From contig NZ_LGPC01000011.1 of assembly GCF_001431205.1 (NCBI RefSeq), positions 124,001 to 188,000 of the forward strand: a stretch of DNA of 64,000 bases. Reading direction: 5' to 3'. The position numbers and the translations under genes are program-made. The notes under the pieces were generated by a model. That model made no database searches. It was given only the letters and a program-made list of their open reading frames with translations, and had not been told where the DNA came from. This document shows, piece after piece, positions 1 through 64,000 of the stretch (positions are counted from its first letter, which is position 1; every line of letters starts with the position of its first letter). The DNA is from Staphylococcus sp. NAM3COL9. GTDB lineage: Bacteria > Bacillota > Bacilli > Staphylococcales > Staphylococcaceae.

Positions 1-578
1 TTAATAGCATTAATATCATCATCATTAATAATTCTTTTCGTCTTTCGATCATGTAGAAAATGTTTGCTATCCCAAGATGTGAATAACTGATTCATAACTT
101 TTGCAAATTCAGCAGCAATTTCGTAGCGCTCATTATGATTAGGGAGCGTTTCCATACTGTGATTTAAGGCTTCTAAATCTGTCATAGAGGTGACAAGATT
201 CCAACCTATACGTCCATGTGATAGATGATCTAGACTGAGTAATTGTCTAGATGCAGTAAAAGGGTTTGAGAACGTACTTGAAATTGTTGCAACAAGTCCA
301 ATGTGTGTTGTCACATGAGCAATAGCAGATAAACTGACAATTGGATCGAACCAAAATGCTGGCATATCAGTCGAAGATTTTGCAGGAAAAGATTGATTGT
401 CAGCGAAAAATACTGCGTCGAATAGTCCTTTTTCAGCAAGTTGCGCTAATTCCTGATAATAAGTAATTTCACCGATACGTGTCACACTAGAGTTAGGCAT
501 CAACCAAGCAGCTTGGTGGTGACCACAAGCATATAATAAAACGCCAATATTAAGTTGTTTTTGATTTTTATCAGACAT
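1..578 (-). CDS. Luciferase-like FMN-dependent monooxygenase, NtaA/SnaA/DszA type (partial, N-terminal 192 residues)
   Basis: The gene starts with ATG at 578, with GGAGG 8 bases upstream, and runs off the left edge, so only the N-terminal half is visible. The protein begins MSDKNQKQLNIGVLLYACGH and carries LFDAVFFAD and GRIGWNLVTS segments typical of the bacterial luciferase-like (LLM) superfamily, close to the nitrilotriacetate/dibenzothiophene-sulfone type. These enzymes use FMNH2 supplied by a separate reductase to oxidise small molecules, often cleaving C-N or C-S bonds. It lies 26 bases downstream of the short-chain dehydrogenase on the same strand and shares its TPP riboswitch, so a thiamine-related substrate is inferred. 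The exact substrate cannot be read from sequence. Family is quite sure, role is not. Confidence 0.85.
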   Translation of the reverse strand, partial: MSDKNQKQLNIGVLLYACGHHQAAWLMPNSSVTRIGEITYYQELAQLAEKGLFDAVFFADNQSFPAKSSTDMPAFWFDPIVSLSAIAHVTTHIGLVATISSTFSNPFTASRQLLSLDHLSHGRIGWNLVTSMTDLEALNHSMETLPNHNERYEIAAEFAKVMNQLFTSWDSKHFLHDRKTKRIINDDDINAI

Positions 579-604
579 AGAAAACACCTCCAATTTATAA
601 TTTT

Positions 605-1357
605 TTAATTCATCGTTAAGCCGCCATCAACAGTGAAATTTTGACCTGTTATACCGTTAGCTTGTTCAGATGCTAAGTATGCAACCATGTTTGCAATGTC
701 TTGTGGTGACGTCACACGCTTAAGAGGTGTTGTTTGTGCAATCATATCAAATACTTCAGTCGTCGTTGTAGCACTTGCGTCAGTCGTTTTTAACAAGCCT
801 CCTGACACGACATTGGCTCTAATACCAAATTGACCAAGCTCGGCAGCAATATTACGTGTAAAACCAATTAACCCAGCTTTTGCAGTTGTATATTCATGAT
901 AAGGTACAACGGGATTTTGATATAAATTTGTACCAATAGAAATAATATTACCTTGCTGTCTTTCTAAAAATTGAGGCATAACACTTTGTGTTACATTGAA
1001 GGCAGCCTTTAATGTACCATCTATTTGTCGTTGGTAATCAGCCCATGTTAAATCTTTAAATGCTTTTTGCTGTGTAGGATCAAATTTAAAACCTACTAAT
1101 GCATTGTTAACTACAACATCAATTTTACCGAAATATTGGATAGCCTGTTCAATTAAGCGTTCAATATCATTTCTATTTGTGACATCAGCTTGAATGGCAA
1201 TTGCAGAGTCTAATCCGATGTCAGAAACAAGATTTTCTGCTAACGATTTATTTTTGTAATAATTGATTATAATATTATACCCTTGTTGCGATAATGTTTT
1301 TGCAATCGTTGCACCTAAACCTCTACTACTACCAGTTACTAAAATAGTTTTATTCAT
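605..1357 (-). CDS. Short-chain dehydrogenase/reductase (FabG-like), 250 aa, TPP-riboswitch controlled
   Basis: A classical Rossmann-fold SDR. The NAD(P) motif TGSSRGLG is at residues 8-15, NNA at 84-86, and the active-site YTTAK has Tyr156 and Lys160. The position that aligns with the catalytic Ser of E. coli FabG appears to be Thr143 (IISIGT), an unusual substitution, although Ser140 is nearby. The start chosen is ATG 1357, because AGGAG lies 8 bases upstream; an in-frame ATG at 1405 lies within the terminator hairpin and is unlikely. It is the first gene after the TPP riboswitch and is followed 26 bases later by a flavin monooxygenase. Automatic annotation would call it 3-oxoacyl-ACP reductase, but the riboswitch and neighbour argue for a thiamine-linked redox step instead. 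The substrate is unknown. Confidence 0.88.
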   Translation of the reverse strand: MNKTILVTGSSRGLGATIAKTLSQQGYNIIINYYKNKSLAENLVSDIGLDSAIAIQADVTNRNDIERLIEQAIQYFGKIDVVVNNALVGFKFDPTQQKAFKDLTWADYQRQIDGTLKAAFNVTQSVMPQFLERQQGNIISIGTNLYQNPVVPYHEYTTAKAGLIGFTRNIAAELGQFGIRANVVSGGLLKTTDASATTTTEVFDMIAQTTPLKRVTSPQDIANMVAYLASEQANGITGQNFTVDGGLTMN

Positions 1358-1391
1358 AACTTTCACTCCTAAAATTTTAAAAATTAAAATT

Positions 1392-1430
1392 AAAAAAATA
1401 CACAACCCTCACTATAGAAAGTTGTGTATT
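1392..1430 (-). terminator. Intrinsic terminator, expression platform of the TPP riboswitch
   Basis: On the minus strand a 10-bp perfect stem (1421-1430 with 1397-1406, AATACACAAC/GTTGTGTATT) is followed by seven U residues (1398 down to 1392). It lies between the TPP aptamer and the SDR ribosome binding site, the expected place for transcription attenuation when TPP is bound. I did not work out the alternative antiterminator pairing. Confidence 0.8.
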
Positions 1431-1497
1431 AGAAATGATAGAATAGTGATATTGCAAAAAGGCAAGATTGCCCCTTGAATATATGATATAAAATCTT

Positions 1498-1583
1498 TCA
1501 CACTTTCCTCCGCTAGTTTCAGCTAGATCAGGTTCAAAGGGTTTGAGTTGTACTCATCTCAGTTCATAACACCCCTAGTGTAT
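1498..1583 (-). promoter_or_regulatory. TPP (thiamine pyrophosphate) riboswitch aptamer
   Basis: Read on the minus strand, the sequence contains the conserved THI-box blocks in order: ACTAGGGGTG, CTGAGATGAG, ACCCTTTGAACCTGATCTAG, then ACTAGCGGAGGAAAGTG. The closing P1 stem pairs ACACT (1577-1581) with AGTGT (1500-1504). Such aptamers bind thiamine pyrophosphate and lower expression of thiamine synthesis, salvage or transport genes. Here it precedes an SDR and a luciferase-like monooxygenase, with a terminator hairpin between aptamer and first gene. Confidence 0.96.
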
Positions 1584-1604
1584 GCGTTTGTTTAATTTAG
1601 TCTC

Positions 1605-1633
1605 AATGTATAGCTTTTAAATATAGATGTCAA
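1605..1633 (-). promoter_or_regulatory. SigA-type promoter of the TPP-riboswitch operon
   Basis: On the minus strand TTGACA (1628-1633) is followed after 17 bases by TACATT (1605-1610). Transcription would start near 1598, about 15 bases before the riboswitch aptamer. The -35 is a perfect consensus. Confidence 0.6.
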
Positions 1634-1844
1634 GAGACTTAAAATAATTCAAGGAATATCAAAGTTTTATCAAGGGCGTGAAAAGGGAAAATAGACAAAA
1701 GCGCGTAGTTCACAAGATAATTGAGGAGAAAAAATGTTTTTTTAAAATTGGTAAAGGATAACCTCTTTACAAACATCAGAAGAACTGGTATCATTATTTC
1801 TTGTAGAAAATAAATACTTATGAAATTAAAAGGAGAGAATATAA
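1634..1844. other. Divergent intergenic region between the TPP operon and rpsP
   Basis: It separates the minus-strand oxidoreductase operon from rpsP. Apart from the two divergent promoters (minus strand 1605-1633, plus strand 1766-1794) I see no gene. In most Firmicutes ffh lies directly upstream of rpsP; here that neighbour is displaced beyond the window or absent. Confidence 0.5.
1766..1794 (+). promoter_or_regulatory. SigA-type promoter for rpsP
   Basis: TTTACA (1766-1771) and TATCAT (1789-1794) are separated by 17 bases. They lie 50 bases before the rpsP start codon. This gives rpsP its own promoter, as would be needed once it is separated from an upstream ffh gene. Confidence 0.55.
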
Positions 1845-2111
1845 ATGGCAGTTAAAATTCGTTTAACACGTTTAGGCTCAAAAAGAAATCCATTCTATCG
1901 TATCGTAGTTGCAGATGCTCGTGCGCCACGTGACGGTCGTAATATCGAACAAATCGGTACTTACAACCCTAACAATGTAAATGCACCAGAAGTTAAAATC
2001 GACGAAGAATTAGCACTTAAATGGTTAAAAGACGGTGCTAAACCGACTGATACAGTTCATAATATCTTATCAAGAGAAGGTATTTTGAAAAAATTCGACG
2101 ACCAAAAATAA
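1845..2111 (+). CDS. rpsP: 30S ribosomal protein S16
   Basis: This 88-residue protein begins [20 protein letters not shown], the conserved start of bacterial S16, and continues with [12 protein letters not shown] and IGTYNP. S16 binds 16S rRNA in the body of the small subunit and is needed early in assembly. The start has AAAGGAGA 9 bases upstream. It is followed by an intrinsic terminator and then by rimM, whose product matures the 30S subunit. Against the S. aureus protein as I recall it, it is about three residues shorter at the C-terminus and differs at several internal positions, one reason to favour another Staphylococcus species. Confidence 0.98.
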
Positions 2112-2144
2112 GTTTTAGACTTATTAAACAAATATATTATTTGT

Positions 2145-2173
2145 AAGAGTACCGTTTAGGTGCTCTTTTTTTT
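2145..2173 (+). terminator. Intrinsic terminator after rpsP
   Basis: Stem AGAGTACC / GGTGCTCT with a 5-base loop is followed by a run of eight T residues. Confidence 0.85.
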
Positions 2174-2241
2174 AATGGAAAATATTATAATCAGTGCTTT
2201 AAAATAGTTGAAAATAAGAAAATTTTCTAGTGAGTAATGTA

Positions 2242-2270
2242 TTACTATGTTAATTTATACATGTTATAAT
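2242..2270 (+). promoter_or_regulatory. Extended -10 promoter for rimM-trmD
   Basis: TATAAT at 2265-2270 is preceded by TG one base upstream (2262-2263), an extended -10 element. A weak -35 TTACTA lies at 2242-2247 with a 17-base spacer. It follows the rpsP terminator, so rimM-trmD-rplS probably form a separate unit. Confidence 0.6.
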
Positions 2271-2330
2271 AATTAAATCATACATAAAAATACACAACAC
2301 TTATAAGATACATTTATCGGAGGCACATAT

Positions 2331-2834
2331 ATGAAAGTTGAAGTTGGGAAAATTGTAAATACACATGGCATTAAAGGTGAAGTGAAAATAAAATCTAATT
2401 CTGATTTTACAGATAAACGTTTTCAACCAGGAGAAATAGTTGAAATAGCACGTAAAGATAAAGCGCCACTCAAATTTAAAATTGCTTCATACCGTATGCA
2501 TAAAGGCTTGCATATGCTTACGTTTGAAGGCATCAATAACATTAATGATATCGAGTATTTAAAAGGTGAAACACTTTTACAAGAACGTGATCATGAAGAA
2601 ATAGAACTTGGAGAACATGAATTTTATTATTCGGATATCATTGGCTGTACCGTTTTTAATGAAGACACTCCAATTGGTCGTGTGATTGAGATATTTGAAA
2701 CAGGTGCAAACGATGTATGGGTAGTCAAAGGCGACAAAGAATACCTCATTCCTTATATCGCCGACGTGGTCAAAGAGATTGATGTAGAAGGTAGACGCAT
2801 TCAAATCACGCCTATGGAAGGATTATTAGATTAA
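2331..2834 (+). CDS. rimM: Ribosome maturation factor RimM
   Basis: RimM (167 aa) binds ribosomal protein S19 and helps the head of the 30S subunit mature. The N-terminal RimM barrel starts [18 protein letters not shown] at about residue 5. The C-terminal PRC-barrel covers about residues 95-167 and contains [16 protein letters not shown] and LIPYI. GGAGG lies 8 bases before the ATG. The TAA stop shares one base with the trmD start, so the two are translationally coupled. The order rpsP-rimM-trmD-rplS is conserved across bacteria. Confidence 0.97.
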
Positions 2835-3571
2835 TGAGAATCGACTATTTAACATTATTTCCTAGTATGTTTGAAGGCGTGTTAAACCAATCTATTTTAA
2901 AACGCGCTCAAGAGAAAGATTTGTTACAAGTAAATACAGTGGATTTTAGACACTTCGCTGAAAATAAACATAACCAAGTGGATGACTACCCATTTGGAGG
3001 TGGCCAGGGGATGGTTTTAAAGCCGGAACCTATATTCAATGCTATGGATAGTATTGAGCAAACAGAAGACACAAGGGTCATCTTAATGTGTCCTCAAGGA
3101 CGCCCATTTACTCAAAAAATAGCTAATGAACTCAGTCAGGCGGAGCACTTAGTATTTATTTGTGGACATTATGAAGGATATGATGAAAGAATCCGTGAAC
3201 ATTTAGTCACTGATGAAATTTCAATGGGGGACTACGTATTGACTGGTGGCGAGCTACCAGCGATGGTAATGACAGATGCGGTAGTTAGACTTTTACCTGG
3301 TGTTTTAGGTAATCAACAATCTCACATGGATGATTCGTTTCAAGATGGTTTACTAGAGTTTCCGCAATATACTCGACCTCGTATGTACAAGGATTTGAAT
3401 GTGCCGGACGTTTTATTATCAGGTAATCATGCCCACATTGATAACTGGCGTCATGAACAGAAAATTTTAAGAACGTGGGAAAAGCGTCCTGATTTATTAG
3501 AACATTATCCATTGACTAAAAAAGACCAAGAAATTATAGAAAGATATAAAAAGCAATTGAAAAAAGATTAG
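2834..3571 (+). CDS. trmD: tRNA (guanine-N1)-methyltransferase TrmD
   Basis: TrmD (245 aa) methylates G37 next to the anticodon of certain tRNAs using S-adenosylmethionine, which prevents +1 frameshifting. It is a SPOUT-fold enzyme with a trefoil knot. The motifs [18 protein letters not shown] (about residue 51), [10 protein letters not shown] and [19 protein letters not shown] (about residue 133) form the knot and SAM site. It overlaps rimM by one base and is followed by the rplS leader region. Length and sequence are full for the family. Confidence 0.98.
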
Positions 3572-3672
3572 TAATATGCTAACATATCTTAAGTGTGCGA
3601 CACACGAAAATCACTATGGTCCGCTGCTATATTTTGTCCAGGCAAGAACATAGGTTGAAGGAGAGAAAAATA
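3572..3672 (+). promoter_or_regulatory. Probable L19 leader RNA upstream of rplS
   Basis: The 101 bases between trmD and rplS are longer than an ordinary operon spacer and include TGTGCGACACACG and GGTCCGCTGCTATATTTTGT blocks, with short complementary segments. An autoregulatory L19 leader is known at this position in low-GC Firmicutes. The assignment rests mainly on position; I did not derive a full secondary structure. Confidence 0.45.
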
Positions 3673-4023
3673 ATGAGTAATCACAAATTAATCGAAGCAG
3701 TAACGCAATCGCAATTACGCACAGATATACCTTCATTCCGTCCAGGTGACACTTTAAAAGTTCACGTACGTATTGTCGAAGGTACTCGCGAACGTATCCA
3801 ATTATTCGAAGGTGTAGTTATTAAACGCCGTGGTGGAGGAGTTTCAGAAACTTTCACAGTACGTAAAATATCTTCAGGTGTTGGTGTGGAACGTACATTC
3901 CCATTACACACTCCAAAAATCGAAAATATTGAAGTTAAACGTCGTGGTAAAGTACGTCGTGCTAAATTATACTACCTACGTGAATTACGTGGTAAAGCTG
4001 CTAGAATTAAAGAAATTCGTTAA
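3673..4023 (+). CDS. rplS: 50S ribosomal protein L19
   Basis: L19 (116 aa) sits at the interface of the two ribosomal subunits. The sequence holds [39 protein letters not shown] and [13 protein letters not shown], all typical of L19. The start chosen is ATG 3673 ([10 protein letters not shown]) because AAGGAGAG lies about 9 bases upstream. The longer open frame from 3595 would translate the leader RNA. A strong terminator follows the stop codon. Confidence 0.98.
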
Positions 4024-4037
4024 TCAGCAAATTAGAC

Positions 4038-4072
4038 AAAAAAAGCGATTCCCAATGGGAGTCGCTTTTTTT
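4038..4072 (+). terminator. Intrinsic terminator after rplS
   Basis: Stem AAGCGATTCCC / GGGAGTCGCTT (one G-U pair, loop AAT) is flanked by A-runs and T-runs, so it can act in both directions. Confidence 0.92.
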
Positions 4073-4107
4073 GATACATATATATAATGTAAGATACTTT
4101 ATGCTTT

Positions 4108-4146
4108 TTTGCTAGAAACGCAATTTTAGTCGATGTTTCTAGCAAA
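4108..4146. repeat. 12-bp perfect inverted repeat between rplS and the yfhO pair
   Basis: TTTGCTAGAAAC (4108-4119) and GTTTCTAGCAAA (4135-4146) are perfectly complementary with a 15-base loop. There is no U-tract on either side, so it is not a typical terminator. It lies between convergent genes and may act as an RNA 3'-end stabiliser for the minus-strand yfhO transcript. Confidence 0.5.
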
Positions 4147-4237
4147 CTTAAGCTGCTTGATGATTAAAGTCAAACATAAATCTGTTTGGTTTTTTATTGT
4201 ATGCAAATATAACTTACACATTATTTTAATATTTCTT

Positions 4238-6853
4238 TTAGTTACTTGGTTTAATCCATTTTGTGAATGCAAGACTCAATATAATACCTATAATACTTAA
4301 AACGACTAAGAAGATTGTATGTGGCGGCGTATATTTGAGTTCGATTTTTTCTTGTCCTTTTTCAACTGGAATTATGGTCATAATGCCATTGCCTTGTTTC
4401 ACAGGGAGTGTTTTATCATTGGCATATGCCTTCATACCGTCACGATATGCCATTGGTAAGACAAGATAACCTTCATCATTTTTGTCTTTTTTTATTGTGT
4501 AACCAGAACGATGTTCAGTAACTTGTACGCTATCTAATTGTTTAGATGCTTTATTTAGAGTCTTATAGTTTTCACCGTAAATGCCTTTAATATTAAAACG
4601 ATATTTGCCTTGTGACAATTTAACGCGTAGTTTTTCATCTGCTTTTACACGCATTGTAACAGGTGTGACAAACCGGCGATATTTATAAGTCAATTCATTA
4701 CGACCTTGATTGTATTCGTTTACGCCGACGTCATGTTGCTTGTCAGGACTTAATAGTTCAACATCCATTTCTATATACATATCTTTGTATTTATTTGCAA
4801 TGGAGGGTGGCAAGGTATATGTGATGCCACCTTTGTCTTTTGTAACAATGAGTTTTCCATCTTTATCTCTATACGCATCATTTAAAGAGGTAGAGGTTTT
4901 GTCTAATAAATTATCATTAGTTTTAAAGTAGCTATTAGGTTTGGCATCTTTATCATTAAGCACGACACCTTGCAACATTGCTTGTTCTTTATCAAGCGGT
5001 GATTTAAGGTATTTTGAATCATAAACCTTGTTGGTTATATGAGCACTTGGGTATTTAATTTCGTTCGTTGAATGAATAAATGATTCTTTTTTTGAATGAT
5101 GAATCGTATCTTTAGGCTCAAAACCAAAAGACATATTCAAATCATTTGGTCGACGTATGCGATCGTTAACGTTCCATAATGCCATTAAATTCGCTCTATT
5201 TGATAATAATCGATAGGTACTATTTTTATCAGTATGCATATTAATTTGTAATGTTTGATCATAATATTTTAATATGTCACCATCAAAAATACTTGAATAT
5301 AAAGCAATACCATTAAAATGGTAAATCATTGGTGAATTAAGACCATATTGCGCCATATAATCAATTCTACTCAGTGGATCTTCGTTATGCTGTTGATTGA
5401 TCTCAGCTATTTTCTTAGATAAGGCAGAACTTTTGTATTTTGACGCATGCATAGCTGATTTTGTAGATTCATAGTTTTTCACATTATTAAAGTGATGATT
5501 AGAAAGAATCATACTTTGTTGCACAATAAATAACACTAATAATACTACTAATGTCCAACGTTTTTTTAGTAGTGACCTTTTAAATAAAAGTATTCCAATA
5601 AAGATTATAATAATAAGACAAGCGAGCATCCAAGTCATTTTTTCTTTTTCAACTATAATTGTCATGACTGACATGATGAGCAAGGTGGGTACACAGGATA
5701 AAATATAGGATTTGAGTTTTAAATCTGAAATGTGTTGAATGAATAATGCAATTAATCCTGCAGTGGCGAAAGCAAATATGTAAACCCATCTGCGTTCGGG
5801 TGTCGAAAAGCCATTAAACATACTATCAAAATAGGGTGTCAATGAACCGACCAACATAATCCAAGTCATAATTGCAAAAAATCTATAATAATAATGTCTA
5901 TATAACTTAAATGATAGCAATGCTACTATAGCGATAATCGAAACAGTGATATAAAATCCATTACTAAAAAAGTGTTTTTGTCGTGCAAAATCTGTAAACA
6001 TATCGATATTAAAATGTGGATTACTAACTCGATCATTGTTGAAAAATGAAGTGACTCCGGTATAGAATCCCCAAATACTGACTAGTGTGCTTAATACTAT
6101 CGCTACAGGGATAATCCATAATTTTTGTTTTCGAGTTACGATATCACTCGGATGTGGAAATACTAATCTATAAAGGTAATATGCAAACAGTACAAGTGAT
6201 TCATAATAACTAAAATAGAAATTTGAAAATAAAGTTAGAGCTACAGCAAAAATAAATAAACCTATTTTCTTTTCCCTATAAAATCGTTCAATAGCCAATA
6301 AAGAGAGTGGAAGAAAAATAAGTAAATCTCCGTAATATGACCAGGTGAAATTAAAATAAATGACTACTGTAGAGGCGCCATATAACATAGATGCCAGAAA
6401 AGCAGCATGGCTTTTAAATTTTATATATCTAAAATAGTAAAAGGCTAATACGAACGTCACTACACCTTTAACAAAAGCAACAATCAATTGGTTACTTGCC
6501 CAATACGTGATGTTACTTGGATTACTATTAAATAACACTTCTGATAGCCAGACAAAAATAAAATTAATCAAAGTAAATGGAGAAGTAGCATAATAATAAG
6601 ATAAATCTTTTACATAATCGCCACCTAACCCAAATGAATGATCATAAAAACTAGTGAATTGGCTAAAATGATCATACAAATACATTTGAAATGGCATCAT
6701 TTGCCTATAGCCATCACCATCTCCGCTAAAAACGATACCTTCAGTCAAACAACGAAAAATATATGGTGTGAATGTTAGTAAAGCTACGCCTATACCTAGC
6801 GCAACGATACAAATAAATCTTGTAACTTTGTGGGCCCAAAGTTTACTAAACAT
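4238..6853 (-). CDS. YfhO family membrane protein, probable GT-C type glycosyltransferase (second gene of pair)
   Basis: This 871-residue polytopic membrane protein has about a dozen hydrophobic segments in residues 1-460, a large extracytoplasmic region, and one last membrane segment near the C-terminus (TIFLVVLSIIGIILSLAFTKW). Near the N-terminus GDGDGYRQMMPFQMYLYDHF and FGLGGDYVKDLSYYYATSPF resemble the acidic-loop region of GT-C enzymes. In Bacillus and S. aureus, YfhO acts with CsbB and GtcA to add GlcNAc to lipoteichoic acid outside the membrane. ATG 6853 is preferred over ATG 6859 because GAGGT lies 7 bases before the former and directly abuts the latter. It starts 37 bases after its paralogue. 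Confidence 0.85.
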   Translation of the reverse strand: MFSKLWAHKVTRFICIVALGIGVALLTFTPYIFRCLTEGIVFSGDGDGYRQMMPFQMYLYDHFSQFTSFYDHSFGLGGDYVKDLSYYYATSPFTLINFIFVWLSEVLFNSNPSNITYWASNQLIVAFVKGVVTFVLAFYYFRYIKFKSHAAFLASMLYGASTVVIYFNFTWSYYGDLLIFLPLSLLAIERFYREKKIGLFIFAVALTLFSNFYFSYYESLVLFAYYLYRLVFPHPSDIVTRKQKLWIIPVAIVLSTLVSIWGFYTGVTSFFNNDRVSNPHFNIDMFTDFARQKHFFSNGFYITVSIIAIVALLSFKLYRHYYYRFFAIMTWIMLVGSLTPYFDSMFNGFSTPERRWVYIFAFATAGLIALFIQHISDLKLKSYILSCVPTLLIMSVMTIIVEKEKMTWMLACLIIIIFIGILLFKRSLLKKRWTLVVLLVLFIVQQSMILSNHHFNNVKNYESTKSAMHASKYKSSALSKKIAEINQQHNEDPLSRIDYMAQYGLNSPMIYHFNGIALYSSIFDGDILKYYDQTLQINMHTDKNSTYRLLSNRANLMALWNVNDRIRRPNDLNMSFGFEPKDTIHHSKKESFIHSTNEIKYPSAHITNKVYDSKYLKSPLDKEQAMLQGVVLNDKDAKPNSYFKTNDNLLDKTSTSLNDAYRDKDGKLIVTKDKGGITYTLPPSIANKYKDMYIEMDVELLSPDKQHDVGVNEYNQGRNELTYKYRRFVTPVTMRVKADEKLRVKLSQGKYRFNIKGIYGENYKTLNKASKQLDSVQVTEHRSGYTIKKDKNDEGYLVLPMAYRDGMKAYANDKTLPVKQGNGIMTIIPVEKGQEKIELKYTPPHTIFLVVLSIIGIILSLAFTKWIKPSN

Positions 6854-6889
6854 AATCATACCTCATCTCTGACAAACTCCTTTTAAATA

Positions 6890-9487
6890 TTAATTTGAAT
6901 TGCGCTGTGCTTTTTTATTTTTATGAATGCACCAAATCACACTCAAGATGATACTTAAGACTGAAATAGTGATCATAGTATACCAATATTGTGGTCTATA
7001 TTTAATTATAATTTTACTACTTTCTTTATTTACAGGCACACCAGTCATCATATAATTTACTTTTAAAGGTTTTACTTTTTTATCATCCACATATGCAGTC
7101 ATACCTTTTCTATAAGGAATATTAATTGAGGCAATGCCTTTCTTATGGCGACTTAATGTTACTTTAACGCCATTTTTGATATCTTGATAATGACCTACAT
7201 TGTTCTGATTGCTATGTGCAGTTTCAAGTTTTTTATAATCTTCCCCGTGTAAACTTTGTAATTCAAATTCATAATTACCACTAGGGCTAAGTGCAATACT
7301 TATATTACCATTTTGATCTGGCTGTGTTCTATAAAGTTGTGTGTCAACGCCAGTACGATAAGTAGAATTGTTGTATAAACGATTGTTCGAATAACCGTTT
7401 ATATTTACAGAAAAATTGCTGTCAGGCTTGCCTCGTTTAACTTTTAGCGTCATGTAAAAATCTTTGTATTGTGCTCTCATGTTCTCTGGAACATGGATCT
7501 GTACTTGTCCTAGTTGATTATTGTTAGGAATATATATTTTTTTATCTGATTTGCGATTCATATTTTGATAGTTAATTTCGGTTTGATTTAATAAATTTTC
7601 AGCTTTATCTGTGTATGTTTTACCCACGTTATTTAAAATTATTCCATCGATCATTGCATGTTCTCTATCTATAGGTTCTTTAAGTTTTTGTGCATCAAAG
7701 ACTTGATCTGTGACACGCACAGACGGAAGGTTTAAAGAGTTTTCATAGATTTGGTATTGTCCATCTTTTTTAACTTTTTTGAAATATGCAGGCACGTTAT
7801 TTTGGTAAGCTTTTAACATTAAATAACGTACAGATAATAAACTATTAATGTTTTGCCTGCTATTCGTTGATTGATATCTACTTACAGATTCTTCTTTCAT
7901 GTTGATTTTCAAATCATCATAATAATAATTCAGTATATTGTGGTCAAAAATACTTGAATAAAGACTCATTCCTTTAAAGTGCTGATACATCGGTGTATTA
8001 TCTTGCTCATTAACACGCCAATCAATCCGCTCATCTTCAGATTTTTCTTTTTTCATATCAGAAACTAACTGCTGCTGAAGCGGTGTGTCAAAGAGACTTG
8101 CATTAACATAATAACTATTTGCGCGTTGAACATGGTCATCAAAATAAATTTGGTTGCGTATAAATACAATAGACACTAAAACGGAAAGAATCATAATGGA
8201 CAATATAAAGAAACGTGTTAATTTCGTTCTTATTTTAGGTTCTTTAACGAACAGTATGAGTATACCAATCAAACTGACTATAGGCATATACCATAACCAT
8301 GAAACAAACTTGTCATATTGCCAAGCACTTGCAAAGACAAAACCTAAAGCGACTATAGAGGATAATATGTAAGTTTTTAAAGATAAAGTTCGAAAATATT
8401 TTACATAAAAACCTATTAAAACAGCCGAATTAAAAGTGATGAGGTAGTGCCAGCGTTTTTGTGGCGCTGAAAAGCCATTAAATAACTGATCCACAAAAGG
8501 TAGAAAACTAGCACAAATTGAAATCCACGTAAAAATAGCAAATAATTTGAAATAAAAATGTTTATATAATTTGAATGATAGCAATGCTTGGAGCGTTAAG
8601 AAAAGTATGACGATTAAATAATTGTCGTAAAATATATTTGTGTTTTGGTTAAAAGGTTCAAATAAGTCTACATCTCCATCAAAAGGGATGCGTCTATTAT
8701 TAAAGTAACTTTGTATTGCTGGGAAAAAGAAAAACAAACTGCAACCTAATGCAAATAATGCTGAAATACATAATGTCATAAATGCGTTGAATCTAGGTAC
8801 GAGATCATTTTTATGTTTGAAAATCGTTCTAGCCATAAAATACAAAAGGCCTGTTACTAATTGATAATAGGCAAAATAAAAATTATTAATTAATGAAATT
8901 GTTACGATAATAATAAAGAAACCTGGTTTACCACTTTTTAAGAAACGTTCGATTGACCATAGCAGTAATGGTAACCATATAAAAACATCACTAAAAAATG
9001 GCCAATAGACTGTGAACCTAAAATAAAGTGGTGACATCACAAAAATAAATGCTGCTAATACGGCCACTTTGCGATTATGTGAAATATAATGGACATAAAT
9101 AAATGTTGCTATCATTGCTATAGCAGATTTAATTATAGAAACGACTAAGGCGTTTGTCATCCAAAACATCACATCAGAGGTATCCATTGGTAAGACTGTT
9201 TTAAGTAAGACAATAATAATGACGTTCAAAATAAATATAATATTTGTCGAAAAGTAATAACTTAAGTCAGTGAAAAAGTCTCCGCCCAAACCAAAGTCAG
9301 AAGCGTAAAACCAATTGCCGTGACTCCAATTATCAAATAAATACATTTGAATTGGCACCATTTGTTCCATACCATCATTAGGCCCTGTAAATAAAACGCC
9401 ATCATGGATAAATCTATAAATAACATAACTGTGTCCAATAACAGCTAGTAATAAGAATAAACATGTGTACAAAAATTTACGCTTCAT
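6890..9487 (-). CDS. YfhO family membrane protein, probable GT-C type glycosyltransferase (first gene of pair)
   Basis: This 865-residue protein is a paralogue of the next gene. It shares the N-terminal layout GPNDGMEQMVPIQMYLFDNW, FGLGGDFFTDLSYYFSTN, FNGFSAPQKRWHY and the later LYSSIFDHNILNYYYDDL. About a dozen membrane segments are followed by a long extracytoplasmic domain, a final membrane helix near residue 840 and a basic tail. The start is ATG 9487 with AGGAG 7 bases upstream; the longer frame to 9523 lacks such a site. By family the function is transfer of a lipid-linked sugar to lipoteichoic acid or another surface polymer. Which of the two paralogues does this, or whether both do, cannot be told. 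Confidence 0.85.
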   Translation of the reverse strand: MKRKFLYTCLFLLLAVIGHSYVIYRFIHDGVLFTGPNDGMEQMVPIQMYLFDNWSHGNWFYASDFGLGGDFFTDLSYYFSTNIIFILNVIIIVLLKTVLPMDTSDVMFWMTNALVVSIIKSAIAMIATFIYVHYISHNRKVAVLAAFIFVMSPLYFRFTVYWPFFSDVFIWLPLLLWSIERFLKSGKPGFFIIIVTISLINNFYFAYYQLVTGLLYFMARTIFKHKNDLVPRFNAFMTLCISALFALGCSLFFFFPAIQSYFNNRRIPFDGDVDLFEPFNQNTNIFYDNYLIVILFLTLQALLSFKLYKHFYFKLFAIFTWISICASFLPFVDQLFNGFSAPQKRWHYLITFNSAVLIGFYVKYFRTLSLKTYILSSIVALGFVFASAWQYDKFVSWLWYMPIVSLIGILILFVKEPKIRTKLTRFFILSIMILSVLVSIVFIRNQIYFDDHVQRANSYYVNASLFDTPLQQQLVSDMKKEKSEDERIDWRVNEQDNTPMYQHFKGMSLYSSIFDHNILNYYYDDLKINMKEESVSRYQSTNSRQNINSLLSVRYLMLKAYQNNVPAYFKKVKKDGQYQIYENSLNLPSVRVTDQVFDAQKLKEPIDREHAMIDGIILNNVGKTYTDKAENLLNQTEINYQNMNRKSDKKIYIPNNNQLGQVQIHVPENMRAQYKDFYMTLKVKRGKPDSNFSVNINGYSNNRLYNNSTYRTGVDTQLYRTQPDQNGNISIALSPSGNYEFELQSLHGEDYKKLETAHSNQNNVGHYQDIKNGVKVTLSRHKKGIASINIPYRKGMTAYVDDKKVKPLKVNYMMTGVPVNKESSKIIIKYRPQYWYTMITISVLSIILSVIWCIHKNKKAQRNSN

Positions 9488-9870
9488 AAATGACTCCTGT
9501 ATATGTAATAAATATAATTCCATTGTAACGATATTTTAAGAATTTAGATAAAAATAACTATTATTTATTTAAAAAAATATAATTCATTAAGTCTTAAGCG
9601 TTTTAAAAGTTAGAGAGGTTAAATAAAAGACAACCAAATTTCAGTCGTTTTTAGGAGGTTTAAACGTGGTGTCTAAAATAATTTGAAGTATATTACTAAA
9701 TAATGTTGTAAAATTAAAGTAATAAGATAATAATGACATTATTTTATTTATATCGTTATAGGTGACGTGTTATGATTTTAAAGTCAAAGAATAGAAAATG
9801 AAATTAAAGCACAAGTATATAATTAAAAACTTTTAATTAAATAGAGCGTAAATAGAGAAAGGTGATGTAT
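9488..9870. other. Divergent intergenic region, yfhO pair and rbgA
   Basis: The 383 bases hold the upstream regions of both divergent units and no gene that I can support. A weak plus-strand promoter candidate for rbgA is TTGTAA (9706-9711), 16 bases, TAATAA (9728-9733). No clear promoter for the yfhO side was found. Confidence 0.4.
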
Positions 9871-10731
9871 ATGGTAATTCAATGGTATCCAGGCCATATG
9901 GCTAAAGCAAAAAGAGAAGTATCCGAAGAGTTAAAAAAAGTAGATGTAGTGTTTGAACTTGTAGATGCACGTATCCCATATAGTTCAAGAAATCCAATGA
10001 TTGATGAAGTAATACAACAAAAACCACGTGTGGTCATTTTAAATAAAAAAGATATGGCAAATTTAAAAGAGCTGGTAAAATGGGAAAATTATTTTAAAGG
10101 GAAAGGCTTTTATCCTGTTGCAATTGATGCAAAACACGGCAAAGGTTTAAAACTCGTAGAGCAAGCCGCAATAAAAGCAACAAAAGAAAAATTCGAGAAA
10201 GAAAAGCAAAAAGGATTAAAACCACGTGCGATTAGAGCAATGATCGTTGGTATCCCTAACGTTGGAAAATCAACATTAATTAATAAATTAGCAAATAAAT
10301 CTGTCACTAAAACGGGTAATACACCAGGTATAACGAAACAACAACAATGGATTAAAGTAGGGAAATCATTACAATTGTTAGATACGCCAGGTATCTTATG
10401 GCCTAAATTTGAAGATCAATTAGTTGGTAAGAAATTAAGTATCACTGGTGCTATCAAAGATAGTATCGTGCATTTAGATGAAGTAGCAATTTATGGTTTA
10501 GAATTTATGAAAGCACATGACTATGAAGGTTTAAAAGAACATTACAAAGTAGATGTACCAATCGACGCAGAGAACCTAGAGTGGTTTGATGCTATAGGAC
10601 GTCGTCGTGGATTATTAAGACGTGGTAATGAAGTCGATTATGAAGCGGTTATTGATTTAGTTATACATGAAGTGAGAAATGCCAGAATAGGCACTTACAC
10701 TTTTGATATAGCTAATGAAATGGACGTGTAA
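9871..10731 (+). CDS. rbgA: Ribosome biogenesis GTPase RbgA (YlqF)
   Basis: RbgA (286 aa) is an essential GTPase for late assembly of the 50S subunit in Firmicutes. It is circularly permuted: the G4 motif NKKD (from residue 57) comes before G1 GIPNVGKST (from residue 127) and G3 DTPG (from residue 171). The N-terminus [14 protein letters not shown] is diagnostic and includes the catalytic His of this family. The start is ATG 9871, since AAAGGTG ends 7 bases before it and the family begins M-x-IQW. rnhB follows 8 bases later, an arrangement conserved from Bacillus. Confidence 0.97.
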
Positions 10732-10739
10732 ATATATTT

Positions 10740-11510
10740 ATGAAACAAACTATTCAAGAAATTAAATTATTGTTGCAAGATATTCATTCTATAGAAACTT
10801 TAAAAAAGCATTCTGTCAATGACGATACGCGTAAGGGTGTACAAAATGCGATTGTTTCTAGAAGAAAACAATTGGAAAAAGTTCAAACATTACTAGAAAA
10901 TTATAAAGTGATGTCTCATTATGAAAATGAAATACTAGATGATGATGACAAAGCGTTAATTTGTGGCATAGATGAAGTGGGAAGAGGACCGTTAGCTGGC
11001 CCTGTTGTTACTTGTGCAGTTATTTTAAATAAGGACCACCATTTCACAGGTTTAAATGACTCAAAGCAACTCTCTGCAAAGAAAAGGAATTTTTTAGAAA
11101 AACAATTATTATCAGAAGTATACGCATATGCATATGGTGTGGCGACAGTTGAAGAAATAGACCAAATTAATATTTATGAAGCAACTAAATTGGCAATGAA
11201 AAGAGCAGTTGAGACTTTATCTGTTAAGCCTACACATTTACTGATAGATGCGATGACACTGGATATAGATATTCCTCAAACATCAATAGTTAAAGGAGAT
11301 GCCAAAAGTGTTTCTATAGCAGCAGCAAGTGTGTTAGCAAAAGAACATAGGGATAGATATATGCGTGAACTAGCGGATAAATATCCAGGTTATGGATTCG
11401 AAAAAAATGTTGGATATGGTACTCAACAACACTTAGATGGTATAAATCGACACGGTATTATAAATGAACACAGAAAAACTTTTGAACCAATTAAATCACT
11501 TTCAAATTAA
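10740..11510 (+). CDS. rnhB: Ribonuclease HII
   Basis: RNase HII (256 aa) nicks DNA at embedded ribonucleotides and removes RNA from RNA-DNA hybrids. The catalytic block [14 protein letters not shown] has Asp78 and Glu79, a later Asp is in LLIDA, and [21 protein letters not shown] is the RNase HII signature. The first 70 residues form the N-terminal extension seen in Bacillus and Staphylococcus enzymes. It starts 8 bases after rbgA with no good Shine-Dalgarno in that gap, so coupling to rbgA translation is likely. Confidence 0.97.
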
Positions 11511-11550
11511 TGGTGAAAAACAAAAGATTTAAATAACTGGGCTAAATGAG

Positions 11551-11579
11551 TTTACAACAGCGCTTACATTTCATATAAT
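11551..11579 (+). promoter_or_regulatory. SigA promoter for sucCD with an overlapping cre site
   Basis: TTTACA (11551-11556) and TATAAT (11574-11579) are separated by exactly 17 bases. On the minus strand TGTAAGCGCTGTTG (11555-11568) matches 12 of 14 positions of the cre consensus TGWAANCGNTNWCA and lies inside the promoter spacer. Binding there by CcpA would block RNA polymerase, fitting glucose repression of the TCA cycle. Confidence 0.75.
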
Positions 11580-11617
11580 TAGTTATGAACTTAACCTAAG
11601 AAACAGGAGGATGGAGA

Positions 11618-12784
11618 ATGAATATCCACGAGTATCAAGGTAAAGCATTATTTCGTACAATGGGTGTTGCTGTCCCAGAAGGACGCGTAGCGTTCACTGC
11701 TGACGAAGCGGTAGAAAAAGCAAAAGAATTAAATTCAAAAGTATATGTGGTAAAAGCACAGATTCACGCTGGGGGTAGAGGTAAAGCTGGTGGAGTTAAA
11801 ATCGCTAAATCACTATCTGAAGTTGAAACTTACGCTAAAGAATTATTAGGTAAGACGCTTGTAACACATCAAACTGGTCCTGAAGGTAAAGAAATTAAAC
11901 GCCTTTACATAGAAGAGGGCTGCGATATTCAAAAAGAATATTATGTTGGATTTGTAATTGATCGTGCGACTGATAGTGTTACTTTGATGGCATCAGAAGA
12001 AGGCGGAACTGAAATTGAAGAAGTTGCTGCTGAATCACCTGAAAAAATATTCAAAGAAACTATTGATCCTATTGTTGGTTTAGCACCATATCAAGCTAGA
12101 AGAATCGCTTTTAATATTAATATTCCAAAAGAATCAATTAATAAAGCAGCTAAATTTTTAGTTTCACTTTATAATGTTTTCATCGAAAAAGATTGTTCTA
12201 TTGTAGAAATCAACCCGTTAGTAACAACTAATGATGGTAATGTTTTAGCATTAGATGCAAAAGTTAACTTTGATGATAATGCGTTATTTAGACATAAAGA
12301 TATTCTAGAATTACGCGATTTGGAAGAAGAAGATCCAAAAGAAATCGAAGCTTCTAAGTACGATTTATCATATATTGCATTAGATGGAGACATCGGTTGC
12401 ATGGTAAATGGTGCTGGTTTAGCAATGGCAACTATGGATACAATTAACCACTTTGGCGGCAATCCGGCGAACTTCCTAGATGTAGGGGGCGGTGCAACTA
12501 AAGAAAAAGTTACTGAAGCATTTAAAATCATTTTAGGTGATGACAACGTAAAAGGTATTTTTGTTAATATCTTTGGTGGAATTATGAAATGTGACATTAT
12601 TGCTGAAGGTATCGTTGCTGCAGTTAAAGAAGTAGAGCTTACTTTACCGCTTGTTGTACGTTTAGAAGGTACAAATGTTGAAAAAGGTAAAGAAATTCTT
12701 AAAGATTCTGGCTTAGCAATTGAATCAGCTGCAACTATGGCAGAAGGCGCACAAAAAATCGTAAAACTTGTTAAAGAAGCGTAG
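11618..12784 (+). CDS. sucC: Succinyl-CoA synthetase (ADP-forming) beta subunit
   Basis: SucC (388 aa) with SucD interconverts succinyl-CoA and succinate in the TCA cycle, forming ATP. It begins [17 protein letters not shown]; the ATP-grasp domain covers about residues 1-240 ([16 protein letters not shown]), and the C-terminal flavodoxin-like domain holds [13 protein letters not shown] and [16 protein letters not shown] lies upstream of the ATG. sucD follows after 20 bases, and the promoter carries a cre site. Confidence 0.98.
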
Positions 12785-12804
12785 GAAAGGATGGGAGCAC
12801 TAAG

Positions 12805-13713
12805 ATGAGCGTATTTATTGATAAAAATACAAAAGTAATTGTACAAGGTATCACAGGGTCAACTGCCCTTTTCCATACAAAACAGATGCTTGAATATGGT
12901 ACACAAATTGTTGCTGGGGTAACACCAGGTAAAGGCGGACAAGTAGTAGAAGGTGTACCAGTATTCAACACAGTTGAAGAAGCACAAAAAGAAACAGGTG
13001 CTACAGTATCTGTAATCTATGTACCTGCGCCATTCGCAGCAGATGCAATTTTAGAGTGTATAGATGCAGAATTAGATTTAGCTATCTGTATTACAGAACA
13101 TATTCCAGTAGTTGATATGGTTAAAGTTAAACGTTACTCAGAAGGTAAAGAAACACGTGTTATAGGACCAAACTGTCCAGGTGTTATTACTGCAGATGAA
13201 TGTAAAATTGGTATTATGCCAGGTTATATCCATAAAAAAGGCCATGTAGGCGTAGTATCCCGTTCAGGTACTTTAACTTACGAAGCTGTACACCAATTAA
13301 CTGAAGAAGGTATTGGCCAAACAACAGCAGTAGGTATCGGTGGCGATCCAGTCAATGGTACGAACTTTATTGATGTGTTAAAAGCATTTAATGAAGATGA
13401 TGAAACAAAAGCAGTCGTTATGATTGGTGAAATCGGTGGAACAGCAGAAGAAGAAGCTGCTGAGTGGATTAAAGCGAACATGACTAAACCTGTGATAGGT
13501 TTCATTGGTGGCCAAACAGCCCCTCCAGGTAAACGTATGGGCCATGCCGGTGCGATTATTTCAGGTGGTAAAGGTACTGCAGAAGAAAAAGTTAAAACAC
13601 TTAACAATTGTGGTGTTAAAACTGCAGATACACCATCAGGAATTGGTACAACATTAATTGATGCAGCTAAAGATGCAGGCATCTACGAACAATTATTAAC
13701 TGTCAAACAATAA
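12805..13713 (+). CDS. sucD: Succinyl-CoA synthetase (ADP-forming) alpha subunit
   Basis: SucD (302 aa) binds CoA through its N-terminal Rossmann domain ([16 protein letters not shown]) and carries the phosphorylated catalytic histidine, His247, in [17 protein letters not shown]. It works as a complex with SucC in the TCA cycle. GGGAG lies 7 bases before the ATG. The operon ends with two successive terminator-like hairpins. Confidence 0.98.
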
Positions 13714-13730
13714 TTGTATTTTACAGACCC

Positions 13731-13770
13731 AGCACAAATTCCGAAAATATGTCGGAGTTTGTGCTATTTT
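13731..13770 (+). terminator. Intrinsic terminator after sucD
   Basis: AGCACAAA plus TCCGA on the left pair with TCGGA plus TTTGTGCT on the right, followed by ATTTT. It starts 18 bases after the sucD stop. Confidence 0.75.
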
Positions 13771-13804
13771 AAGTATTTAAACATTATAGATTATATGATA
13801 CTCG

Positions 13805-13847
13805 CGGTTGATAGGGATAGATGTTCTTTTCTTATCAACCGTTTTTT
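13805..13847 (+). terminator. Second intrinsic terminator after sucD
   Basis: Perfect 9-bp stem CGGTTGATA / TATCAACCG with a 19-base loop and six T residues. Together with the hairpin at 13731-13770 it gives a double stop. Confidence 0.8.
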
Positions 13848-14191
13848 GTTGCATAAAAATCCTTATAAGTTTTATAAATTTGAAGGATTCAATTTACAGA
13901 AGATATATTTCAAGGTGAATAACCACTGTTTTATGAAACTTTAAATAACTACATTTATAATAGAAGAAAAACGATTGGAAATTTTTATTACTTGGCTAAT
14001 CATAATTAGAAGTAATACGTACATATTCTTTATTTTATTCATTAAAGTGTCAGGAATTTCTAGTTTGAAGTGAATTTAAAATACAGAATTACTCTTTAAA
14101 ATCTTGTTACTTTTCATTAGAAAATGATGTGGTTTTGTAATCTAATAAGCTGGTTTTATCCATTATAATTGAGATGAAAAGGAGAATCATA
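13848..14191 (+). other. Intergenic region upstream of dprA
   Basis: AT-rich, with no gene I can support. A -10 element TATAAT at 14164-14169, 22 bases before the dprA start, is a candidate for the dprA promoter, but no convincing -35 accompanies it. Confidence 0.4.
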
Positions 14192-15061
14192 ATGAGAGAA
14201 CACCAATATTTAAAATTACGTTTTTCAGGCTTAACTACACGACAAATACATCAATTATTAAGGTATAATTCTAATTTTTTAGACTATAATCAAGTTGAAC
14301 AAAATCATCTACTCAAACAATTTTTAAGTACATTAAAAATAAAGAGAAAAACAGAAATTTATGAACAATATCTTAATATAGAAGTTAAAAATATATTAAC
14401 AATGTTGCGACAATGGAATTTAGATTACATTTCAATAGAACAGTCTTCATATCCCATATTACTTCGAGAAATCTATGAACCACCACTCATCCTTTTCTAT
14501 AGAGGAAAGTTATCTTTAATGCAATCTCTTCAAACTCTTGCTATTATAGGTTCAAGGCATGCGACAGAATATAGTCAAAAAGCATTGAACTTTCTTTTTC
14601 CTTCATTTAAAAAAGAAAATTTAATCATAGTCTCAGGCTTAGCTAAAGGCGCAGATAAAATGGCACATGAGCATGCTTTATCAATGCACATGTCTGCAAT
14701 TGCAGTACTAGGTTTTGGTCATTTACAACATTATCCAAAAGAAACGTTTGAAATTAGAAAACAATTAGAAATCGAAGGACTTGTAGTAAGTGAATATCTT
14801 CCTTTTCAAAGACCGAAAAAGCATCATTTTCCTGAGCGTAATAGAATAATAAGTGGATTGTCCAAAGGTATATTGATTACAGAATCTAAAGCAAATAGTG
14901 GTACATGTATTACAACGAATTTTGCCTTAGAACAAAATAGAGAAGTGTACATACTACCAGGTTCTATCTTTAATCCGATGACTGAAGGAAATTTATTAAG
15001 TGCTCAAGAAGGAGCAAAAATTATTTTGAAAGCAAGTGATATATTAATAGATTATAATTGA
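14192..15061 (+). CDS. dprA: DNA-processing protein DprA (Smf)
   Basis: DprA (289 aa) loads RecA onto incoming single-stranded DNA during natural transformation. The Rossmann-like core contains AIIGSRHATEYSQ (about residue 117), VSGLAKGADKMAHEHAL (about residue 149), and FPERNRIISGLSKG (about residue 210). The N-terminal 80 residues form a SAM-like domain. The start is ATG 14192 with AAGGAG 8 bases upstream. It sits before topA, as in Bacillus and other staphylococci. It lacks the C-terminal winged-helix domain seen in some DprA proteins. Confidence 0.95.
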   Translation: MREHQYLKLRFSGLTTRQIHQLLRYNSNFLDYNQVEQNHLLKQFLSTLKIKRKTEIYEQYLNIEVKNILTMLRQWNLDYISIEQSSYPILLREIYEPPLILFYRGKLSLMQSLQTLAIIGSRHATEYSQKALNFLFPSFKKENLIIVSGLAKGADKMAHEHALSMHMSAIAVLGFGHLQHYPKETFEIRKQLEIEGLVVSEYLPFQRPKKHHFPERNRIISGLSKGILITESKANSGTCITTNFALEQNREVYILPGSIFNPMTEGNLLSAQEGAKIILKASDILIDYN

Positions 15062-15191
15062 AATTTAATTGAATTAAATGGGAACTTATTAATGTAAGAA
15101 AAGGCATTTTATAATTATGAAATTACGATGACATTTGTTTTCTTTTTTAGTCAATATTATTAGAAATCCAGGTAACTTAAAATTAAAAACA

Positions 15192-15221
15192 TTGACAAAA
15201 ACAAAATAGACCGTTTATCAT
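15192..15221 (+). promoter_or_regulatory. SigA promoter for topA
   Basis: TTGACA (15192-15197) and TATCAT (15216-15221) are separated by 18 bases and lie 38 bases before the topA start. Confidence 0.65.
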
Positions 15222-15258
15222 TTATCTTTGTAATTAGAAATGCAAGGGGGTAACTACT

Positions 15259-17328
15259 TTGGCAGAAAATTTAGTCATAGTTGAATCGCCTGCAAAAGCT
15301 AAAACCATTGAAAAATATTTAGGTAAAAAATATAAAGTTATCGCATCTATGGGGCATGTTAGAGATTTGCCACGTAGCCAAATGGGCGTAGATGATGAAA
15401 ATGATTTTGAACCAAAATATATTACGATACGCGGCAAAGGTCCAGTTGTTAAAGAACTTAAAAAACATGCTAAGAAAGCAAAAAAAATATTCTTAGCGAG
15501 TGACCCTGACCGTGAAGGTGAGGCAATTGCTTGGCATTTGGCGAACATATTAAATTTAGAAGAATCAGTAGAAAATAGAGTAGTATTTAATGAAATAACA
15601 AAAGATGCCGTGAAAGATAGCTTTAAACATCCTAGAGGCATAGAGATGAATCTTGTTGACGCTCAGCAAGCGAGACGTATATTAGACCGTTTAGTTGGTT
15701 ATAATATTTCGCCAGTATTGTGGAAAAAAGTTAAAAAAGGTTTATCAGCTGGACGTGTCCAATCTGTTGCACTTAGATTAGTTATTGATCGCGAAAATGA
15801 AATCAGAGACTTTAAACCAGAAGAATATTGGAAAATTGAAGGCGAATTTAGATATAAGAAATCCAAATTCAATGCCAAATTCCTTCATTTAAAAAACAAG
15901 CCATTTAAGTTAACAAGTAAAGATGATGTAGAAAAAATTACAACACAATTAGATGGAGATCAGTTTGAAGTAACAAAAGTTACCAAAAAAGAAAAAACGC
16001 GTTATCCAGCTAATCCATTTACAACATCAACATTGCAACAAGAAGCTGCACGAAAATTGAACTTCAAAGCACGAAAAACAATGATGCTAGCGCAACAATT
16101 GTACGAAGGTATTGATTTGAAACGACAAGGTACAGTCGGTTTAATCACATATATGCGTACAGATTCAACAAGAGTATCTGATCAAGCTAAAACTGAAGCG
16201 AAAAGTTATATTGAAGAAACATATGGTAATAACTATACGTCAAATCGTAAAGCTAAAGGACAACAAGGTGATCAAGATGCCCATGAAGCAATCAGACCAT
16301 CTGGAACATTGCGTACACCAAATGAAATGAAGAATTATTTAACGCGTGATCAACACAGATTATATAAATTAATCTGGGAACGTTTTGTCGCAAGTCAAAT
16401 GGCACCTGCGATATTAGATACCGTAGCTATGGATTTAACACAAAATGATTTGAAATTCCGTGCGAATGGACAAACGATTAAGTTTAAAGGGTTCATGACA
16501 CTATACATTGAAACTAAAGACGACGAAGGAGGCGGTAAAGAAAATAAACTACCTAATATTGAAGAAGGTGAAATGGTTACAGCAACTGACATTGAACCTT
16601 CTCAACATTACACGCAACCACCACCGCGTTATACTGAAGCGCGTTTAGTAAAAACAATGGAAGAATTGAAAATTGGTCGACCATCTACGTATGCGCCGAC
16701 AATAGATACGATACAAAAAAGAAATTATGTAAAAAATGAAAGTAAGCGTTTTGTGCCTACTGAACTAGGTGAAATCGTTCATGAGCAAGTGAAGGATTAT
16801 TTTCCTGAAATCATTGATGTCGACTTTACTGTAAACATGGAAACGTTATTGGATAAAGTAGCTGAAGGCGAAATTCCATGGAAAAAAGTAATCCGTGATT
16901 TTTACAGTAGCTTTAGTCAAGATGTTGAACGTGCAGAAGAAGAAATGGAAAAAATTGAAATTAAAGATGAACCAGCTGGAGAAGATTGCGAACTATGCGG
17001 ATCTCCAATGGTAATTAAAATGGGACGCTATGGTAAATTCATGGCATGTTCTAACTTCCCAGACTGTCGTAACACGAAAGCTATTATCAAAAAGATTGGC
17101 GTGACTTGTCCTAAATGTAAAGAGGGCGATGTCGTTGAACGCAAATCTAAAAAGAACCGTATTTTCTTCGGCTGTTCAAAATATCCTGAGTGTGACTTTG
17201 TTACATGGGACAAACCAATAGGACGTGATTGTCCTAAATGTGAACAATATCTAGTTGAGAAAAAACAAGGACGTAAAAGTCAGGTTATTTGCTCGAGCTG
17301 TGATTATAAAGAAGAACTACAAAAATAA
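15259..17328 (+). CDS. topA: DNA topoisomerase I (type IA)
   Basis: TopA (689 aa) relaxes negative supercoils. The TOPRIM domain begins [19 protein letters not shown] and contains [14 protein letters not shown]. The catalytic tyrosine is Tyr298 in [12 protein letters not shown]. The C-terminus has three Cys4 zinc-ribbon modules (CELCGSPMV...[17 protein letters not shown]...[16 protein letters not shown]...CSSC). The start is TTG 15259, with AAGGGGG 9 bases upstream; this fits the family start [10 protein letters not shown]. Confidence 0.98.
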
Positions 17329-17396
17329 GCAACCATATCATTTGTTAATTATTGGGTAATGCATATGAACATTACGAATATATTAATAATTCTATA

Positions 17397-17466
17397 AGCA
17401 ACTAACGACACATATTTATAATGTAGATGCATATAATTATGATATGACGTCGTAGTTGCTATTTTT
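17397..17466 (+). terminator. Long-loop terminator between topA and trmFO
   Basis: AGCAACTAACGAC (17397-17409) pairs with GTCGTAGTTGCT (17449-17460) with one bulged base and is followed by ATTTTT. The loop is about 39 bases. Confidence 0.55.
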
Positions 17467-17486
17467 AATGTATTGGAGGAAGTTAA

Positions 17487-18794
17487 ATGACTCAAACTGT
17501 CAATGTTATAGGGGCTGGTCTAGCTGGCTCGGAAGCAGCATATCAATTAGCTCAAAGAGGAATTAAAGTTAATTTAATAGAGATGAGACCAGTGAAGCAA
17601 ACACCAGCACATCATACTGATCAATTTGCTGAGTTAGTTTGCTCAAACTCATTACGTGGCAATGCATTAACAAATGCAGTTGGTGTTCTCAAGGAAGAGA
17701 TGAGACGACTTGATTCACTTATTATTAGTGCAGCAGACAAAGCAAGAGTGCCTGCTGGCGGTGCATTAGCCGTAGATCGACATGATTTTGCTAGTTACGT
17801 TACAAAAACTTTAAAAAAACATCCCAATGTAACAGTGTTAAATGAAGAAATCAATAGCATACCTGAAGGTTATACAATCATTGCTACTGGTCCATTAACT
17901 ACAGAAAAATTGGCTGCTGAAATTGTAGAAGCTACAGGTGAAGATCAATTGTATTTTTATGATGCCGCAGCTCCAATAATTGAAAAAGAAAGTATAGACA
18001 TGAATAAAGTATATTTGAAATCTCGTTATGATAAAGGTGAGGCAGCGTATCTAAACTGCCCTATGACGGAAGAAGAATTTAATACATTTTATGATGCATT
18101 GATGGAAGCAGAAGTAGCACCAGTTAATGAATTTGAGAAAGAAAAATACTTTGAAGGATGTATGCCTTTTGAAGTTATGGCAGAACGGGGACGCAAGACT
18201 TTATTGTTTGGTCCTATGAAGCCAGTCGGACTAGAAGATCCAAAGACAGGTGAACGCCCATATGCAGTTGTACAATTGAGGCAAGATGATGCCGCTGGTA
18301 CATTGTATAATCTTGTAGGTTTTCAAACACATTTAAAATGGGGTGCACAAAAAAGCGTTATTCGTTTAATCCCTGGTTTAGAAAATGTAGAAATCGTAAG
18401 ATATGGTGTGATGCATCGAAACACATTTATTAATTCGCCAGATGTGTTGACAGATAAGTATGAGTTGATAGGTAGAGAAGAAGTTCATTTTGCTGGCCAA
18501 ATGACTGGCGTTGAAGGTTATGTTGAAAGTGCAGCAAGTGGCTTAGTTGCAGGCATCAACGTAGCGCATAAAATTAAAGGTAAAGGTGGCGTAATATTTC
18601 CAAGAGAAACAATGATTGGAAGTATGGCATATTATATTTCTCATGCTAAAAACGAGAAAAATTTCCAGCCAATGAATGCGAATTTTGGTTTACTGCCAAC
18701 TATAGAAAAGCGTGTTAAGGATAAAAAAATACGTTATGAAAAACTTGCAGACCGCGCATTATCATATTTAGATAATTATAAGCAAACATTATAA
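17487..18794 (+). CDS. trmFO: Methylenetetrahydrofolate-tRNA-(uracil-5-)-methyltransferase TrmFO
   Basis: TrmFO (435 aa, formerly Gid) makes 5-methyluridine at tRNA position 54 using methylene-tetrahydrofolate and FADH2. The N-terminal FAD motif is [19 protein letters not shown] from about residue 7. Other conserved blocks are [23 protein letters not shown] and [18 protein letters not shown] near the C-terminus. GGAGG lies 7 bases before the ATG. It precedes xerC-hslV-hslU-codY, the Firmicute order. Confidence 0.98.
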
Positions 18795-18866
18795 AATATT
18801 CGTTAATATAACCATTTCCTAAAATTTTTGTAAGTTTGACTCAATTTAATAGTTATTTTTCGCAGT

Positions 18867-18911
18867 CCCCTCCATCAATATGCTACAATTCATATTGATG
18901 GAGGGGTTTTT
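18867..18911 (+). promoter_or_regulatory. 16-bp perfect hairpin containing the xerC ribosome binding site
   Basis: CCCCTCCATCAATATG (18867-18882) is the exact complement of CATATTGATGGAGGGG (18891-18906), with an 8-base loop and five T residues after it (18907-18911). The right arm contains GGAGGGG, the Shine-Dalgarno of xerC. It looks like an intrinsic terminator after trmFO that also hides the xerC ribosome binding site in readthrough RNA. The loop carries TG-C-TACAAT (18881-18889), a possible extended -10 promoter that would start transcripts lacking the left arm. Confidence 0.7.
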
Positions 18912-18912
18912 A

Positions 18913-19803
18913 TTGGAAGAAATCCAGCAGGCATATTTGTTTATGTTAAAAGTTGAACGACAGTTTTCAGAGCATACTTTAAAGTCATACCACGATGATT
19001 TAGAACAGTTTAATGTATTTTTAAATCAAGAATATTTAGAGCTATCTGCATTCGAATACAAAGATGCAAGAAACTATCTAAGTTATTTATATTCGAAAAA
19101 CTTGAAAAGAACCTCAGTTTCTCGTAAAATTTCTACGCTGAGAAGTTTTTATGAATATTGGATGACGCAAGATGAAAAAGTTATAAATCCATTTATTCAA
19201 TTAGTGCATCCCAAGAAAGAACAATATTTACCACACTTTTTTTATGAAGAAGAAATGGAAGCTTTATTTGAAACTGTTGAAAAAGACCCAAAAAAAGGTT
19301 TGAGAGATAGAGTGATTTTGGAACTTCTCTATGCAACAGGCATAAGGGTTTCGGAGTTAGTCCATATAAGAGCGCATGATTTAGATATGAATTCACCTGG
19401 TGTAAAAGTGTTAGGTAAAGGTGGTAAAGAACGCTTTATTCCATTTGGGGAATTTTGCAAACAAAGTATAGAACGATACTTAGAATTATTTAAACCTAAA
19501 AGCAAAAGTGATCATAATTATTTATTAGTAAATATGAACGGTGCGCCTATCACAGAGCGTGGCGTTCGTTATGTGTTAAACGATGTTGTAAAACGTACAG
19601 CTGGCGTCACGGATATTCATCCACATAAATTAAGACATACATTTGCAACACATATGCTTAATCAAGGGGCTGATTTACGTACTGTTCAATCATTGTTAGG
19701 TCATGTGAACTTATCAACTACAGGCCGATACACGCATGTTACAAATGAGCAATTAAAAAAAGTATATTTAAACGCACATCCTCGTGCAAAAAAGGAGAAT
19801 TAG
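18913..19803 (+). CDS. xerC: Tyrosine recombinase XerC
   Basis: XerC (296 aa) resolves chromosome dimers at dif together with XerD. The N-terminal SAM-like core-binding domain covers residues 1-90 ([16 protein letters not shown]). The catalytic domain has the first Arg in [22 protein letters not shown] with the His-x-x-Arg pair, [14 protein letters not shown] with the second His and the nucleophile Tyr. The start is TTG 18913, with GGAGGGG 6 bases upstream, and matches the usual length of about 298. Its ribosome binding site lies in a strong hairpin. hslV begins 3 bases after the stop. Confidence 0.96.
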
Positions 19804-19806
19804 ATT

Positions 19807-20349
19807 ATGAGTACATCTATTCATGCGACAACGATTTTTGCAGTGCAACATAACGGTCATTCAGCAATGGCAGGTGATGGCCAAGTAACGCTTGGTGAAC
19901 AAGTAATTATGAAACAAACAGCACGAAAGGTTAGACGCTTATACAACGATAAAGTTTTAGCAGGATTTGCAGGAAGCGTAGCAGATGCATTTACATTATT
20001 CGAAAAATTCGAAACTAAATTACAACAATTTGGTGGTAATTTAGAAAGAGCCGCAGTTGAATTAGCTCAAGAATGGAGAGGTGACAAACAACTGCGTCAA
20101 CTAGAAGCAATGTTAATCGTTATGGATGAGGATTCAATACTAGTAGTAAGTGGTACAGGAGAAGTAATCGCACCAGATGATGCTTTAATAGCAATTGGTT
20201 CAGGTGGTAATTACGCTTTGAGTGCTGGAAGAGCATTGAAACGTCATGCCACAAACTTAACTGCAGAAGAAATGGCTTATGAAAGTTTAAAAGTTGCATC
20301 TGATATTTGTGTGTTTACAAATGATCAAATCGTAGTTGAAAAATTATAA
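19807..20349 (+). CDS. hslV: ATP-dependent protease subunit HslV (ClpQ)
   Basis: HslV (180 aa) is the proteolytic core of the HslVU (ClpQY) protease, a proteasome-like double ring. The sequence [31 protein letters not shown] and [21 protein letters not shown] are diagnostic. The N-terminus has seven residues before the TTI that forms the start of the E. coli enzyme; in Bacillus the mature N-terminal residue is a serine instead, so which residue is the nucleophile here is not certain. It lies 3 bases after xerC and 132 bases before hslU. Confidence 0.97.
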
Positions 20350-20481
20350 AAGATAAAACTAAAAAAGTACAATGAAAATAAAAATGTATAATTGTAAAAA
20401 TTTAGGATATAGTAATAATAAATAAATTTACAAATACTTTTTAGAGTAATTGAAATCAAAATTACGGAGGTAATTTATTTT

Positions 20482-21897
20482 ATGGAAACGACTGGCATTA
20501 AATTAACACCAAAAGATATCGTTTCAAAATTGAATGAATACATTGTTGGGCAAGATGATGCAAAGCGCAAAGTAGCAATAGCACTAAGAAATAGATATAG
20601 ACGAAGTCTTTTAGCTGAAGAAGCTAAACAAGAGATTGCACCAAAAAACATTTTGATGATCGGACCCACAGGTGTAGGTAAGACGGAAATAGCAAGAAGA
20701 ATGGCTAAAGTTGTAGGTGCACCTTTTATAAAGGTAGAAGCTACTAAATTTACAGAAGTAGGTTATGTAGGTCGAGATGTTGAGAGCATGGTAAGAGATT
20801 TAGTTGATGTAGCTATTAGACTAGTTAAAGAACAAAAGAAAGCTTTAGTTGAAGAAGAAGCAAAGCAAAAAGCAAATGAAAAATTAGTAAAACTTTTAGT
20901 ACCTAGTATGAAGCAAAAAGCGAATAATACGAATAACAATGGGAATAATCCCTTAGAATCATTGTTTGGTGGTTCGATGCCAAACTTTGGTCAGAGCAAC
21001 GATGAAGAAGAGGAAACGCCTACAGATGAAATCAAGACAAAGCGTTCCGAAATTAAACAACAATTATTGAATGGCGTACTAGAAGAAGAAAAAGTAAGAT
21101 TAAAAGTAGAACAAGACCCAGGCGCTATGGGGATGTTAGGCACAAATCAAAATGAACAAATGCAAGATATGATGAAACAACTCATGCCTAAGAAAAAAGT
21201 AGAAAGAGAAGTACCTGTACAAACAGCACGTAAAATATTAACGGATCAATTTGCCGACGAACTGATTGATCAAGAATCAGCAAATCAACAAGCAATTGAA
21301 CTTGCTGAACAAATGGGGATTATATTTATTGATGAAATCGATAAAGTTGCAACAAACAATCAAAATTCAGGTCAAGATGTGTCTCGACAAGGCGTTCAGA
21401 GAGATATTTTACCAATACTTGAAGGTAGCATGGTACAAACGAAATATGGTACTGTTAACACTGAACATATGCTATTTATTGGTGCTGGAGCATTCCACGT
21501 GGCTAAACCAAGTGATTTAATTCCTGAGTTGCAAGGTCGTTTCCCAATTCGAGTTGAATTAAAAAATCTTTCAGTAGAAGATTTTGTGCGAATCTTGACT
21601 GAACCGAAATTATCACTTATCAAACAATATGAAGCGCTACTTCAAACAGAAGAAGTGATAGTCAACTTTACCGATGACGCGATTAAACGTCTAGCAGAAA
21701 TTGCGTTCCAGGTAAACCAAGATACTGATAACATTGGCGCACGTCGTTTGCATACTATACTTGAAAAAATGCTAGAAGATTTATCATTTGAAGCACCAAG
21801 TATGCCCAATGCGGTTGTAGACATTACGCCACAATATGTTGATGATAAGTTGAAATCAATTTCAACAAATAAAGATTTAAGTGCATTTATTTTATAA
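20482..21897 (+). CDS. hslU: HslU (ClpY) ATPase subunit of the HslVU protease
   Basis: HslU (471 aa) unfolds substrates and feeds them to HslV. Walker A GPTGVGKT starts at residue 61, Walker [10 protein letters not shown] is near residue 277, and the C-terminal segment LSAFIL is the tail that docks into HslV. The I-domain (about residues 120-250) is long and rich in Gln, Asn and Glu, as in other staphylococci. GGAGG lies 11 bases before the ATG. codY follows after 23 bases. Confidence 0.98.
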
Positions 21898-21920
21898 TAT
21901 AAATAAAAAGGAGAAGGAAT

Positions 21921-22694
21921 ATGAGCTTATTATCGAAAACTAGAGAATTAAATACACTTTTGCAAAAGCACAAAGGTATTGCCGTTGATTTTAAGGATGT
22001 AGCACAAACAATAAGTAGTGTAACAGTAACAAATGTATTTATTGTTTCTAGAAAAGGAAAAATTTTAGGATCAAGTTTAAACGAATTGTTGAAAAATGAT
22101 CGCATTATACAAATGCTTGAAAATAGACACATACCTAAAGAATATACAGATAAATTAATGGATGTTAGAGAGACACAATCTAACATTGATATTGAGAACG
22201 TATTATCTGTGTTCCCACCAGAAAACAAAGAATTATTCAAAATTAGTCGAACTACAATTTTTCCAATTTTAGGTGGCGGTGAAAGATTAGGTACTTTGGT
22301 ACTTGGACGTGTTCAAGAAGATTTCTCTGAGAATGATTTAGTACTTGGCGAATATGCTGCTACAGTCATTGGTATGGAAATTTTACGTGAAAAACATAGT
22401 GAAGTTGAACAAGAAGCAAGAGATAAAGCTTCTATTAGCATGGCAATTAATTCTTTATCATATTCTGAAAGTGAAGCAATCGAGCATATCTTTGAAGAAT
22501 TAGGTGGTAAAGAAGGATTACTTATTGCATCAAAAGTTGCAGATAGAGTAGGTATCACACGTTCAGTTATTGTCAATGCTCTGCGTAAACTTGAAAGTGC
22601 TGGTGTTATTGAATCACGTTCTTTAGGAATGAAGGGTACATTTATTAAAGTGAAAAAAGAAAAATTCTTAGATGAGTTAGAAAGAATTAAATAA
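21921..22694 (+). CDS. codY: GTP-sensing pleiotropic transcriptional repressor CodY
   Basis: CodY (257 aa) represses amino acid synthesis, transport and virulence genes when GTP and branched-chain amino acids are high. The N-terminal GAF domain spans about residues 1-155. The C-terminal winged helix contains [31 protein letters not shown], the strongly conserved DNA-binding segment. AAGGAG lies upstream of the ATG. It ends the xerC-hslV-hslU-codY unit, with a terminator after it. Confidence 0.98.
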
Positions 22695-22730
22695 TAAATA
22701 CGCAAATTAATTTTAAAATATAGCATTAAA

Positions 22731-22768
22731 AAGAGCGTCTAAATCATAAGACTTTTAGATGTTCTTTT
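22731..22768 (+). terminator. Intrinsic terminator after codY
   Basis: AAGAGCGTCTAAA pairs with TTTAGATGTTCTT (two G-U pairs), followed by TTAA. Confidence 0.75.
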
Positions 22769-22795
22769 AATGTGTGGAATAGTAGTATGAAAGTA

Positions 22796-22824
22796 TTGCT
22801 TTATAAATACAAATATGATATATT
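22796..22824 (+). promoter_or_regulatory. Candidate promoter for rpsB
   Basis: TTGCTT (22796-22801) and TATATT (22819-22824) are 17 bases apart. Transcription would start near 22831 and give a leader of about 115 bases with several short complementary segments. An autoregulatory leader is possible but not shown. Confidence 0.45.
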
Positions 22825-22945
22825 TATTCACGGCTATGAAGCCAATACGCACACAAAAAGTGCAAGTATAAAGGGTGCGGTATTTAGTTATCGTGTTTAT
22901 ATGAGCTTTTTGTGGAGGTAATAAACCAATAGGAGGATTTTAATT

Positions 22946-23734
22946 ATGGCAGTAATTTCAATGAAACAATTACTAGAAGCAGGCGTTCACTTTGGTCACC
23001 AAACACGTCGTTGGAACCCAAAAATGAAAAGATACATTTTCACTGAAAGAAACGGTATTTACATTATCGATTTACAAAAAACAGTGAAAAAAGTAGAAGA
23101 AGCTTATAACTTCATTAAACAAGTATCAGAAGATGGCGGAAAGGTTTTATTCGTTGGTACGAAAAAACAAGCACAAGATTCAGTTAAAGCTGAAGCAGAA
23201 CGTGCTGGTCAATTCTATGTAAACCAAAGATGGTTAGGCGGAATCTTAACTAACTATAAAACAATTTCTAAACGTATCAAACGCATCTCTGAGATTGAAA
23301 AAATGGAAGAAGATGGCTTATTCGAAGTATTACCTAAAAAAGAAGTTGTAGAACTTAAAAAAGAATACGACCGTTTAATCAAATTCTTAGGCGGAATTCG
23401 TGATATGAAATCAATGCCTCAAGCATTATTTGTAGTTGATCCTCGTAAAGAGCGCAACGCAATTGCTGAAGCACGCAAATTACACATCCCTATCGTTGGT
23501 ATTGTGGATACTAACTGTGATCCAGATGAAATTGATTACGTTATCCCAGCAAACGACGATGCTATTCGTGCCGTTAAATTATTAACTGGTAAAATGGCAG
23601 ATGCAATCTTAGAAGGTCAACAAGGTGTATCTAATGAAGAAGTAGCAGCAGAACAAAATATTGATTTAAAAGAATCAAAAGAAGCTACTGAAGCAGGAAC
23701 AACTGAAGAAAACACTTCTGTTGAATCAAACTAA
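22946..23734 (+). CDS. rpsB: 30S ribosomal protein S2
   Basis: S2 (262 aa) binds the 30S subunit late in assembly and is needed for S1 function and initiation. It begins [32 protein letters not shown] and holds [16 protein letters not shown] and [17 protein letters not shown], all signature S2 blocks. The last 30 residues are acidic and repetitive in Glu and Thr, as in other staphylococci. AGGAGG lies 9 bases upstream. It is paired with tsf, but a terminator lies between them. Confidence 0.98.
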
Positions 23735-23748
23735 GAATAATGTAAAAT

Positions 23749-23783
23749 GGGTGATAAGATATTCAAGCTTATCACCCTTTTTT
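23749..23783 (+). terminator. Intrinsic terminator between rpsB and tsf
   Basis: Perfect 10-bp stem GGGTGATAAG / CTTATCACCC with a 9-base loop and six T residues. It probably sets a higher level of S2 mRNA than EF-Ts mRNA, with partial readthrough. Confidence 0.92.
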
Positions 23784-23828
23784 AAAAATAAATATATTAA
23801 AATTCATTAAATAATGGAGGAATATGAA

Positions 23829-24707
23829 ATGGCAATTTCAGCTAAACTTGTAAAAGAATTACGTGAAAAAACTGGTGCAGGTATGATGGACTGTAAAAAA
23901 GCGTTAACAGAAACTGATGGTGACATCGACAAAGCTGTTGACTACCTACGTGAAAAAGGTATCGCAAAAGCTGCTAAAAAATCTGACCGTATTGCGGCAG
24001 AAGGTCTCGTTCATGTTGAAGAAAAAGGCAATGAAGCAGCAATTGTAGAAATTAATGCAGAAACTGACTTCGTAGCTCGTAACGAAGGTTTCCAAGAATT
24101 AGTGAAAGAAATTGCTATTCAAGTATTAGACACAAAAGTTGAAACAGTAGAAGCATTATTAGAAACTACATTAGCTGATGGTAAATCAGTAGACCAACGT
24201 GTTAAAGAATCTATCTCAACTATCGGAGAAAAATTAAGTATCCGTCGTTTCGCTATTAGAACAAAATCAGATAATGATGCTTTTGGTTCTTATTTACACA
24301 TGGGCGGACGTATCGGTGTGTTAACTGTAGTTGAAGGTTCAACTGATGGCCAAGCTGCTAAAGACGTAGCTATGCACATTGCTGCAATCAATCCTAAATA
24401 TGTTTCATCTGAACAAGTAAGCGAAGATGAAATTAATCACGAAAGAGAAGTTCTAAAACAACAAGCACTAAACGAAGGTAAACCAGAGAAAATTGTAGAA
24501 AAAATGGTTGAAGGACGTTTACGTAAATATTTACAAGAAATTTGTGCAGTTGACCAAAACTTTGTAAAAGATCCTGATCAAACAGTTGAAGCTTTCTTGA
24601 AATCAAAAGGTGGAAAACTTGTTGACTTCTTACGTTATGAAGTAGGCGAAGGCATGGAAAAACGTGAAGAAAACTTTGCTGACGAAGTAAAAGGGCAAAT
24701 GAAATAA
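23829..24707 (+). CDS. tsf: Elongation factor Ts
   Basis: EF-Ts (292 aa) exchanges GDP for GTP on EF-Tu. The N-terminal UBA-like domain [22 protein letters not shown] and the core [14 protein letters not shown] (the TDFV motif that contacts EF-Tu) are clear. The start is ATG 23829, with GGAGG 8 bases upstream; the in-frame ATG at 23814 is not preceded by a usable site. Confidence 0.98.
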
Positions 24708-24727
24708 TTTTTCATAGTTAAAACAAG

Positions 24728-24796
24728 AAAGAAGACACCTTTGTGCTCCGTATGAAAGATTTACTTTTGTATTGGAAGACCTATTGTGTCTTCTTT
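24728..24796 (+). terminator. Long-loop hairpin between tsf and pyrH
   Basis: AAAGAAGACAC (24728-24738) is perfectly complementary to GTGTCTTCTTT (24786-24796), with a 47-base loop. The 3' end is only weakly T-rich, so it may be a terminator or an RNA-processing structure in the pyrH leader. Confidence 0.5.
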
Positions 24797-24839
24797 ACTT
24801 GTATCAATTACATATTTTTACAATAGAGAGGATAAGACA

Positions 24840-25562
24840 ATGGCTCAAACTTCTAAATACGATCGTGTTGTTTTAAAATTAAGTGGCGAAGCACTAGCAG
24901 GTAATGATGGATTTGGAATTAATCCAATTACGATTAAAAGCGTGGCTGAACAAGTAGCCGAAGTTGCGAAGATGGACTGTGAAATTGCAGTTATCGTTGG
25001 CGGAGGTAATATTTGGAGAGGTAAAACGGGTAGTGACTTAGGCATGGACCGTGGTACTGCTGATTACATGGGTATGTTAGCTACGGTAATGAATGCTTTA
25101 GCGTTACAAGATAGCCTTGAACAATTAGAATGTGACACACGCGTTTTAACTTCAATTGAAATGAAACAAGTTGCAGAACCATACATTCGTCGCCGTGCAA
25201 TTAGACACTTAGAGAAAAAACGTGTAGTTATTTTTGCAGCGGGAATTGGTAATCCATACTTCTCAACTGATACTACAGCAGCCTTACGTGCGGCTGAAGT
25301 TGAAGCCGATGTTATCTTAATGGGTAAAAATAATGTTGATGGCGTTTACTCTGCCGATCCAAAGGTAGACCCTAATGCTATTAAGTATGAACATCTTACT
25401 CATATTCAAATGTTGCAAGATGGTTTACAAGTAATGGATTCAACAGCATCTTCATTCTGTATGGATAACAACATTCCGTTGAATGTGTTCTCAATTACTG
25501 AAGAAGGTAATATTAAACGTGCGGTAATGGGTGAAAAAATAGGAACAATAATAACAAAATAA
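24840..25562 (+). CDS. pyrH: UMP kinase
   Basis: PyrH (240 aa) phosphorylates UMP to UDP in pyrimidine synthesis and is an amino-acid-kinase-fold hexamer controlled by GTP and UTP. The motifs [24 protein letters not shown] and [15 protein letters not shown] are present. The start is ATG 24840 ([11 protein letters not shown]), with GAGAGGAT upstream; the longer frame from 24786 would start inside the preceding hairpin. frr begins 16 bases after the stop. Confidence 0.97.
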
Positions 25563-25578
25563 TTAGAGGTGTATGAGA

Positions 25579-26133
25579 ATGAGCGACGTTATAAATGATA
25601 CGAAATCAAAAATGCAAAAATCTGTTGACAATCTTTCAAGAGAATTAGCTAATATCAGTGCCGGAAGAGCCAATTCCAATTTATTGAATGGCGTAAATGT
25701 TGATTACTATGGTGCACCAACACCAGTTCAACAACTTGCTAGTATCAATGTGCCAGAAGCACGTTTATTAGTGATTGCACCATATGATAAATCGTCTGTC
25801 GGCAATATTGAAAAAGCAATCAACGCTGCTAACTTAGGCGTGAACCCTTCAAGTGATGGAGAAGTTATACGTATTGTTATCCCAGCATTAACTGAAGAGC
25901 GCCGTAAAGAGCTTGTAAAAGAAGTTAAAAAAATTGGCGAAGATGCGAAAGTAGCAGTTAGAAATGTTCGTCGAGATTCAAATGATGTACTTAAAAAGCA
26001 AGAAAAAAATGGCGATATCACTGAAGATGATTTAAAATCACAAGCAGATGATGTACAAAAACTAACTGACAACTCAATTAAAGAAATTGATAAATTATTA
26101 GAAGAAAAAGAAAAAGATATAATGTCAGTATAA
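25579..26133 (+). CDS. frr: Ribosome recycling factor
   Basis: RRF (184 aa) splits the post-termination ribosome together with EF-G. The sequence begins [20 protein letters not shown]; the hallmark segments are [24 protein letters not shown] and [21 protein letters not shown] 25579 is chosen over ATG 25573 because AGAGGTG lies 7-9 bases before the former and the family starts M-S-D. A terminator follows. Confidence 0.98.
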
Positions 26134-26228
26134 ACATGGTAATGATGATTATACTTCTATTCACTCATTAAGGTATATAATTACTTGTAGTTAGAGCTTG
26201 AAGAAGAGGTATATCATATATTTATCTG

Positions 26229-26263
26229 AACTGTATCAAATCAGACTTTGGTACAGTTTTTTT
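26229..26263 (+). terminator. Intrinsic terminator after frr
   Basis: AACTGTATCAAA pairs with TTTGGTACAGTT (one G-U pair, 6-base loop), followed by a T-run. Confidence 0.9.
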
Positions 26264-26366
26264 ATTTGTTTATTCAATGCACCTATCTATTATGATAAAA
26301 TGATAGATAATTGCATCTAGAATCTAATTATAATAAACAGAGATGATCAAGCTCGGAGGAAATACC

Positions 26367-27131
26367 ATGTTTAAAAAGTTAAAAAAGAAGAAAGAAAATC
26401 AGTATAAGCAATCCGATATAGATTTGGAAGTACATAATATACCCGAACATGTTGCTATAATTATGGATGGTAATGGTCGTTGGGCAAAACAAAGAAGATT
26501 GCCTAGGATAAAAGGTCACTACCAAGGTATGCAAACTGTTAAAAAAATCACTAAAGCAGCTAGTGATATAGGAATTAAATATTTAACATTGTATACTTTC
26601 TCTACAGAAAATTGGGCAAGGCCTAAAAATGAAGTGAATTACATCATGAACTTGCCAGTTAACTTTTTAAGAACATTTCTACCAGAGTTGATAGAAAATA
26701 ATGTTAAAGTAGAGACGATTGGTTTTATTGAGCATTTACCAACATCTACACTTAAAGCGATAGATAAAGCAAAAGAAGAAACAAAGAATAATACGGGCTT
26801 AAAATTGGTCTTTGCTATAAATTATGGCGGACGAGCCGAAATAGTCCACAGTGTGAAATCAATTTACGACAAATTGACTGCTGAAGGTTTAACAAGTGAA
26901 GCAGTCACTGAAGAAATGATTAATGATCATTTAATGACTCATTGCTACCCTGACCCAGATCTTTTGATTAGAACATCAGGAGAGCAACGTATTAGTAATT
27001 TCCTAATCTGGCAAGTATCTTACAGTGAATTTTTATTCAATGAAAAATTATGGCCAGATTTTGATAAAGAAGAATTAATAAACTGTATTAAAATTTATCA
27101 ATCTCGTCAAAGGCGTTTTGGGGGATTATAA
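26367..27131 (+). CDS. uppS: Undecaprenyl diphosphate synthase (isoprenyl transferase)
   Basis: UppS (254 aa) extends farnesyl-PP with isopentenyl-PP units to undecaprenyl-PP, the lipid carrier for peptidoglycan and teichoic acids. The catalytic Asp34 is in [25 protein letters not shown] and [13 protein letters not shown] follow, and [15 protein letters not shown] is near the C-terminus. The start is ATG 26367 with GGAGG 8 bases upstream. cdsA lies 17 bases downstream. Confidence 0.97.
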
Positions 27132-27148
27132 GTAGTTAGGAGAATAGT

Positions 27149-27931
27149 ATGAAAGTTAGAACTTTGACGGCAATCATAGGACTTATCATTTTCCTCCCGG
27201 TCTTACTGAAGGGCGGAGTTATATTAATGCTGTTTTCGTATTTATTAGCGTTCATAGCATTAAAAGAATTGCTTAATATGAATATGATTAAGTTTTTATC
27301 GGTACCAGGTATCATAAGTGCACTAGGAATTTTAATTATTATGTTACCTCAAGGTGCTGGTAACTGGGTTAATGATTTACAATTAAAGTCATTAATAGCA
27401 ATGAGTTTTATTTTATTAAGTTATACAGTGCTTTCTAAAAATAGATTTAGTTTTATGGATGCTGCATTTTGTTTAATGACGATTGCGTATGTTGGTATTG
27501 GGTTTATGTATCTTTATGAAACAAGATCTGAAGGCTTACACTACATACTATTTGCATTTCTAATCGTATGGTCAACAGATACAGGTGCATATATTTTTGG
27601 TCGCTTAATGGGCAAACATAAATTATGGCCTGTGATAAGTCCTAATAAAACAATAGAAGGTTTTGTTGGCGGATTGATTTGTAGTTTAATTATTCCACTT
27701 GTTATGATTGTGTTTGTAGACTTTAATATTGCAATGTGGATATTATTAATTGTTACAATCATCTTAAGTATATTTGGACAACTTGGTGATCTTGTTGAGT
27801 CAGGTTTCAAACGTCATTTTGGTGTGAAAGACTCAGGTCGTATTTTACCTGGCCATGGTGGTATTTTAGATCGCTTTGACAGTTTTATGTTTGTATTGCC
27901 ACTATTAAACATCTTGTTAATACAAGCTTAA
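27149..27931 (+). CDS. cdsA: Phosphatidate cytidylyltransferase
   Basis: CdsA (260 aa) converts phosphatidate and CTP to CDP-diacylglycerol, the precursor for phosphatidylglycerol, cardiolipin and lipoteichoic acid. It has about eight membrane segments. The signature [13 protein letters not shown] is near residue 165 and the C-terminal [20 protein letters not shown] holds the conserved Asp residues. AGGAG lies 7 bases before the ATG. pgsA, which uses its product, is at 58791. Confidence 0.97.
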
Positions 27932-27974
27932 TTATAGATTCAAAGTGATACTATACAATTATATAAACAAAAAT

Positions 27975-28040
27975 AAGGAGTTAATGAAATAAAATAACTG
28001 AGTGCTTCAATGCAGTTATTTTATTTCTTAACTCCTTTTC
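27975..28040 (+). terminator. Long terminator hairpin after cdsA
   Basis: Bases 27975-28000 pair with 28013-28037 over 25 base pairs with one bulged A and a 12-base loop, followed by TTTC. It is much longer than the usual terminator in this window. Confidence 0.8.
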
Positions 28041-28258
28041 ACAAGCAAAAATACTTTGTGTAAGTGCGACTGCAAAATGATAAGTATAATGTAAGTGAGG
28101 GAACTGAAGTCGTATTAAAGTTACGTGTGTCACTCAGCATAGTTGTGTTATACTTTTATAATCTAAAGTAAGCAAGTAGTCAAAAGAAAATGAATCATAT
28201 GAATTAAGATATGAAGTATAAGCAAACAATTTATTTCGAAAATATGAGGTGTAGCAAA

Positions 28259-29545
28259 GTGAGTTTTCTAGTAACAATTATTTCATTTATAATCGTTTTT
28301 GGTGTGCTTGTCACAGTTCATGAGTACGGGCATATGTTTTTTGCAAAACGCGCAGGCATTATGTGTCCGGAATTTGCAATTGGTATGGGACCTAAAATAT
28401 TTAATTTCAGAAAAAATGAAACGCTATATACGATTCGATTATTACCTGTTGGAGGTTATGTACGCATGGCTGGAGATGGTTTAGAAGAACCACCAGTTCA
28501 ACCAGGTATGCATGTAAAAATAAAATTAAATGATAAAGATGAAATTACCCACATCATTTTAGATGATCAACACAAATTTCAACAAATTGAAGCAATAGAA
28601 GTAAAACAATGTGATTTTAAAGATGGCTTATTTGTTGAAGGTGTAACATCATATAATCAAGAAAGACAACGCTATCCAATTGCTAAGACATCATACTTTG
28701 TAGAGAACGGTAGCTTAATTCAAATTGCACCTAGAGATCGTCAATTTACTTATAAAAAACCTTACCAAAAATTCTTAACTTTATTCGCAGGGCCATTGTT
28801 TAATTTTTTACTTACATTGGTATTATTTATTGGTCTAGCATATTATCAAGGTACAGCAACAAATTCAGTGGATGAAGTTGTTAAAGATTCACCTGCTGAA
28901 CAAGCAGGACTTAAATCTGGAGATACGATTGTTAAAGTGGGAAACCATAATATTGATAGTAAAGATGATATCGATAAAGCAGTAAAAGATATTAAAGACA
29001 ACAAGACAAAATTAGTCGTCGAACGTGATGGAAACAAACAGACTTTTAACATTAAACCTAAAAAAATAGAACAAAAAGTAACGAAAACACATTCAGAAAC
29101 AAAATATTTATTAGGTTATAGTGCGACGACTGAGCACACTATTTTTAAACCAATTGCAGCGGGTGTGGAACAAACACTTAGTGCAGGTAAAATTATTTTC
29201 ACTGCAATTGTAAGTATGATTGCGAGCATTTTCACTGGAGAATTCTCATTTGATATGTTGAATGGTCCAGTAGGTATATATCATACTGTCGACTCTGTCG
29301 TTAAAACTGGTATAATTAACTTGATTTCATGGACTGCTTTGCTAAGTGTTAACTTAGGATTAATGAATTTACTACCAGTACCAGCGTTAGATGGTGGACG
29401 AATTTTATTTGTAATTTATGAAGCAATCTTTAGAAAACCAGTAAATAAAAAAGCAGAAACTACAATTATCGCCATTGGTGCCGTATTTGTATTAATCGTT
29501 ATGGTATTAGTGACTTGGAACGATATCCAGCGTTATTTCTTATAA
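28259..29545 (+). CDS. rseP: Site-2 zinc metalloprotease RseP (RasP)
   Basis: RseP (428 aa) is a membrane-embedded protease that cuts anti-sigma factors and signal-peptide remnants. The zinc site HEYGH is at residues 21-25 in the first membrane segment, with the second motif [13 protein letters not shown] near residue 375. A PDZ domain covers about residues 200-275 ([18 protein letters not shown]). The start is GTG 28259 (VSFLVTII), with GAGGTG 8 bases upstream and family-length agreement; the in-frame ATG 28211 would add 16 non-conserved residues. proS follows after 19 bases. Confidence 0.95.
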
Positions 29546-29564
29546 GAGGGAGAGAAGTATTTAA

Positions 29565-31265
29565 ATGAAACAATCAAAAGTATTTATACCAACTATGAAA
29601 GAAGTGCCAGCTGGTGCCGAGGCATTAAGCCATCGACTATTATTAAAAGCAGGCTTAATCAAACAAAGTACAAGCGGAATTTACAGTTACTTACCAATAG
29701 CTGCGAGAGTATTAAATAATATTGAAGCCATTGTTCGTGAAGAGATGGAGCGTATTGATGCCGTTGAAATATTAATGCCAGCATTACAACCATCAGAATT
29801 ATGGGAAGAATCGGGACGTTGGAATGCATATGGTCCAGAACTTATGCGTTTACAAGACCGTAATGGGCGTCAATTTGCGCTTGGACCAACACACGAAGAA
29901 GTTGTGACTTCAATTGTTCGGGATGAATTGAAATCATATAAACAACTGCCAATGACACTTTTCCAAATACAATCTAAATTTAGAGATGAAAAGCGTCCGC
30001 GTTTTGGTCTGTTACGCGGTAGAGAATTTATAATGAAAGATGCTTATTCTTTCCATGCTGATGAAGTATCACTAAATGAATCATATGAAGATATGTACCA
30101 TGCATATGGTCGTATCTTTAATCGTGTAGGCATTAACGCAAGACCTGTTGTTGCCGATTCAGGTGCAATTGGTGGTAGTCATACACATGAGTTTATGGCG
30201 TTAAGTGAAATCGGTGAAGACACGATTGTGTACAGTGAGCAAAGTGATTACGCTGCAAATATAGAAAAAGCTGAAGTGGTTTACCATCCCAATAAAAAAC
30301 ATGAAGATATACAACCGTTAATAAAAATTGAAACGCCAAATGTGCATACAGCACAAGATCTTGCGACATTTTTAAATAAACCATTAGACGAAATTACTAA
30401 GTCTATGATATTTAATGTCGATGGTGAATTTATATTAGTATTAGTTCGTGGTCATCACGAAATTAACGATATTAAATTAAAAGCTTATTTTGGTACCGAC
30501 AATGTGAGTTTAGCAACTGAAGATGAAATTATTAATATTTTAGGTGCAAAACCAGGTTCGCTCGGTCCAGTTTTTGATAAAGATATTAAAATTTATGCAG
30601 ATAATTTCATTCAAGATCTGAATAATATCATCGTTGGTGCGAATGAAGATGGGTATCATCTGTTAAACGCAAATGTCGGTCGTGACTTTGAAGTAGAAGC
30701 CTATGGAGATTTTAGATTTATTTTAGAAGGTGAATTATTAGCAGATAGCTCAGACAAAGCACACTTTGCAGAAGGTATTGAAGTAGGCCAAGTCTTTAAA
30801 CTTGGAACAAAATATTCTGAATCAATGAACGCTACGTTCTTAAATGACCAAGGTAGAGCACAACCATTGTTAATGGGATGCTATGGCATTGGTATTTCAA
30901 GAACATTAAGTGCAATCGTTGAACAAAATAACGACGAAAATGGTATTATTTGGCCGAAATCAGTCACACCATTTGAATTACACTTAATTACAATCAATCC
31001 TAAAAAAGATGATCAACGTGAATTAGCGGATCAATTATATACACAATTAAAAGAAAATTATGATGTGCTTTATGATGATCGTAAAGAACGTGCTGGTGTG
31101 AAATTTAATGATGCTGATTTAATCGGGGTACCAATACGTATTGTTGTAGGTAAAAATGCTGCAGAAGGTATTGTAGAAGTTAAACGTCGCGATACTGGTG
31201 ACAGTGAAGACGTGCATATTGATAATTTAATCAATTATGTAAATGAATTATATACAAATATATAA
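29565..31265 (+). CDS. proS: Prolyl-tRNA synthetase
   Basis: ProS (566 aa) charges tRNA-Pro. It is the bacterial class II type with an editing (INS) domain between motifs 2 and 3. It begins [26 protein letters not shown]; motif 2 is in [21 protein letters not shown], the INS domain covers about residues 225-390, and motif 3 is in [17 protein letters not shown]. The anticodon-binding domain is the last 100 residues. GGGAGAG lies upstream of the ATG. No T-box leader is present; the gene lies just behind rseP. Confidence 0.98.
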
Positions 31266-31663
31266 TTAAAAAGTGAAGACCGTAACAATTTGTTATAATA
31301 TATAAAGTGAATTGGTAAGTGTTACTTATATAAAATCATAAGGCTGGCACATAAATACGGCATTCCAAATTAGTGAGTGTAAATTAGAGAATGCACAATA
31401 GTTTTCTAATTTTTAAATGTGTCTGTCTCAAGCTTTTAAAGAGGGGGGCGGAAATACGAAATCAAATTTTAAAGTTTGGTTTCTGTTCCGCTCCCATTTG
31501 TTATTCACAAAAATATGAATTTAAGTTATTAAGTTTAACTATTAGAATTTCACACATACCCGTTATAATATAGAGAATGGAATAATAATATATACACCGT
31601 TATTTAATGTAAGTAATCATATACAAGTAAAGCAGTGTAATTAATAGTAAGGTGGTTATCGTC
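31266..31663 (+). other. Intergenic region between proS and polC
   Basis: About 400 bases with no gene that I can support. It holds the repeat-like hairpin at 31443-31496 and, before it, GGCTGGCACATAAATACGGC, which resembles the phrase 'gaggctgggacataaat' common in staphylococcal intergenic repeats. A -10 element TATAAT at 31564-31569 is a candidate polC promoter with a weak -35. Confidence 0.45.
31443..31496. repeat. Probable dispersed staphylococcal intergenic repeat hairpin
   Basis: GGGGGCGGAA and GAAATCAAA on the left pair with TTTGGTTTC and TTCCGCTCCC on the right, around an 8-base loop. The GC-rich ends in AT-rich sequence and the phrase TTCTGTTCCGCTCCC resemble the widespread 'gtgggacagaaat...tcccac' repeats of staphylococci. 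I know this family from memory and could not search for other copies. Confidence 0.5.
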
Positions 31664-34600
31664 ATGGCAATGACAAATCAGGAAAAATTTAAAATCCTAG
31701 CTGACCAAATTAAAATAACAAATCATTTGGAACAAGAAATTTTGGAGCAAAGTGAACTAACGCGTGTGGATGTTAAGACAACAGATCGTACATGGGTGTT
31801 TCAAATCACATTACCACACTTTCTATCAACAGAAGATTATTTGCTTTTTACAGGTGCAATAACAGAAGAGTTTAAATCAATTGCAAATGTAGAATGTAAT
31901 ATTACAATAAATAATAAATCAAACCAAGATGAATATGCGATAAAGTATTTTAGTCATTGTATCGATCAAACACAACTTTCACCCAAAGTGAAAGGACAAT
32001 TAAAGCAAAAACGCTTAATTATGTCGGGAGATGTGCTAAAAGTAACTTGTCAAAATGATATTGAAAGAGATCATTTTGATAAAGCGTGTAATGGTAGCTT
32101 AGTTAAAGCTTTTCAACAGTGTGGGTTCGATATTAGTAAAATAGTCTTTGAAACGGATAGTATCGGCAACGAAGGTGACTTAGCATCATTAGAAGCACAT
32201 ATTCAAGAAGAAGATGAAAAGAGTGCACGTGAAGCTACTGAAAAATTAGAAAAAATGAAAGCTGAGAAGGCAAAACAACAAGATAATAATGAAAGCTCAG
32301 TAACTAAGTGTCAAATTGGTAAACCAATCCAAATCGACAATATTAAACCGATAGATTCTATTATTGAAGAAGAATTTAAAGTAGCAGTTGAAGGTGTTAT
32401 TTTTGATATTAACTTAAAAGAGTTGAAGAGTGGACGACACATTGTAGAGTTGAAGGTAACTGACTATACAGATTCGCTTGTATTAAAAATGTTCACTCGT
32501 AAAAATAAAGATGATTTAGATAACTTTAAAGCATTGAGCGTCGGTAAATGGATTCGCGCACAAGGACGCATAGAAGAAGATTCGTTTGTTCGTGATTTAG
32601 TGATGATGATGTCAGATATTGAAGAAATTAAAAAAGCTACTAAGCAAGATAAATCTGAAGAAAAAAGAGTGGAATTCCATTTGCATACGGCAATGAGTCA
32701 AATGGATGGGATACCTAATATTTCAGCATACGTCGATCAAGCAGCAAAATGGGGTCATAAAGCAATTGCAGTGACTGACCATAATGGTGTTCAGGCCTTT
32801 CCAGACGCCCATGCGGCAGCTGAAAAAAATGGGATTAAAATGATTTATGGAATGGAAGGCATGTTAGTCGACGATGGTGTACCTATTGCATACAAACCTA
32901 TGGATCGTGATTTGAAAACCGCAACATACGTTGTATTTGACGTTGAGACGACCGGCTTATCCAATCAGTACGATAAAATTATCGAGCTTGCTGCAGTGAA
33001 AGTTAAAGACGGAGAAATCATTGATAAGTTTGAACTTTTTAGTAATCCACACGAACGTTTATCCGATGTTATTATTAATTTGACACATATTACGGATGAT
33101 ATGTTAGTTGATGCACCAGAAATTGAAGAAGTACTTACTGAGTTTAAAGCGTGGGTAGGAGACGCTATTTTTGTGGCACATAACGCATCCTTTGATATGG
33201 GATTTATTGATACTGGATATGAACATGTCGGTATTGGCGCGTCTACAAACGCTGTAATAGATACACTTGAATTATCAAGAACAATCAATACTGAATACGG
33301 CAAACATGGATTGAACTTCTTAGCCAAAAAATACGGTGTAGAGTTAACGCAGCACCATAGAGCAATCTACGATACGGAAGCAACGGCTTATATGTTTATT
33401 AAAATGCTTAAACAATTAGAAGAACTCGGTGTTTATAATCACCAAGATATTAATACATCGTTATCAAACGAAGATGCTTATAAACGTGCACGTCCGAACC
33501 ATGTCACGCTGATTGTTCAAAATCAGAAAGGTCTTAAAAATTTATTCAAGATTGTAAGTGCGTCCTTAGTCCAATATTATTATCGAACACCTAGAATTCC
33601 ACGTTCACTATTAGATGAATATCGTGAAGGTATTCTCGTGGGTTCTGCATGTGACGAAGGAGAAGTATTTACTGCAGTAATGCAAAAAGACCAATCTCAA
33701 GTTGAACGTATTGCTCAATACTATGATTTCATTGAAATTCAACCGCCTGCTTTATATCAAGGATTAATTGATAGAGAACTCATACGTGATAATCAAACAT
33801 TACATGAAATATATAATCGTTTGATTCGTGCAGGAGAAGTTAATGATATTCCAGTTATAGCTACAGGCAATGCACACTATTTGAATGAACACGATTCGAT
33901 TGCACGTAAAATATTGATTGCTGCACAACCTGGCAATCCATTAAACCGTTCTACATTGCCAAAGGCACATTTTAGAACTACAGACGAAATGTTAGATGAA
34001 TTGCACTTCTTGGGTGAAGAAAAAGCTCATGAACTTGTCATTAAAAATACGAATGCGCTAGCAGATCATATAGAGCGTGTTGTTCCAATTAAAGATGAGC
34101 TATATACACCAAGAATGGAAGGCGCAAATGAAGAAATTCGAGAAATGAGCTATTCTAATGCAAAAGCCCTCTATGGTGAAGATTTACCGCAAATTGTAAT
34201 TGATCGTCTTGAAAAAGAATTAGAAAGTATTATAGGTAATGGTTTCTCTGTTATATACCTCATTTCACAACGACTTGTTAAAAAATCTTTAAATGATGGG
34301 TATCTCGTTGGTTCACGTGGTTCTGTAGGTTCAAGTTTTGTAGCAACTATGACAGAAATTACAGAAGTTAATCCATTACCACCACATTACATTTGTCCAA
34401 AATGTAAAACGAGTGAATTCTTTGATGATGGCTCCGTTGGCTCTGGTTTTGATTTACCAGATAAAAAATGTGGAACTTGTGGCAGTGACCTTATTAAAGA
34501 AGGTCAAGATATTCCTTTCGAAACTTTCTTAGGCTTTAAAGGCGATAAAGTACCAGATATTGACTTGAACTTTAGTGGAGAATATCAACCGAATGCACAT

Positions 34601-35980
34601 AATTACACAAAAGAATTATTTGGTGATGATAAAGTCTTCCGTGCTGGAACAATTGGTACAGTCGCAGAGAAAACAGCTTTTGGTTATGTGAAGGGTTATT
34701 TAAATGACCAAGGTATCCATAAACGTGGCGCAGAAGTAGACAGACTTGTTAAAGGTTGTACAGGTGTTAAACGTACATCTGGACAACATCCAGGCGGTAT
34801 TATTGTTGTACCTGATTATATGGATATATATGATTTTACACCCGTACAGTTCCCAGCGGATGATCAGTCTTCATCTTGGATGACAACGCATTTTGATTTC
34901 CACTCCATACATGATAACGTTCTGAAGTTAGATATACTTGGACACGATGATCCAACAATGATTCGTATGTTACAAGACTTATCAGGAATAGATCCTAAAA
35001 CAATTCCAGTAGACGATAAAGAAACGATGGGTATCTTTAGTTCGCCTGAACCTTTAGGTGTTACGCAAGAGGAAATTTTATGTAAAACTGGCACGTTTGG
35101 TGTACCAGAATTTGGTACTGGCTTTGTTAGACAAATGTTAGAAGATACAAAACCAACAACATTTTCAGAACTTGTTAGAATATCAGGGTTATCACATGGC
35201 ACAGATGTATGGTTAGGAAACGCTCAAGATTTAATCCGTTCAGGTAAATGTGATTTGGCGAGCGTAATTTGTTGTCGTGATGATATTATGGTTTATTTAA
35301 TGTATAACGGTTTAGAGCCGTCACTTGCCTTTAAGACAATGGAATTTGTGCGTAAAGGTAAAGGGTTGACTGATGATATGGTCGAGGCAATGGTAGACAA
35401 TGAAGTACCTGATTGGTATTTAGATTCATGTAGAAAAATAAAATACATGTTCCCTAAGGCCCATGCCGCAGCTTATGTGTTAATGGCGGTAAGAATTGCT
35501 TACTTTAAAGTACATTATCCACTATATTATTATGCAAGTTATTTCACAGTGCGTGCATCTGATTTTGATTTGATTACTATGATTAAAGATAAAGAAGGTA
35601 TCCGTAATACTGTAAATGATATGTATTCACGTTATATGGATTTAGCTAAAAAAGAAAAAGATACATTAACAGTGCTCGAAATAATGAATGAAATGGCACA
35701 ACGTGGTTTCCGTATGCAGCCAATCAGTTTAGAAAAAAGTAAATCATTTGAGTTTATTATTGAAGGCGATACATTGATTCCACCATTTATATCTGTTCCA
35801 GGTTTGGGTGAAAACGTTGCACAAAGAATTGTAGAAGCTCGAGAAGAAGGGCCATTTTTATCTAAAGAAGATTTAAATAAAAAAGCTGGTTTATCGCAAA
35901 AAGTAATAGAATACTTAGATGAATTAGGCTCTTTGCCTAATTTACCTGATAAAGCGCAATTATCAATATTCGATATGTAA
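31664..35980 (+). CDS. polC: DNA polymerase III alpha subunit, PolC type
   Basis: PolC (1438 aa) is the replicative polymerase of low-GC Gram-positives with built-in proofreading. In order: an N-terminal domain; an OB domain near 235-320 (VAVEGVIFDINLKELKSGRH); a PHP domain split by the exonuclease (FHLHTAMSQMDG); the DnaQ-like 3'-5' exonuclease starting VVFDVETTGLSNQYDKIIELA near residue 424; then the polymerase core with SRGSVGSSFVATM, the Cys-rich CPKCKTSEFF and PDIDLNFSGEYQ. ATG 31664 (MAMTNQEKF) is preferred over ATG 31652 because AAGGTGG lies 8 bases upstream of it and the family starts there. Confidence 0.98.
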   Translation: MAMTNQEKFKILADQIKITNHLEQEILEQSELTRVDVKTTDRTWVFQITLPHFLSTEDYLLFTGAITEEFKSIANVECNITINNKSNQDEYAIKYFSHCIDQTQLSPKVKGQLKQKRLIMSGDVLKVTCQNDIERDHFDKACNGSLVKAFQQCGFDISKIVFETDSIGNEGDLASLEAHIQEEDEKSAREATEKLEKMKAEKAKQQDNNESSVTKCQIGKPIQIDNIKPIDSIIEEEFKVAVEGVIFDINLKELKSGRHIVELKVTDYTDSLVLKMFTRKNKDDLDNFKALSVGKWIRAQGRIEEDSFVRDLVMMMSDIEEIKKATKQDKSEEKRVEFHLHTAMSQMDGIPNISAYVDQAAKWGHKAIAVTDHNGVQAFPDAHAAAEKNGIKMIYGMEGMLVDDGVPIAYKPMDRDLKTATYVVFDVETTGLSNQYDKIIELAAVKVKDGEIIDKFELFSNPHERLSDVIINLTHITDDMLVDAPEIEEVLTEFKAWVGDAIFVAHNASFDMGFIDTGYEHVGIGASTNAVIDTLELSRTINTEYGKHGLNFLAKKYGVELTQHHRAIYDTEATAYMFIKMLKQLEELGVYNHQDINTSLSNEDAYKRARPNHVTLIVQNQKGLKNLFKIVSASLVQYYYRTPRIPRSLLDEYREGILVGSACDEGEVFTAVMQKDQSQVERIAQYYDFIEIQPPALYQGLIDRELIRDNQTLHEIYNRLIRAGEVNDIPVIATGNAHYLNEHDSIARKILIAAQPGNPLNRSTLPKAHFRTTDEMLDELHFLGEEKAHELVIKNTNALADHIERVVPIKDELYTPRMEGANEEIREMSYSNAKALYGEDLPQIVIDRLEKELESIIGNGFSVIYLISQRLVKKSLNDGYLVGSRGSVGSSFVATMTEITEVNPLPPHYICPKCKTSEFFDDGSVGSGFDLPDKKCGTCGSDLIKEGQDIPFETFLGFKGDKVPDIDLNFSGEYQPNAHNYTKELFGDDKVFRAGTIGTVAEKTAFGYVKGYLNDQGIHKRGAEVDRLVKGCTGVKRTSGQHPGGIIVVPDYMDIYDFTPVQFPADDQSSSWMTTHFDFHSIHDNVLKLDILGHDDPTMIRMLQDLSGIDPKTIPVDDKETMGIFSSPEPLGVTQEEILCKTGTFGVPEFGTGFVRQMLEDTKPTTFSELVRISGLSHGTDVWLGNAQDLIRSGKCDLASVICCRDDIMVYLMYNGLEPSLAFKTMEFVRKGKGLTDDMVEAMVDNEVPDWYLDSCRKIKYMFPKAHAAAYVLMAVRIAYFKVHYPLYYYASYFTVRASDFDLITMIKDKEGIRNTVNDMYSRYMDLAKKEKDTLTVLEIMNEMAQRGFRMQPISLEKSKSFEFIIEGDTLIPPFISVPGLGENVAQRIVEAREEGPFLSKEDLNKKAGLSQKVIEYLDELGSLPNLPDKAQLSIFDM

Positions 35981-36055
35981 TGAACGAAAAGACTTAATAA
36001 AAAACCGAAAGTATGAATTAACTTGTCATTATAGGCTTTTTACAAATATGTTTAT

Positions 36056-36084
36056 TTGTCTACCAAATAAACATATGATATAAT
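36056..36084 (+). promoter_or_regulatory. SigA promoter of the rimP-nusA-infB operon
   Basis: TTGTCT (36056-36061) and TATAAT (36079-36084) are 17 bases apart. Transcription would start near 36091, so the hairpin at 36115-36143 lies in the leader. Confidence 0.7.
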
Positions 36085-36114
36085 AACAGTGCTTAAAAAA
36101 TTAGACTCAGGCAG

Positions 36115-36143
36115 AAAGAGTGGGCATAATACCCACTCTTTTC
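36115..36143 (+). terminator. Attenuator-like terminator hairpin in the rimP leader
   Basis: Perfect 10-bp stem AAAGAGTGGG / CCCACTCTTT with a 7-base loop, followed by TTCT. It lies after the operon promoter and before the rimP ribosome binding site, so transcripts must pass it to reach nusA and infB. NusA itself modulates termination, which would allow feedback; this is inference. Confidence 0.65.
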
Positions 36144-36167
36144 TATTTGCCAAAACAGGAGGTCAGC

Positions 36168-36635
36168 ATGAGTAAAATAACTGAGCAAGTTGAAGCAATA
36201 ATTCAACCTGTCCTTGACGACTTAAATTTTGAATTAGTAGAAGTTGAGTTTACAAAAGAAGGAAACGATCATTTTTTAAGAGTATCTATCGATAAAGAAG
36301 GTGGCGTAGATTTAAATGATTGTGCGCTTGCTTCTGAAAAAATCAGTGAAGTAATGGACTCAGAAGATCCTATCGAGCAGATGTATTATTTAGATGTTGC
36401 CTCACCTGGTGCTGAAAGACCAATTAAAAAAGAAAAAGATTATCACAACGCTGTGACTAAACCCGTATTTGTTTCTTTATATGCTCCAATTGAAGGGGCA
36501 AAAGAATGGTTAGGTATATTGCAATCTGTTGATGATGAAACAATAGTAATGCAAGTCAAAGATAAGTCAAGAACAAAACAAGTTGAAATTCCAAGAAGTA
36601 AAATCGCTAAAGCACGTCATGCAGTAATGATATAA
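36168..36635 (+). CDS. rimP: Ribosome maturation factor RimP
   Basis: RimP (155 aa) helps assemble the 30S subunit around S12 and S19. It has the N-terminal alpha/beta domain (ELVEVEFTKEGNDHFLRVSIDKEGGVDLNDC) and a C-terminal SH3-like barrel. The SPGAERPIK motif is at about residue 80. ATG 36168 is chosen, since AGGAGG lies 6 bases upstream; the longer frame from 36120 starts within the leader hairpin. nusA follows after 23 bases. Confidence 0.97.
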   Translation: MSKITEQVEAIIQPVLDDLNFELVEVEFTKEGNDHFLRVSIDKEGGVDLNDCALASEKISEVMDSEDPIEQMYYLDVASPGAERPIKKEKDYHNAVTKPVFVSLYAPIEGAKEWLGILQSVDDETIVMQVKDKSRTKQVEIPRSKIAKARHAVMI

Positions 36636-36658
36636 CGTGACGAGGAGGATGATAAATC

Positions 36659-37834
36659 GTGTCAAGTAATGAATTATTATTAGCTACTGAGTACTTAGAA
36701 AAAGAAAAGAAAATTCCTAGAGAAGTATTAATTGATGCTATAGAAGCGGCATTAATCACTGCTTATAAAAAGAACTATGAAAGCGCAAGAAACGTTCGTG
36801 TTGAATTAAACATGGATGAAGGTACATTCAATGTTATCGCACGTAAAGAAGTGGTTGAAGAAACATTTGATAATAGAGAAGAAATCGACTTAAGCACGGC
36901 CCTAGTAAAAAACCCTGCCTATGAAATTGGTGATATCTACGAAGAAGACGTGACACCAAGTGATTTTGGACGTGTAGGAGCGCAAGCAGCTAAACAAGCT
37001 GTTATGCAACGTTTACGTGATGCTGAACGTGAAATACTATACAATGAATTTATCGACAAAGAAGATGATATTGTAACTGGTCTTATTGACAGAGTAGATC
37101 ATCGTTATGTATATGTGAATTTAGGGCGTACTGAAGCTGTATTGTCTGAAGCAGAAAGAAGCCCAAATGAAAGCTACATTCCAAACGAAAGAATAAGAGT
37201 GTATGTGAACAAAGTTGAACAAACTACAAAAGGGCCACAAATTTACGTTTCAAGAAGCCATCCAGGTTTATTAAAGCGTTTGTTTGAACAAGAAGTACCA
37301 GAAATCTTTGATGGGACAGTGGTAGTTAAATCTGTAGCTCGCGAAGCTGGCGATCGCTCAAAAATCAGTGTGCACTCAGACAATCATGACATCGATGCAG
37401 TAGGTGCTTGTGTAGGTTCTAAAGGTAGTCGCGTTGAAGCTGTTGTTGAAGAACTTGGCGGCGAGAAAATTGATATTGTACAATGGGATGAAGATCCTAA
37501 AGTATTTGTGAAAAATGCTTTAAGTCCATCACAAGTATTACAAGTTATTGTTGATAAAGATAATCAATCAACTGTAGTTGTAGTGCCTGATTATCAATTA
37601 TCATTAGCTATAGGTAAACGCGGACAAAATGCTCGCTTAGCTGCTAAATTAACTGGTTGGAAAATTGATATTAAATCAGAAACAGATGCTAGAGAAGCAG
37701 GTGTCTATCCGGCAGATGTTGAAGACACAGAAGATCAACTTTATGATGTTGTTGACGAAGAAGATGTTGATTTGGAAGAAACAGTCAATGAAGTTTCTGA
37801 AACAGTAACTCAAGAAGAAGACGCTGAAAAATAA
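36659..37834 (+). CDS. nusA: Transcription termination/antitermination factor NusA
   Basis: NusA (391 aa) binds RNA polymerase and nascent RNA and affects pausing, termination and rRNA antitermination. It contains the N-terminal domain ([30 protein letters not shown]), an S1 domain near residue 135, and KH1/KH2 ([19 protein letters not shown] and [19 protein letters not shown]). The tail is acidic. The start is GTG 36659, with GAGGAGG 7-10 bases upstream. rnpM follows after 17 bases. Confidence 0.98.
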
Positions 37835-37851
37835 CTTGGGGTGAAAACTTT

Positions 37852-38136
37852 ATGAAAAAGAAAAAAATTCCAATGCGTAAATGTATACTTTCAAATGAAA
37901 TGTATCCTAAGAATGACATGATTAGAGTTGTAATTAATAAAGACGGACAAATTTTTGCTGATGCAAGTGGCAAACAACAAGGCCGTGGCGCTTATGTATC
38001 TAAAAATGTTAAATTAGTAGAAGAAGCACAACAAAATGAAACATTAGAAAGATATTTCAAATCTAATGCTGAAACGTTAGAACCTGTTTATAAAGAGATT
38101 ATACGTCTTATTTATCGTGAAGAGATACCTAAATGA
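37852..38136 (+). CDS. rnpM: YlxR/RnpM family RNA-binding protein
   Basis: This 94-residue basic protein belongs to the YlxR family (DUF448), with MRKCILSNEMYPKNDMIRVV near the start and the GRGAYVS signature. In B. subtilis the homologue binds RNase P RNA and modulates its activity, hence RnpM. It always lies between nusA and ylxQ in Firmicutes. GGGGTG lies 9-10 bases before the ATG. Its TGA stop overlaps the ylxQ start by 4 bases (ATGA). Confidence 0.93.
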   Translation: MKKKKIPMRKCILSNEMYPKNDMIRVVINKDGQIFADASGKQQGRGAYVSKNVKLVEEAQQNETLERYFKSNAETLEPVYKEIIRLIYREEIPK

Positions 38137-38450
38137 CAAAAGAAAAAATAGTGAATTTTTTAGGTTTAGCAATGCGCGCAGGAAAAGTTAAAACAGGGGA
38201 ATCAGTCATTATAAATGATTTGAAGAATAATAAATTAAAGCTCGTAATCATTGCAACAGATGCTTCTGACAACACAATGAAAGTGATGCAGAACAAATGT
38301 GAAAGTTACCATATATCATTACGCATATTTGGAACGAGAGCTGAATTAGGACAAGCTTTAGGTAAAGCAGAACGTGTAAACATTGGAATCACTGATCAAG
38401 GCTTTGCTAAAAAGTTATTGTCAATGATTGATGAATATCGTAAGGAGTGA
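38133..38450 (+). CDS. ylxQ: YlxQ, ribosomal protein L7Ae family (kink-turn RNA-binding)
   Basis: This 105-residue protein has the L7Ae/L30e fold, with [37 protein letters not shown] as its characteristic start. Such proteins bind kink-turn motifs in RNA, but the RNA target of YlxQ is not established. It overlaps rnpM by 4 bases and is followed 4 bases later by infB, whose ribosome binding site (AAGGAG) covers its stop codon. Confidence 0.94.
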
Positions 38451-38454
38451 CTAT

Positions 38455-40557
38455 ATGAGTAAACAAAGAATTTACGAATACGCTAAAGATTTAAAATTAA
38501 AGAGTAGAGATATTATCGACGAATTGCAGAAGATGGACGTTGAGGTAACAAGTCATATGCAAACGTTAGAAGATAATCAAATTCACGCATTAGATAAAAT
38601 TTACAAACCTGAAAAAGCAAAAGAAGCAGAGAAAAAACAACAAAAAGCTGCTCAAAACAAACAACAATCATCAAATAATAAAACAAACAATAATAAACCG
38701 AATAATAAAGGTAACCAAAATAATAAAGCAAACAATAATAAACCGAATAACAAAAAGAATAATAAAAAATCAAAACAAATAAAACAAGAAGAACCTAAAG
38801 AAATTCCAGAAAAAATCACTTATCAAGAAGGTATCACAGTAGGTGAACTTGCTGAGAAATTAAACGTAGAGTCTTCAGGTATTGTTAAAAAATTATTCTT
38901 ACTTGGTATTATGGCTAATATTAATCAATCACTAGATGAAGAAACACTAGAGTTAATCGTTGATGATTACGGTGTTGAAGCTGAAAAAGAAATTGTTATT
39001 GATGAAGAAGATTTATCAATTTATTTCGATGATGAAATTGAAGATGAAGAAGCTGTTGAACGTCCAGCAGTTGTTACAATCATGGGACACGTTGACCATG
39101 GTAAAACAACGTTACTAGATTCTATTCGTCATACAAAAGTAACAGCTGGAGAAGCTGGTGGTATTACACAACATATTGGTGCTTACCAAATTGAAAATGA
39201 CGGTAAAAAAATTACCTTCTTAGATACTCCAGGTCACGCAGCATTTACGACAATGCGTGCACGTGGTGCACAAGTAACGGATATAACTATTTTAGTTGTA
39301 GCAGCAGATGATGGTGTTATGCCTCAAACAATTGAAGCAATCAACCATGCTAAAGAAGCTAATGTACCTACAATTGTTGCTGTTAACAAAATTGATAAAC
39401 CAACATCCAATCCAGACCGTGTAATGCAAGAACTCACTGAATATGGTCTAGTACCTGAAGATTGGGGTGGCGATACAATCTTTGTTCCACTTTCAGCATT
39501 AAGTGGTGATGGCATTGATGATTTAATAGAAATGATTGTACTTACTTCTGAAGTACAAGAATTAAAAGCTAATCCAAGTAAAAAAGCTGTCGGTACAGTA
39601 ATCGAAGCTGAATTAGATAAATCACGTGGACCTTCAGCCTCATTATTAGTACAAAACGGTACACTTAACGTTGGTGACTCTTTAGTAGTTGGAAATACGT
39701 ATGGTAGAATTCGTGCGATGGTCAATGACTTAGGCCAACGTATTAAAACTGCAGGACCATCTACACCAGTTGAAATTACTGGTATTCATGATGTGCCAAA
39801 AGCAGGCGACCGATTTGTTGTTTTCAAAGATGAAAAACAAGCAAGACGTATTGGCGAATCTCGCCATGAAGCGAACGTAATTCAACAACGTCATGAAAGT
39901 AAGAGTGTTTCATTAGATAACTTGTTTGAACAAATGAAACAAGGTGAAATGAAAGATTTAAATGTCATTATTAAAGGTGATGTGCAAGGTTCAGTAGAGG
40001 CACTTGCTGCATCTCTAATGAAGATAGACGTTGAAGGCGTTAATGTACGTATTATTCACACAGCTGTGGGTGCAATCAACGAATCTGACGTTACACTAGC
40101 TAACGCTTCAAATGGTATTATTATTGGTTTTAACGTTCGTCCTGATACAGGTGCAAAACGTGCTGCTGAAACTGAAGGCGTAGATATGCGTCTACATCGT
40201 GTTATTTATAGTGTTATAGAAGAAATTGAATTCGCGATGAAAGGCATGTTAGATCCAGAATTCGAAGAACAAATAATTGGACAAGCAGAAGTTCGTCAAA
40301 CATTCAAAGTTTCTAAAGTTGGTACAATCGCAGGTAGTTACGTTATTGATGGTAAAATCACGCGTAATGCTGGCGTTCGTGTCATTAGAGACAATATTGT
40401 GCAATTCGAGGGTGAATTAGACACACTAAAACGTTTTAAAGATGATGCTAAGGAAGTTGCTAAAGGCTACGAGTGTGGTATCACAGTTGAGAAATACAAT
40501 GACCTAAAAGAAGGCGACATTATTGAAGCTTTCGAAATGGTTGAAATAAAGAGATAA
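38455..40557 (+). CDS. infB: Translation initiation factor IF-2
   Basis: IF-2 (700 aa) brings initiator tRNA to the ribosome and helps the subunits join. The N-terminal IF2N domain ([21 protein letters not shown]) is followed by an Asn/Lys-rich linker (about residues 60-115) with a near-perfect internal repeat. The GTPase G1 motif GHVDHGKT is at residues 211-218, with DTPGHAAFT and NKIDKP following. The C-terminal domains bind fMet-tRNA. The start is ATG 38455, with AAGGAG 8-9 bases upstream. The operon ends in a strong terminator. Confidence 0.98.
38685..38750 (+). repeat. 21-bp direct repeat within the infB Asn/Lys linker
   Basis: AAACAATAATAAACCGAATA plus A occurs at 38685-38705 and again at 38730-38750, 45 bases apart (15 codons), inside the low-complexity linker. 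Such repeats can change copy number in frame. Confidence 0.8.
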
Positions 40558-40583
40558 GTAATTGAAGATTAATCCAATTTAAT

Positions 40584-40617
40584 AAAAAAAGCCTCCAATA
40601 ATTTGGAGGCTTTTTTT
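40584..40617 (+). terminator. Strong terminator after infB
   Basis: Seven A, GCCTCC, 8-base loop, GGAGGC and seven T residues: a fully symmetrical bidirectional terminator. It ends the core operon and marks the left edge of the accessory region. Confidence 0.95.
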
Positions 40618-41072
40618 ATTGAGTTTAGATTTGTATATAAGATAGATAATTAATTCAGTTTATAATTTTATATTGGAAGTATAGTTGAATTTTTTAATGT
40701 AATTATTAATATTAAAGTGCTATCCAAAAGTAAAACATATAAGTATAATGATATTATTACATAAAAAACTAGCGATTTAGTTTATGGATTAAAATATAGC
40801 ATGACTTAAATTTACAACTTCAATTAGAAATAGAAATATTAAACCCTCGTAATGATGGAGCTTACTTTAAAAATACTTTAACAAAACAATTTTCACAATA
40901 ATTTAAAAAAGTAAATTGAATATTATAAAAGGGTAGCATATGTTTTTATAAATCATATATTTATTTGGTTGCGAATAAGTTAAAATATTATAGTGGGATT
41001 TTGGGATAACTATTTTACTGACACTCGTTGTCTATGTACTTAATTACAATTAAATTAAATAGGAGGTTATAA
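40618..41072. other. Left part of the accessory region between infB and rbfA
   Basis: The 455 bases are about 80% A+T and hold no intact gene. A short open stretch at 40800-40901 looks protein-like (see separate entry). An AGGAGG ribosome binding site at about 41061 serves the next gene. Confidence 0.5.
40800..40901 (+). pseudogene. Possible gene remnant (33-codon fragment)
   Basis: In one plus-strand frame, between stops, the bases encode HDLNLQLQLEIEILNPRNDG and then AYFKNTLTKQFSQ before TAA. The composition (LNPRNDGAYFKNTL) is more protein-like than expected from AT-rich spacer, but there is no start codon. I do not recognise a family. Confidence 0.25.
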
Positions 41073-42071
41073 ATGATGAGTGAATATTTAAGGGAAATCA
41101 ATGAATTTTGGCAAGAATATTTGAAGCAATATAACTCTATTTATGATCAAAATACGTTAGAACAAATTATAAAAAATGATGATACGACAGCATTTTTACA
41201 TCCACAGGATTTAGCATATTTTAAAGCGCATTTTGGGAATAACTTTTCTGAAATACCAAGATTTAAAAAAATGATAGATTTTGCAAATGGAAAAGTAATT
41301 ATTGATAAAAATAGACAAAGAATTTTATTTGAAAACGCAGAAATAAACCCTGCTATAGCTAGACCCTATTTTGGCAACCCTGATTTAGCTGATATTGTTA
41401 TATTAAAAAAGCAGCCCGAAAATGACTTTAAAATGTACGAACCTGATATACCGGAATCTGTAGTGATAGGTTATCGTCAAAGAATATTATTGGATATACA
41501 AGGTAGATTAACATTTAATGGAGAGAAACTGTTCTTACCCTATATAGATAAACATAGATGGTTTATGAAATATTTATATAACGCTGCTTCGACTTTAAAA
41601 CGTTTTAATATTGACCCAAACAGAGTTATGGTACTTAATTTTTTCCCTTATCAATCGGGGCATACTGCAGGAATACCAAAAGATTTTTTAACATTTAAAC
41701 ATGGATTACCTTCTCAACGAATGAGTTTTGATTTGTTGTTGAAACTTTTAAACGATAATAAAACTCGGATATATATAGTTAGTGAGGAAGAATTATATAT
41801 TTCGGTTTTGAAGAACTTTGCTCATAGTTCATTGTGTGACAACTTAATTGACCATTTATTCATACTCGCTTCAAAACAAAATCGCCATGTTACTTTATGC
41901 AATGTGTTAAGTTACCAAGAACACAAAATACGTTTGAGAAAAAAACAAGAACTGAGTAAAATAGAATATTACAATTGGAATAAAGAACAAAAAGAAAAAC
42001 GAGAAAAAGGTAATTCAGATTTTTATAGAAAAATTAGCGCAATGCAAAAAATTGTAGCACATCAACACTGA
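41073..42071 (+). CDS. Unrecognised 332-residue protein, weakly resembling a uracil-DNA-glycosylase-like fold
   Basis: AGGAGG lies 6 bases before ATG 41073, and the frame is intact, so the gene looks functional. The protein is soluble, with no signal peptide or membrane segment. From residue 97, RPYFGNPDLADIVILKKQPE, and from residue 189, NFFPYQSGH, are reminiscent of strand-loop motifs (PYFG-x-P...VILxxxP, fPYhS) in proteins with a uracil-DNA-glycosylase-like core. This is a weak, by-eye similarity. The C-terminal 50 residues are rich in Lys and Glu and likely helical. It lies between infB and rbfA, which are normally adjacent in S. aureus, and ends opposite a broken WYL regulator. Confidence 0.8.
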   Translation: MMSEYLREINEFWQEYLKQYNSIYDQNTLEQIIKNDDTTAFLHPQDLAYFKAHFGNNFSEIPRFKKMIDFANGKVIIDKNRQRILFENAEINPAIARPYFGNPDLADIVILKKQPENDFKMYEPDIPESVVIGYRQRILLDIQGRLTFNGEKLFLPYIDKHRWFMKYLYNAASTLKRFNIDPNRVMVLNFFPYQSGHTAGIPKDFLTFKHGLPSQRMSFDLLLKLLNDNKTRIYIVSEEELYISVLKNFAHSSLCDNLIDHLFILASKQNRHVTLCNVLSYQEHKIRLRKKQELSKIEYYNWNKEQKEKREKGNSDFYRKISAMQKIVAHQH

Positions 42072-42089
42072 AAGATTAATTATAAAAAT

Positions 42090-42130
42090 GCCTATACTCA
42101 ACTTAGAAGATGTCTAAGTCGAGTATAGGC
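42090..42130. terminator. Bidirectional terminator between the unknown gene and the WYL pseudogene
   Basis: GCCTATACTC (42090-42099) pairs with GAGTATAGGC (42121-42130); inside, ACTTAGA pairs with TCTAAGT after one mismatch. A-rich and T-rich flanks suit both convergent genes. Confidence 0.85.
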
Positions 42131-42135
42131 CAATT

Positions 42136-43003
42136 TTAAATATAATAGTTTTTAAACAAAGTCTGGATATGTGCTTTGAACTCATCTACATAATGCTGCG
42201 GTTCTATTATTGTAATATATCGTGGATAGTCATATGCAATTTGTATACTTTCTTTTTTTGAAATAATAATATTTGCGATAGTTCCATAATCACTTTCGGT
42301 TGTGTCTATTATAATGAATTGTCTTTGAACTTCTGACCAAATAGGATTTTTAATGAGTATCTTTACCGATTGAATATCTGAAAAAATAGCTTTATCAAAC
42401 ACTTCATCAAGTTGGTCAATATTTATAATTGAAGCCAAATTTAGTATGTGTACTTTTCCTTGATACAAATAAGTAAACCAGTATTTGTTAGAAAAATATC
42501 TAGTATATATAGGTATTACTTTTATAGTTAAATTGTGACTTATATGTATTGCAACAAAGTTATTATTTTCAATTGCCAGTTGTATTCTAAAAATCAACGT
42601 GGTTTTACTCATCTCACGTGTCACTTTGAACTGGCTTAAGAGTTTGTTAGACAGTATTTTTTCAGCAAGATTAGAGTTTGCATTCAGCCCTCTAATGAGA
42701 TTACAAGTATCTTCATGTATTATCGGTGTGAAATTTTTCATTCTAAATAGCAAGTTAAGTAATCTATTATTTTTAAATTTATATCTGTCGATGCTTAAAC
42801 AATGTTTTTCAAAGTTAGTATCATATATTATTTTACCATCAAGACCACGCCATTCATTATCTTCATATAAAAAATTGTTAATATCACTAAAATCTCGTTG
42901 GATTGAACGAACATTGACGTTAAGTCGCTGGGCGAGTTCTTCTTTATTGAGTTTCTAAAAGCGGGTATAAATATATAAAAGTCTTTCTGGCTTTTCCAAT
43001 CAT
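42136..43003 (-). pseudogene. WYL-domain transcriptional regulator, broken near the N-terminus
   Basis: The intact part (205 codons to 42753) and the upstream in-frame segment together read as a DeoR/WYL-type regulator of about 289 residues. The HTH is NKEELAQRLNVNVRSIQRDF, and the C-terminal half resembles a WYL domain (AIENNNFVAIHI). Two lesions break it: an in-frame TAG at 42957-42955 (minus strand) just before the HTH, and a one-base indel in the A-run at 42992-42995, which puts the ATG at 43003 (AGGAG 6 bases upstream) out of frame with LEKPERLLYIYTRF. WYL regulators often control defence or mobile-element genes, but here the product would be non-functional or begin internally. Confidence 0.8.
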
Positions 43004-43024
43004 TCACAACTCCTAAAATAAATA

Positions 43025-43041
43025 AACTTAATTATTAAGTT
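43025..43041. promoter_or_regulatory. Palindromic operator candidate at the WYL promoter
   Basis: AACTTAAT-T-ATTAAGTT is a perfect 8-bp inverted repeat with a single central base. It lies directly after the minus-strand -10 (TG-T-TATACT, with TATACT at 43049-43054), about where transcription would start, a typical place for autorepression by the dimeric WYL regulator. Confidence 0.5.
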
Positions 43042-43048
43042 GTCTTAT

Positions 43049-43079
43049 AGTATAACATTAAATTTATATAATGTGTAAA
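43049..43079 (-). promoter_or_regulatory. Extended -10 promoter of the WYL regulator
   Basis: On the minus strand TATACT (43049-43054) is preceded by TG one base away, with TTTACA or TTACAC (43073-43079) 18-19 bases upstream as a -35. Confidence 0.45.
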
Positions 43080-43120
43080 ACTTTATAAAAATAATTTATA
43101 GATATAGCCAAGGTATTTGT

Positions 43121-43240
43121 ATGTCAGAAAGCCTACTTAAAATAACAGTTGGGCATAATATTAAACACTTGAGAAATTTAAAATAGATTTTATTGACTAT
43201 TAATGAAAAAATATTTCATATTATAACAGTTAGGAATTAA
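43121..43240 (+). pseudogene. Possible remnant of an XRE-type HTH regulator
   Basis: From ATG 43121 (AAGG 8 bases upstream) the frame reads MSESLLKITVGHNIKHLRNL, one Lys, then TAG at 43184, and continues in the same frame as ILLTINEKIFHIITVRN to TAA. The phrase VGHNIKHLRNLK resembles the start of an HTH_3 domain (IGxNIKxLRxxKxLT). The following sequence no longer matches a complete HTH. Too short and broken to be sure. Confidence 0.3.
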
Positions 43241-43436
43241 AATAATGCCCAAGTGTCATAATATGTTTATTTTTTGTTAATAATGTACAATATAAAGTGT
43301 ACAGGACTCGAACAAAGCTTTTGAAAATATAAACAACTGAAATAATAAATTTGTTTGACGTTATGAAATGAACTGTCATATAATCTTTAAGTAAGGAAAC
43401 ATTTCCCGGACAAATAAATAGTGTGAGGTGAATATA
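43241..43436 (+). promoter_or_regulatory. rbfA promoter region
   Basis: TTGACG (43355-43360) and TATAAT (43379-43384) with an 18-base spacer form a good SigA promoter 53 bases before rbfA. Since infB ends in a strong terminator, rbfA-truB-ribF must be expressed from here. Confidence 0.65.
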
Positions 43437-43781
43437 ATGAATATGAGAGCTGAACGTGTTGGCGAACAGATGAAGCAAGAAATTATGGATATCGCTAATA
43501 ACAAAGTCAAAGACCCAAGAATCGGATTTTTAACGATTACAGATGTGCAATTAACAAATGATTTATCAATTGCAACGATCTATTTAACAGTATTAGGTAA
43601 TGAGAAACAAAAAGAAGATACTTTTAAAGGGTTAGAAAAGGCAAAAGGTTTTATTAAATCTGAACTAGGTTCAAGAATGAGACTACGAATTATTCCTGAA
43701 TTGAATTTTGAATATGATGGATCAATTGATTACGGAAATAAAATCGAAAGAATGATTCAAGATTTGCACAAAAAAGATTAA
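43437..43781 (+). CDS. rbfA: 30S ribosome-binding factor RbfA
   Basis: RbfA (114 aa) is a KH-like protein that binds the 5' helix of 16S rRNA and helps 30S maturation, notably in the cold. The sequence [17 protein letters not shown] and [27 protein letters not shown] is typical. ATG 43437 is preferred, since GAGGTG lies 6 bases upstream; ATG at 43443 is an alternative. It is followed by a terminator and then truB. Confidence 0.97.
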
Positions 43782-43791
43782 TTATTATACC

Positions 43792-43836
43792 AAGCTGGAA
43801 CAAAATCTCTTTAGATTTTATGTTTCAGCTTTTTTA
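43792..43836 (+). terminator. Intrinsic terminator after rbfA
   Basis: AAGCTGGAAC pairs with GTTTCAGCTT, with an inner AAAATCT/AGATTTT stem, followed by a T-run. Confidence 0.85.
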
Positions 43837-43909
43837 CATAACACAAAGCAAGCTGAGTCATGTTAATATGAGAGTAATGTAAAAAATGAGTATTAAAGGT
43901 GGCGTAAAG

Positions 43910-44827
43910 ATGTATAACGGTATTTTGCCTATATATAAAGAACGTGGTTTAACAAGCCACGATGTAGTATTTAAATTGAGGAAAATTTTAAAAACGAAAA
44001 AAGTTGGACATACTGGTACTTTAGACCCAGAAGTATCAGGCGTTTTACCTATATGTATTGGTGGTGCAACTAAAGTTAGTGATTATATTATGGATATGGG
44101 AAAATCCTATAAAGCGACTGTTACACTTGGAAGTAGTACAACTACTGAAGATCAAACCGGTGAAATCCTTGAGCAAACACTTATTCATCAAGATGAAATT
44201 ACAATTCAGGACATTGATCAAATATTGAATCAATTTGAAGGAACGATTACTCAAATACCACCGATGTACTCATCAGTAAAAGTGAAGGGTAAAAAATTAT
44301 ATGAATATGCGAGGAATAACGAAGAAGTAGAAAGACCAGAGCGACAAATTAATATTATGCATATTAAACGTACATCTGAGCTTCGCTTTGAAGATGAGAG
44401 TTGTCATTTTGAAATTTTAGTTGAATGTGGCAAAGGGACATACATCAGAACATTAGCGACAGATATTGGTAAAGCTTTAGGACATCCAGCACATATGTCA
44501 AAATTAACTAGAATTCAAAGTGGTGGATTTAATATAGATGAAAGTCTTACACTAAATGACGTTGCAGAATTACATGAGCATGACGCGTTACAAGAAAAGT
44601 TATTTCCTATAGAATATGGGTTAAAAGGTTTAAAACAAATTTTGATTTCAGATGCAATCGTAAAAAGCAAAATTTTAAATGGTCAAAAATTCTATAAAAG
44701 TGAATTTACAGCAACAATAGATACGATAGTGGTATTGGTAGATGTTACAGACAATAAAGTCTTAGCAATTTATGCACCACATCCCGAAAAAAATGATGAA
44801 ATTAAGCCTAAGAAGGTATTTAATTAA
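43910..44827 (+). CDS. truB: tRNA pseudouridine(55) synthase TruB
   Basis: TruB (305 aa) makes pseudouridine 55 in the T-loop of all tRNAs. It begins [20 protein letters not shown], with the catalytic Asp39 in [12 protein letters not shown] and [30 protein letters not shown] further on. The start is ATG 43910, with AAAGGTGG upstream; ATG 43886 would add 8 residues without support. ribF begins 13 bases after the stop. Confidence 0.97.
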
Positions 44828-44840
44828 AGGAGAAATACGC

Positions 44841-45812
44841 ATGAAAGTGATAGAAGTAGCTCATCCAATTCAAGAAGATCAATATATAACAGAAGACGTT
44901 GCCATGGCTTTTGGTTTTTTTGATGGCATGCATAAGGGGCACGCGAAAGTATTTGATATTTTAGAGCAAAAAGCAAAATCATCCAATTTAAAAAAAGCTG
45001 TGATGACATTTGATCCTCATCCTTCAGTAGTTTTAAATCCTGAACGTAAACGCACCGATTATTTAACACCAATACAAGATAAAGTTGAAATATTAGAGTC
45101 TTATGGCATAGATTATTGTATTGTTATTAACTTTTCTTCTAAATTTGCAAATGTTCCCGCTGAAACTTTCATAGAAGATTATATTATAAAAAATAATGTT
45201 AAAGAAGTAGTGGCTGGTTTTGATTTTACATTTGGTAAATTTGGTAAAGGTAATATGATGATATTAAATGAAATGACTGAATTTAATACGACAGTTGTAA
45301 GTAAACAAGAAATAGAATCCGAAAAAATTTCGACAACTGAAATTAGAAAATCGCTTAAAACAGGGGACTTGCAAAAGGCTAATGAAGAATTAGATTATCT
45401 CTATCGTATTAAAGGGACAGTCGTGCAAGGTGAAAAACGTGGAAGAACAATTGGATTTCCAACAGCAAATGTTCAACCTAGTGGTGATTATGTGTTGCCT
45501 AAAAATGGTGTTTATGCGGTAAGTATGGAAATTGGACCGAATAAAAAGGTATATCGAGGTGTGGCTAATGTTGGTGTAAAACCAACATTTCATGATCCTT
45601 CTAAAGCTCAAGTAGTTATAGAAGTGAATTTATTTGATTTTAATGAAAATATTTATGGCGAGCGTGTCACTGTATTTTGGCATCATTATTTAAGACCAGA
45701 AATTAAATTTGATGGAATAGATCCTTTAGTAGAACAAATGAATAAAGATAAAGAAAAAGCGAAATACTTACTATCGGTTGATTTTGGAGACGAAATATCA
45801 TATAATATTTAA
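44841..45812 (+). CDS. ribF: Bifunctional riboflavin kinase/FAD synthetase
   Basis: RibF (323 aa) phosphorylates riboflavin to FMN and adenylates it to FAD. The N-terminal FAD synthetase half has [15 protein letters not shown] and [15 protein letters not shown]; the C-terminal flavokinase has [13 protein letters not shown] near residue 200 and [11 protein letters not shown]. The start is ATG 44841, with AAAGGAG 8 bases upstream. The truB-ribF-rpsO order is conserved in Firmicutes. Confidence 0.97.
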
Positions 45813-45916
45813 GTCGAATGTGTTTTACACATTTAAGGCACCTTTATCTTGGCAGTCCGATTCTCCAACGGTTCGCTCGGTTAGAGGCGCATAAAATTAA
45901 AAGGAGGAAATTGACT
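45813..45916 (+). promoter_or_regulatory. Leader of rpsO, possible S15 autoregulatory RNA
   Basis: The 104-base gap after ribF contains GGCACCTTTATCTTGGCAG, TCCGATTCTCCAACGG and TCGCTCGGTTAGAGGCGC, which can form short stems before AAAGGAGG. S15 leaders that the protein binds to repress translation are known in several Firmicutes. I did not match it to a specific class. Confidence 0.4.
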
Positions 45917-46186
45917 ATGGCAATTTCACAAGAACGTAAAAATGAACTAATTAAAGAATATCGTACACACGAAGCGGATACTGGATCTCCAGAAGTACAA
46001 ATCGCTGTGTTAACTGAAGAAATCACTACATTAAACGAACATTTACGTCAACACACGAAAGACCACCATTCACGTCGTGGACTATTAAAAATGGTAGGTC
46101 GTCGTAGACATTTACTTAACTATTTACGTGACAAAGATGTACAACGTTACCGTGAATTAATTAAATCATTAGGTATCCGTCGTTAA
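45917..46186 (+). CDS. rpsO: 30S ribosomal protein S15
   Basis: S15 (89 aa) binds the central domain of 16S rRNA and forms a subunit bridge. It begins [19 protein letters not shown] and includes [16 protein letters not shown] and [25 protein letters not shown] 45917 is the family start, with AAGGAGG 8 bases upstream. pnp follows it, as in most bacteria. Confidence 0.98.
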
Positions 46187-46205
46187 TTTTAAGGTGGATA
46201 TTGAT

Positions 46206-46239
46206 AGGGAAAGAACCTTCAGGGTCCTTTCCCTTTTTT
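46206..46239 (+). terminator. Intrinsic terminator after rpsO
   Basis: AGGGAAAG-ACC pairs with GGT-CTTTCCCT with one mismatch and a short loop, followed by six T residues. Confidence 0.88.
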
Positions 46240-46299
46240 ATAATCTAGAAAGCATATTATTTAAAAAGTAATATACTAATATAAAATTTTTCTGAGAAA

Positions 46300-46308
46300 T
46301 GATATGAT
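46300..46308 (+). promoter_or_regulatory. Candidate extended -10 promoter for pnp
   Basis: TG-A-TATGAT at 46300-46308 is an extended -10 element about 30 bases before the pnp start. No good -35 is present. Confidence 0.4.
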
Positions 46309-46340
46309 GTAACTAATAGATATATGAGAGGAGATTCGTA

Positions 46341-48440
46341 ATGTCTCAAGAGAAAAAAGTTTTTAAAACTGAATGGGCAAATAGATCATTAACGATTGAA
46401 ACAGGGCAACTTGCTAAACAAGCTAATGGTGCCGTGCTAGTTCGTTATGGCGATACAGTAGTATTATCTACTGCAGTAGCTTCAAAAGAACCACGCGATG
46501 TTGACTTTTTCCCATTAATGGTAAATTATGAAGAAAAAATGTATGCAGCAGGTAAAATTCCTGGTGGATTTAAAAAACGTGAGGGGCGTCCAAGCGACGA
46601 AGCAACATTAACTGCGCGCTTAATAGACAGACCAATTCGTCCACTTTTCCCTAAAGGATATAAGTATGATGTACAAATCATGAATACCGTATTAAGTGCT
46701 GATCCTGATTGTTCTCCAGAAATGGCAGCAATGATAGGTTCATCTATGGCACTTAGTGTCTCGGACATTCCATTCCAAGGGCCTATTGCTGGTGTGAACG
46801 TAGGCTATGTTGATGGCGAATACGTGATTAACCCAACTGTTGCACAGAAAGAAGTGTCGCGTCTTGATTTAGAAGTTGCTGGACACAAAGATGCTGTAAA
46901 CATGGTTGAAGCAGGCGCAAGTGAAATTACTGAAAGTGAAATGCTTGAGGGAATCTTCTTTGGTCATAATGAAATACAACGTTTAGTTAATTTCCAACAA
47001 GAAATCGTTGATCACATCCAACCAGTGAAAAAACCATTCACACCTGTTGAACAAGACGAAGCGCTTTCAGAAAAAGTGAAACAGCTTACTGAAGCCAATG
47101 GTTTGAAAGAAGCTGTATTAACATTTGATAAACAACAACGTGATATCAATCTTGACACATTAAAAGAAAAAGTCGTTGCAGGATTTATGGATGAAGAAGA
47201 TGTTAACAATGCTGCACTAATTAAAGATGTTCATGGCATTTTAAATAGTTTAGTTAAAGAAGAAGTAAGAAGATTAATTGCTGAAGAAAAAATCAGACCT
47301 GATGGTCGTAAATCAGATGAAATTCGTCCACTAGAATCAGAAGTTGGCGTATTACCAAGAGTACATGGTTCTGGCTTGTTTACGCGAGGTCAAACACAAG
47401 CACTATCTGTGTTAACATTAGGTTCAATGAGCGAATATCAAATTCTAGATGGTCTTGGTGAAGAACAACAAAAACGCTTCATGCATCATTACAATTTCCC
47501 TAACTATTCAGTTGGTGAAACAGGTCCAGTTCGTTCTCCAGGACGTCGTGAAATTGGTCACGGTGCTTTAGGTGAACGTGCATTAAGTCATGTTATTCCA
47601 GATACTAAAGATTTTCCTTATACTGTAAGAATTGTGAGTGAAGTATTAGAATCAAATGGTTCTTCTTCACAAGCGTCAATTTGTGGTTCTACGTTAGCCT
47701 TAATGGATGCAGGTGTTCCTATTAAGGCTCCAGTAGCCGGCATTGCTATGGGGTTAGTAACACGTGATGATAGTTATACTATTTTAACGGATATTCAAGG
47801 TATGGAAGATGCTTTAGGTGACATGGACTTTAAAGTAGCGGGTACGCCTGAAGGTATCACTGCAATACAAATGGATATTAAAATTGATGGTCTAACAAAA
47901 GAGATTATTAGAGAAGCTTTAGATCAAGCACGAGAAGGTCGTTTAGCTATTTTAGATCATATGCTACAAACAATTGATACAACACGTGGTGAGTTAAGCG
48001 CGTTTGCACCTAAAGTTGTTACGATGACAATCAAACCTGAAAAAATTAGAGATGTTATTGGACCTGGTGGTAAGAAAATCAATGAAATCATTGATCAAAC
48101 AGGTGTGAAACTTGATATTGAACAAGATGGTACAATCTTTATAGGCGCTGTTGATAAAGATGCAATCGCGGAAGCGCGTAGTATCATAGAAGACATTACA
48201 CGTGAAGCTGAAGTTGGCCAAGTATATGAAGGCAAAGTAAAACGTATTGAAAAATATGGTGCATTTGTTGAATTATTCCCTGGTAAAGATGCTTTAGTTC
48301 ATATATCACAAATTGCAAATGAACGTATTGATAAAGTAGAAGATGTATTGAAAATTGGAGATACATTTAAAATAAAAGTAACAGAAATTGATAAACAAGG
48401 TCGCGTGAATGCGTCTCATAAAGTACTTTCATCAAATTAA
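46341..48440 (+). CDS. pnp: Polyribonucleotide nucleotidyltransferase (PNPase)
   Basis: PNPase (699 aa) degrades RNA from the 3' end using phosphate and is a core partner in RNA decay. Two RNase PH domains cover about residues 1-220 and 310-540 ([19 protein letters not shown]), followed by KH ([19 protein letters not shown]) and S1 domains ([20 protein letters not shown]). GAGGAG lies upstream of the ATG. The 3' region holds a complex terminator. Confidence 0.98.
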
Positions 48441-48465
48441 TATAAAATAAAAAATCGAATTTATT

Positions 48466-48561
48466 AGAAACTAGTAAATGATATGAATCGCGTTACGATA
48501 GAATGTTTCCTGTTCTATTTTTAAACTGCTTTCATATCAGAGTATACTGGTTTCTTTTTTT
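48466..48561 (+). terminator. Nested terminator after pnp
   Basis: An outer stem AGAAACTAGT / ACTGGTTTCT encloses GATATGA / TCATATC and an inner hairpin GATAGAA...TTCTATTTTT (48497-48522). The outer stem is followed by a T-run, and the inner one by TTTTT, so two stops may be nested. Confidence 0.65.
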
Positions 48562-48782
48562 ATTTAATTCAAGTGAAAATATTAGCAGAATTATATCGTG
48601 AATAATTGAATATATAAGTGTATAAGACTAAATTTTAATTTTTGGTGAAGTTATAGTTTCTATATGTTGTAAAATGTGAATGTGAAGACATAAAACAAAA
48701 CATAGAAAATATCGACGATTCATAAGCAATTGTTTATTTATTGATATCAATCCCGAACTATTTATAGTAATTACTTTAATAG

Positions 48783-48811
48783 TGTACATAAAGTCTATTT
48801 TAACTTATAAT
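48783..48811 (+). promoter_or_regulatory. SigA promoter for rnjB
   Basis: TGTACA (48783-48788) and TATAAT (48806-48811) are 17 bases apart, 49 bases before the start codon. Confidence 0.55.
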
Positions 48812-48859
48812 ATACTATGAGTTTATATATGGACGGGAATTTAAATAGGAGGTAACATT

Positions 48860-50533
48860 TTGAGTTTAATTAAGAAAAAAAATAAAAATATTCGTATAAT
48901 TCCACTTGGCGGAGTTGGAGAAATTGCGAAAAATATGTATGTCGTTGAAGTAGACGATGAAATGTTCATGTTAGATGCTGGACTGATGTTCCCAGAAGAT
49001 GAAATGCTAGGTGTGGACATTGTAATTCCTGACATTCAATATGTCATTGACAATAAAGAAAAATTAAAAGGTATATTTTTAACGCATGGTCACGAGCACG
49101 CTATTGGGGCTGTCACATATGTATTAGAACAAGTAGATGCACCTGTGTACGGTTCTAAACTAACAATTGCGTTAATTAAAGAAAATATGAAAGCACGCAA
49201 TGTTAATAAAAAAGTAAGATATTATACAGTGAATAATGAATCAGTTATGCGTTTTAAAGGGGTAAATATCACATTTTTCAATACAACGCATAGTATTCCA
49301 GACAGTTTAGGTGTATGTATTCATACATCGTATGGTGCCATCGTTTATACTGGTGAATTTAAATTTGATCAAAGTCTACAAGGTCATTACGCACCAGACT
49401 TGAAAAAAATGACTGAAATAGGTGAAGCAGGTGTGTTTGCGCTCATCAGTGATTCCACTGAGGCAGAAAAGCCAGGTTATAATACACCAGAAAATGTAAT
49501 TGAATCACATATGTATGATGCGTTTACTAAAGTTAAAGGCAGATTAATTGTTTCTTGTTACGCATCGAACTTTATACGCATTCAGCAAGTATTGAATTTG
49601 GCACAGAGGTTGAATAGAAAAGTTTCTTTCCTAGGCCGTTCATTAGAAAGTTCATTTAATATCGCTAGAAAGATGGGTTATTTCGATATTTCTAAAGACT
49701 TATTAATTCCAATTAATGAAGTTGAAAACCATCCTAAAAACGAAGTTATTATTATTGCAACTGGTATGCAAGGTGAACCAGTAGAAGCATTAAGTCAAAT
49801 GGCTCAAAAGAAACATAAAATAATGAATATTGAACAAGGGGATTCTGTATTCCTAGCAATTACTGCTTCTGCAAGTATGGAAGTCATCGTCGGTAACACG
49901 CTAAATGAATTGGCGCGTGCTGGTGCAGAAATCTTACCTAGTAGTAAAAAAATACACACTTCAAGTCATGGTTGTATGGAAGAATTGAAAATGATGATCA
50001 ACATTATGAAACCAGAATACTTTATACCTGTAAATGGTGAATTTAAAATGCAAATTGCTCATGCAAAATTAGCGAATGAATCAGGCGTACAACCTGAGAA
50101 AATCTTCCTTGTGGAAAAAGGAGATGTCGTTAACTATGATGGTGACGAAATGATTTTAAATGAAAAAGTGAATTTTGGTAATGTACTTATCGATGGTATT
50201 GGTGTTGGAGACGTAGGAAACATCGTTCTGAGAGATCGTCATTTATTAGCAGAAGATGGTATCTTTATTGCGGTCGTAACACTTGATCCGAAAAACAGAC
50301 GAATTGCAGCTGGACCAGAAATTCAATCTAGAGGTTTCGTTTATGTTAGAGAAAGTGAAGCTTTATTAAATGAAGCTGAAGAGAAAGTACGTGAAATCGT
50401 TGAACTAGGACTACAAGAGAAACGCATTGAATGGTCTGAAATCAAACAAAGTATGCGTGATCAAATTAGCAAATTATTATTTGAAAACACGAAACGTCGT
50501 CCAATGATTATTCCAGTTATTTCCGAAATTTAA
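48860..50533 (+). CDS. rnjB: Ribonuclease J2
   Basis: RNase J2 (557 aa) forms a complex with RNase J1 that degrades RNA from the 5' end and cuts internally. It has the metallo-beta-lactamase and beta-CASP domains ([38 protein letters not shown]). The metal motif reads HGHEHAIG from residue 76, where J1-type enzymes have HGHEDHIG: the metal-binding Asp and His are His80 and Ala81. Loss of these fits the known weak activity of J2. The start is TTG 48860, with AGGAGG 7 bases upstream. Confidence 0.96.
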
Positions 50534-50550
50534 TAATTTCCAAACTAAAC

Positions 50551-50677
50551 AAAGAGGTTAAGACAAACGCTTAGGTAAACATATTTAAAAGTAGATTGCA
50601 GTTGATTGTTATATCTTAAATATGACATGCAAGCAAACTTTAAATCCATTCAAAGCGCACATTGTCTTACCTCTTTT
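50551..50677 (+). ncRNA. Large structured element between rnjB and ftsK (long-loop terminator or small RNA)
   Basis: AAAGAGGTTAAGACAA at 50551-50566 pairs with TTGTCTTACCTCTTT at 50662-50676 apart from one bulge, and AACGCTT / AAGCG extends the stem after a bulge. About 90 bases are enclosed, with TTTATG after the stem. It may be the rnjB terminator or an independent structured RNA. Confidence 0.4.
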
Positions 50678-50837
50678 ATGTTATTATAGAATACAAATAA
50701 ACTTTTTTATATAATCATACTTATATAAAAAACTGGATACATATTTTTTACGATGAATAAAAGTGATTCACATAACAATCAATGGGGATATGACTAAATT
50801 AAAATTGAAATCAGAGTTAGAAAAGTAGGTGTGGAAC

Positions 50838-53309
50838 GTGGCACAAACAAAAAAGAGAACTACAACTAAGAGAAAACCAACAAATACAAATAAGAAGCCA
50901 TCAAATACAAGAAAGAAAACAACAAATAAAAAGAAAAAACAAAGCGACAGTCCTATGAGATATGTTTTTGCTATTATCGTCTTTGTATTAATTGTACTAG
51001 GCACGTTTCAACTTGGTATTATTGGAACAATGATAGATAGTTTCTTAAATTATTTATTCGGTAATAGCCGTTACTTAACCTATATATTACTATTGATAGG
51101 TACAATATTTATTACTTATTATAAAGCTTTACCGAAGACAAGACGTACAGTAGGTGCTTTTATATTACAATTTGCACTATTGTTAGTGACACAAATCTTT
51201 TTTTACTTTACTAATAATGCACAAGCGCAAAGAGAACCGGTATTATCATTTGTCTATAAAGCTTATGTACAGACAAACTTTCCTAGTTTTGGTGGAGGAT
51301 TAATAGGGTATTACTTATTAACTTTATTCACGCCTTTAATTTCTATTGTTGGTATTATTATTGTGACAATTTTATTGATTGCTTCAAGCGCAATTTTACT
51401 TTTAAAACAAAGTCATCGTGATGTGTCGAAGATCATATTTGAAAAGATGAAAATTAAAGGTCAAGATGCTTCAGTAAAATTAAAAGAAAAAAGAAAACAA
51501 AACAAAATTAAAAGAGATGCTAAAGTGCGTGTGAAAGCAGAGAAAAAAGCTGAATTGCAAGCTCAGCAAGCTACCACTCAAGATGAATCGAATAATGAAG
51601 TTAAAGATGTAAGTGATTTACCTGAAGTTTCAAGTTCAACTACAGAACAACAACAATCCATACCTATATTTGGGCATGGTGATAACGATGATGACAGCGC
51701 TCAATCTACGCAAAATAAAAAATATAAACGCAGTCAGCGTATGTTAGATCAAGAAGGCACAAATGGGATAATGCCATCACAACAAAGTTCTAAAGAGGAA
51801 CAAGTTTCATTAGATCAGTTGATAGATGACTCTGAGCAACCGTCAGATGAAGATGGTGCAAATTCCATATCTGAAGCAGGTGAGGTAGAAAACGAAGCAT
51901 ATACAATACCACCGCTTTCCTTACTCAATCAACCTGCTAAGCAAAAAGCTACATCTAAAGCAGAAGTACAAAAAAAAGGACAGTTACTAGAAACAACCCT
52001 CAAAAACTTTGGTGTTAATGCTAGAGTGACTCAAATAAAAATTGGTCCAGCAGTGACGCAATATGAAATACAACCTGCGCAAGGTGTGAAAGTAAGTAAA
52101 ATCGTTAATTTACATAATGATATTGCTTTAGCACTTGCTGCGAAAGATATCCGTATAGAAGCGCCTATACCTGGTCGTTCAGCTGTCGGTATAGAAGTGC
52201 CGAATGATAAAGTATCACTCGTTTCATTAAAAGAAGTATTAGATGAGAAGTTTCCTGCAAAAAACAAATTAGAAGTTGGATTAGGTAGAGACATTTCAGG
52301 TGATCCAATTACAGTTGAATTAAATAAAATGCCTCATTTACTTGTAGCAGGTTCTACCGGTAGTGGTAAGTCAGTTTGTATCAATGGCATTATTACAAGT
52401 ATTTTACTTAATGCTAAGCCACATGAAGTAAAACTTATGTTAATTGATCCAAAAATGGTAGAGTTGAATGTATATAACGGTATACCTCATTTGCTTATAC
52501 CTGTTGTGACAAATCCGCATAAAGCATCACAAGCACTAGAAAAAGTAGTTGCTGAAATGGAAAGACGTTATGATTTATTCCAACATTCTTCAACTAGAAA
52601 TATTGAGGGCTATAACGAAGCAATTAGACGACAAAATATGGAACTAGAAGAGAAAAAATCTGAGTTGCCATATATTGTGGTAATTGTTGATGAATTAGCA
52701 GATTTAATGATGGTTGCAGGTAAAGATGTGGAAAATGCAATTCAACGTATTACTCAAATGGCACGTGCAGCAGGTATTCATTTAATTATTGCAACACAAC
52801 GCCCATCTGTAGATGTTATAACTGGTATAATCAAAAATAACATTCCGTCAAGAATCGCTTTCGCTGTGAGTTCACAAATTGACTCTAGAACGATCATAGA
52901 TAGTGGTGGTGCAGATAAGCTATTAGGTAAAGGTGATATGTTATACGTTGCAAATGGTGGTTCTACAAGAACACGTGTGCAAGGTGCATTTTTAAGTGAT
53001 CAAGAGGTACAAGATATTGTTAATTATGTTGTTGAACAACAAAAAGCGAATTATGTTAAAGAAATGGAACCAGACGCACCAGTTGAAAAATCAGAAATGA
53101 AAAGTGAAGATTCACTTTATGATGAAGCATATATATTTATAATTGAACAACAAAAAGCAAGTACATCCTTGCTACAAAGGCAGTTTAGAATTGGTTATAA
53201 TCGAGCTTCAAGATTGATGGATGATTTAGAACGGAATCAAGTTATTGGACCACAAAAAGGTAGTAAACCTAGACAGATACTTGTGGATTTAGATAGTGAT
53301 GAGGTGTAA
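50838..53309 (+). CDS. DNA translocase FtsK/SpoIIIE
   Basis: This 823-residue translocase pumps chromosome DNA through the division septum. A basic N-terminal tail ([15 protein letters not shown]) is followed by four membrane segments in residues about 37-190, an acidic, low-complexity linker (200-370), and the motor domain, with Walker A GSTGSGKS at residues 505-512 and Walker [11 protein letters not shown]. The C-terminal gamma winged helix reads [20 protein letters not shown]. The membrane segments make it SpoIIIE-like rather than SftA-like. The start is GTG 50838, with AGGTG 6 bases upstream. Confidence 0.96.
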
Positions 53310-53311
53310 AT

Positions 53312-54025
53312 ATGGAACTTACTTCTGTATATAAAGTTAAAGAGTGGATGATTCAACAAATTAAAGAAGATAAATTGAGTCCTGGAGAGCCATTGCCAAG
53401 TAATTTAGCAGTGGCTAGAACACTAAATGTTAAAACAGATGACGTTTATGATGCTGTGGATGAATTGATTACAGAGCAAGTATTATCTAATAATTTAGGG
53501 GAAGGTGCGAGTGTTAAATCACTGCACCCATTCTTCTATCCTTTAGGTGAACTTGTAAGTATTAGTCAAATGATAGAACAACAAGGCTTTAACGCTAGAA
53601 CAGAATTTATAAGCTTAGATGAAAAACCAGCTACTTCATTGGATGCATTAAGATTAAACATTCCTGATAAAGCTTCTGTGACCATTATAGAGCGTGTCAG
53701 ATTGGCAGATCGACAACCAGTAGTATATTGCTTAGATAAAGTGCCCGCTGATGATTTAACGTGTGCACAGTATCAAAATAGTGATGAATCTTTATTAAAT
53801 GCGATTGAAGTTTATGCTAATAAAAAAGTTGCCTATGCAAATACAGAAATTGAGGCAATTAGTTATGAACCTCATATCTCGGACGTGCTAGACGCATCAC
53901 CGCATGAAGGGCTCATGCTTTTGAAATTAATACATTATGATAACGATGATCAACCAATACTTTATTCTTTTAATTATTTCAAAAGTAGTTTAGTAAAATT
54001 TAAAACGGTTAGAAATAGAATATAA
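53312..54025 (+). CDS. ymfC: GntR family transcriptional regulator with UTRA domain (YmfC-like)
   Basis: This 237-residue regulator has an N-terminal winged helix (KEWMIQQIKEDKLSPGEPLPSNLAVARTLNV), the GntR signature, and a C-terminal UTRA ligand domain of about 160 residues (NARTEFISLDEKPATSLDAL, ASVTIIERVRLADRQPVVYCL). HutC-type members sense small metabolites; its ligand is unknown. It lies 2 bases after the ftsK gene and before ymfF, as ymfC does in B. subtilis, so it may be co-transcribed. Confidence 0.9.
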   Translation: MELTSVYKVKEWMIQQIKEDKLSPGEPLPSNLAVARTLNVKTDDVYDAVDELITEQVLSNNLGEGASVKSLHPFFYPLGELVSISQMIEQQGFNARTEFISLDEKPATSLDALRLNIPDKASVTIIERVRLADRQPVVYCLDKVPADDLTCAQYQNSDESLLNAIEVYANKKVAYANTEIEAISYEPHISDVLDASPHEGLMLLKLIHYDNDDQPILYSFNYFKSSLVKFKTVRNRI

Positions 54026-54056
54026 AAACAAAATTATGAAAGCGAGGCATGACAAT

Positions 54057-55325
54057 TTGAAGATAGATAAACAGCAAAATGACTTGCATATAAAAGTAAT
54101 GCCAACAACAAAATTTAAAACAACCACAATCACATTGAAATTTATGGCGCCATTAGACAGTGAAACAATGACAGCACGTTCACTATTGAGCAAAATTCTC
54201 GTACGTGCGACAAAGCAATGGCCAACGGATAAAGCATTTAACCAACACTTATCACAATTATATGGTGCATACGTCAACAGTTTCATTTCAAAATTCAAAG
54301 ACAAGCATGTAATTACAATATCTTTAGAAATCGTAAATGAACGTTATTTAAAAGACCAAACACCATTATTTGAAAAAGGTTTAGATCTGCTAAAAGAAAT
54401 GATTTGGAACCCGTTAATTAACGATGACGAATTTGATGAAACTTTTGTTGCACAAGAAAAATCGTTATTAACAAAAAAATTAGATGCTATTGTTGATAAT
54501 AAATCACAAATTGCATTTTTAAACTTACTGAAACATATGTTTGGAGACCAACCTTATCGCCATATAGCGTCAGGGCAAGTTGAATACATATCGGGTATAA
54601 CACCAAAAAATTTATATCATACATATCAATCTATGCTAAAAGACGACTACTGCGCGGTCTATGTAGTAGGTAACGTAGATGAGCAAGCGGTAAAATCACA
54701 AATTCAATCATATTTTGACCTCAACCCATTTCAATTTGAAATATCAAATGCAGTGCCAATGCCAAAGTCACATAATTTACCACAAGAAATTATTGAAACA
54801 GATGTAGTGGATCAAGCTAAATTAAATATGGGGTATAAATTCCCAGCACGATATGGAGATTTACAATACTTTGCTATGGTCGTGTTAAATGTTATGTTTG
54901 GCGGCGATCCATCGTCCGTGTTATTTAATGAAGTACGAGAGAAGCAAAGCTTAGCTTATTCGATACACTCTCAAATGGATGCTAAAAATGGTTTCATGTT
55001 TGTTCTTAGTGGTGTTTCAGCTGACAAATATGAAATAGCTAAAGATACAATAATAGCTGAATTTGAAAAATTTCAACAAGGTAAATTTGATGACGATAAA
55101 TTAGAGCTAGCTAAAAAAGTAATTATTTCACAACGTCAAGAATCTCATGATAGGCCAAAAAGTATTATTGAAATATTAAATAATAATATATTACTTGATG
55201 AGGATATGTCAGAAACAAGTTTTATTGAAGGTATACAAAATGTATCTAGAGCAGATATTCAGCAATTAGCACAAGAAACAATATTAGATACGATTTACAT
55301 TTTGACGAAAGGAGGTAATGACTGA
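54057..55325 (+). CDS. ymfF: YmfF, inactive-type M16 peptidase family protein
   Basis: This 422-residue protein has the M16 (insulinase) fold but lacks the zinc-binding HxxEH; the matching region reads MTARSLLSKILVRATKQW. It would pair with the neighbouring YmfH, which keeps the motif, as two-chain M16B enzymes do. In B. subtilis the ymfFHI genes are linked to EF-P 5-aminopentanol modification. The start is likely TTG 54057 (MKIDKQQND), since GAGG lies 8 bases upstream; ATG 54036 lacks such a site. The stop overlaps ymfH by one base. Confidence 0.9.
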   Translation: MKIDKQQNDLHIKVMPTTKFKTTTITLKFMAPLDSETMTARSLLSKILVRATKQWPTDKAFNQHLSQLYGAYVNSFISKFKDKHVITISLEIVNERYLKDQTPLFEKGLDLLKEMIWNPLINDDEFDETFVAQEKSLLTKKLDAIVDNKSQIAFLNLLKHMFGDQPYRHIASGQVEYISGITPKNLYHTYQSMLKDDYCAVYVVGNVDEQAVKSQIQSYFDLNPFQFEISNAVPMPKSHNLPQEIIETDVVDQAKLNMGYKFPARYGDLQYFAMVVLNVMFGGDPSSVLFNEVREKQSLAYSIHSQMDAKNGFMFVLSGVSADKYEIAKDTIIAEFEKFQQGKFDDDKLELAKKVIISQRQESHDRPKSIIEILNNNILLDEDMSETSFIEGIQNVSRADIQQLAQETILDTIYILTKGGND

Positions 55326-56611
55326 TGAATGAAAAGTATTATAAACAAATAGACGAAAAAGTTTATGAAGCGGAGTTAAATAATGGACTCAAATTATTTG
55401 TTATTCCGAAAAACGGATTTCAAAAAACTTTCGTAACATATACAACACAATTTGGTTCCTTAGATAATAAATTTAAACCACATGGTAGCGATACATATGT
55501 CACAGTCCCAGATGGCGTAGCACACTTTTTAGAACATAAATTATTTGAAAATGAGGAAGAAGACTTATTTACTGCTTTTGCGGAAGACAACGCTCAAGTT
55601 AACGCATTTACAAGCTTTGATCGAACAAGTTATCTTTTTAGTGCTACTGGTAATGTAGACCGCAATATCAAGCGTTTATTAACGATGGTAGAAACGCCTT
55701 ATTTTACTAAAGAGACAGTTGATAAAGAAAAAGGAATCATTGAAGAAGAAATTAAAATGTATCAAGAACAACCTGGTTATAAATTAATGTTCAATACATT
55801 AAAGGCCATGTACGAAACACATCCGATACGTGTGGATATCGCAGGTAGTGTTGAAAGTATTTATGAAATAACTAAAGATGATTTGTATCTATGTTATGAA
55901 ACATTCTATCATCCATCGAACATGGTGTTATTTGTTGTAGGTGATGTAGATGCAGAGCACATTTATAAAATTATTGCTGACCACGAAAATAAAAGAGACA
56001 AAGTAAATCAACCCCAAATTGTCAGAGATGCTTTAGATGAAAAAAACGAAGTTAATGAGTCCAATGTAACAGAATCCATGAAACTTCAATCACCAAGATT
56101 GATGCTTGGTTTTAAAAATGAAACTTTAAAAAATGAACCTAACGAAGCCTATGTTAAACGAGATTTAGAGATGACACTATTTTATGAAATGGTGTTTGGT
56201 GAAGAGACAGATTTTTATCAAACGTTGCTTAATCAAGATTTAATAGATGAAACATTTGGTTATCAATTTGTTTTAGAACCAACCTATAGCTTTTCAGTTA
56301 TCACGAGTGCAACGCAATATCCTGATAAATTGAAAACACTATTGTTAGAGGAATTAGAAAACACACAAGGCAAATTAAGCGATGAAGCGGCCTTTAATTT
56401 ATTGAAAAAACAATTTATTGGAGAATTTATCTCAGGTTTAAATTCACCAGAGTATATTGCTAATCAATACACAAAACTTTATTTTGAAGGCGTAAGCTTA
56501 TTCGACTTATTAGACATTGTTGAGAGTATCACTTTAGACAGCGTAAATGAAACAGCAAACACATGTTTAAATTTAACCCAAGTTGTAGATAGTCGTTTGG
56601 AGATGAAATAA
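55325..56611 (+). CDS. ymfH: YmfH, M16 family zinc peptidase
   Basis: YmfH (428 aa) keeps the inverted zinc motif HFLEH at residues 67-71, with a downstream Glu in DKEKGIIEEEIKMYQEQ, so it should be catalytically active. It probably forms a heterodimer with YmfF. The substrate is unknown; its gene is conserved next to ymfI and is linked with EF-P modification. The ribosome binding site GGAGG lies within ymfF, and the start overlaps the ymfF stop. Confidence 0.93.
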   Translation: MNEKYYKQIDEKVYEAELNNGLKLFVIPKNGFQKTFVTYTTQFGSLDNKFKPHGSDTYVTVPDGVAHFLEHKLFENEEEDLFTAFAEDNAQVNAFTSFDRTSYLFSATGNVDRNIKRLLTMVETPYFTKETVDKEKGIIEEEIKMYQEQPGYKLMFNTLKAMYETHPIRVDIAGSVESIYEITKDDLYLCYETFYHPSNMVLFVVGDVDAEHIYKIIADHENKRDKVNQPQIVRDALDEKNEVNESNVTESMKLQSPRLMLGFKNETLKNEPNEAYVKRDLEMTLFYEMVFGEETDFYQTLLNQDLIDETFGYQFVLEPTYSFSVITSATQYPDKLKTLLLEELENTQGKLSDEAAFNLLKKQFIGEFISGLNSPEYIANQYTKLYFEGVSLFDLLDIVESITLDSVNETANTCLNLTQVVDSRLEMK

Positions 56612-56612
56612 A

Positions 56613-57317
56613 ATGAAAGCTTTGGTCATGGGCGGATCTGGTGCAATAGGTTCTGCAATTGTTGATCGCCTGTTAACGAATGGATATGAAGTTATCGTAC
56701 ACTATAATAAATCAAATATAGAAACTCTAAAAAACCGCTATGAACAAAAGTCAGTACAATTTGTAAAATGTGATTTAACTCAGTGTAATGAATTGGATAA
56801 AACTTTTGGTTTTATAAGTAATTTAGATTGTTTAATTTATGCTAGTGGTTCAGCTTTATATGGGCAATTACAGGATATGACAGACGAAATGATCGATTCG
56901 AGTTATCAAATACATGTGCGTCAATTTATAAGAATAAGTAGATATTTTGCAGATCAATTAAGACAAAGTACAAATGGTAGAATCATCGTTATCTCATCGA
57001 TTTGGGGCGAAACTGGCGCAAGCATGGAGACAGTTTATTCAGCTATGAAAGGCGCTCAAATTAGTTTTGTTAAGGCGCTTAGCCAAGAGTTAGCTATGAC
57101 AAATGTCACAGTCAACGCTATTGCACCTGGTTTTGTAAGTGGCAACATGACTCAAGTCTGGACGGTAGATGAACTTAGTGAAATAACAAGGGATTTACCA
57201 CAACAAAGATTGATTGCACCTGAAGAAGTTGCACATACGTGTAGTTATTTATGTCATCCATTAGCAAAAAGTATCACTGGAACGGTACAAAAAGTGAATG
57301 GAGCATGGTATTTATAA
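56613..57317 (+). CDS. ymfI: YmfI, short-chain dehydrogenase (EF-P 5-aminopentanone reductase type)
   Basis: This 234-residue SDR has the nucleotide motif GGSGAIGSAI at residues 7-16, and the catalytic SS and YSAMK (ISSIWGETG..., VYSAMKGAQISFVKAL). In B. subtilis YmfI reduces the 5-aminopentanone on EF-P to 5-aminopentanol, which affects translation of polyproline runs and swarming. The gene begins one base after the ymfH stop, with no separate promoter seen. Function here is inferred from synteny and similarity. Confidence 0.9.
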   Translation: MKALVMGGSGAIGSAIVDRLLTNGYEVIVHYNKSNIETLKNRYEQKSVQFVKCDLTQCNELDKTFGFISNLDCLIYASGSALYGQLQDMTDEMIDSSYQIHVRQFIRISRYFADQLRQSTNGRIIVISSIWGETGASMETVYSAMKGAQISFVKALSQELAMTNVTVNAIAPGFVSGNMTQVWTVDELSEITRDLPQQRLIAPEEVAHTCSYLCHPLAKSITGTVQKVNGAWYL

Positions 57318-57361
57318 ATTTTAATATTGTGTAAAAAATAAACCAACTATGAAACATTCAA

Positions 57362-57370
57362 TGATATAAT
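57362..57370 (+). promoter_or_regulatory. Extended -10 promoter before ymfK
   Basis: TG-A-TATAAT (57362-57370) lies about 109 bases before the ymfK start codon. No good -35 is visible. It could start the ymfK-rodZ-pgsA unit. Confidence 0.45.
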
Positions 57371-57478
57371 AACAGTACAATAAATCACATGATTAAAAAA
57401 GTGATATTAATAGACGTTACTTGAGCACCAGTCTATTATAAAATAACCGTTGTTTTTAAACTAAGGGGTGTTTATTTC

Positions 57479-58309
57479 ATGACAGTAGCTACTAAAAAAG
57501 AATGGTATTTAGAATATGAGATAACTTTGAACAGATCAGGTTTATTAGGCGATGTTTCTAGTCTGTTAGGTATGATGGGTATCAATATTGTAACGATTAA
57601 TGGTGTTGACGAAGGTCGTAGAGGCTTACTCATTAAGTCTGATAATTTAGAAAAAGTGAGTAGATTTGAAAATATTGTCACTGAAATTGATGATATCTCC
57701 ATTACTAAATTACGTAAACCTGAACTTCGTGATCGGTTGGCAGTAAGACATGGCAGGTACATAGAGCAAGATGCTGATGATAAAAAGACATTTCGATTTG
57801 AAAGAGAAGACTTAGGTTTGCTCGTTGATTTTATGGCAGAATTATTTAAAGAAGAAGGTCATAAATTAATAGGAATTAGAGGTATGCCTAGGGTCGGAAA
57901 GACAGAATCTATTGTTGCTGGCAGTGTCTGTGCACATAAGCGCTGGTTATTCATCAGTTCTACATTAATCAAACAAACTGTGCGTAGCTCATTAATTAAA
58001 GGTGAGTACGATTCTAATCATGTTTATATAATTGATGGTGCAGTAACTGCAAGAGAATCTAATGTAAAACACCAAGAATTAGTAAAAGAAGTTATGAGTT
58101 TGCCTTCAATTAAGGTAGTAGAGCATCCTGACTTATTTGTTGAAACAAGTGATTATGAGATGAGCGATTTCGATTATATTATTGAATTAAGAGAAAATAA
58201 AAATCAAGAAATTCATTATGAAGAAATGAAGAAACAAACTGTTAAAAGTAAAAACAACTTAGACTTTGGTAACGATGACTTTGGTGGCGGATTTGGTTTC
58301 TTTGAATAA
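57479..58309 (+). CDS. ymfK: YmfK-like DUF3388 protein with ACT-like domain and possible P-loop
   Basis: This 276-residue protein of unknown function is conserved in this position in Firmicutes. The N-terminal 80 residues resemble an ACT domain (EYEITLNRSGLLGDVSSLLG, then MMGINIVTINGVDEGRRGLL), suggesting binding of a small metabolite. From about residue 137, GIRGMPRVGKTESIVAGSVC holds GMPRVGKT, which fits a Walker A motif, and DHVYIIDG-like VYIIDGAV could be Walker B. The last 15 residues are rich in Gly, Phe and Asp. GGGGTG lies about 8-10 bases before the ATG. Confidence 0.85.
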   Translation: MTVATKKEWYLEYEITLNRSGLLGDVSSLLGMMGINIVTINGVDEGRRGLLIKSDNLEKVSRFENIVTEIDDISITKLRKPELRDRLAVRHGRYIEQDADDKKTFRFEREDLGLLVDFMAELFKEEGHKLIGIRGMPRVGKTESIVAGSVCAHKRWLFISSTLIKQTVRSSLIKGEYDSNHVYIIDGAVTARESNVKHQELVKEVMSLPSIKVVEHPDLFVETSDYEMSDFDYIIELRENKNQEIHYEEMKKQTVKSKNNLDFGNDDFGGGFGFFE

Positions 58310-58342
58310 AAATATGAATAGTTATCAAGGAGGACTGACATC

Positions 58343-58735
58343 GTGAACACAGTTGGTCAAACTTTAAAGGGACGCCGAGAACGTTTGGGTATGACTTTAA
58401 ATGAATTAGAAACACGCACACAGATAAAACGTCAAACTTTGACTTTGATAGAAAATAATGATTTTGAATCTTTGAATCATGTTGATTATGCAGAAGGTTT
58501 TATTAAAAAATATGCAAAAGCTGTTAATATTGATTCTGTACAGTTAATCAAAGCACATAGAGACGAAATTCCTAATAATGATGAAAGCATGCAAGAGACG
58601 ATTGAAGTTTTTTCTAAAGAAAATAAGCCAACATATCGCAGTAAGAATAAAGAACCGTTACAAGTAGCTGTTATAGTAAGCGTTGTGGTTATCATTTCAG
58701 CGCTATTATGGATATTAGCTGTTTTAGTATTATAA
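58343..58735 (+). CDS. RodZ-like membrane-anchored helix-turn-helix protein (YmfM)
   Basis: This 130-residue protein has an N-terminal HTH_25 domain (GQTLKGRRERLGMTLNELETRTQIKRQTL) and a single membrane segment near the C-terminus (AVIVSVVVIISALLWILAVLVL). It matches the cytoplasmic and membrane parts of RodZ, which links MreB to cell-shape machinery, but the periplasmic tail is absent, as in staphylococci. The start is GTG 58343, with AAGGAGG 9 bases upstream. It precedes pgsA, the Firmicute order. Confidence 0.9.
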   Translation: MNTVGQTLKGRRERLGMTLNELETRTQIKRQTLTLIENNDFESLNHVDYAEGFIKKYAKAVNIDSVQLIKAHRDEIPNNDESMQETIEVFSKENKPTYRSKNKEPLQVAVIVSVVVIISALLWILAVLVL

Positions 58736-58790
58736 TCGATTAGTGTATAAAGCAATGGTTAAGTTATAAAAAAAGAAAAGAGGACTTCTT

Positions 58791-59369
58791 ATGAATATAC
58801 CGAATTGGATAACTGTTTTTAGAGTTATACTAATTCCAATATTTCTTCTATTTGCATTGGTAGATTTTGGATTTGGTAACGTTTCATTTATCGGTGGTAA
58901 TGAAATTAGAATTGAATTATTAATTAGTGGTATTATTTTTATTATCGCGTCATTAAGTGATTTTGTTGATGGCTATTTAGCAAGAAAATGGGAACTTGTA
59001 ACAAATATGGGGAAATTCTTGGACCCATTAGCTGATAAATTACTCGTTTCAAGTGCTTTAATCGCACTTGTGCAAATTGATTTAACAAATTCAATCGTTG
59101 CGATTATTATCATTGCACGTGAGTTCGCTGTAACAGGATTACGTTTATTACAAATTGAGCAAGGTTTTGTAAGTGCCGCTGGGCAATTAGGTAAGATTAA
59201 AACTGCTGTTACGATGGTTGCAATTGTTTGGATTCTCCTAGGTGACCCTTTAGCGACTTGGATTGGTTTTGAACTAGGACAAGTTCTGTTATACATAGGT
59301 GTATTCTTCACAATATTATCTGGAATTGAATACTTCTATAAAGGTAGAGATGTATTTAAAGCAAAATAA
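58791..59369 (+). CDS. pgsA: CDP-diacylglycerol-glycerol-3-phosphate 3-phosphatidyltransferase
   Basis: PgsA (192 aa) makes phosphatidylglycerol phosphate from CDP-diacylglycerol; the product feeds phosphatidylglycerol, lipoteichoic acid and lysyl-PG. The CDP-alcohol phosphotransferase motif DG-x2-AR-x8-G-x3-D-x3-D is seen in [12 protein letters not shown] and [13 protein letters not shown]. About five membrane segments are present. AGAGGA lies 7-8 bases before the ATG. A terminator and a small inverted repeat follow. Confidence 0.97.
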
Positions 59370-59373
59370 TTAA

Positions 59374-59392
59374 ACGTTAACTGTGTTAACGT
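59374..59392. repeat. Small palindrome after pgsA
   Basis: ACGTTAAC-TGT-GTTAACGT is a perfect 8-bp inverted repeat with a 3-base centre. It lies 5 bases after the pgsA stop, with no T-run, so it resembles an operator or RNA stem more than a terminator. Confidence 0.5.
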
Positions 59393-59429
59393 CCATACTT
59401 ACCAATAAAATCATGTAATATCATATAGT

Positions 59430-59465
59430 AAAACAGTCCAAAGCGATAAAATTTGGGCTGTTTTT
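59430..59465 (+). terminator. Intrinsic terminator after pgsA
   Basis: AAACAGTCCAAA pairs with TTTGGGCTGTTT (one G-U pair, 9-base loop), followed by T residues. Confidence 0.9.
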
Positions 59466-59670
59466 ATTTCATTTCATAAAATAGTATAACAATTAGTTTA
59501 TTAAGATTTACGAAGTTTTTTTAAAGATATAAAAATCTAATCCTTAGTTTTTTAAGGAATTAAGATTTATAATTAAGTTTATCGCAGAAAAAATTTAACG
59601 CTCGCTTTTAAGTGCGCAAAAAGTATAAACTAAAGTAAATCATGTAACTTGATGTTGAGGAGGAGAAGTT

Positions 59671-60813
59671 GTGAAGATATCTATTATTGCAGTAGGCTCA
59701 GAATTATTGTTAGGGCAAATAGCAAATACCAATGGTCAATATTTATCAAAATTGCTGAATGGTGTAGGTCACAGTGTGGTAGAACATACTGTGATCGGTG
59801 ATAATCCAGAACGATTAGAAAGAGTGATAAAAGCATCATTTAATCATTATGACACTGTTATACTGACTGGTGGCTTAGGCCCAACTAAAGATGACTTAAC
59901 GAAACATACGGTCGCTAAGGTATTAGGTAGAGAATTAGTCATTGATGAACATGCATTGAATTACATTGAACAATTCTTCGAAGAACAGAATATTGAAATG
60001 ACTCCAAATAACCGCCAACAAGCGTTAGTCATAGAAGGTTCACATGTATTAGAAAATAAAGTTGGCATGGCGCCAGGTATGTTAATAGATCAAGATGAAA
60101 GACGTATTGTATTGTTACCAGGCCCACCAAGAGAAATGCAACCTATGGCTAAAAATGAACTTTTGCCATTCTTCTTAAATGGTGAAAGCACTATATTCTC
60201 AGAATTATTGCGTTTTGCAGGCATCGGCGAATCTAAAGTAGAAACAGTATTAATGGATTTAATAGATGAACAAACAAATCCTACCATTGCGCCATTAGCT
60301 GGCACGCATGAAGTTAATATTAGATTGACGGCAAATGGAGATACGCAACGAGAATGTGAGCAACTTATCGCTCCTATTAAATTAGAGATTTTATCACGTA
60401 TCGGCGAATATTATTATGGTTCTGATGATATATTACTGGAACAATCTCTGATGGATGAAATTGATCAATCATTTGCAATATATGATGCTGTTACAGATGG
60501 AGAATTATATTCTAGACTGAAGAATTTTAATACATCACAATTGCTTCAAGGGATGTTACCACATCATACGCAATTTATAGATGAACATGATACAATTGAA
60601 ACTCAACTTTCTGTTTCTGCCAATATCGTTAAAGATTTGTATCAAACAGAAGTAGGTATTTCAGTAATGTATCATAATGATGCAATTTATTTAGGCATTT
60701 TAGAAAATGAGCGACTTGAAATTCAGTCCTTTAAAATGACGCAAAGAAGAAATTCAATAAAAAGCAGAACCCAAAATTATGTACTAATACGATTACTAAA
60801 TTGGTTTAAATAA
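59671..60813 (+). CDS. cinA: CinA family protein with degenerate C-terminal amidase domain
   Basis: CinA (380 aa) usually joins an N-terminal MoCF/COG1058 ADP-ribose pyrophosphatase domain to a C-terminal nicotinamide-nucleotide amidase. The N-terminal half is intact: ISIIAVGSELLLGQIANTNG, LTGGLGPTKDDLTKH and LLPGPPREM. In the C-terminal half the amidase signature ESCTGGxxA is missing; the matching place reads AVTDGELYSRLKNF, so that activity is probably lost. The start is GTG 59671, with GAGGAGG upstream. It lies before recA, with which it is often co-regulated in competent Firmicutes. Confidence 0.92.
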   Translation: MKISIIAVGSELLLGQIANTNGQYLSKLLNGVGHSVVEHTVIGDNPERLERVIKASFNHYDTVILTGGLGPTKDDLTKHTVAKVLGRELVIDEHALNYIEQFFEEQNIEMTPNNRQQALVIEGSHVLENKVGMAPGMLIDQDERRIVLLPGPPREMQPMAKNELLPFFLNGESTIFSELLRFAGIGESKVETVLMDLIDEQTNPTIAPLAGTHEVNIRLTANGDTQRECEQLIAPIKLEILSRIGEYYYGSDDILLEQSLMDEIDQSFAIYDAVTDGELYSRLKNFNTSQLLQGMLPHHTQFIDEHDTIETQLSVSANIVKDLYQTEVGISVMYHNDAIYLGILENERLEIQSFKMTQRRNSIKSRTQNYVLIRLLNWFK

Positions 60814-60887
60814 GCATTTAAAGGCTACAAAAACTTAAAAACGTAGCACGTGTGTTCTGTTTTTGTTGGAGATTTCGTCTATATAAG

Positions 60888-60901
60888 CGAACAAATATTC
60901 G
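60888..60901. promoter_or_regulatory. LexA (SOS) box upstream of recA
   Basis: CGAACAAATATTCG matches the Gram-positive LexA consensus CGAACRNRYGTTCG except at one position (A for G). It lies directly upstream of the recA promoter. Confidence 0.85.
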
Positions 60902-60909
60902 CAAAACGC

Positions 60910-60938
60910 TTGCGCAATTATTTAAATCAAGGTATAGT
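60910..60938 (+). promoter_or_regulatory. SigA promoter of recA
   Basis: TTGCGC (60910-60915) and TATAGT (60933-60938) are 17 bases apart, with the LexA box 8 bases upstream of the -35. Confidence 0.7.
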
Positions 60939-60986
60939 AGGTTTAAGATATTTTACAGAGATTAATCTCAATTAGGAGGTCCAGCA

Positions 60987-62033
60987 TTGGATAACGATCG
61001 TCAGAAAGCTTTAGATACAGTAATTAAAAATATGGAAAAATCATTTGGTAAAGGCGCAGTTATGAAATTGGGTGACAATAAAGCCCAAAGAGTTTCTAGC
61101 GTTTCAAGTGGTTCAGTTACTTTGGATAATGCGTTAGGTGTAGGTGGCTACCCTAAAGGAAGAATTATAGAAATATATGGACCAGAAAGTTCTGGTAAAA
61201 CTACAGTAGCATTACATGCTATTGCAGAAGTACAAAAAAATGGTGGCATTGCGGCGTTTATTGATGCGGAACATGCGTTAGATCCTGTCTATGCAGAAGC
61301 TTTAGGTGTAGATATTCAAAATCTATATTTATCTCAACCTGACCATGGGGAACAAGGACTGGAAATTGCTGAAGCATTCGTAAGAAGTGGTGCTGTTGAC
61401 ATCGTAGTTATTGACTCTGTTGCTGCATTAACTCCAAAAGCTGAAATTGAAGGTGAAATGGGTGATACACATGTTGGTTTACAAGCACGTTTAATGTCAC
61501 AAGCATTGCGTAAACTTTCAGGTGCTATTTCTAAATCAAAAACAACAGCAGTATTTATTAACCAAATTCGTGAAAAAGTAGGCGTGATGTTCGGTAACCC
61601 TGAAGTAACACCGGGTGGACGTGCATTAAAATTCTATAGTTCTATACGTTTAGAAGTACGTCGTGCTGAACAATTAAAACAAGGCCAAGAAATTGTTGGT
61701 AATAGAACGAAAATTAAAGTTGTGAAAAATAAAGTAGCACCGCCATTCAGAGTTGCAGAAGTGGATATGATGTATGGTAAAGGTATCTCTAAAGAAGGAG
61801 AACTTATTGACTTAGGTGTTGAAAATGAAATTGTAGATAAATCAGGTGCTTGGTATTCATACAATGGAGATCGTATGGGACAAGGTAAAGAAAATGTTAA
61901 ATTATATCTAAAAGAAAACCCTGAAATCAAAGAAGATATTAATCGTAGATTGCGTGAAGCACTAGGCATTGTTGATGGTGATGTTAAAGAAGAAGAAGAT
62001 GAAAAACAAACTACGCTTCTTGAAGATGAATAG
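60987..62033 (+). CDS. recA: Recombinase RecA
   Basis: RecA (348 aa) forms filaments on single-stranded DNA, promotes strand exchange and triggers LexA self-cleavage. Walker A GPESSGKT starts at residue 65; [38 protein letters not shown] and the DNA-binding loops follow. The C-terminus is acidic. The start is TTG 60987 (MDNDRQKAL), with AGGAGG 7 bases upstream. Against my recollection of S. aureus RecA it differs at several tens of positions. Confidence 0.98.
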
Positions 62034-62066
62034 TGTTATCTAAAATTATTTGAAGATTTACTATAA

Positions 62067-62105
62067 AATAAGCGTATATAAAAAATATGCGCTTATTTTT
62101 TTATA
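62067..62105 (+). terminator. Intrinsic terminator after recA
   Basis: AAATAAGCGTATAT pairs with ATATGCGCTTATTT (one G-U pair, loop of A residues), followed by T residues. Confidence 0.9.
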
Positions 62106-62240
62106 TAAATATAAGGATTTTAAAATATCATAGAACGAATATTTTGCTATATAAGCTTTATAACATAAGTAACAATAACAGTTATAGTGGAAATAGTGTA
62201 AAAGAGGGGTCTCAAATATTGAATTAATATGTAGGAAACC

Positions 62241-62270
62241 TTGACACTTCTTAGTTTAAAACCGTACAAT
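62241..62270 (+). promoter_or_regulatory. SigA promoter of rny
   Basis: Perfect -35 TTGACA (62241-62246) and TACAAT (62265-62270) are separated by 18 bases. The rest of the 324-base recA-rny gap holds the recA terminator and no gene. The leader before rny is about 80 bases. Confidence 0.7.
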
Positions 62271-62357
62271 TACATTGTATGATTCTTATATAACTTCATA
62301 TAATCATATTGAATTTGATATACAGAGCAAAATCCTAGATAAAAAGGGGGTGTTTGT

Positions 62358-63917
62358 GTGAGTTTATTAGGCCTCCTACTCATTTTGCTAGGTATTATTC
62401 TCGGAGTTGTTGTAGGGTATATTGTAGCCCGTAATCTATTGCATCAAAAGCAATTACAAGCAAGACAAACTGCAGAAGATATTATTGATCAAGGTAATAA
62501 AGAAGCAGAGAATACTAAGAAAGAAAAGCTTCTAGAAGCTAAAGAAGAAAATCAAATCTTAAAAGAACAAAGTGAAAATGAACTTCGTGAAAGACGTGGT
62601 GATCTTCAAAAGCAAGAAGCTCGACTTCTTCAAAAAGAAGAAAACTTAGAGCGAAAATCTGATCTATTAGATAAAAAAGATGAGATTTTAGAGCAAAAAG
62701 AGTCTAAACTTGAAGAACGACAACAACAAGTAGATGCAAAAGAGAGTAGTGTTCAAACATTAATAAATAAGCATGAACAAGAATTAGAACGCATCTCTGG
62801 TCTCTCTCAAGAAGAAGCTGCACAAGAGCAACTTCAAAGAGTTGAAGATGAATTGTCACAAGATATTGCAATACTTGTTAAGGAAAAAGAGAAAGAAGCA
62901 AAAGAAGCAGTCGATAAAAATGCAAAAGAATTGTTAGCAACTACTGTTCAAAGATTAGCAGCAGAACATACTTCTGAATCTACAGTATCAGTTGTTAATT
63001 TACCAAACGACGAAATGAAAGGTCGAATCATTGGTAGAGAAGGAAGAAATATCCGCACGTTAGAAACATTGACGGGTATTGATTTAATTATAGATGATAC
63101 GCCAGAAGCGGTTATCCTCTCTGGTTTTGACCCAATTAGACGTGAAATTGCAAGAACTGCATTAGTAAATCTTGTTTCGGATGGACGTATCCATCCTGGA
63201 CGAATAGAAGATATGGTAGACAAAGCTCGTAAAGAAGTAGACGATATTATTCGAGATGCAGGGGAACAAGCTACATTTGAAATAAATGTACATAATATGC
63301 ATCCAGATTTAGTTAAAATCTTAGGTCGTTTACAATATCGTACAAGCTATGGACAAAATGTATTGAAACATTCTATCGAAGTTGCACACTTAAGTGGTAT
63401 GCTAGCGGCTGAATTAGGTGAAGATGTTACATTAGCTAAACGTGCTGGTCTACTTCATGATGTTGGTAAAGCAATTGATCATGAAGTTGAAGGTAGCCAT
63501 GTTGAAATAGGTGTAGAATTAGCAAAAAAATATACTGAAAATGAAACAGTTATTAATGCAATTCATTCCCACCATGGTGACGTTGAACCAACTTCTATTA
63601 TTTCTATATTGGTAGCAGCAGCAGATGCATTATCAGCTGCGAGACCAGGTGCTCGTAAAGAGACATTAGAAAATTATATTAGAAGATTGGAAAGATTAGA
63701 AACACTATCTGAAAATTATGATGGTGTCGAAAAAGCGTTTGCAATTCAAGCAGGTAGAGAAATTCGAGTTATTGTATCACCAGATACTATCGACGACTTA
63801 AAATCACATCGCTTAGCAAGAGATATAAAAAGCCAAATTGAAGACGAACTTCAATATCCTGGTCATATAAAAGTGACAGTTGTTCGTGAGACTAGAGCAA
63901 TTGAATATGCAAAATAA
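62358..63917 (+). CDS. rny: Ribonuclease Y
   Basis: RNase Y (519 aa) is the main membrane-bound endoribonuclease of Firmicutes that starts mRNA decay. It has an N-terminal membrane helix ([20 protein letters not shown]), a long Glu/Lys-rich coiled coil (about residues 30-200), a KH domain ([19 protein letters not shown]) and an HD domain with the metal motif [10 protein letters not shown] near residue 370. The start is GTG 62358, with GGGGGTG 5-6 bases upstream. It follows recA, as in Bacillus. Confidence 0.97.
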
Positions 63918-63920
63918 ATA

Positions 63921-63983
63921 TTAGTCATTCAATGACTAACTATAGACTGCCAACAAAGTCATAAGACTTGTTGGCAGTTTTTT
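63921..63983 (+). terminator. Terminator after rny with a small preceding palindrome
   Basis: ACTGCCAACA (63946-63955) pairs with TGTTGGCAGT (63969-63978), with an inner AGTC/GACT stem, and T-run 63976-63983 follows. Just before it TTAGTCAT-TCA-ATGACTAA (63921-63939) is another perfect small inverted repeat. Confidence 0.92.
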
Positions 63984-64000
63984 GATTGAATGTAAAATTC

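Follow-up and report, generated by a model that had tools for sequence, protein, structure and literature searches.

The window, the whole 64,000-nt stretch of Staphylococcus sp. NAM3COL9 DNA that was analysed, begins with an operon of two genes encoding an SDR oxidoreductase and a luciferase-like monooxygenase (LLM), together with its leader (Table 1). The first-pass annotation had described a TPP-riboswitch operon of such a pair, and this is borne out by the Rfam match, the terminator, the promoter-like site and scores above the model cut-offs for both proteins. The SDR end and the LLM start codon are 26 nt apart; a mechanical listing of open reading frames starts both genes earlier, at TTG (1405 for SDR, 593 for LLM). 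The LLM gene is truncated by the window edge, and the complete gene occupies G000:C11:123265-124578. Directly beyond it lies a convergent gene, which we take to be ffh; LLM is therefore the last gene, and the further operon genes once envisaged to the left are not borne out. A flavin reductase gene was not seen within the operon.

Table 1. Features of the SDR-LLM operon and its leader in the window.
Feature	Positions	Strand	Basis
Promoter-like site, sigma-70-like	1633-1605	minus	TTGACA-17-TACATT; consensus scan, 10/12 matches
TPP riboswitch aptamer	1586-1488	minus	RF00059, 75.6 bits (gathering score 54.3), full model 1-105 of 105
Intrinsic terminator-like hairpin	1430-1397	minus	14 pairs + T-run; 1 found, 0.2 +/- 0.4 expected in shuffles
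SDR oxidoreductase, 250 aa	605-1357	minus	ATG at 1357, AGGAG upstream; NF006393/PRK08642; TGxxxGxG and YxxxK motifs
LLM, putative FMN-dependent monooxygenase, NtaA/DmoA family, first 192 codons	1-578	minus	ATG at 578, GGAGG upstream

The SDR scored 385.6 bits against NF006393/PRK08642 (cut-off 292), the sole model passed among the 25 shown, and '3-oxoacyl-ACP reductase' is for this protein an annotation label only. It shares SDR motifs with FabG and with SDR-type pyridoxal 4-dehydrogenase but lies under both curated cut-offs, failing the FabG equivalog test (TIGR01830, 173 bits against 297.75) and reaching 162 bits against 325 with the dehydrogenase model. To judge by the name of that model, pyridoxal 4-dehydrogenase acts on a heteroaromatic aldehyde, an observation that was counted for the aldehyde reading discussed below. 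A separate gene near the operon is presumably the housekeeping fabG. The LLM scored 469.4 bits against TIGR03860 (cut-off 279.7) and is, by model score, a putative FMN-dependent monooxygenase of the NtaA/DmoA family.

In the leader, the promoter-like site belongs to a class of matches that is common in the scanned DNA (9 found against 3.0 +/- 1.9) and is no proof of function alone. The 5' arm of the terminator (ACTTTC), as read from the sequence, is complementary to GAAAGT in the 3' closing strand of the aptamer, and this pairing could be a candidate antiterminator. The layout appears to be that of a terminating OFF switch, with expression of the genes predicted at low TPP, which would suit supply rather than catabolism. 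Flavin monooxygenases often open catabolic routes, and the LLM might on that ground be given a role in degrading or detoxifying thiamine or an antivitamin. However, a switch turned off by TPP would shut a catabolic route down just when thiamine is abundant, and the linked genes, where present, are those of synthesis and salvage; such a role is quite improbable. The first-pass annotation had suggested either oxidative salvage or breakdown of a thiamine-like compound: salvage fits the operon linkages described below, with thiazole one of the options it named, whereas breakdown is disfavoured by the probable OFF-switch layout.

Conservation of the riboswitch with the pair

A pattern search found the order TPP motif, SDR, LLM in 28 of 29 database loci, and in the 29th the motif lies directly before LLM. 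Rfam confirmed the riboswitch at every locus submitted from the TPP-SDR-LLM set (22/22) and placed one adjoining the pair at 37 of 40 further loci; at the remaining three, the pair lies inside a TPP-headed thiazole operon. The plasmid loci were likewise all positive in Rfam (5/5; Bacillota, Pseudomonadota and Actinomycetota, with Pseudochrobactrum and Rhodococcus among them). For these two genera Rfam is the independent test, because R1, the model built from aligned TPP sites, includes their sites and so matches there by construction. Terminator-like hairpins were found, at the threshold used, in 27 of 28 leaders of related pairs. The TPP aptamer before SDR-LLM is conserved in three phyla, and the terminator in the Bacillota leaders examined; the pairing of the two genes with the riboswitch is not accidental.

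The concern, raised in the earlier annotation, that homologues might mostly occur without TPP riboswitches proved unfounded: orthologues have them, and only the more distant LLM loci (13/13) lack them. LLM matches of 44% identity or less were left out as orthologues, G071 (40%) among them. In a tree, the 51 LLMs linked to TPP group in a single clade against eight LLMs without TPP. No TPP riboswitch accompanies a Streptomyces LLM that shares 51% identity with the TPP-linked LLM of Pseudochrobactrum. Phage copies are distant relatives only (30-36% identity in the 5 listed of 7 records). No paper tying the pair, the SDR or LuxE/LuxC to TPP riboswitches appeared among the matches listed for open-licence PMC articles, a result that proves little.

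Thiamine gene context and competing roles

The genome itself has three further TPP sites, followed by genes that we read as tenA-thiD-thiM-thiE, tenI-thiO-thiS-thiG-thiF and ykoEDC; of these, only tenI, thiO, thiG and thiF were checked against models, tenI and thiF falling below the curated cut-offs and thiO slightly below. Elsewhere, operon linkage of the pair to thiazole genes occurs in three separate arrangements in 7 genomes. In one Bacillota genus (L287-L289) the pair closes an operon in the order TenI/ThiE-like, ThiO, ThiS, ThiG, ThiF, SDR, LLM, and in another (L102-L104) it is divergent from a TenI-ThiS-ThiG-ThiF thiazole operon. In genome G240 (L291), which has no ThiG match, it heads an SDR-LLM-thiM-thiD-thiE-thiW operon. 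A linked thiamine gene is absent at most pair loci; neighbours at the database loci are mostly unconserved, and a Pfam scan of 10 of them gave no thiamine link. Two genomes carry damage in the pair as well as in the thiazole genes, with LLM interrupted by an insertion in G145 and ThiG in two broken pieces in G127. Overall, genomic context points to supply of a thiamine fragment, mainly for the thiazole branch.

Co-occurrence was examined in the DXS-less Staphylococcus genomes, where the pair was found in 45/50 with ThiG against 1/11 without (G145 entered as pair-negative and G127 as ThiG-negative). Independent contrasts for pair and ThiG in Staphylococcus, with G127 taken as ThiG-negative, reached at best p = 0.0625. 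Among Staphylococcales, 61 of 64 pair holders have ThiG; outside the order there is no enrichment (8/11 pair holders against 229/328 in the whole class-wide sample), and a universal dependence of the pair on ThiG was rejected class-wide on these figures. Five Staphylococcus genomes retain ThiG without LLM and DXS.

DXS is the textbook source of 1-deoxyxylulose 5-phosphate (DXP). Mevalonate staphylococci, which form one clade (PMC5040788), have lost DXS although many of them retain ThiG, and these pose the question of where their DXP comes from. The pair might make DXP, or a substitute for it, for ThiG in these genomes: among the ThiG-positive genomes of genus g1 it is present in 45/51 without DXS against 3/21 with DXS (Fisher p = 3e-9, uncorrected for descent; G127 counted as ThiG-positive). 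However, the tree shows a single loss of DXS, which reduces the association to one event. Further, 16 of the 50 genomes of the whole order with both DXS and ThiG also have the pair. A xylulokinase gene beside the thiazole operon, present in 28/51 DXS-negative and 0/21 DXS-positive genomes, is a competing candidate, and there is no obvious LLM chemistry that yields DXP. The pair is not confined to genomes with ThiG, as six (G240, G151, G277, G028, G031 and G147) hold it without a ThiG match; in the first three DXP would be useless. DXP supply as a general role was downgraded on the single DXS loss and the thiM/thiW-containing pair operon in a genome with no ThiG match, and we regard it as improbable.

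NtaA-type enzymes oxidize the carbon adjoining nitrogen in N-CH2-COOH groups, and the pair might similarly provide ThiG with dehydroglycine, as a replacement or backup for ThiO. In G040, G065 and G067 it faces a thiazole operon without thiO, with no ThiO match at 1e-40, and G110 and G134 have the pair and ThiG but no ThiO match. On the other hand, most pair genomes of the order, the present one included, also have ThiO, thiO and the pair stand together in g70 operons, and G240 has the pair with no ThiG match, which leaves this role very improbable indeed.

SDR relatives in other TPP operons

Relatives of the SDR end two other kinds of operon, thiM-thiE-thiD-SDR and LuxE-LuxC...SDR, in which TPP sites, called with the R1 model alone, were found at 4/4 and 5/5 of the loci checked, respectively. 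A luciferase gene is not annotated in the five LuxE-LuxC loci examined. Against NF006393, the SDRs of the LLM type and the thiM-thiE-thiD type and one Caballeronia SDR score 382-427 bits, and those of the LuxE-LuxC type 276-299 bits, two of the five falling under the cut-off. At two Caballeronia loci the SDR is present, but thi genes and TPP are both missing. The SDRs of the variant operons are 42-50% identical to that of the window (its own FabG, 37-38%); with this identity and the two LuxE-LuxC-type proteins below the cut-off, one shared substrate is not secure.

These operons bear on a pyrimidine version of the proposal, in which LLM would cleave a CH2-N or CH2-S pyrimidine adduct to 4-amino-5-formyl-2-methylpyrimidine and SDR would convert this to HMP for ThiD. 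ThiD is present in both the SDR-LLM-thiM-thiD-thiE-thiW and the thiM-thiE-thiD-SDR operons. The transporters of the LuxE-LuxC variant, NMT1/THI5-like binding proteins at two loci and a nucleobase-type Xan_ur permease at one, hint at pyrimidine rather than thiazole, and some of the more distant LLMs adjoin ABC transporters with weak NMT1 matches. In contrast, the genes with which LLM is directly linked in operons are thiazole genes and thiW. There is also no association of the pair with ThiC in Staphylococcus: among genomes with intact ThiG and no DXS (G127 counted as ThiG-negative), it is present in 27/28 with ThiC and 18/22 without. Independent contrasts in the genus average 2.3 in the same and 0.7 in the opposite direction. 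Supply of HMP to ThiC-less genomes was rejected for lack of this association, and the pyrimidine version as a whole seems unlikely.

Proposed role and known systems

Many habitats offer little thiamine and few of its fragments, and oxidation and thiaminases readily destroy these compounds. We tentatively propose, as a reading that comes close to being probable, that SDR-LLM supplies the thiamine pathway as a module of two genes repressed by TPP. At low TPP the terminator would not form and both enzymes would be made. The LLM substrate would be a thiamine fragment that is damaged or carries a substituent; LLM would use reduced FMN and O2 to hydroxylate its CH2-X carbon (X = S or N), giving a product that collapses to an aldehyde. 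SDR would then use NAD(P)H to reduce the aldehyde to an alcohol taken by the salvage kinases, most likely 5-(2-hydroxyethyl)-4-methylthiazole (HET) for ThiM and less likely HMP for ThiD.

Other TPP operons combine the SDR relative with LuxE-LuxC or with thiM-thiE-thiD alone, which suggests that the SDR step is constant and LLM an interchangeable front end. A wider conjecture, possible though put forward with more reserve, is a TPP-repressed 'aldehyde route' of modular build for salvaging vitamin B1, spread over three phyla and partly plasmid-borne, that rebuilds oxidized or adducted thiamine debris. Its common last step would be reduction of a fragment aldehyde to HET or HMP by SDR, fed either by the O2-dependent LLM or by LuxE-LuxC as an ATP-dependent carboxylate reductase. 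If true, a widespread, riboswitch-controlled enzyme pair that recovers a fragment would be an unrecognized step in a textbook vitamin pathway, would show which thiamine debris bacteria can use and would give functions to families labelled '3-oxoacyl-ACP reductase' and 'LLM class flavin-dependent oxidoreductase'.

A THI-regulated gene resembling 3-oxoacyl-ACP reductases, oarX, was reportedly described by Rodionov and colleagues in 2002, and we presume that it may be this SDR; among the literature matches listed for the word 'oarX', none looked bacterial. The leader shares with other TPP riboswitch (THI element) regulons a full-length aptamer, a terminator and, by its layout, a probable OFF logic; here, however, two oxidoreductases are controlled. 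A 255-genome survey sorted TPP targets into 20 biosynthetic orthologues, 19 transporter orthologues and a miscellaneous remainder, and its supplementary gene table may list the pair (PMC3766115).

By score, LLM is a member of the YtnJ/MoxC and NtaA/DmoA group (TIGR03860), with YtnJ/MoxC as its nearest solved relative (E about 1e-82), but it lies in a TPP-linked clade of its own with an SDR partner. YtnJ/CmoJ enzymes cleave C-S bonds in substrates of the S-alkyl cysteine type. The LuxC-LuxE fatty acid reductase, which reduces a carboxylate to an aldehyde, is matched by the TPP-controlled LuxE-LuxC operons that hold a relative of the window SDR, although it is not part of the window operon. Thiamine fragment salvage by TenA, ThiM, ThiD and ThiW is a further known system, and the pair shares an operon with ThiM, ThiD, ThiE and ThiW in G240. 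TenA hydrolysis needs neither a flavoenzyme step nor an aldehyde reductase, whereas the pair would add both, the former O2-dependent.

The operon and its leader

In the window, a TPP (thiamine pyrophosphate) riboswitch precedes a short-chain oxidoreductase gene (SDR) and an NtaA/DmoA-family FMN monooxygenase gene (LLM), the two separated by 26 nt. The window spans C11:124001-188000, and the LLM gene runs past its edge to C11:123265. The first-pass annotation had suggested looking for further operon genes to the left, but the neighbouring contig sequence instead holds an opposite-strand gene, which we take by recognition to be ffh; because this gene adjoins the LLM end, the operon comprises two genes. 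The SDR passes NF006393 (PRK08642) alone among the 25 best NCBIfam models, every FabG model having failed, and the LLM passes TIGR03860 (NCBIfam). The genome is close to Staphylococcus equorum (LLM identity 94%) and contains three further TPP sites, preceding genes read as tenA-thiD-thiM-thiE, tenI-thiO-thiS-thiG-thiF and ykoEDC.

Features of the SDR-LLM operon in the window
Feature	Position	Strand	Remark
Promoter-like site	1633-1605	minus	
TPP aptamer	1586-1488	minus	RF00059, 75.6 bits
Terminator	1430-1397	minus	
SDR gene	1357-605	minus	
LLM monooxygenase gene	ATG 578, exits at base 1	minus	start only in window

In the leader, ACTTTC of the terminator 5' arm could pair by complementarity with GAAAGT of the aptamer-closing strand, which would give the usual antiterminator. 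With this antiterminator/terminator layout, TPP is expected to halt transcription, and the leader should be an OFF switch. Among 28 leaders from related pairs, 27 have a terminator-like hairpin and T-run after the aptamer (threshold -6 kcal/mol or better; the exception, locus L026, reaches -5.8), and a core like ACGCAACTTTCC..GGAAGGTTGCGT is common to many of them. Judged by sequence, the case for TPP regulation of the SDR-LLM operon is strong. Oxidative salvage or breakdown of a thiamine-like compound had both been proposed; the OFF-switch layout favours supply and disfavours breakdown.

Two other elements were found in the window: a match to the Listeria sRNA rliD at 46206-46521 (minus strand; RF01494, 66.8 bits, cut-off 50), here in a Staphylococcus, and an L19 ribosomal protein leader at 3613-3654 (plus strand; RF00556, 41 bits) ahead of a gene read as rplS.

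Distribution and neighbourhoods of the riboswitch-linked pair

The riboswitch and the pair form an old, specific association. The first-pass annotation had suggested searching genomes for the pair with THI elements; of the 29 loci from a genome scan, 28 gave the order TPP, SDR, LLM by pattern search. The 29th, L037 (a metagenome bin), has its TPP core ~155 nt ahead of the LLM, too close for an SDR, and the contig terminates within the LLM. Rfam confirmed TPP in 22/22 loci checked from these 29. In a further Rfam sample of 40 loci (38 of the 48 LLM loci from the genome search plus L102 and L108, some being the same strains as named loci), TPP adjoined the pair in 37, while in the remaining three (genomes G415, G439 and G446) it stood at the head of a longer thiazole operon. 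The pair also occurs on plasmids of Pseudochrobactrum (2/4 records checked), Rhodococcus sp. DMU1, Mesobacillus and Exiguobacterium, the last with its LLM match split into two pieces, and all five plasmid loci checked had their own TPP riboswitch.

No TPP riboswitch was found at 13 more distant LLM control loci (8 + 5), and at the first eight, whose LLMs are 35-40% identical to the window LLM, no SDR match at 1e-20 was found within the 9 kb searched. The LLM of Streptomyces nigrescens, a TPP-less control, is nevertheless 51% identical to that of Pseudochrobactrum; thus, the border is not set by identity alone. The 51 TPP-linked LLMs formed one clade (SH-aLRT 100) in a quick tree for which the program warned of long branches. 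The LLMs of G151 and G277 are nearly identical although the two genomes belong to different families, which suggests transfer.

The neighbours of the pair are mostly unconserved and mostly non-thiamine genes. In G415, G439 and G446 (genus g70), TPP, TenI/ThiE-like, thiO, thiS, thiG, thiF, SDR and LLM stand in a row (the G446 thiS was missed in the ORF list and its thiG is known via family search; the G415 LLM is interrupted). In three g14 genomes (G040, G065 and G067), the pair with its TPP is divergent from TenI-ThiS-ThiG-ThiF, with TPP on both sides in 3/3. G240, where ThiG gave no match at 1e-50, carries TPP, SDR, LLM, ThiM, ThiD, ThiE and ThiW in that order; ThiW, a 'thiamine-precursor transporter' in Pfam, carries thiazole. 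A pyrimidine branch is possible for LLM-type operons, but these partners favour thiazole with moderate confidence.

Partial modules were also seen. G019 has two differing pair copies (L304, L305): the SDR is broken in one, and a ThiF remnant lies next to the other. In G031 (L314), a TPP site is close to what may be a short remnant of an LLM (20 aa match). These pieces are relics of duplicated or transferred modules.

Thiazole synthesis and the source of DXP

Among 150 Staphylococcales genomes, 64 held an LLM orthologue (identity 59% or more), 101 ThiG, 79 DXS and 46 ThiC; ThiG was present in 61 of the 64 LLM holders. In DXS-less Staphylococcus, the pair occurred in 45/50 genomes with intact ThiG vs 1/11 without. 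When 70 genomes were placed on an Smc tree, the pair was concordant with 3 to 5 of seven independent ThiG contrasts and discordant with 0 (best p = 0.0625). ThiC showed no comparable link with the pair in Staphylococcus genomes, and outside Staphylococcales there was no ThiG coupling (8/11 pair holders vs 229/328 of the class sample). The pair and the thiazole genes are both damaged in G127; in G145 an insertion cuts the LLM, ThiO is shortened and a real ThiG is absent; G143 kept the SDR and lost the LLM. TPP aptamers that head no gene remain as orphans in G079 (L087) and G108 (L082); their two flanking genes are those bordering the pair in G054 (L280), and one of the two is also a flank in L067 and L275.

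ThiG requires 1-deoxyxylulose 5-phosphate (DXP), for which the textbook source is DXS. ThiG without a DXS match occurs in 51 staphylococci, among them the genome studied here and one whose ThiG is broken, and the DXP source for their thiazole synthesis is a real gap. Supply of DXP for ThiG by the pair itself would fit its concentration in these genomes (45/51 vs 3/21 ThiG-positive, DXS-positive staphylococci; p = 3e-9, uncorrected for descent). However, DXS was lost once on the tree, and G240 holds the pair without ThiG; DXP supply is therefore given a low rank. The single loss agrees with the mevalonate staphylococci being a single clade (PMC5040788), in a paper whose main text, by word count, does not contain the word 'thiamin'.

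In the stretches examined, 28/51 ThiG-positive, DXS-negative staphylococci vs 0/21 DXS-positive ones have a xylulokinase gene immediately ahead of their TPP-controlled thiazole operon; the copy in the genome studied here is at L007:8162-9670 (minus strand; TIGR01312, 582 bits). Xylulokinase could phosphorylate deoxyxylulose to DXP, a conversion carried out by E. coli XylB.

SDR relatives and the proposed reaction

Searching plasmids with the SDRs of Pseudochrobactrum (16 records) and Rhodococcus (19 records) revealed SDRs with other partners, 42-50% identical to the window SDR; FabG of the window genome is 37-38% identical. Neorhizobium and Gemmobacter have the order thiM-thiE-thiD-SDR, as do two of the Rhizobium plasmids, with a TPP site ahead of thiM in 4/4 loci checked (our own TPP model R1, E 1e-10 to 2e-8). 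Two Caballeronia SDR loci had neither thi genes nor TPP. Of 27 records with LuxC, five LuxE-LuxC-SDR loci were checked (L351, L354, L355, L356, L357) and all had TPP (R1, E 6e-15 to 2.5e-5; partial match in Azospirillum), with LuxE confirmed by Pfam in four and LuxC in one, the others being called by annotation and similarity. TPP is followed by LuxE, LuxC and SDR in Pantoea sp. SS70 and P. dispersa; in Azospirillum and Priestia, three ABC transporter genes, one of them for an NMT1/THI5-like binding protein, lie between LuxC and SDR, and in Lactiplantibacillus a nucleobase-type Xan_ur permease gene stands between TPP and LuxE. In the pair-less Staphylococcus G108, locus L098 has TPP and then a LuxE gene, and ends within the next gene. 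Separately, in two genomes (L316, L324) an M24 peptidase gene follows a TPP-controlled thiamine transporter (Thia_YuaJ) on the same strand, called by Pfam in L316 and by likeness in L324.

LuxE-LuxC turn a carboxylate into an aldehyde, and the alcohols used in thiamine salvage are HET (thiazole alcohol, the ThiM substrate) and HMP (pyrimidine alcohol, the ThiD substrate). As LuxE-LuxC are aldehyde makers, the SDR behind them would most simply convert the aldehyde to the alcohol, HET or HMP; the SDR ending thiM-thiE-thiD operons may perform the same step. The LLM family performs oxidative C-S or C-N cleavage, and in the window operon the LLM may form an aldehyde by such cleavage for reduction by the SDR. 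The pair likely serves thiamine-fragment supply. No paper on the SDR-LLM pair was among the matches listed in a partial literature collection. A THI-regulated reductase was reportedly named oarX in 2002, and it may be the SDR of this operon. The closest solved relative of the LLM is YtnJ/MoxC.
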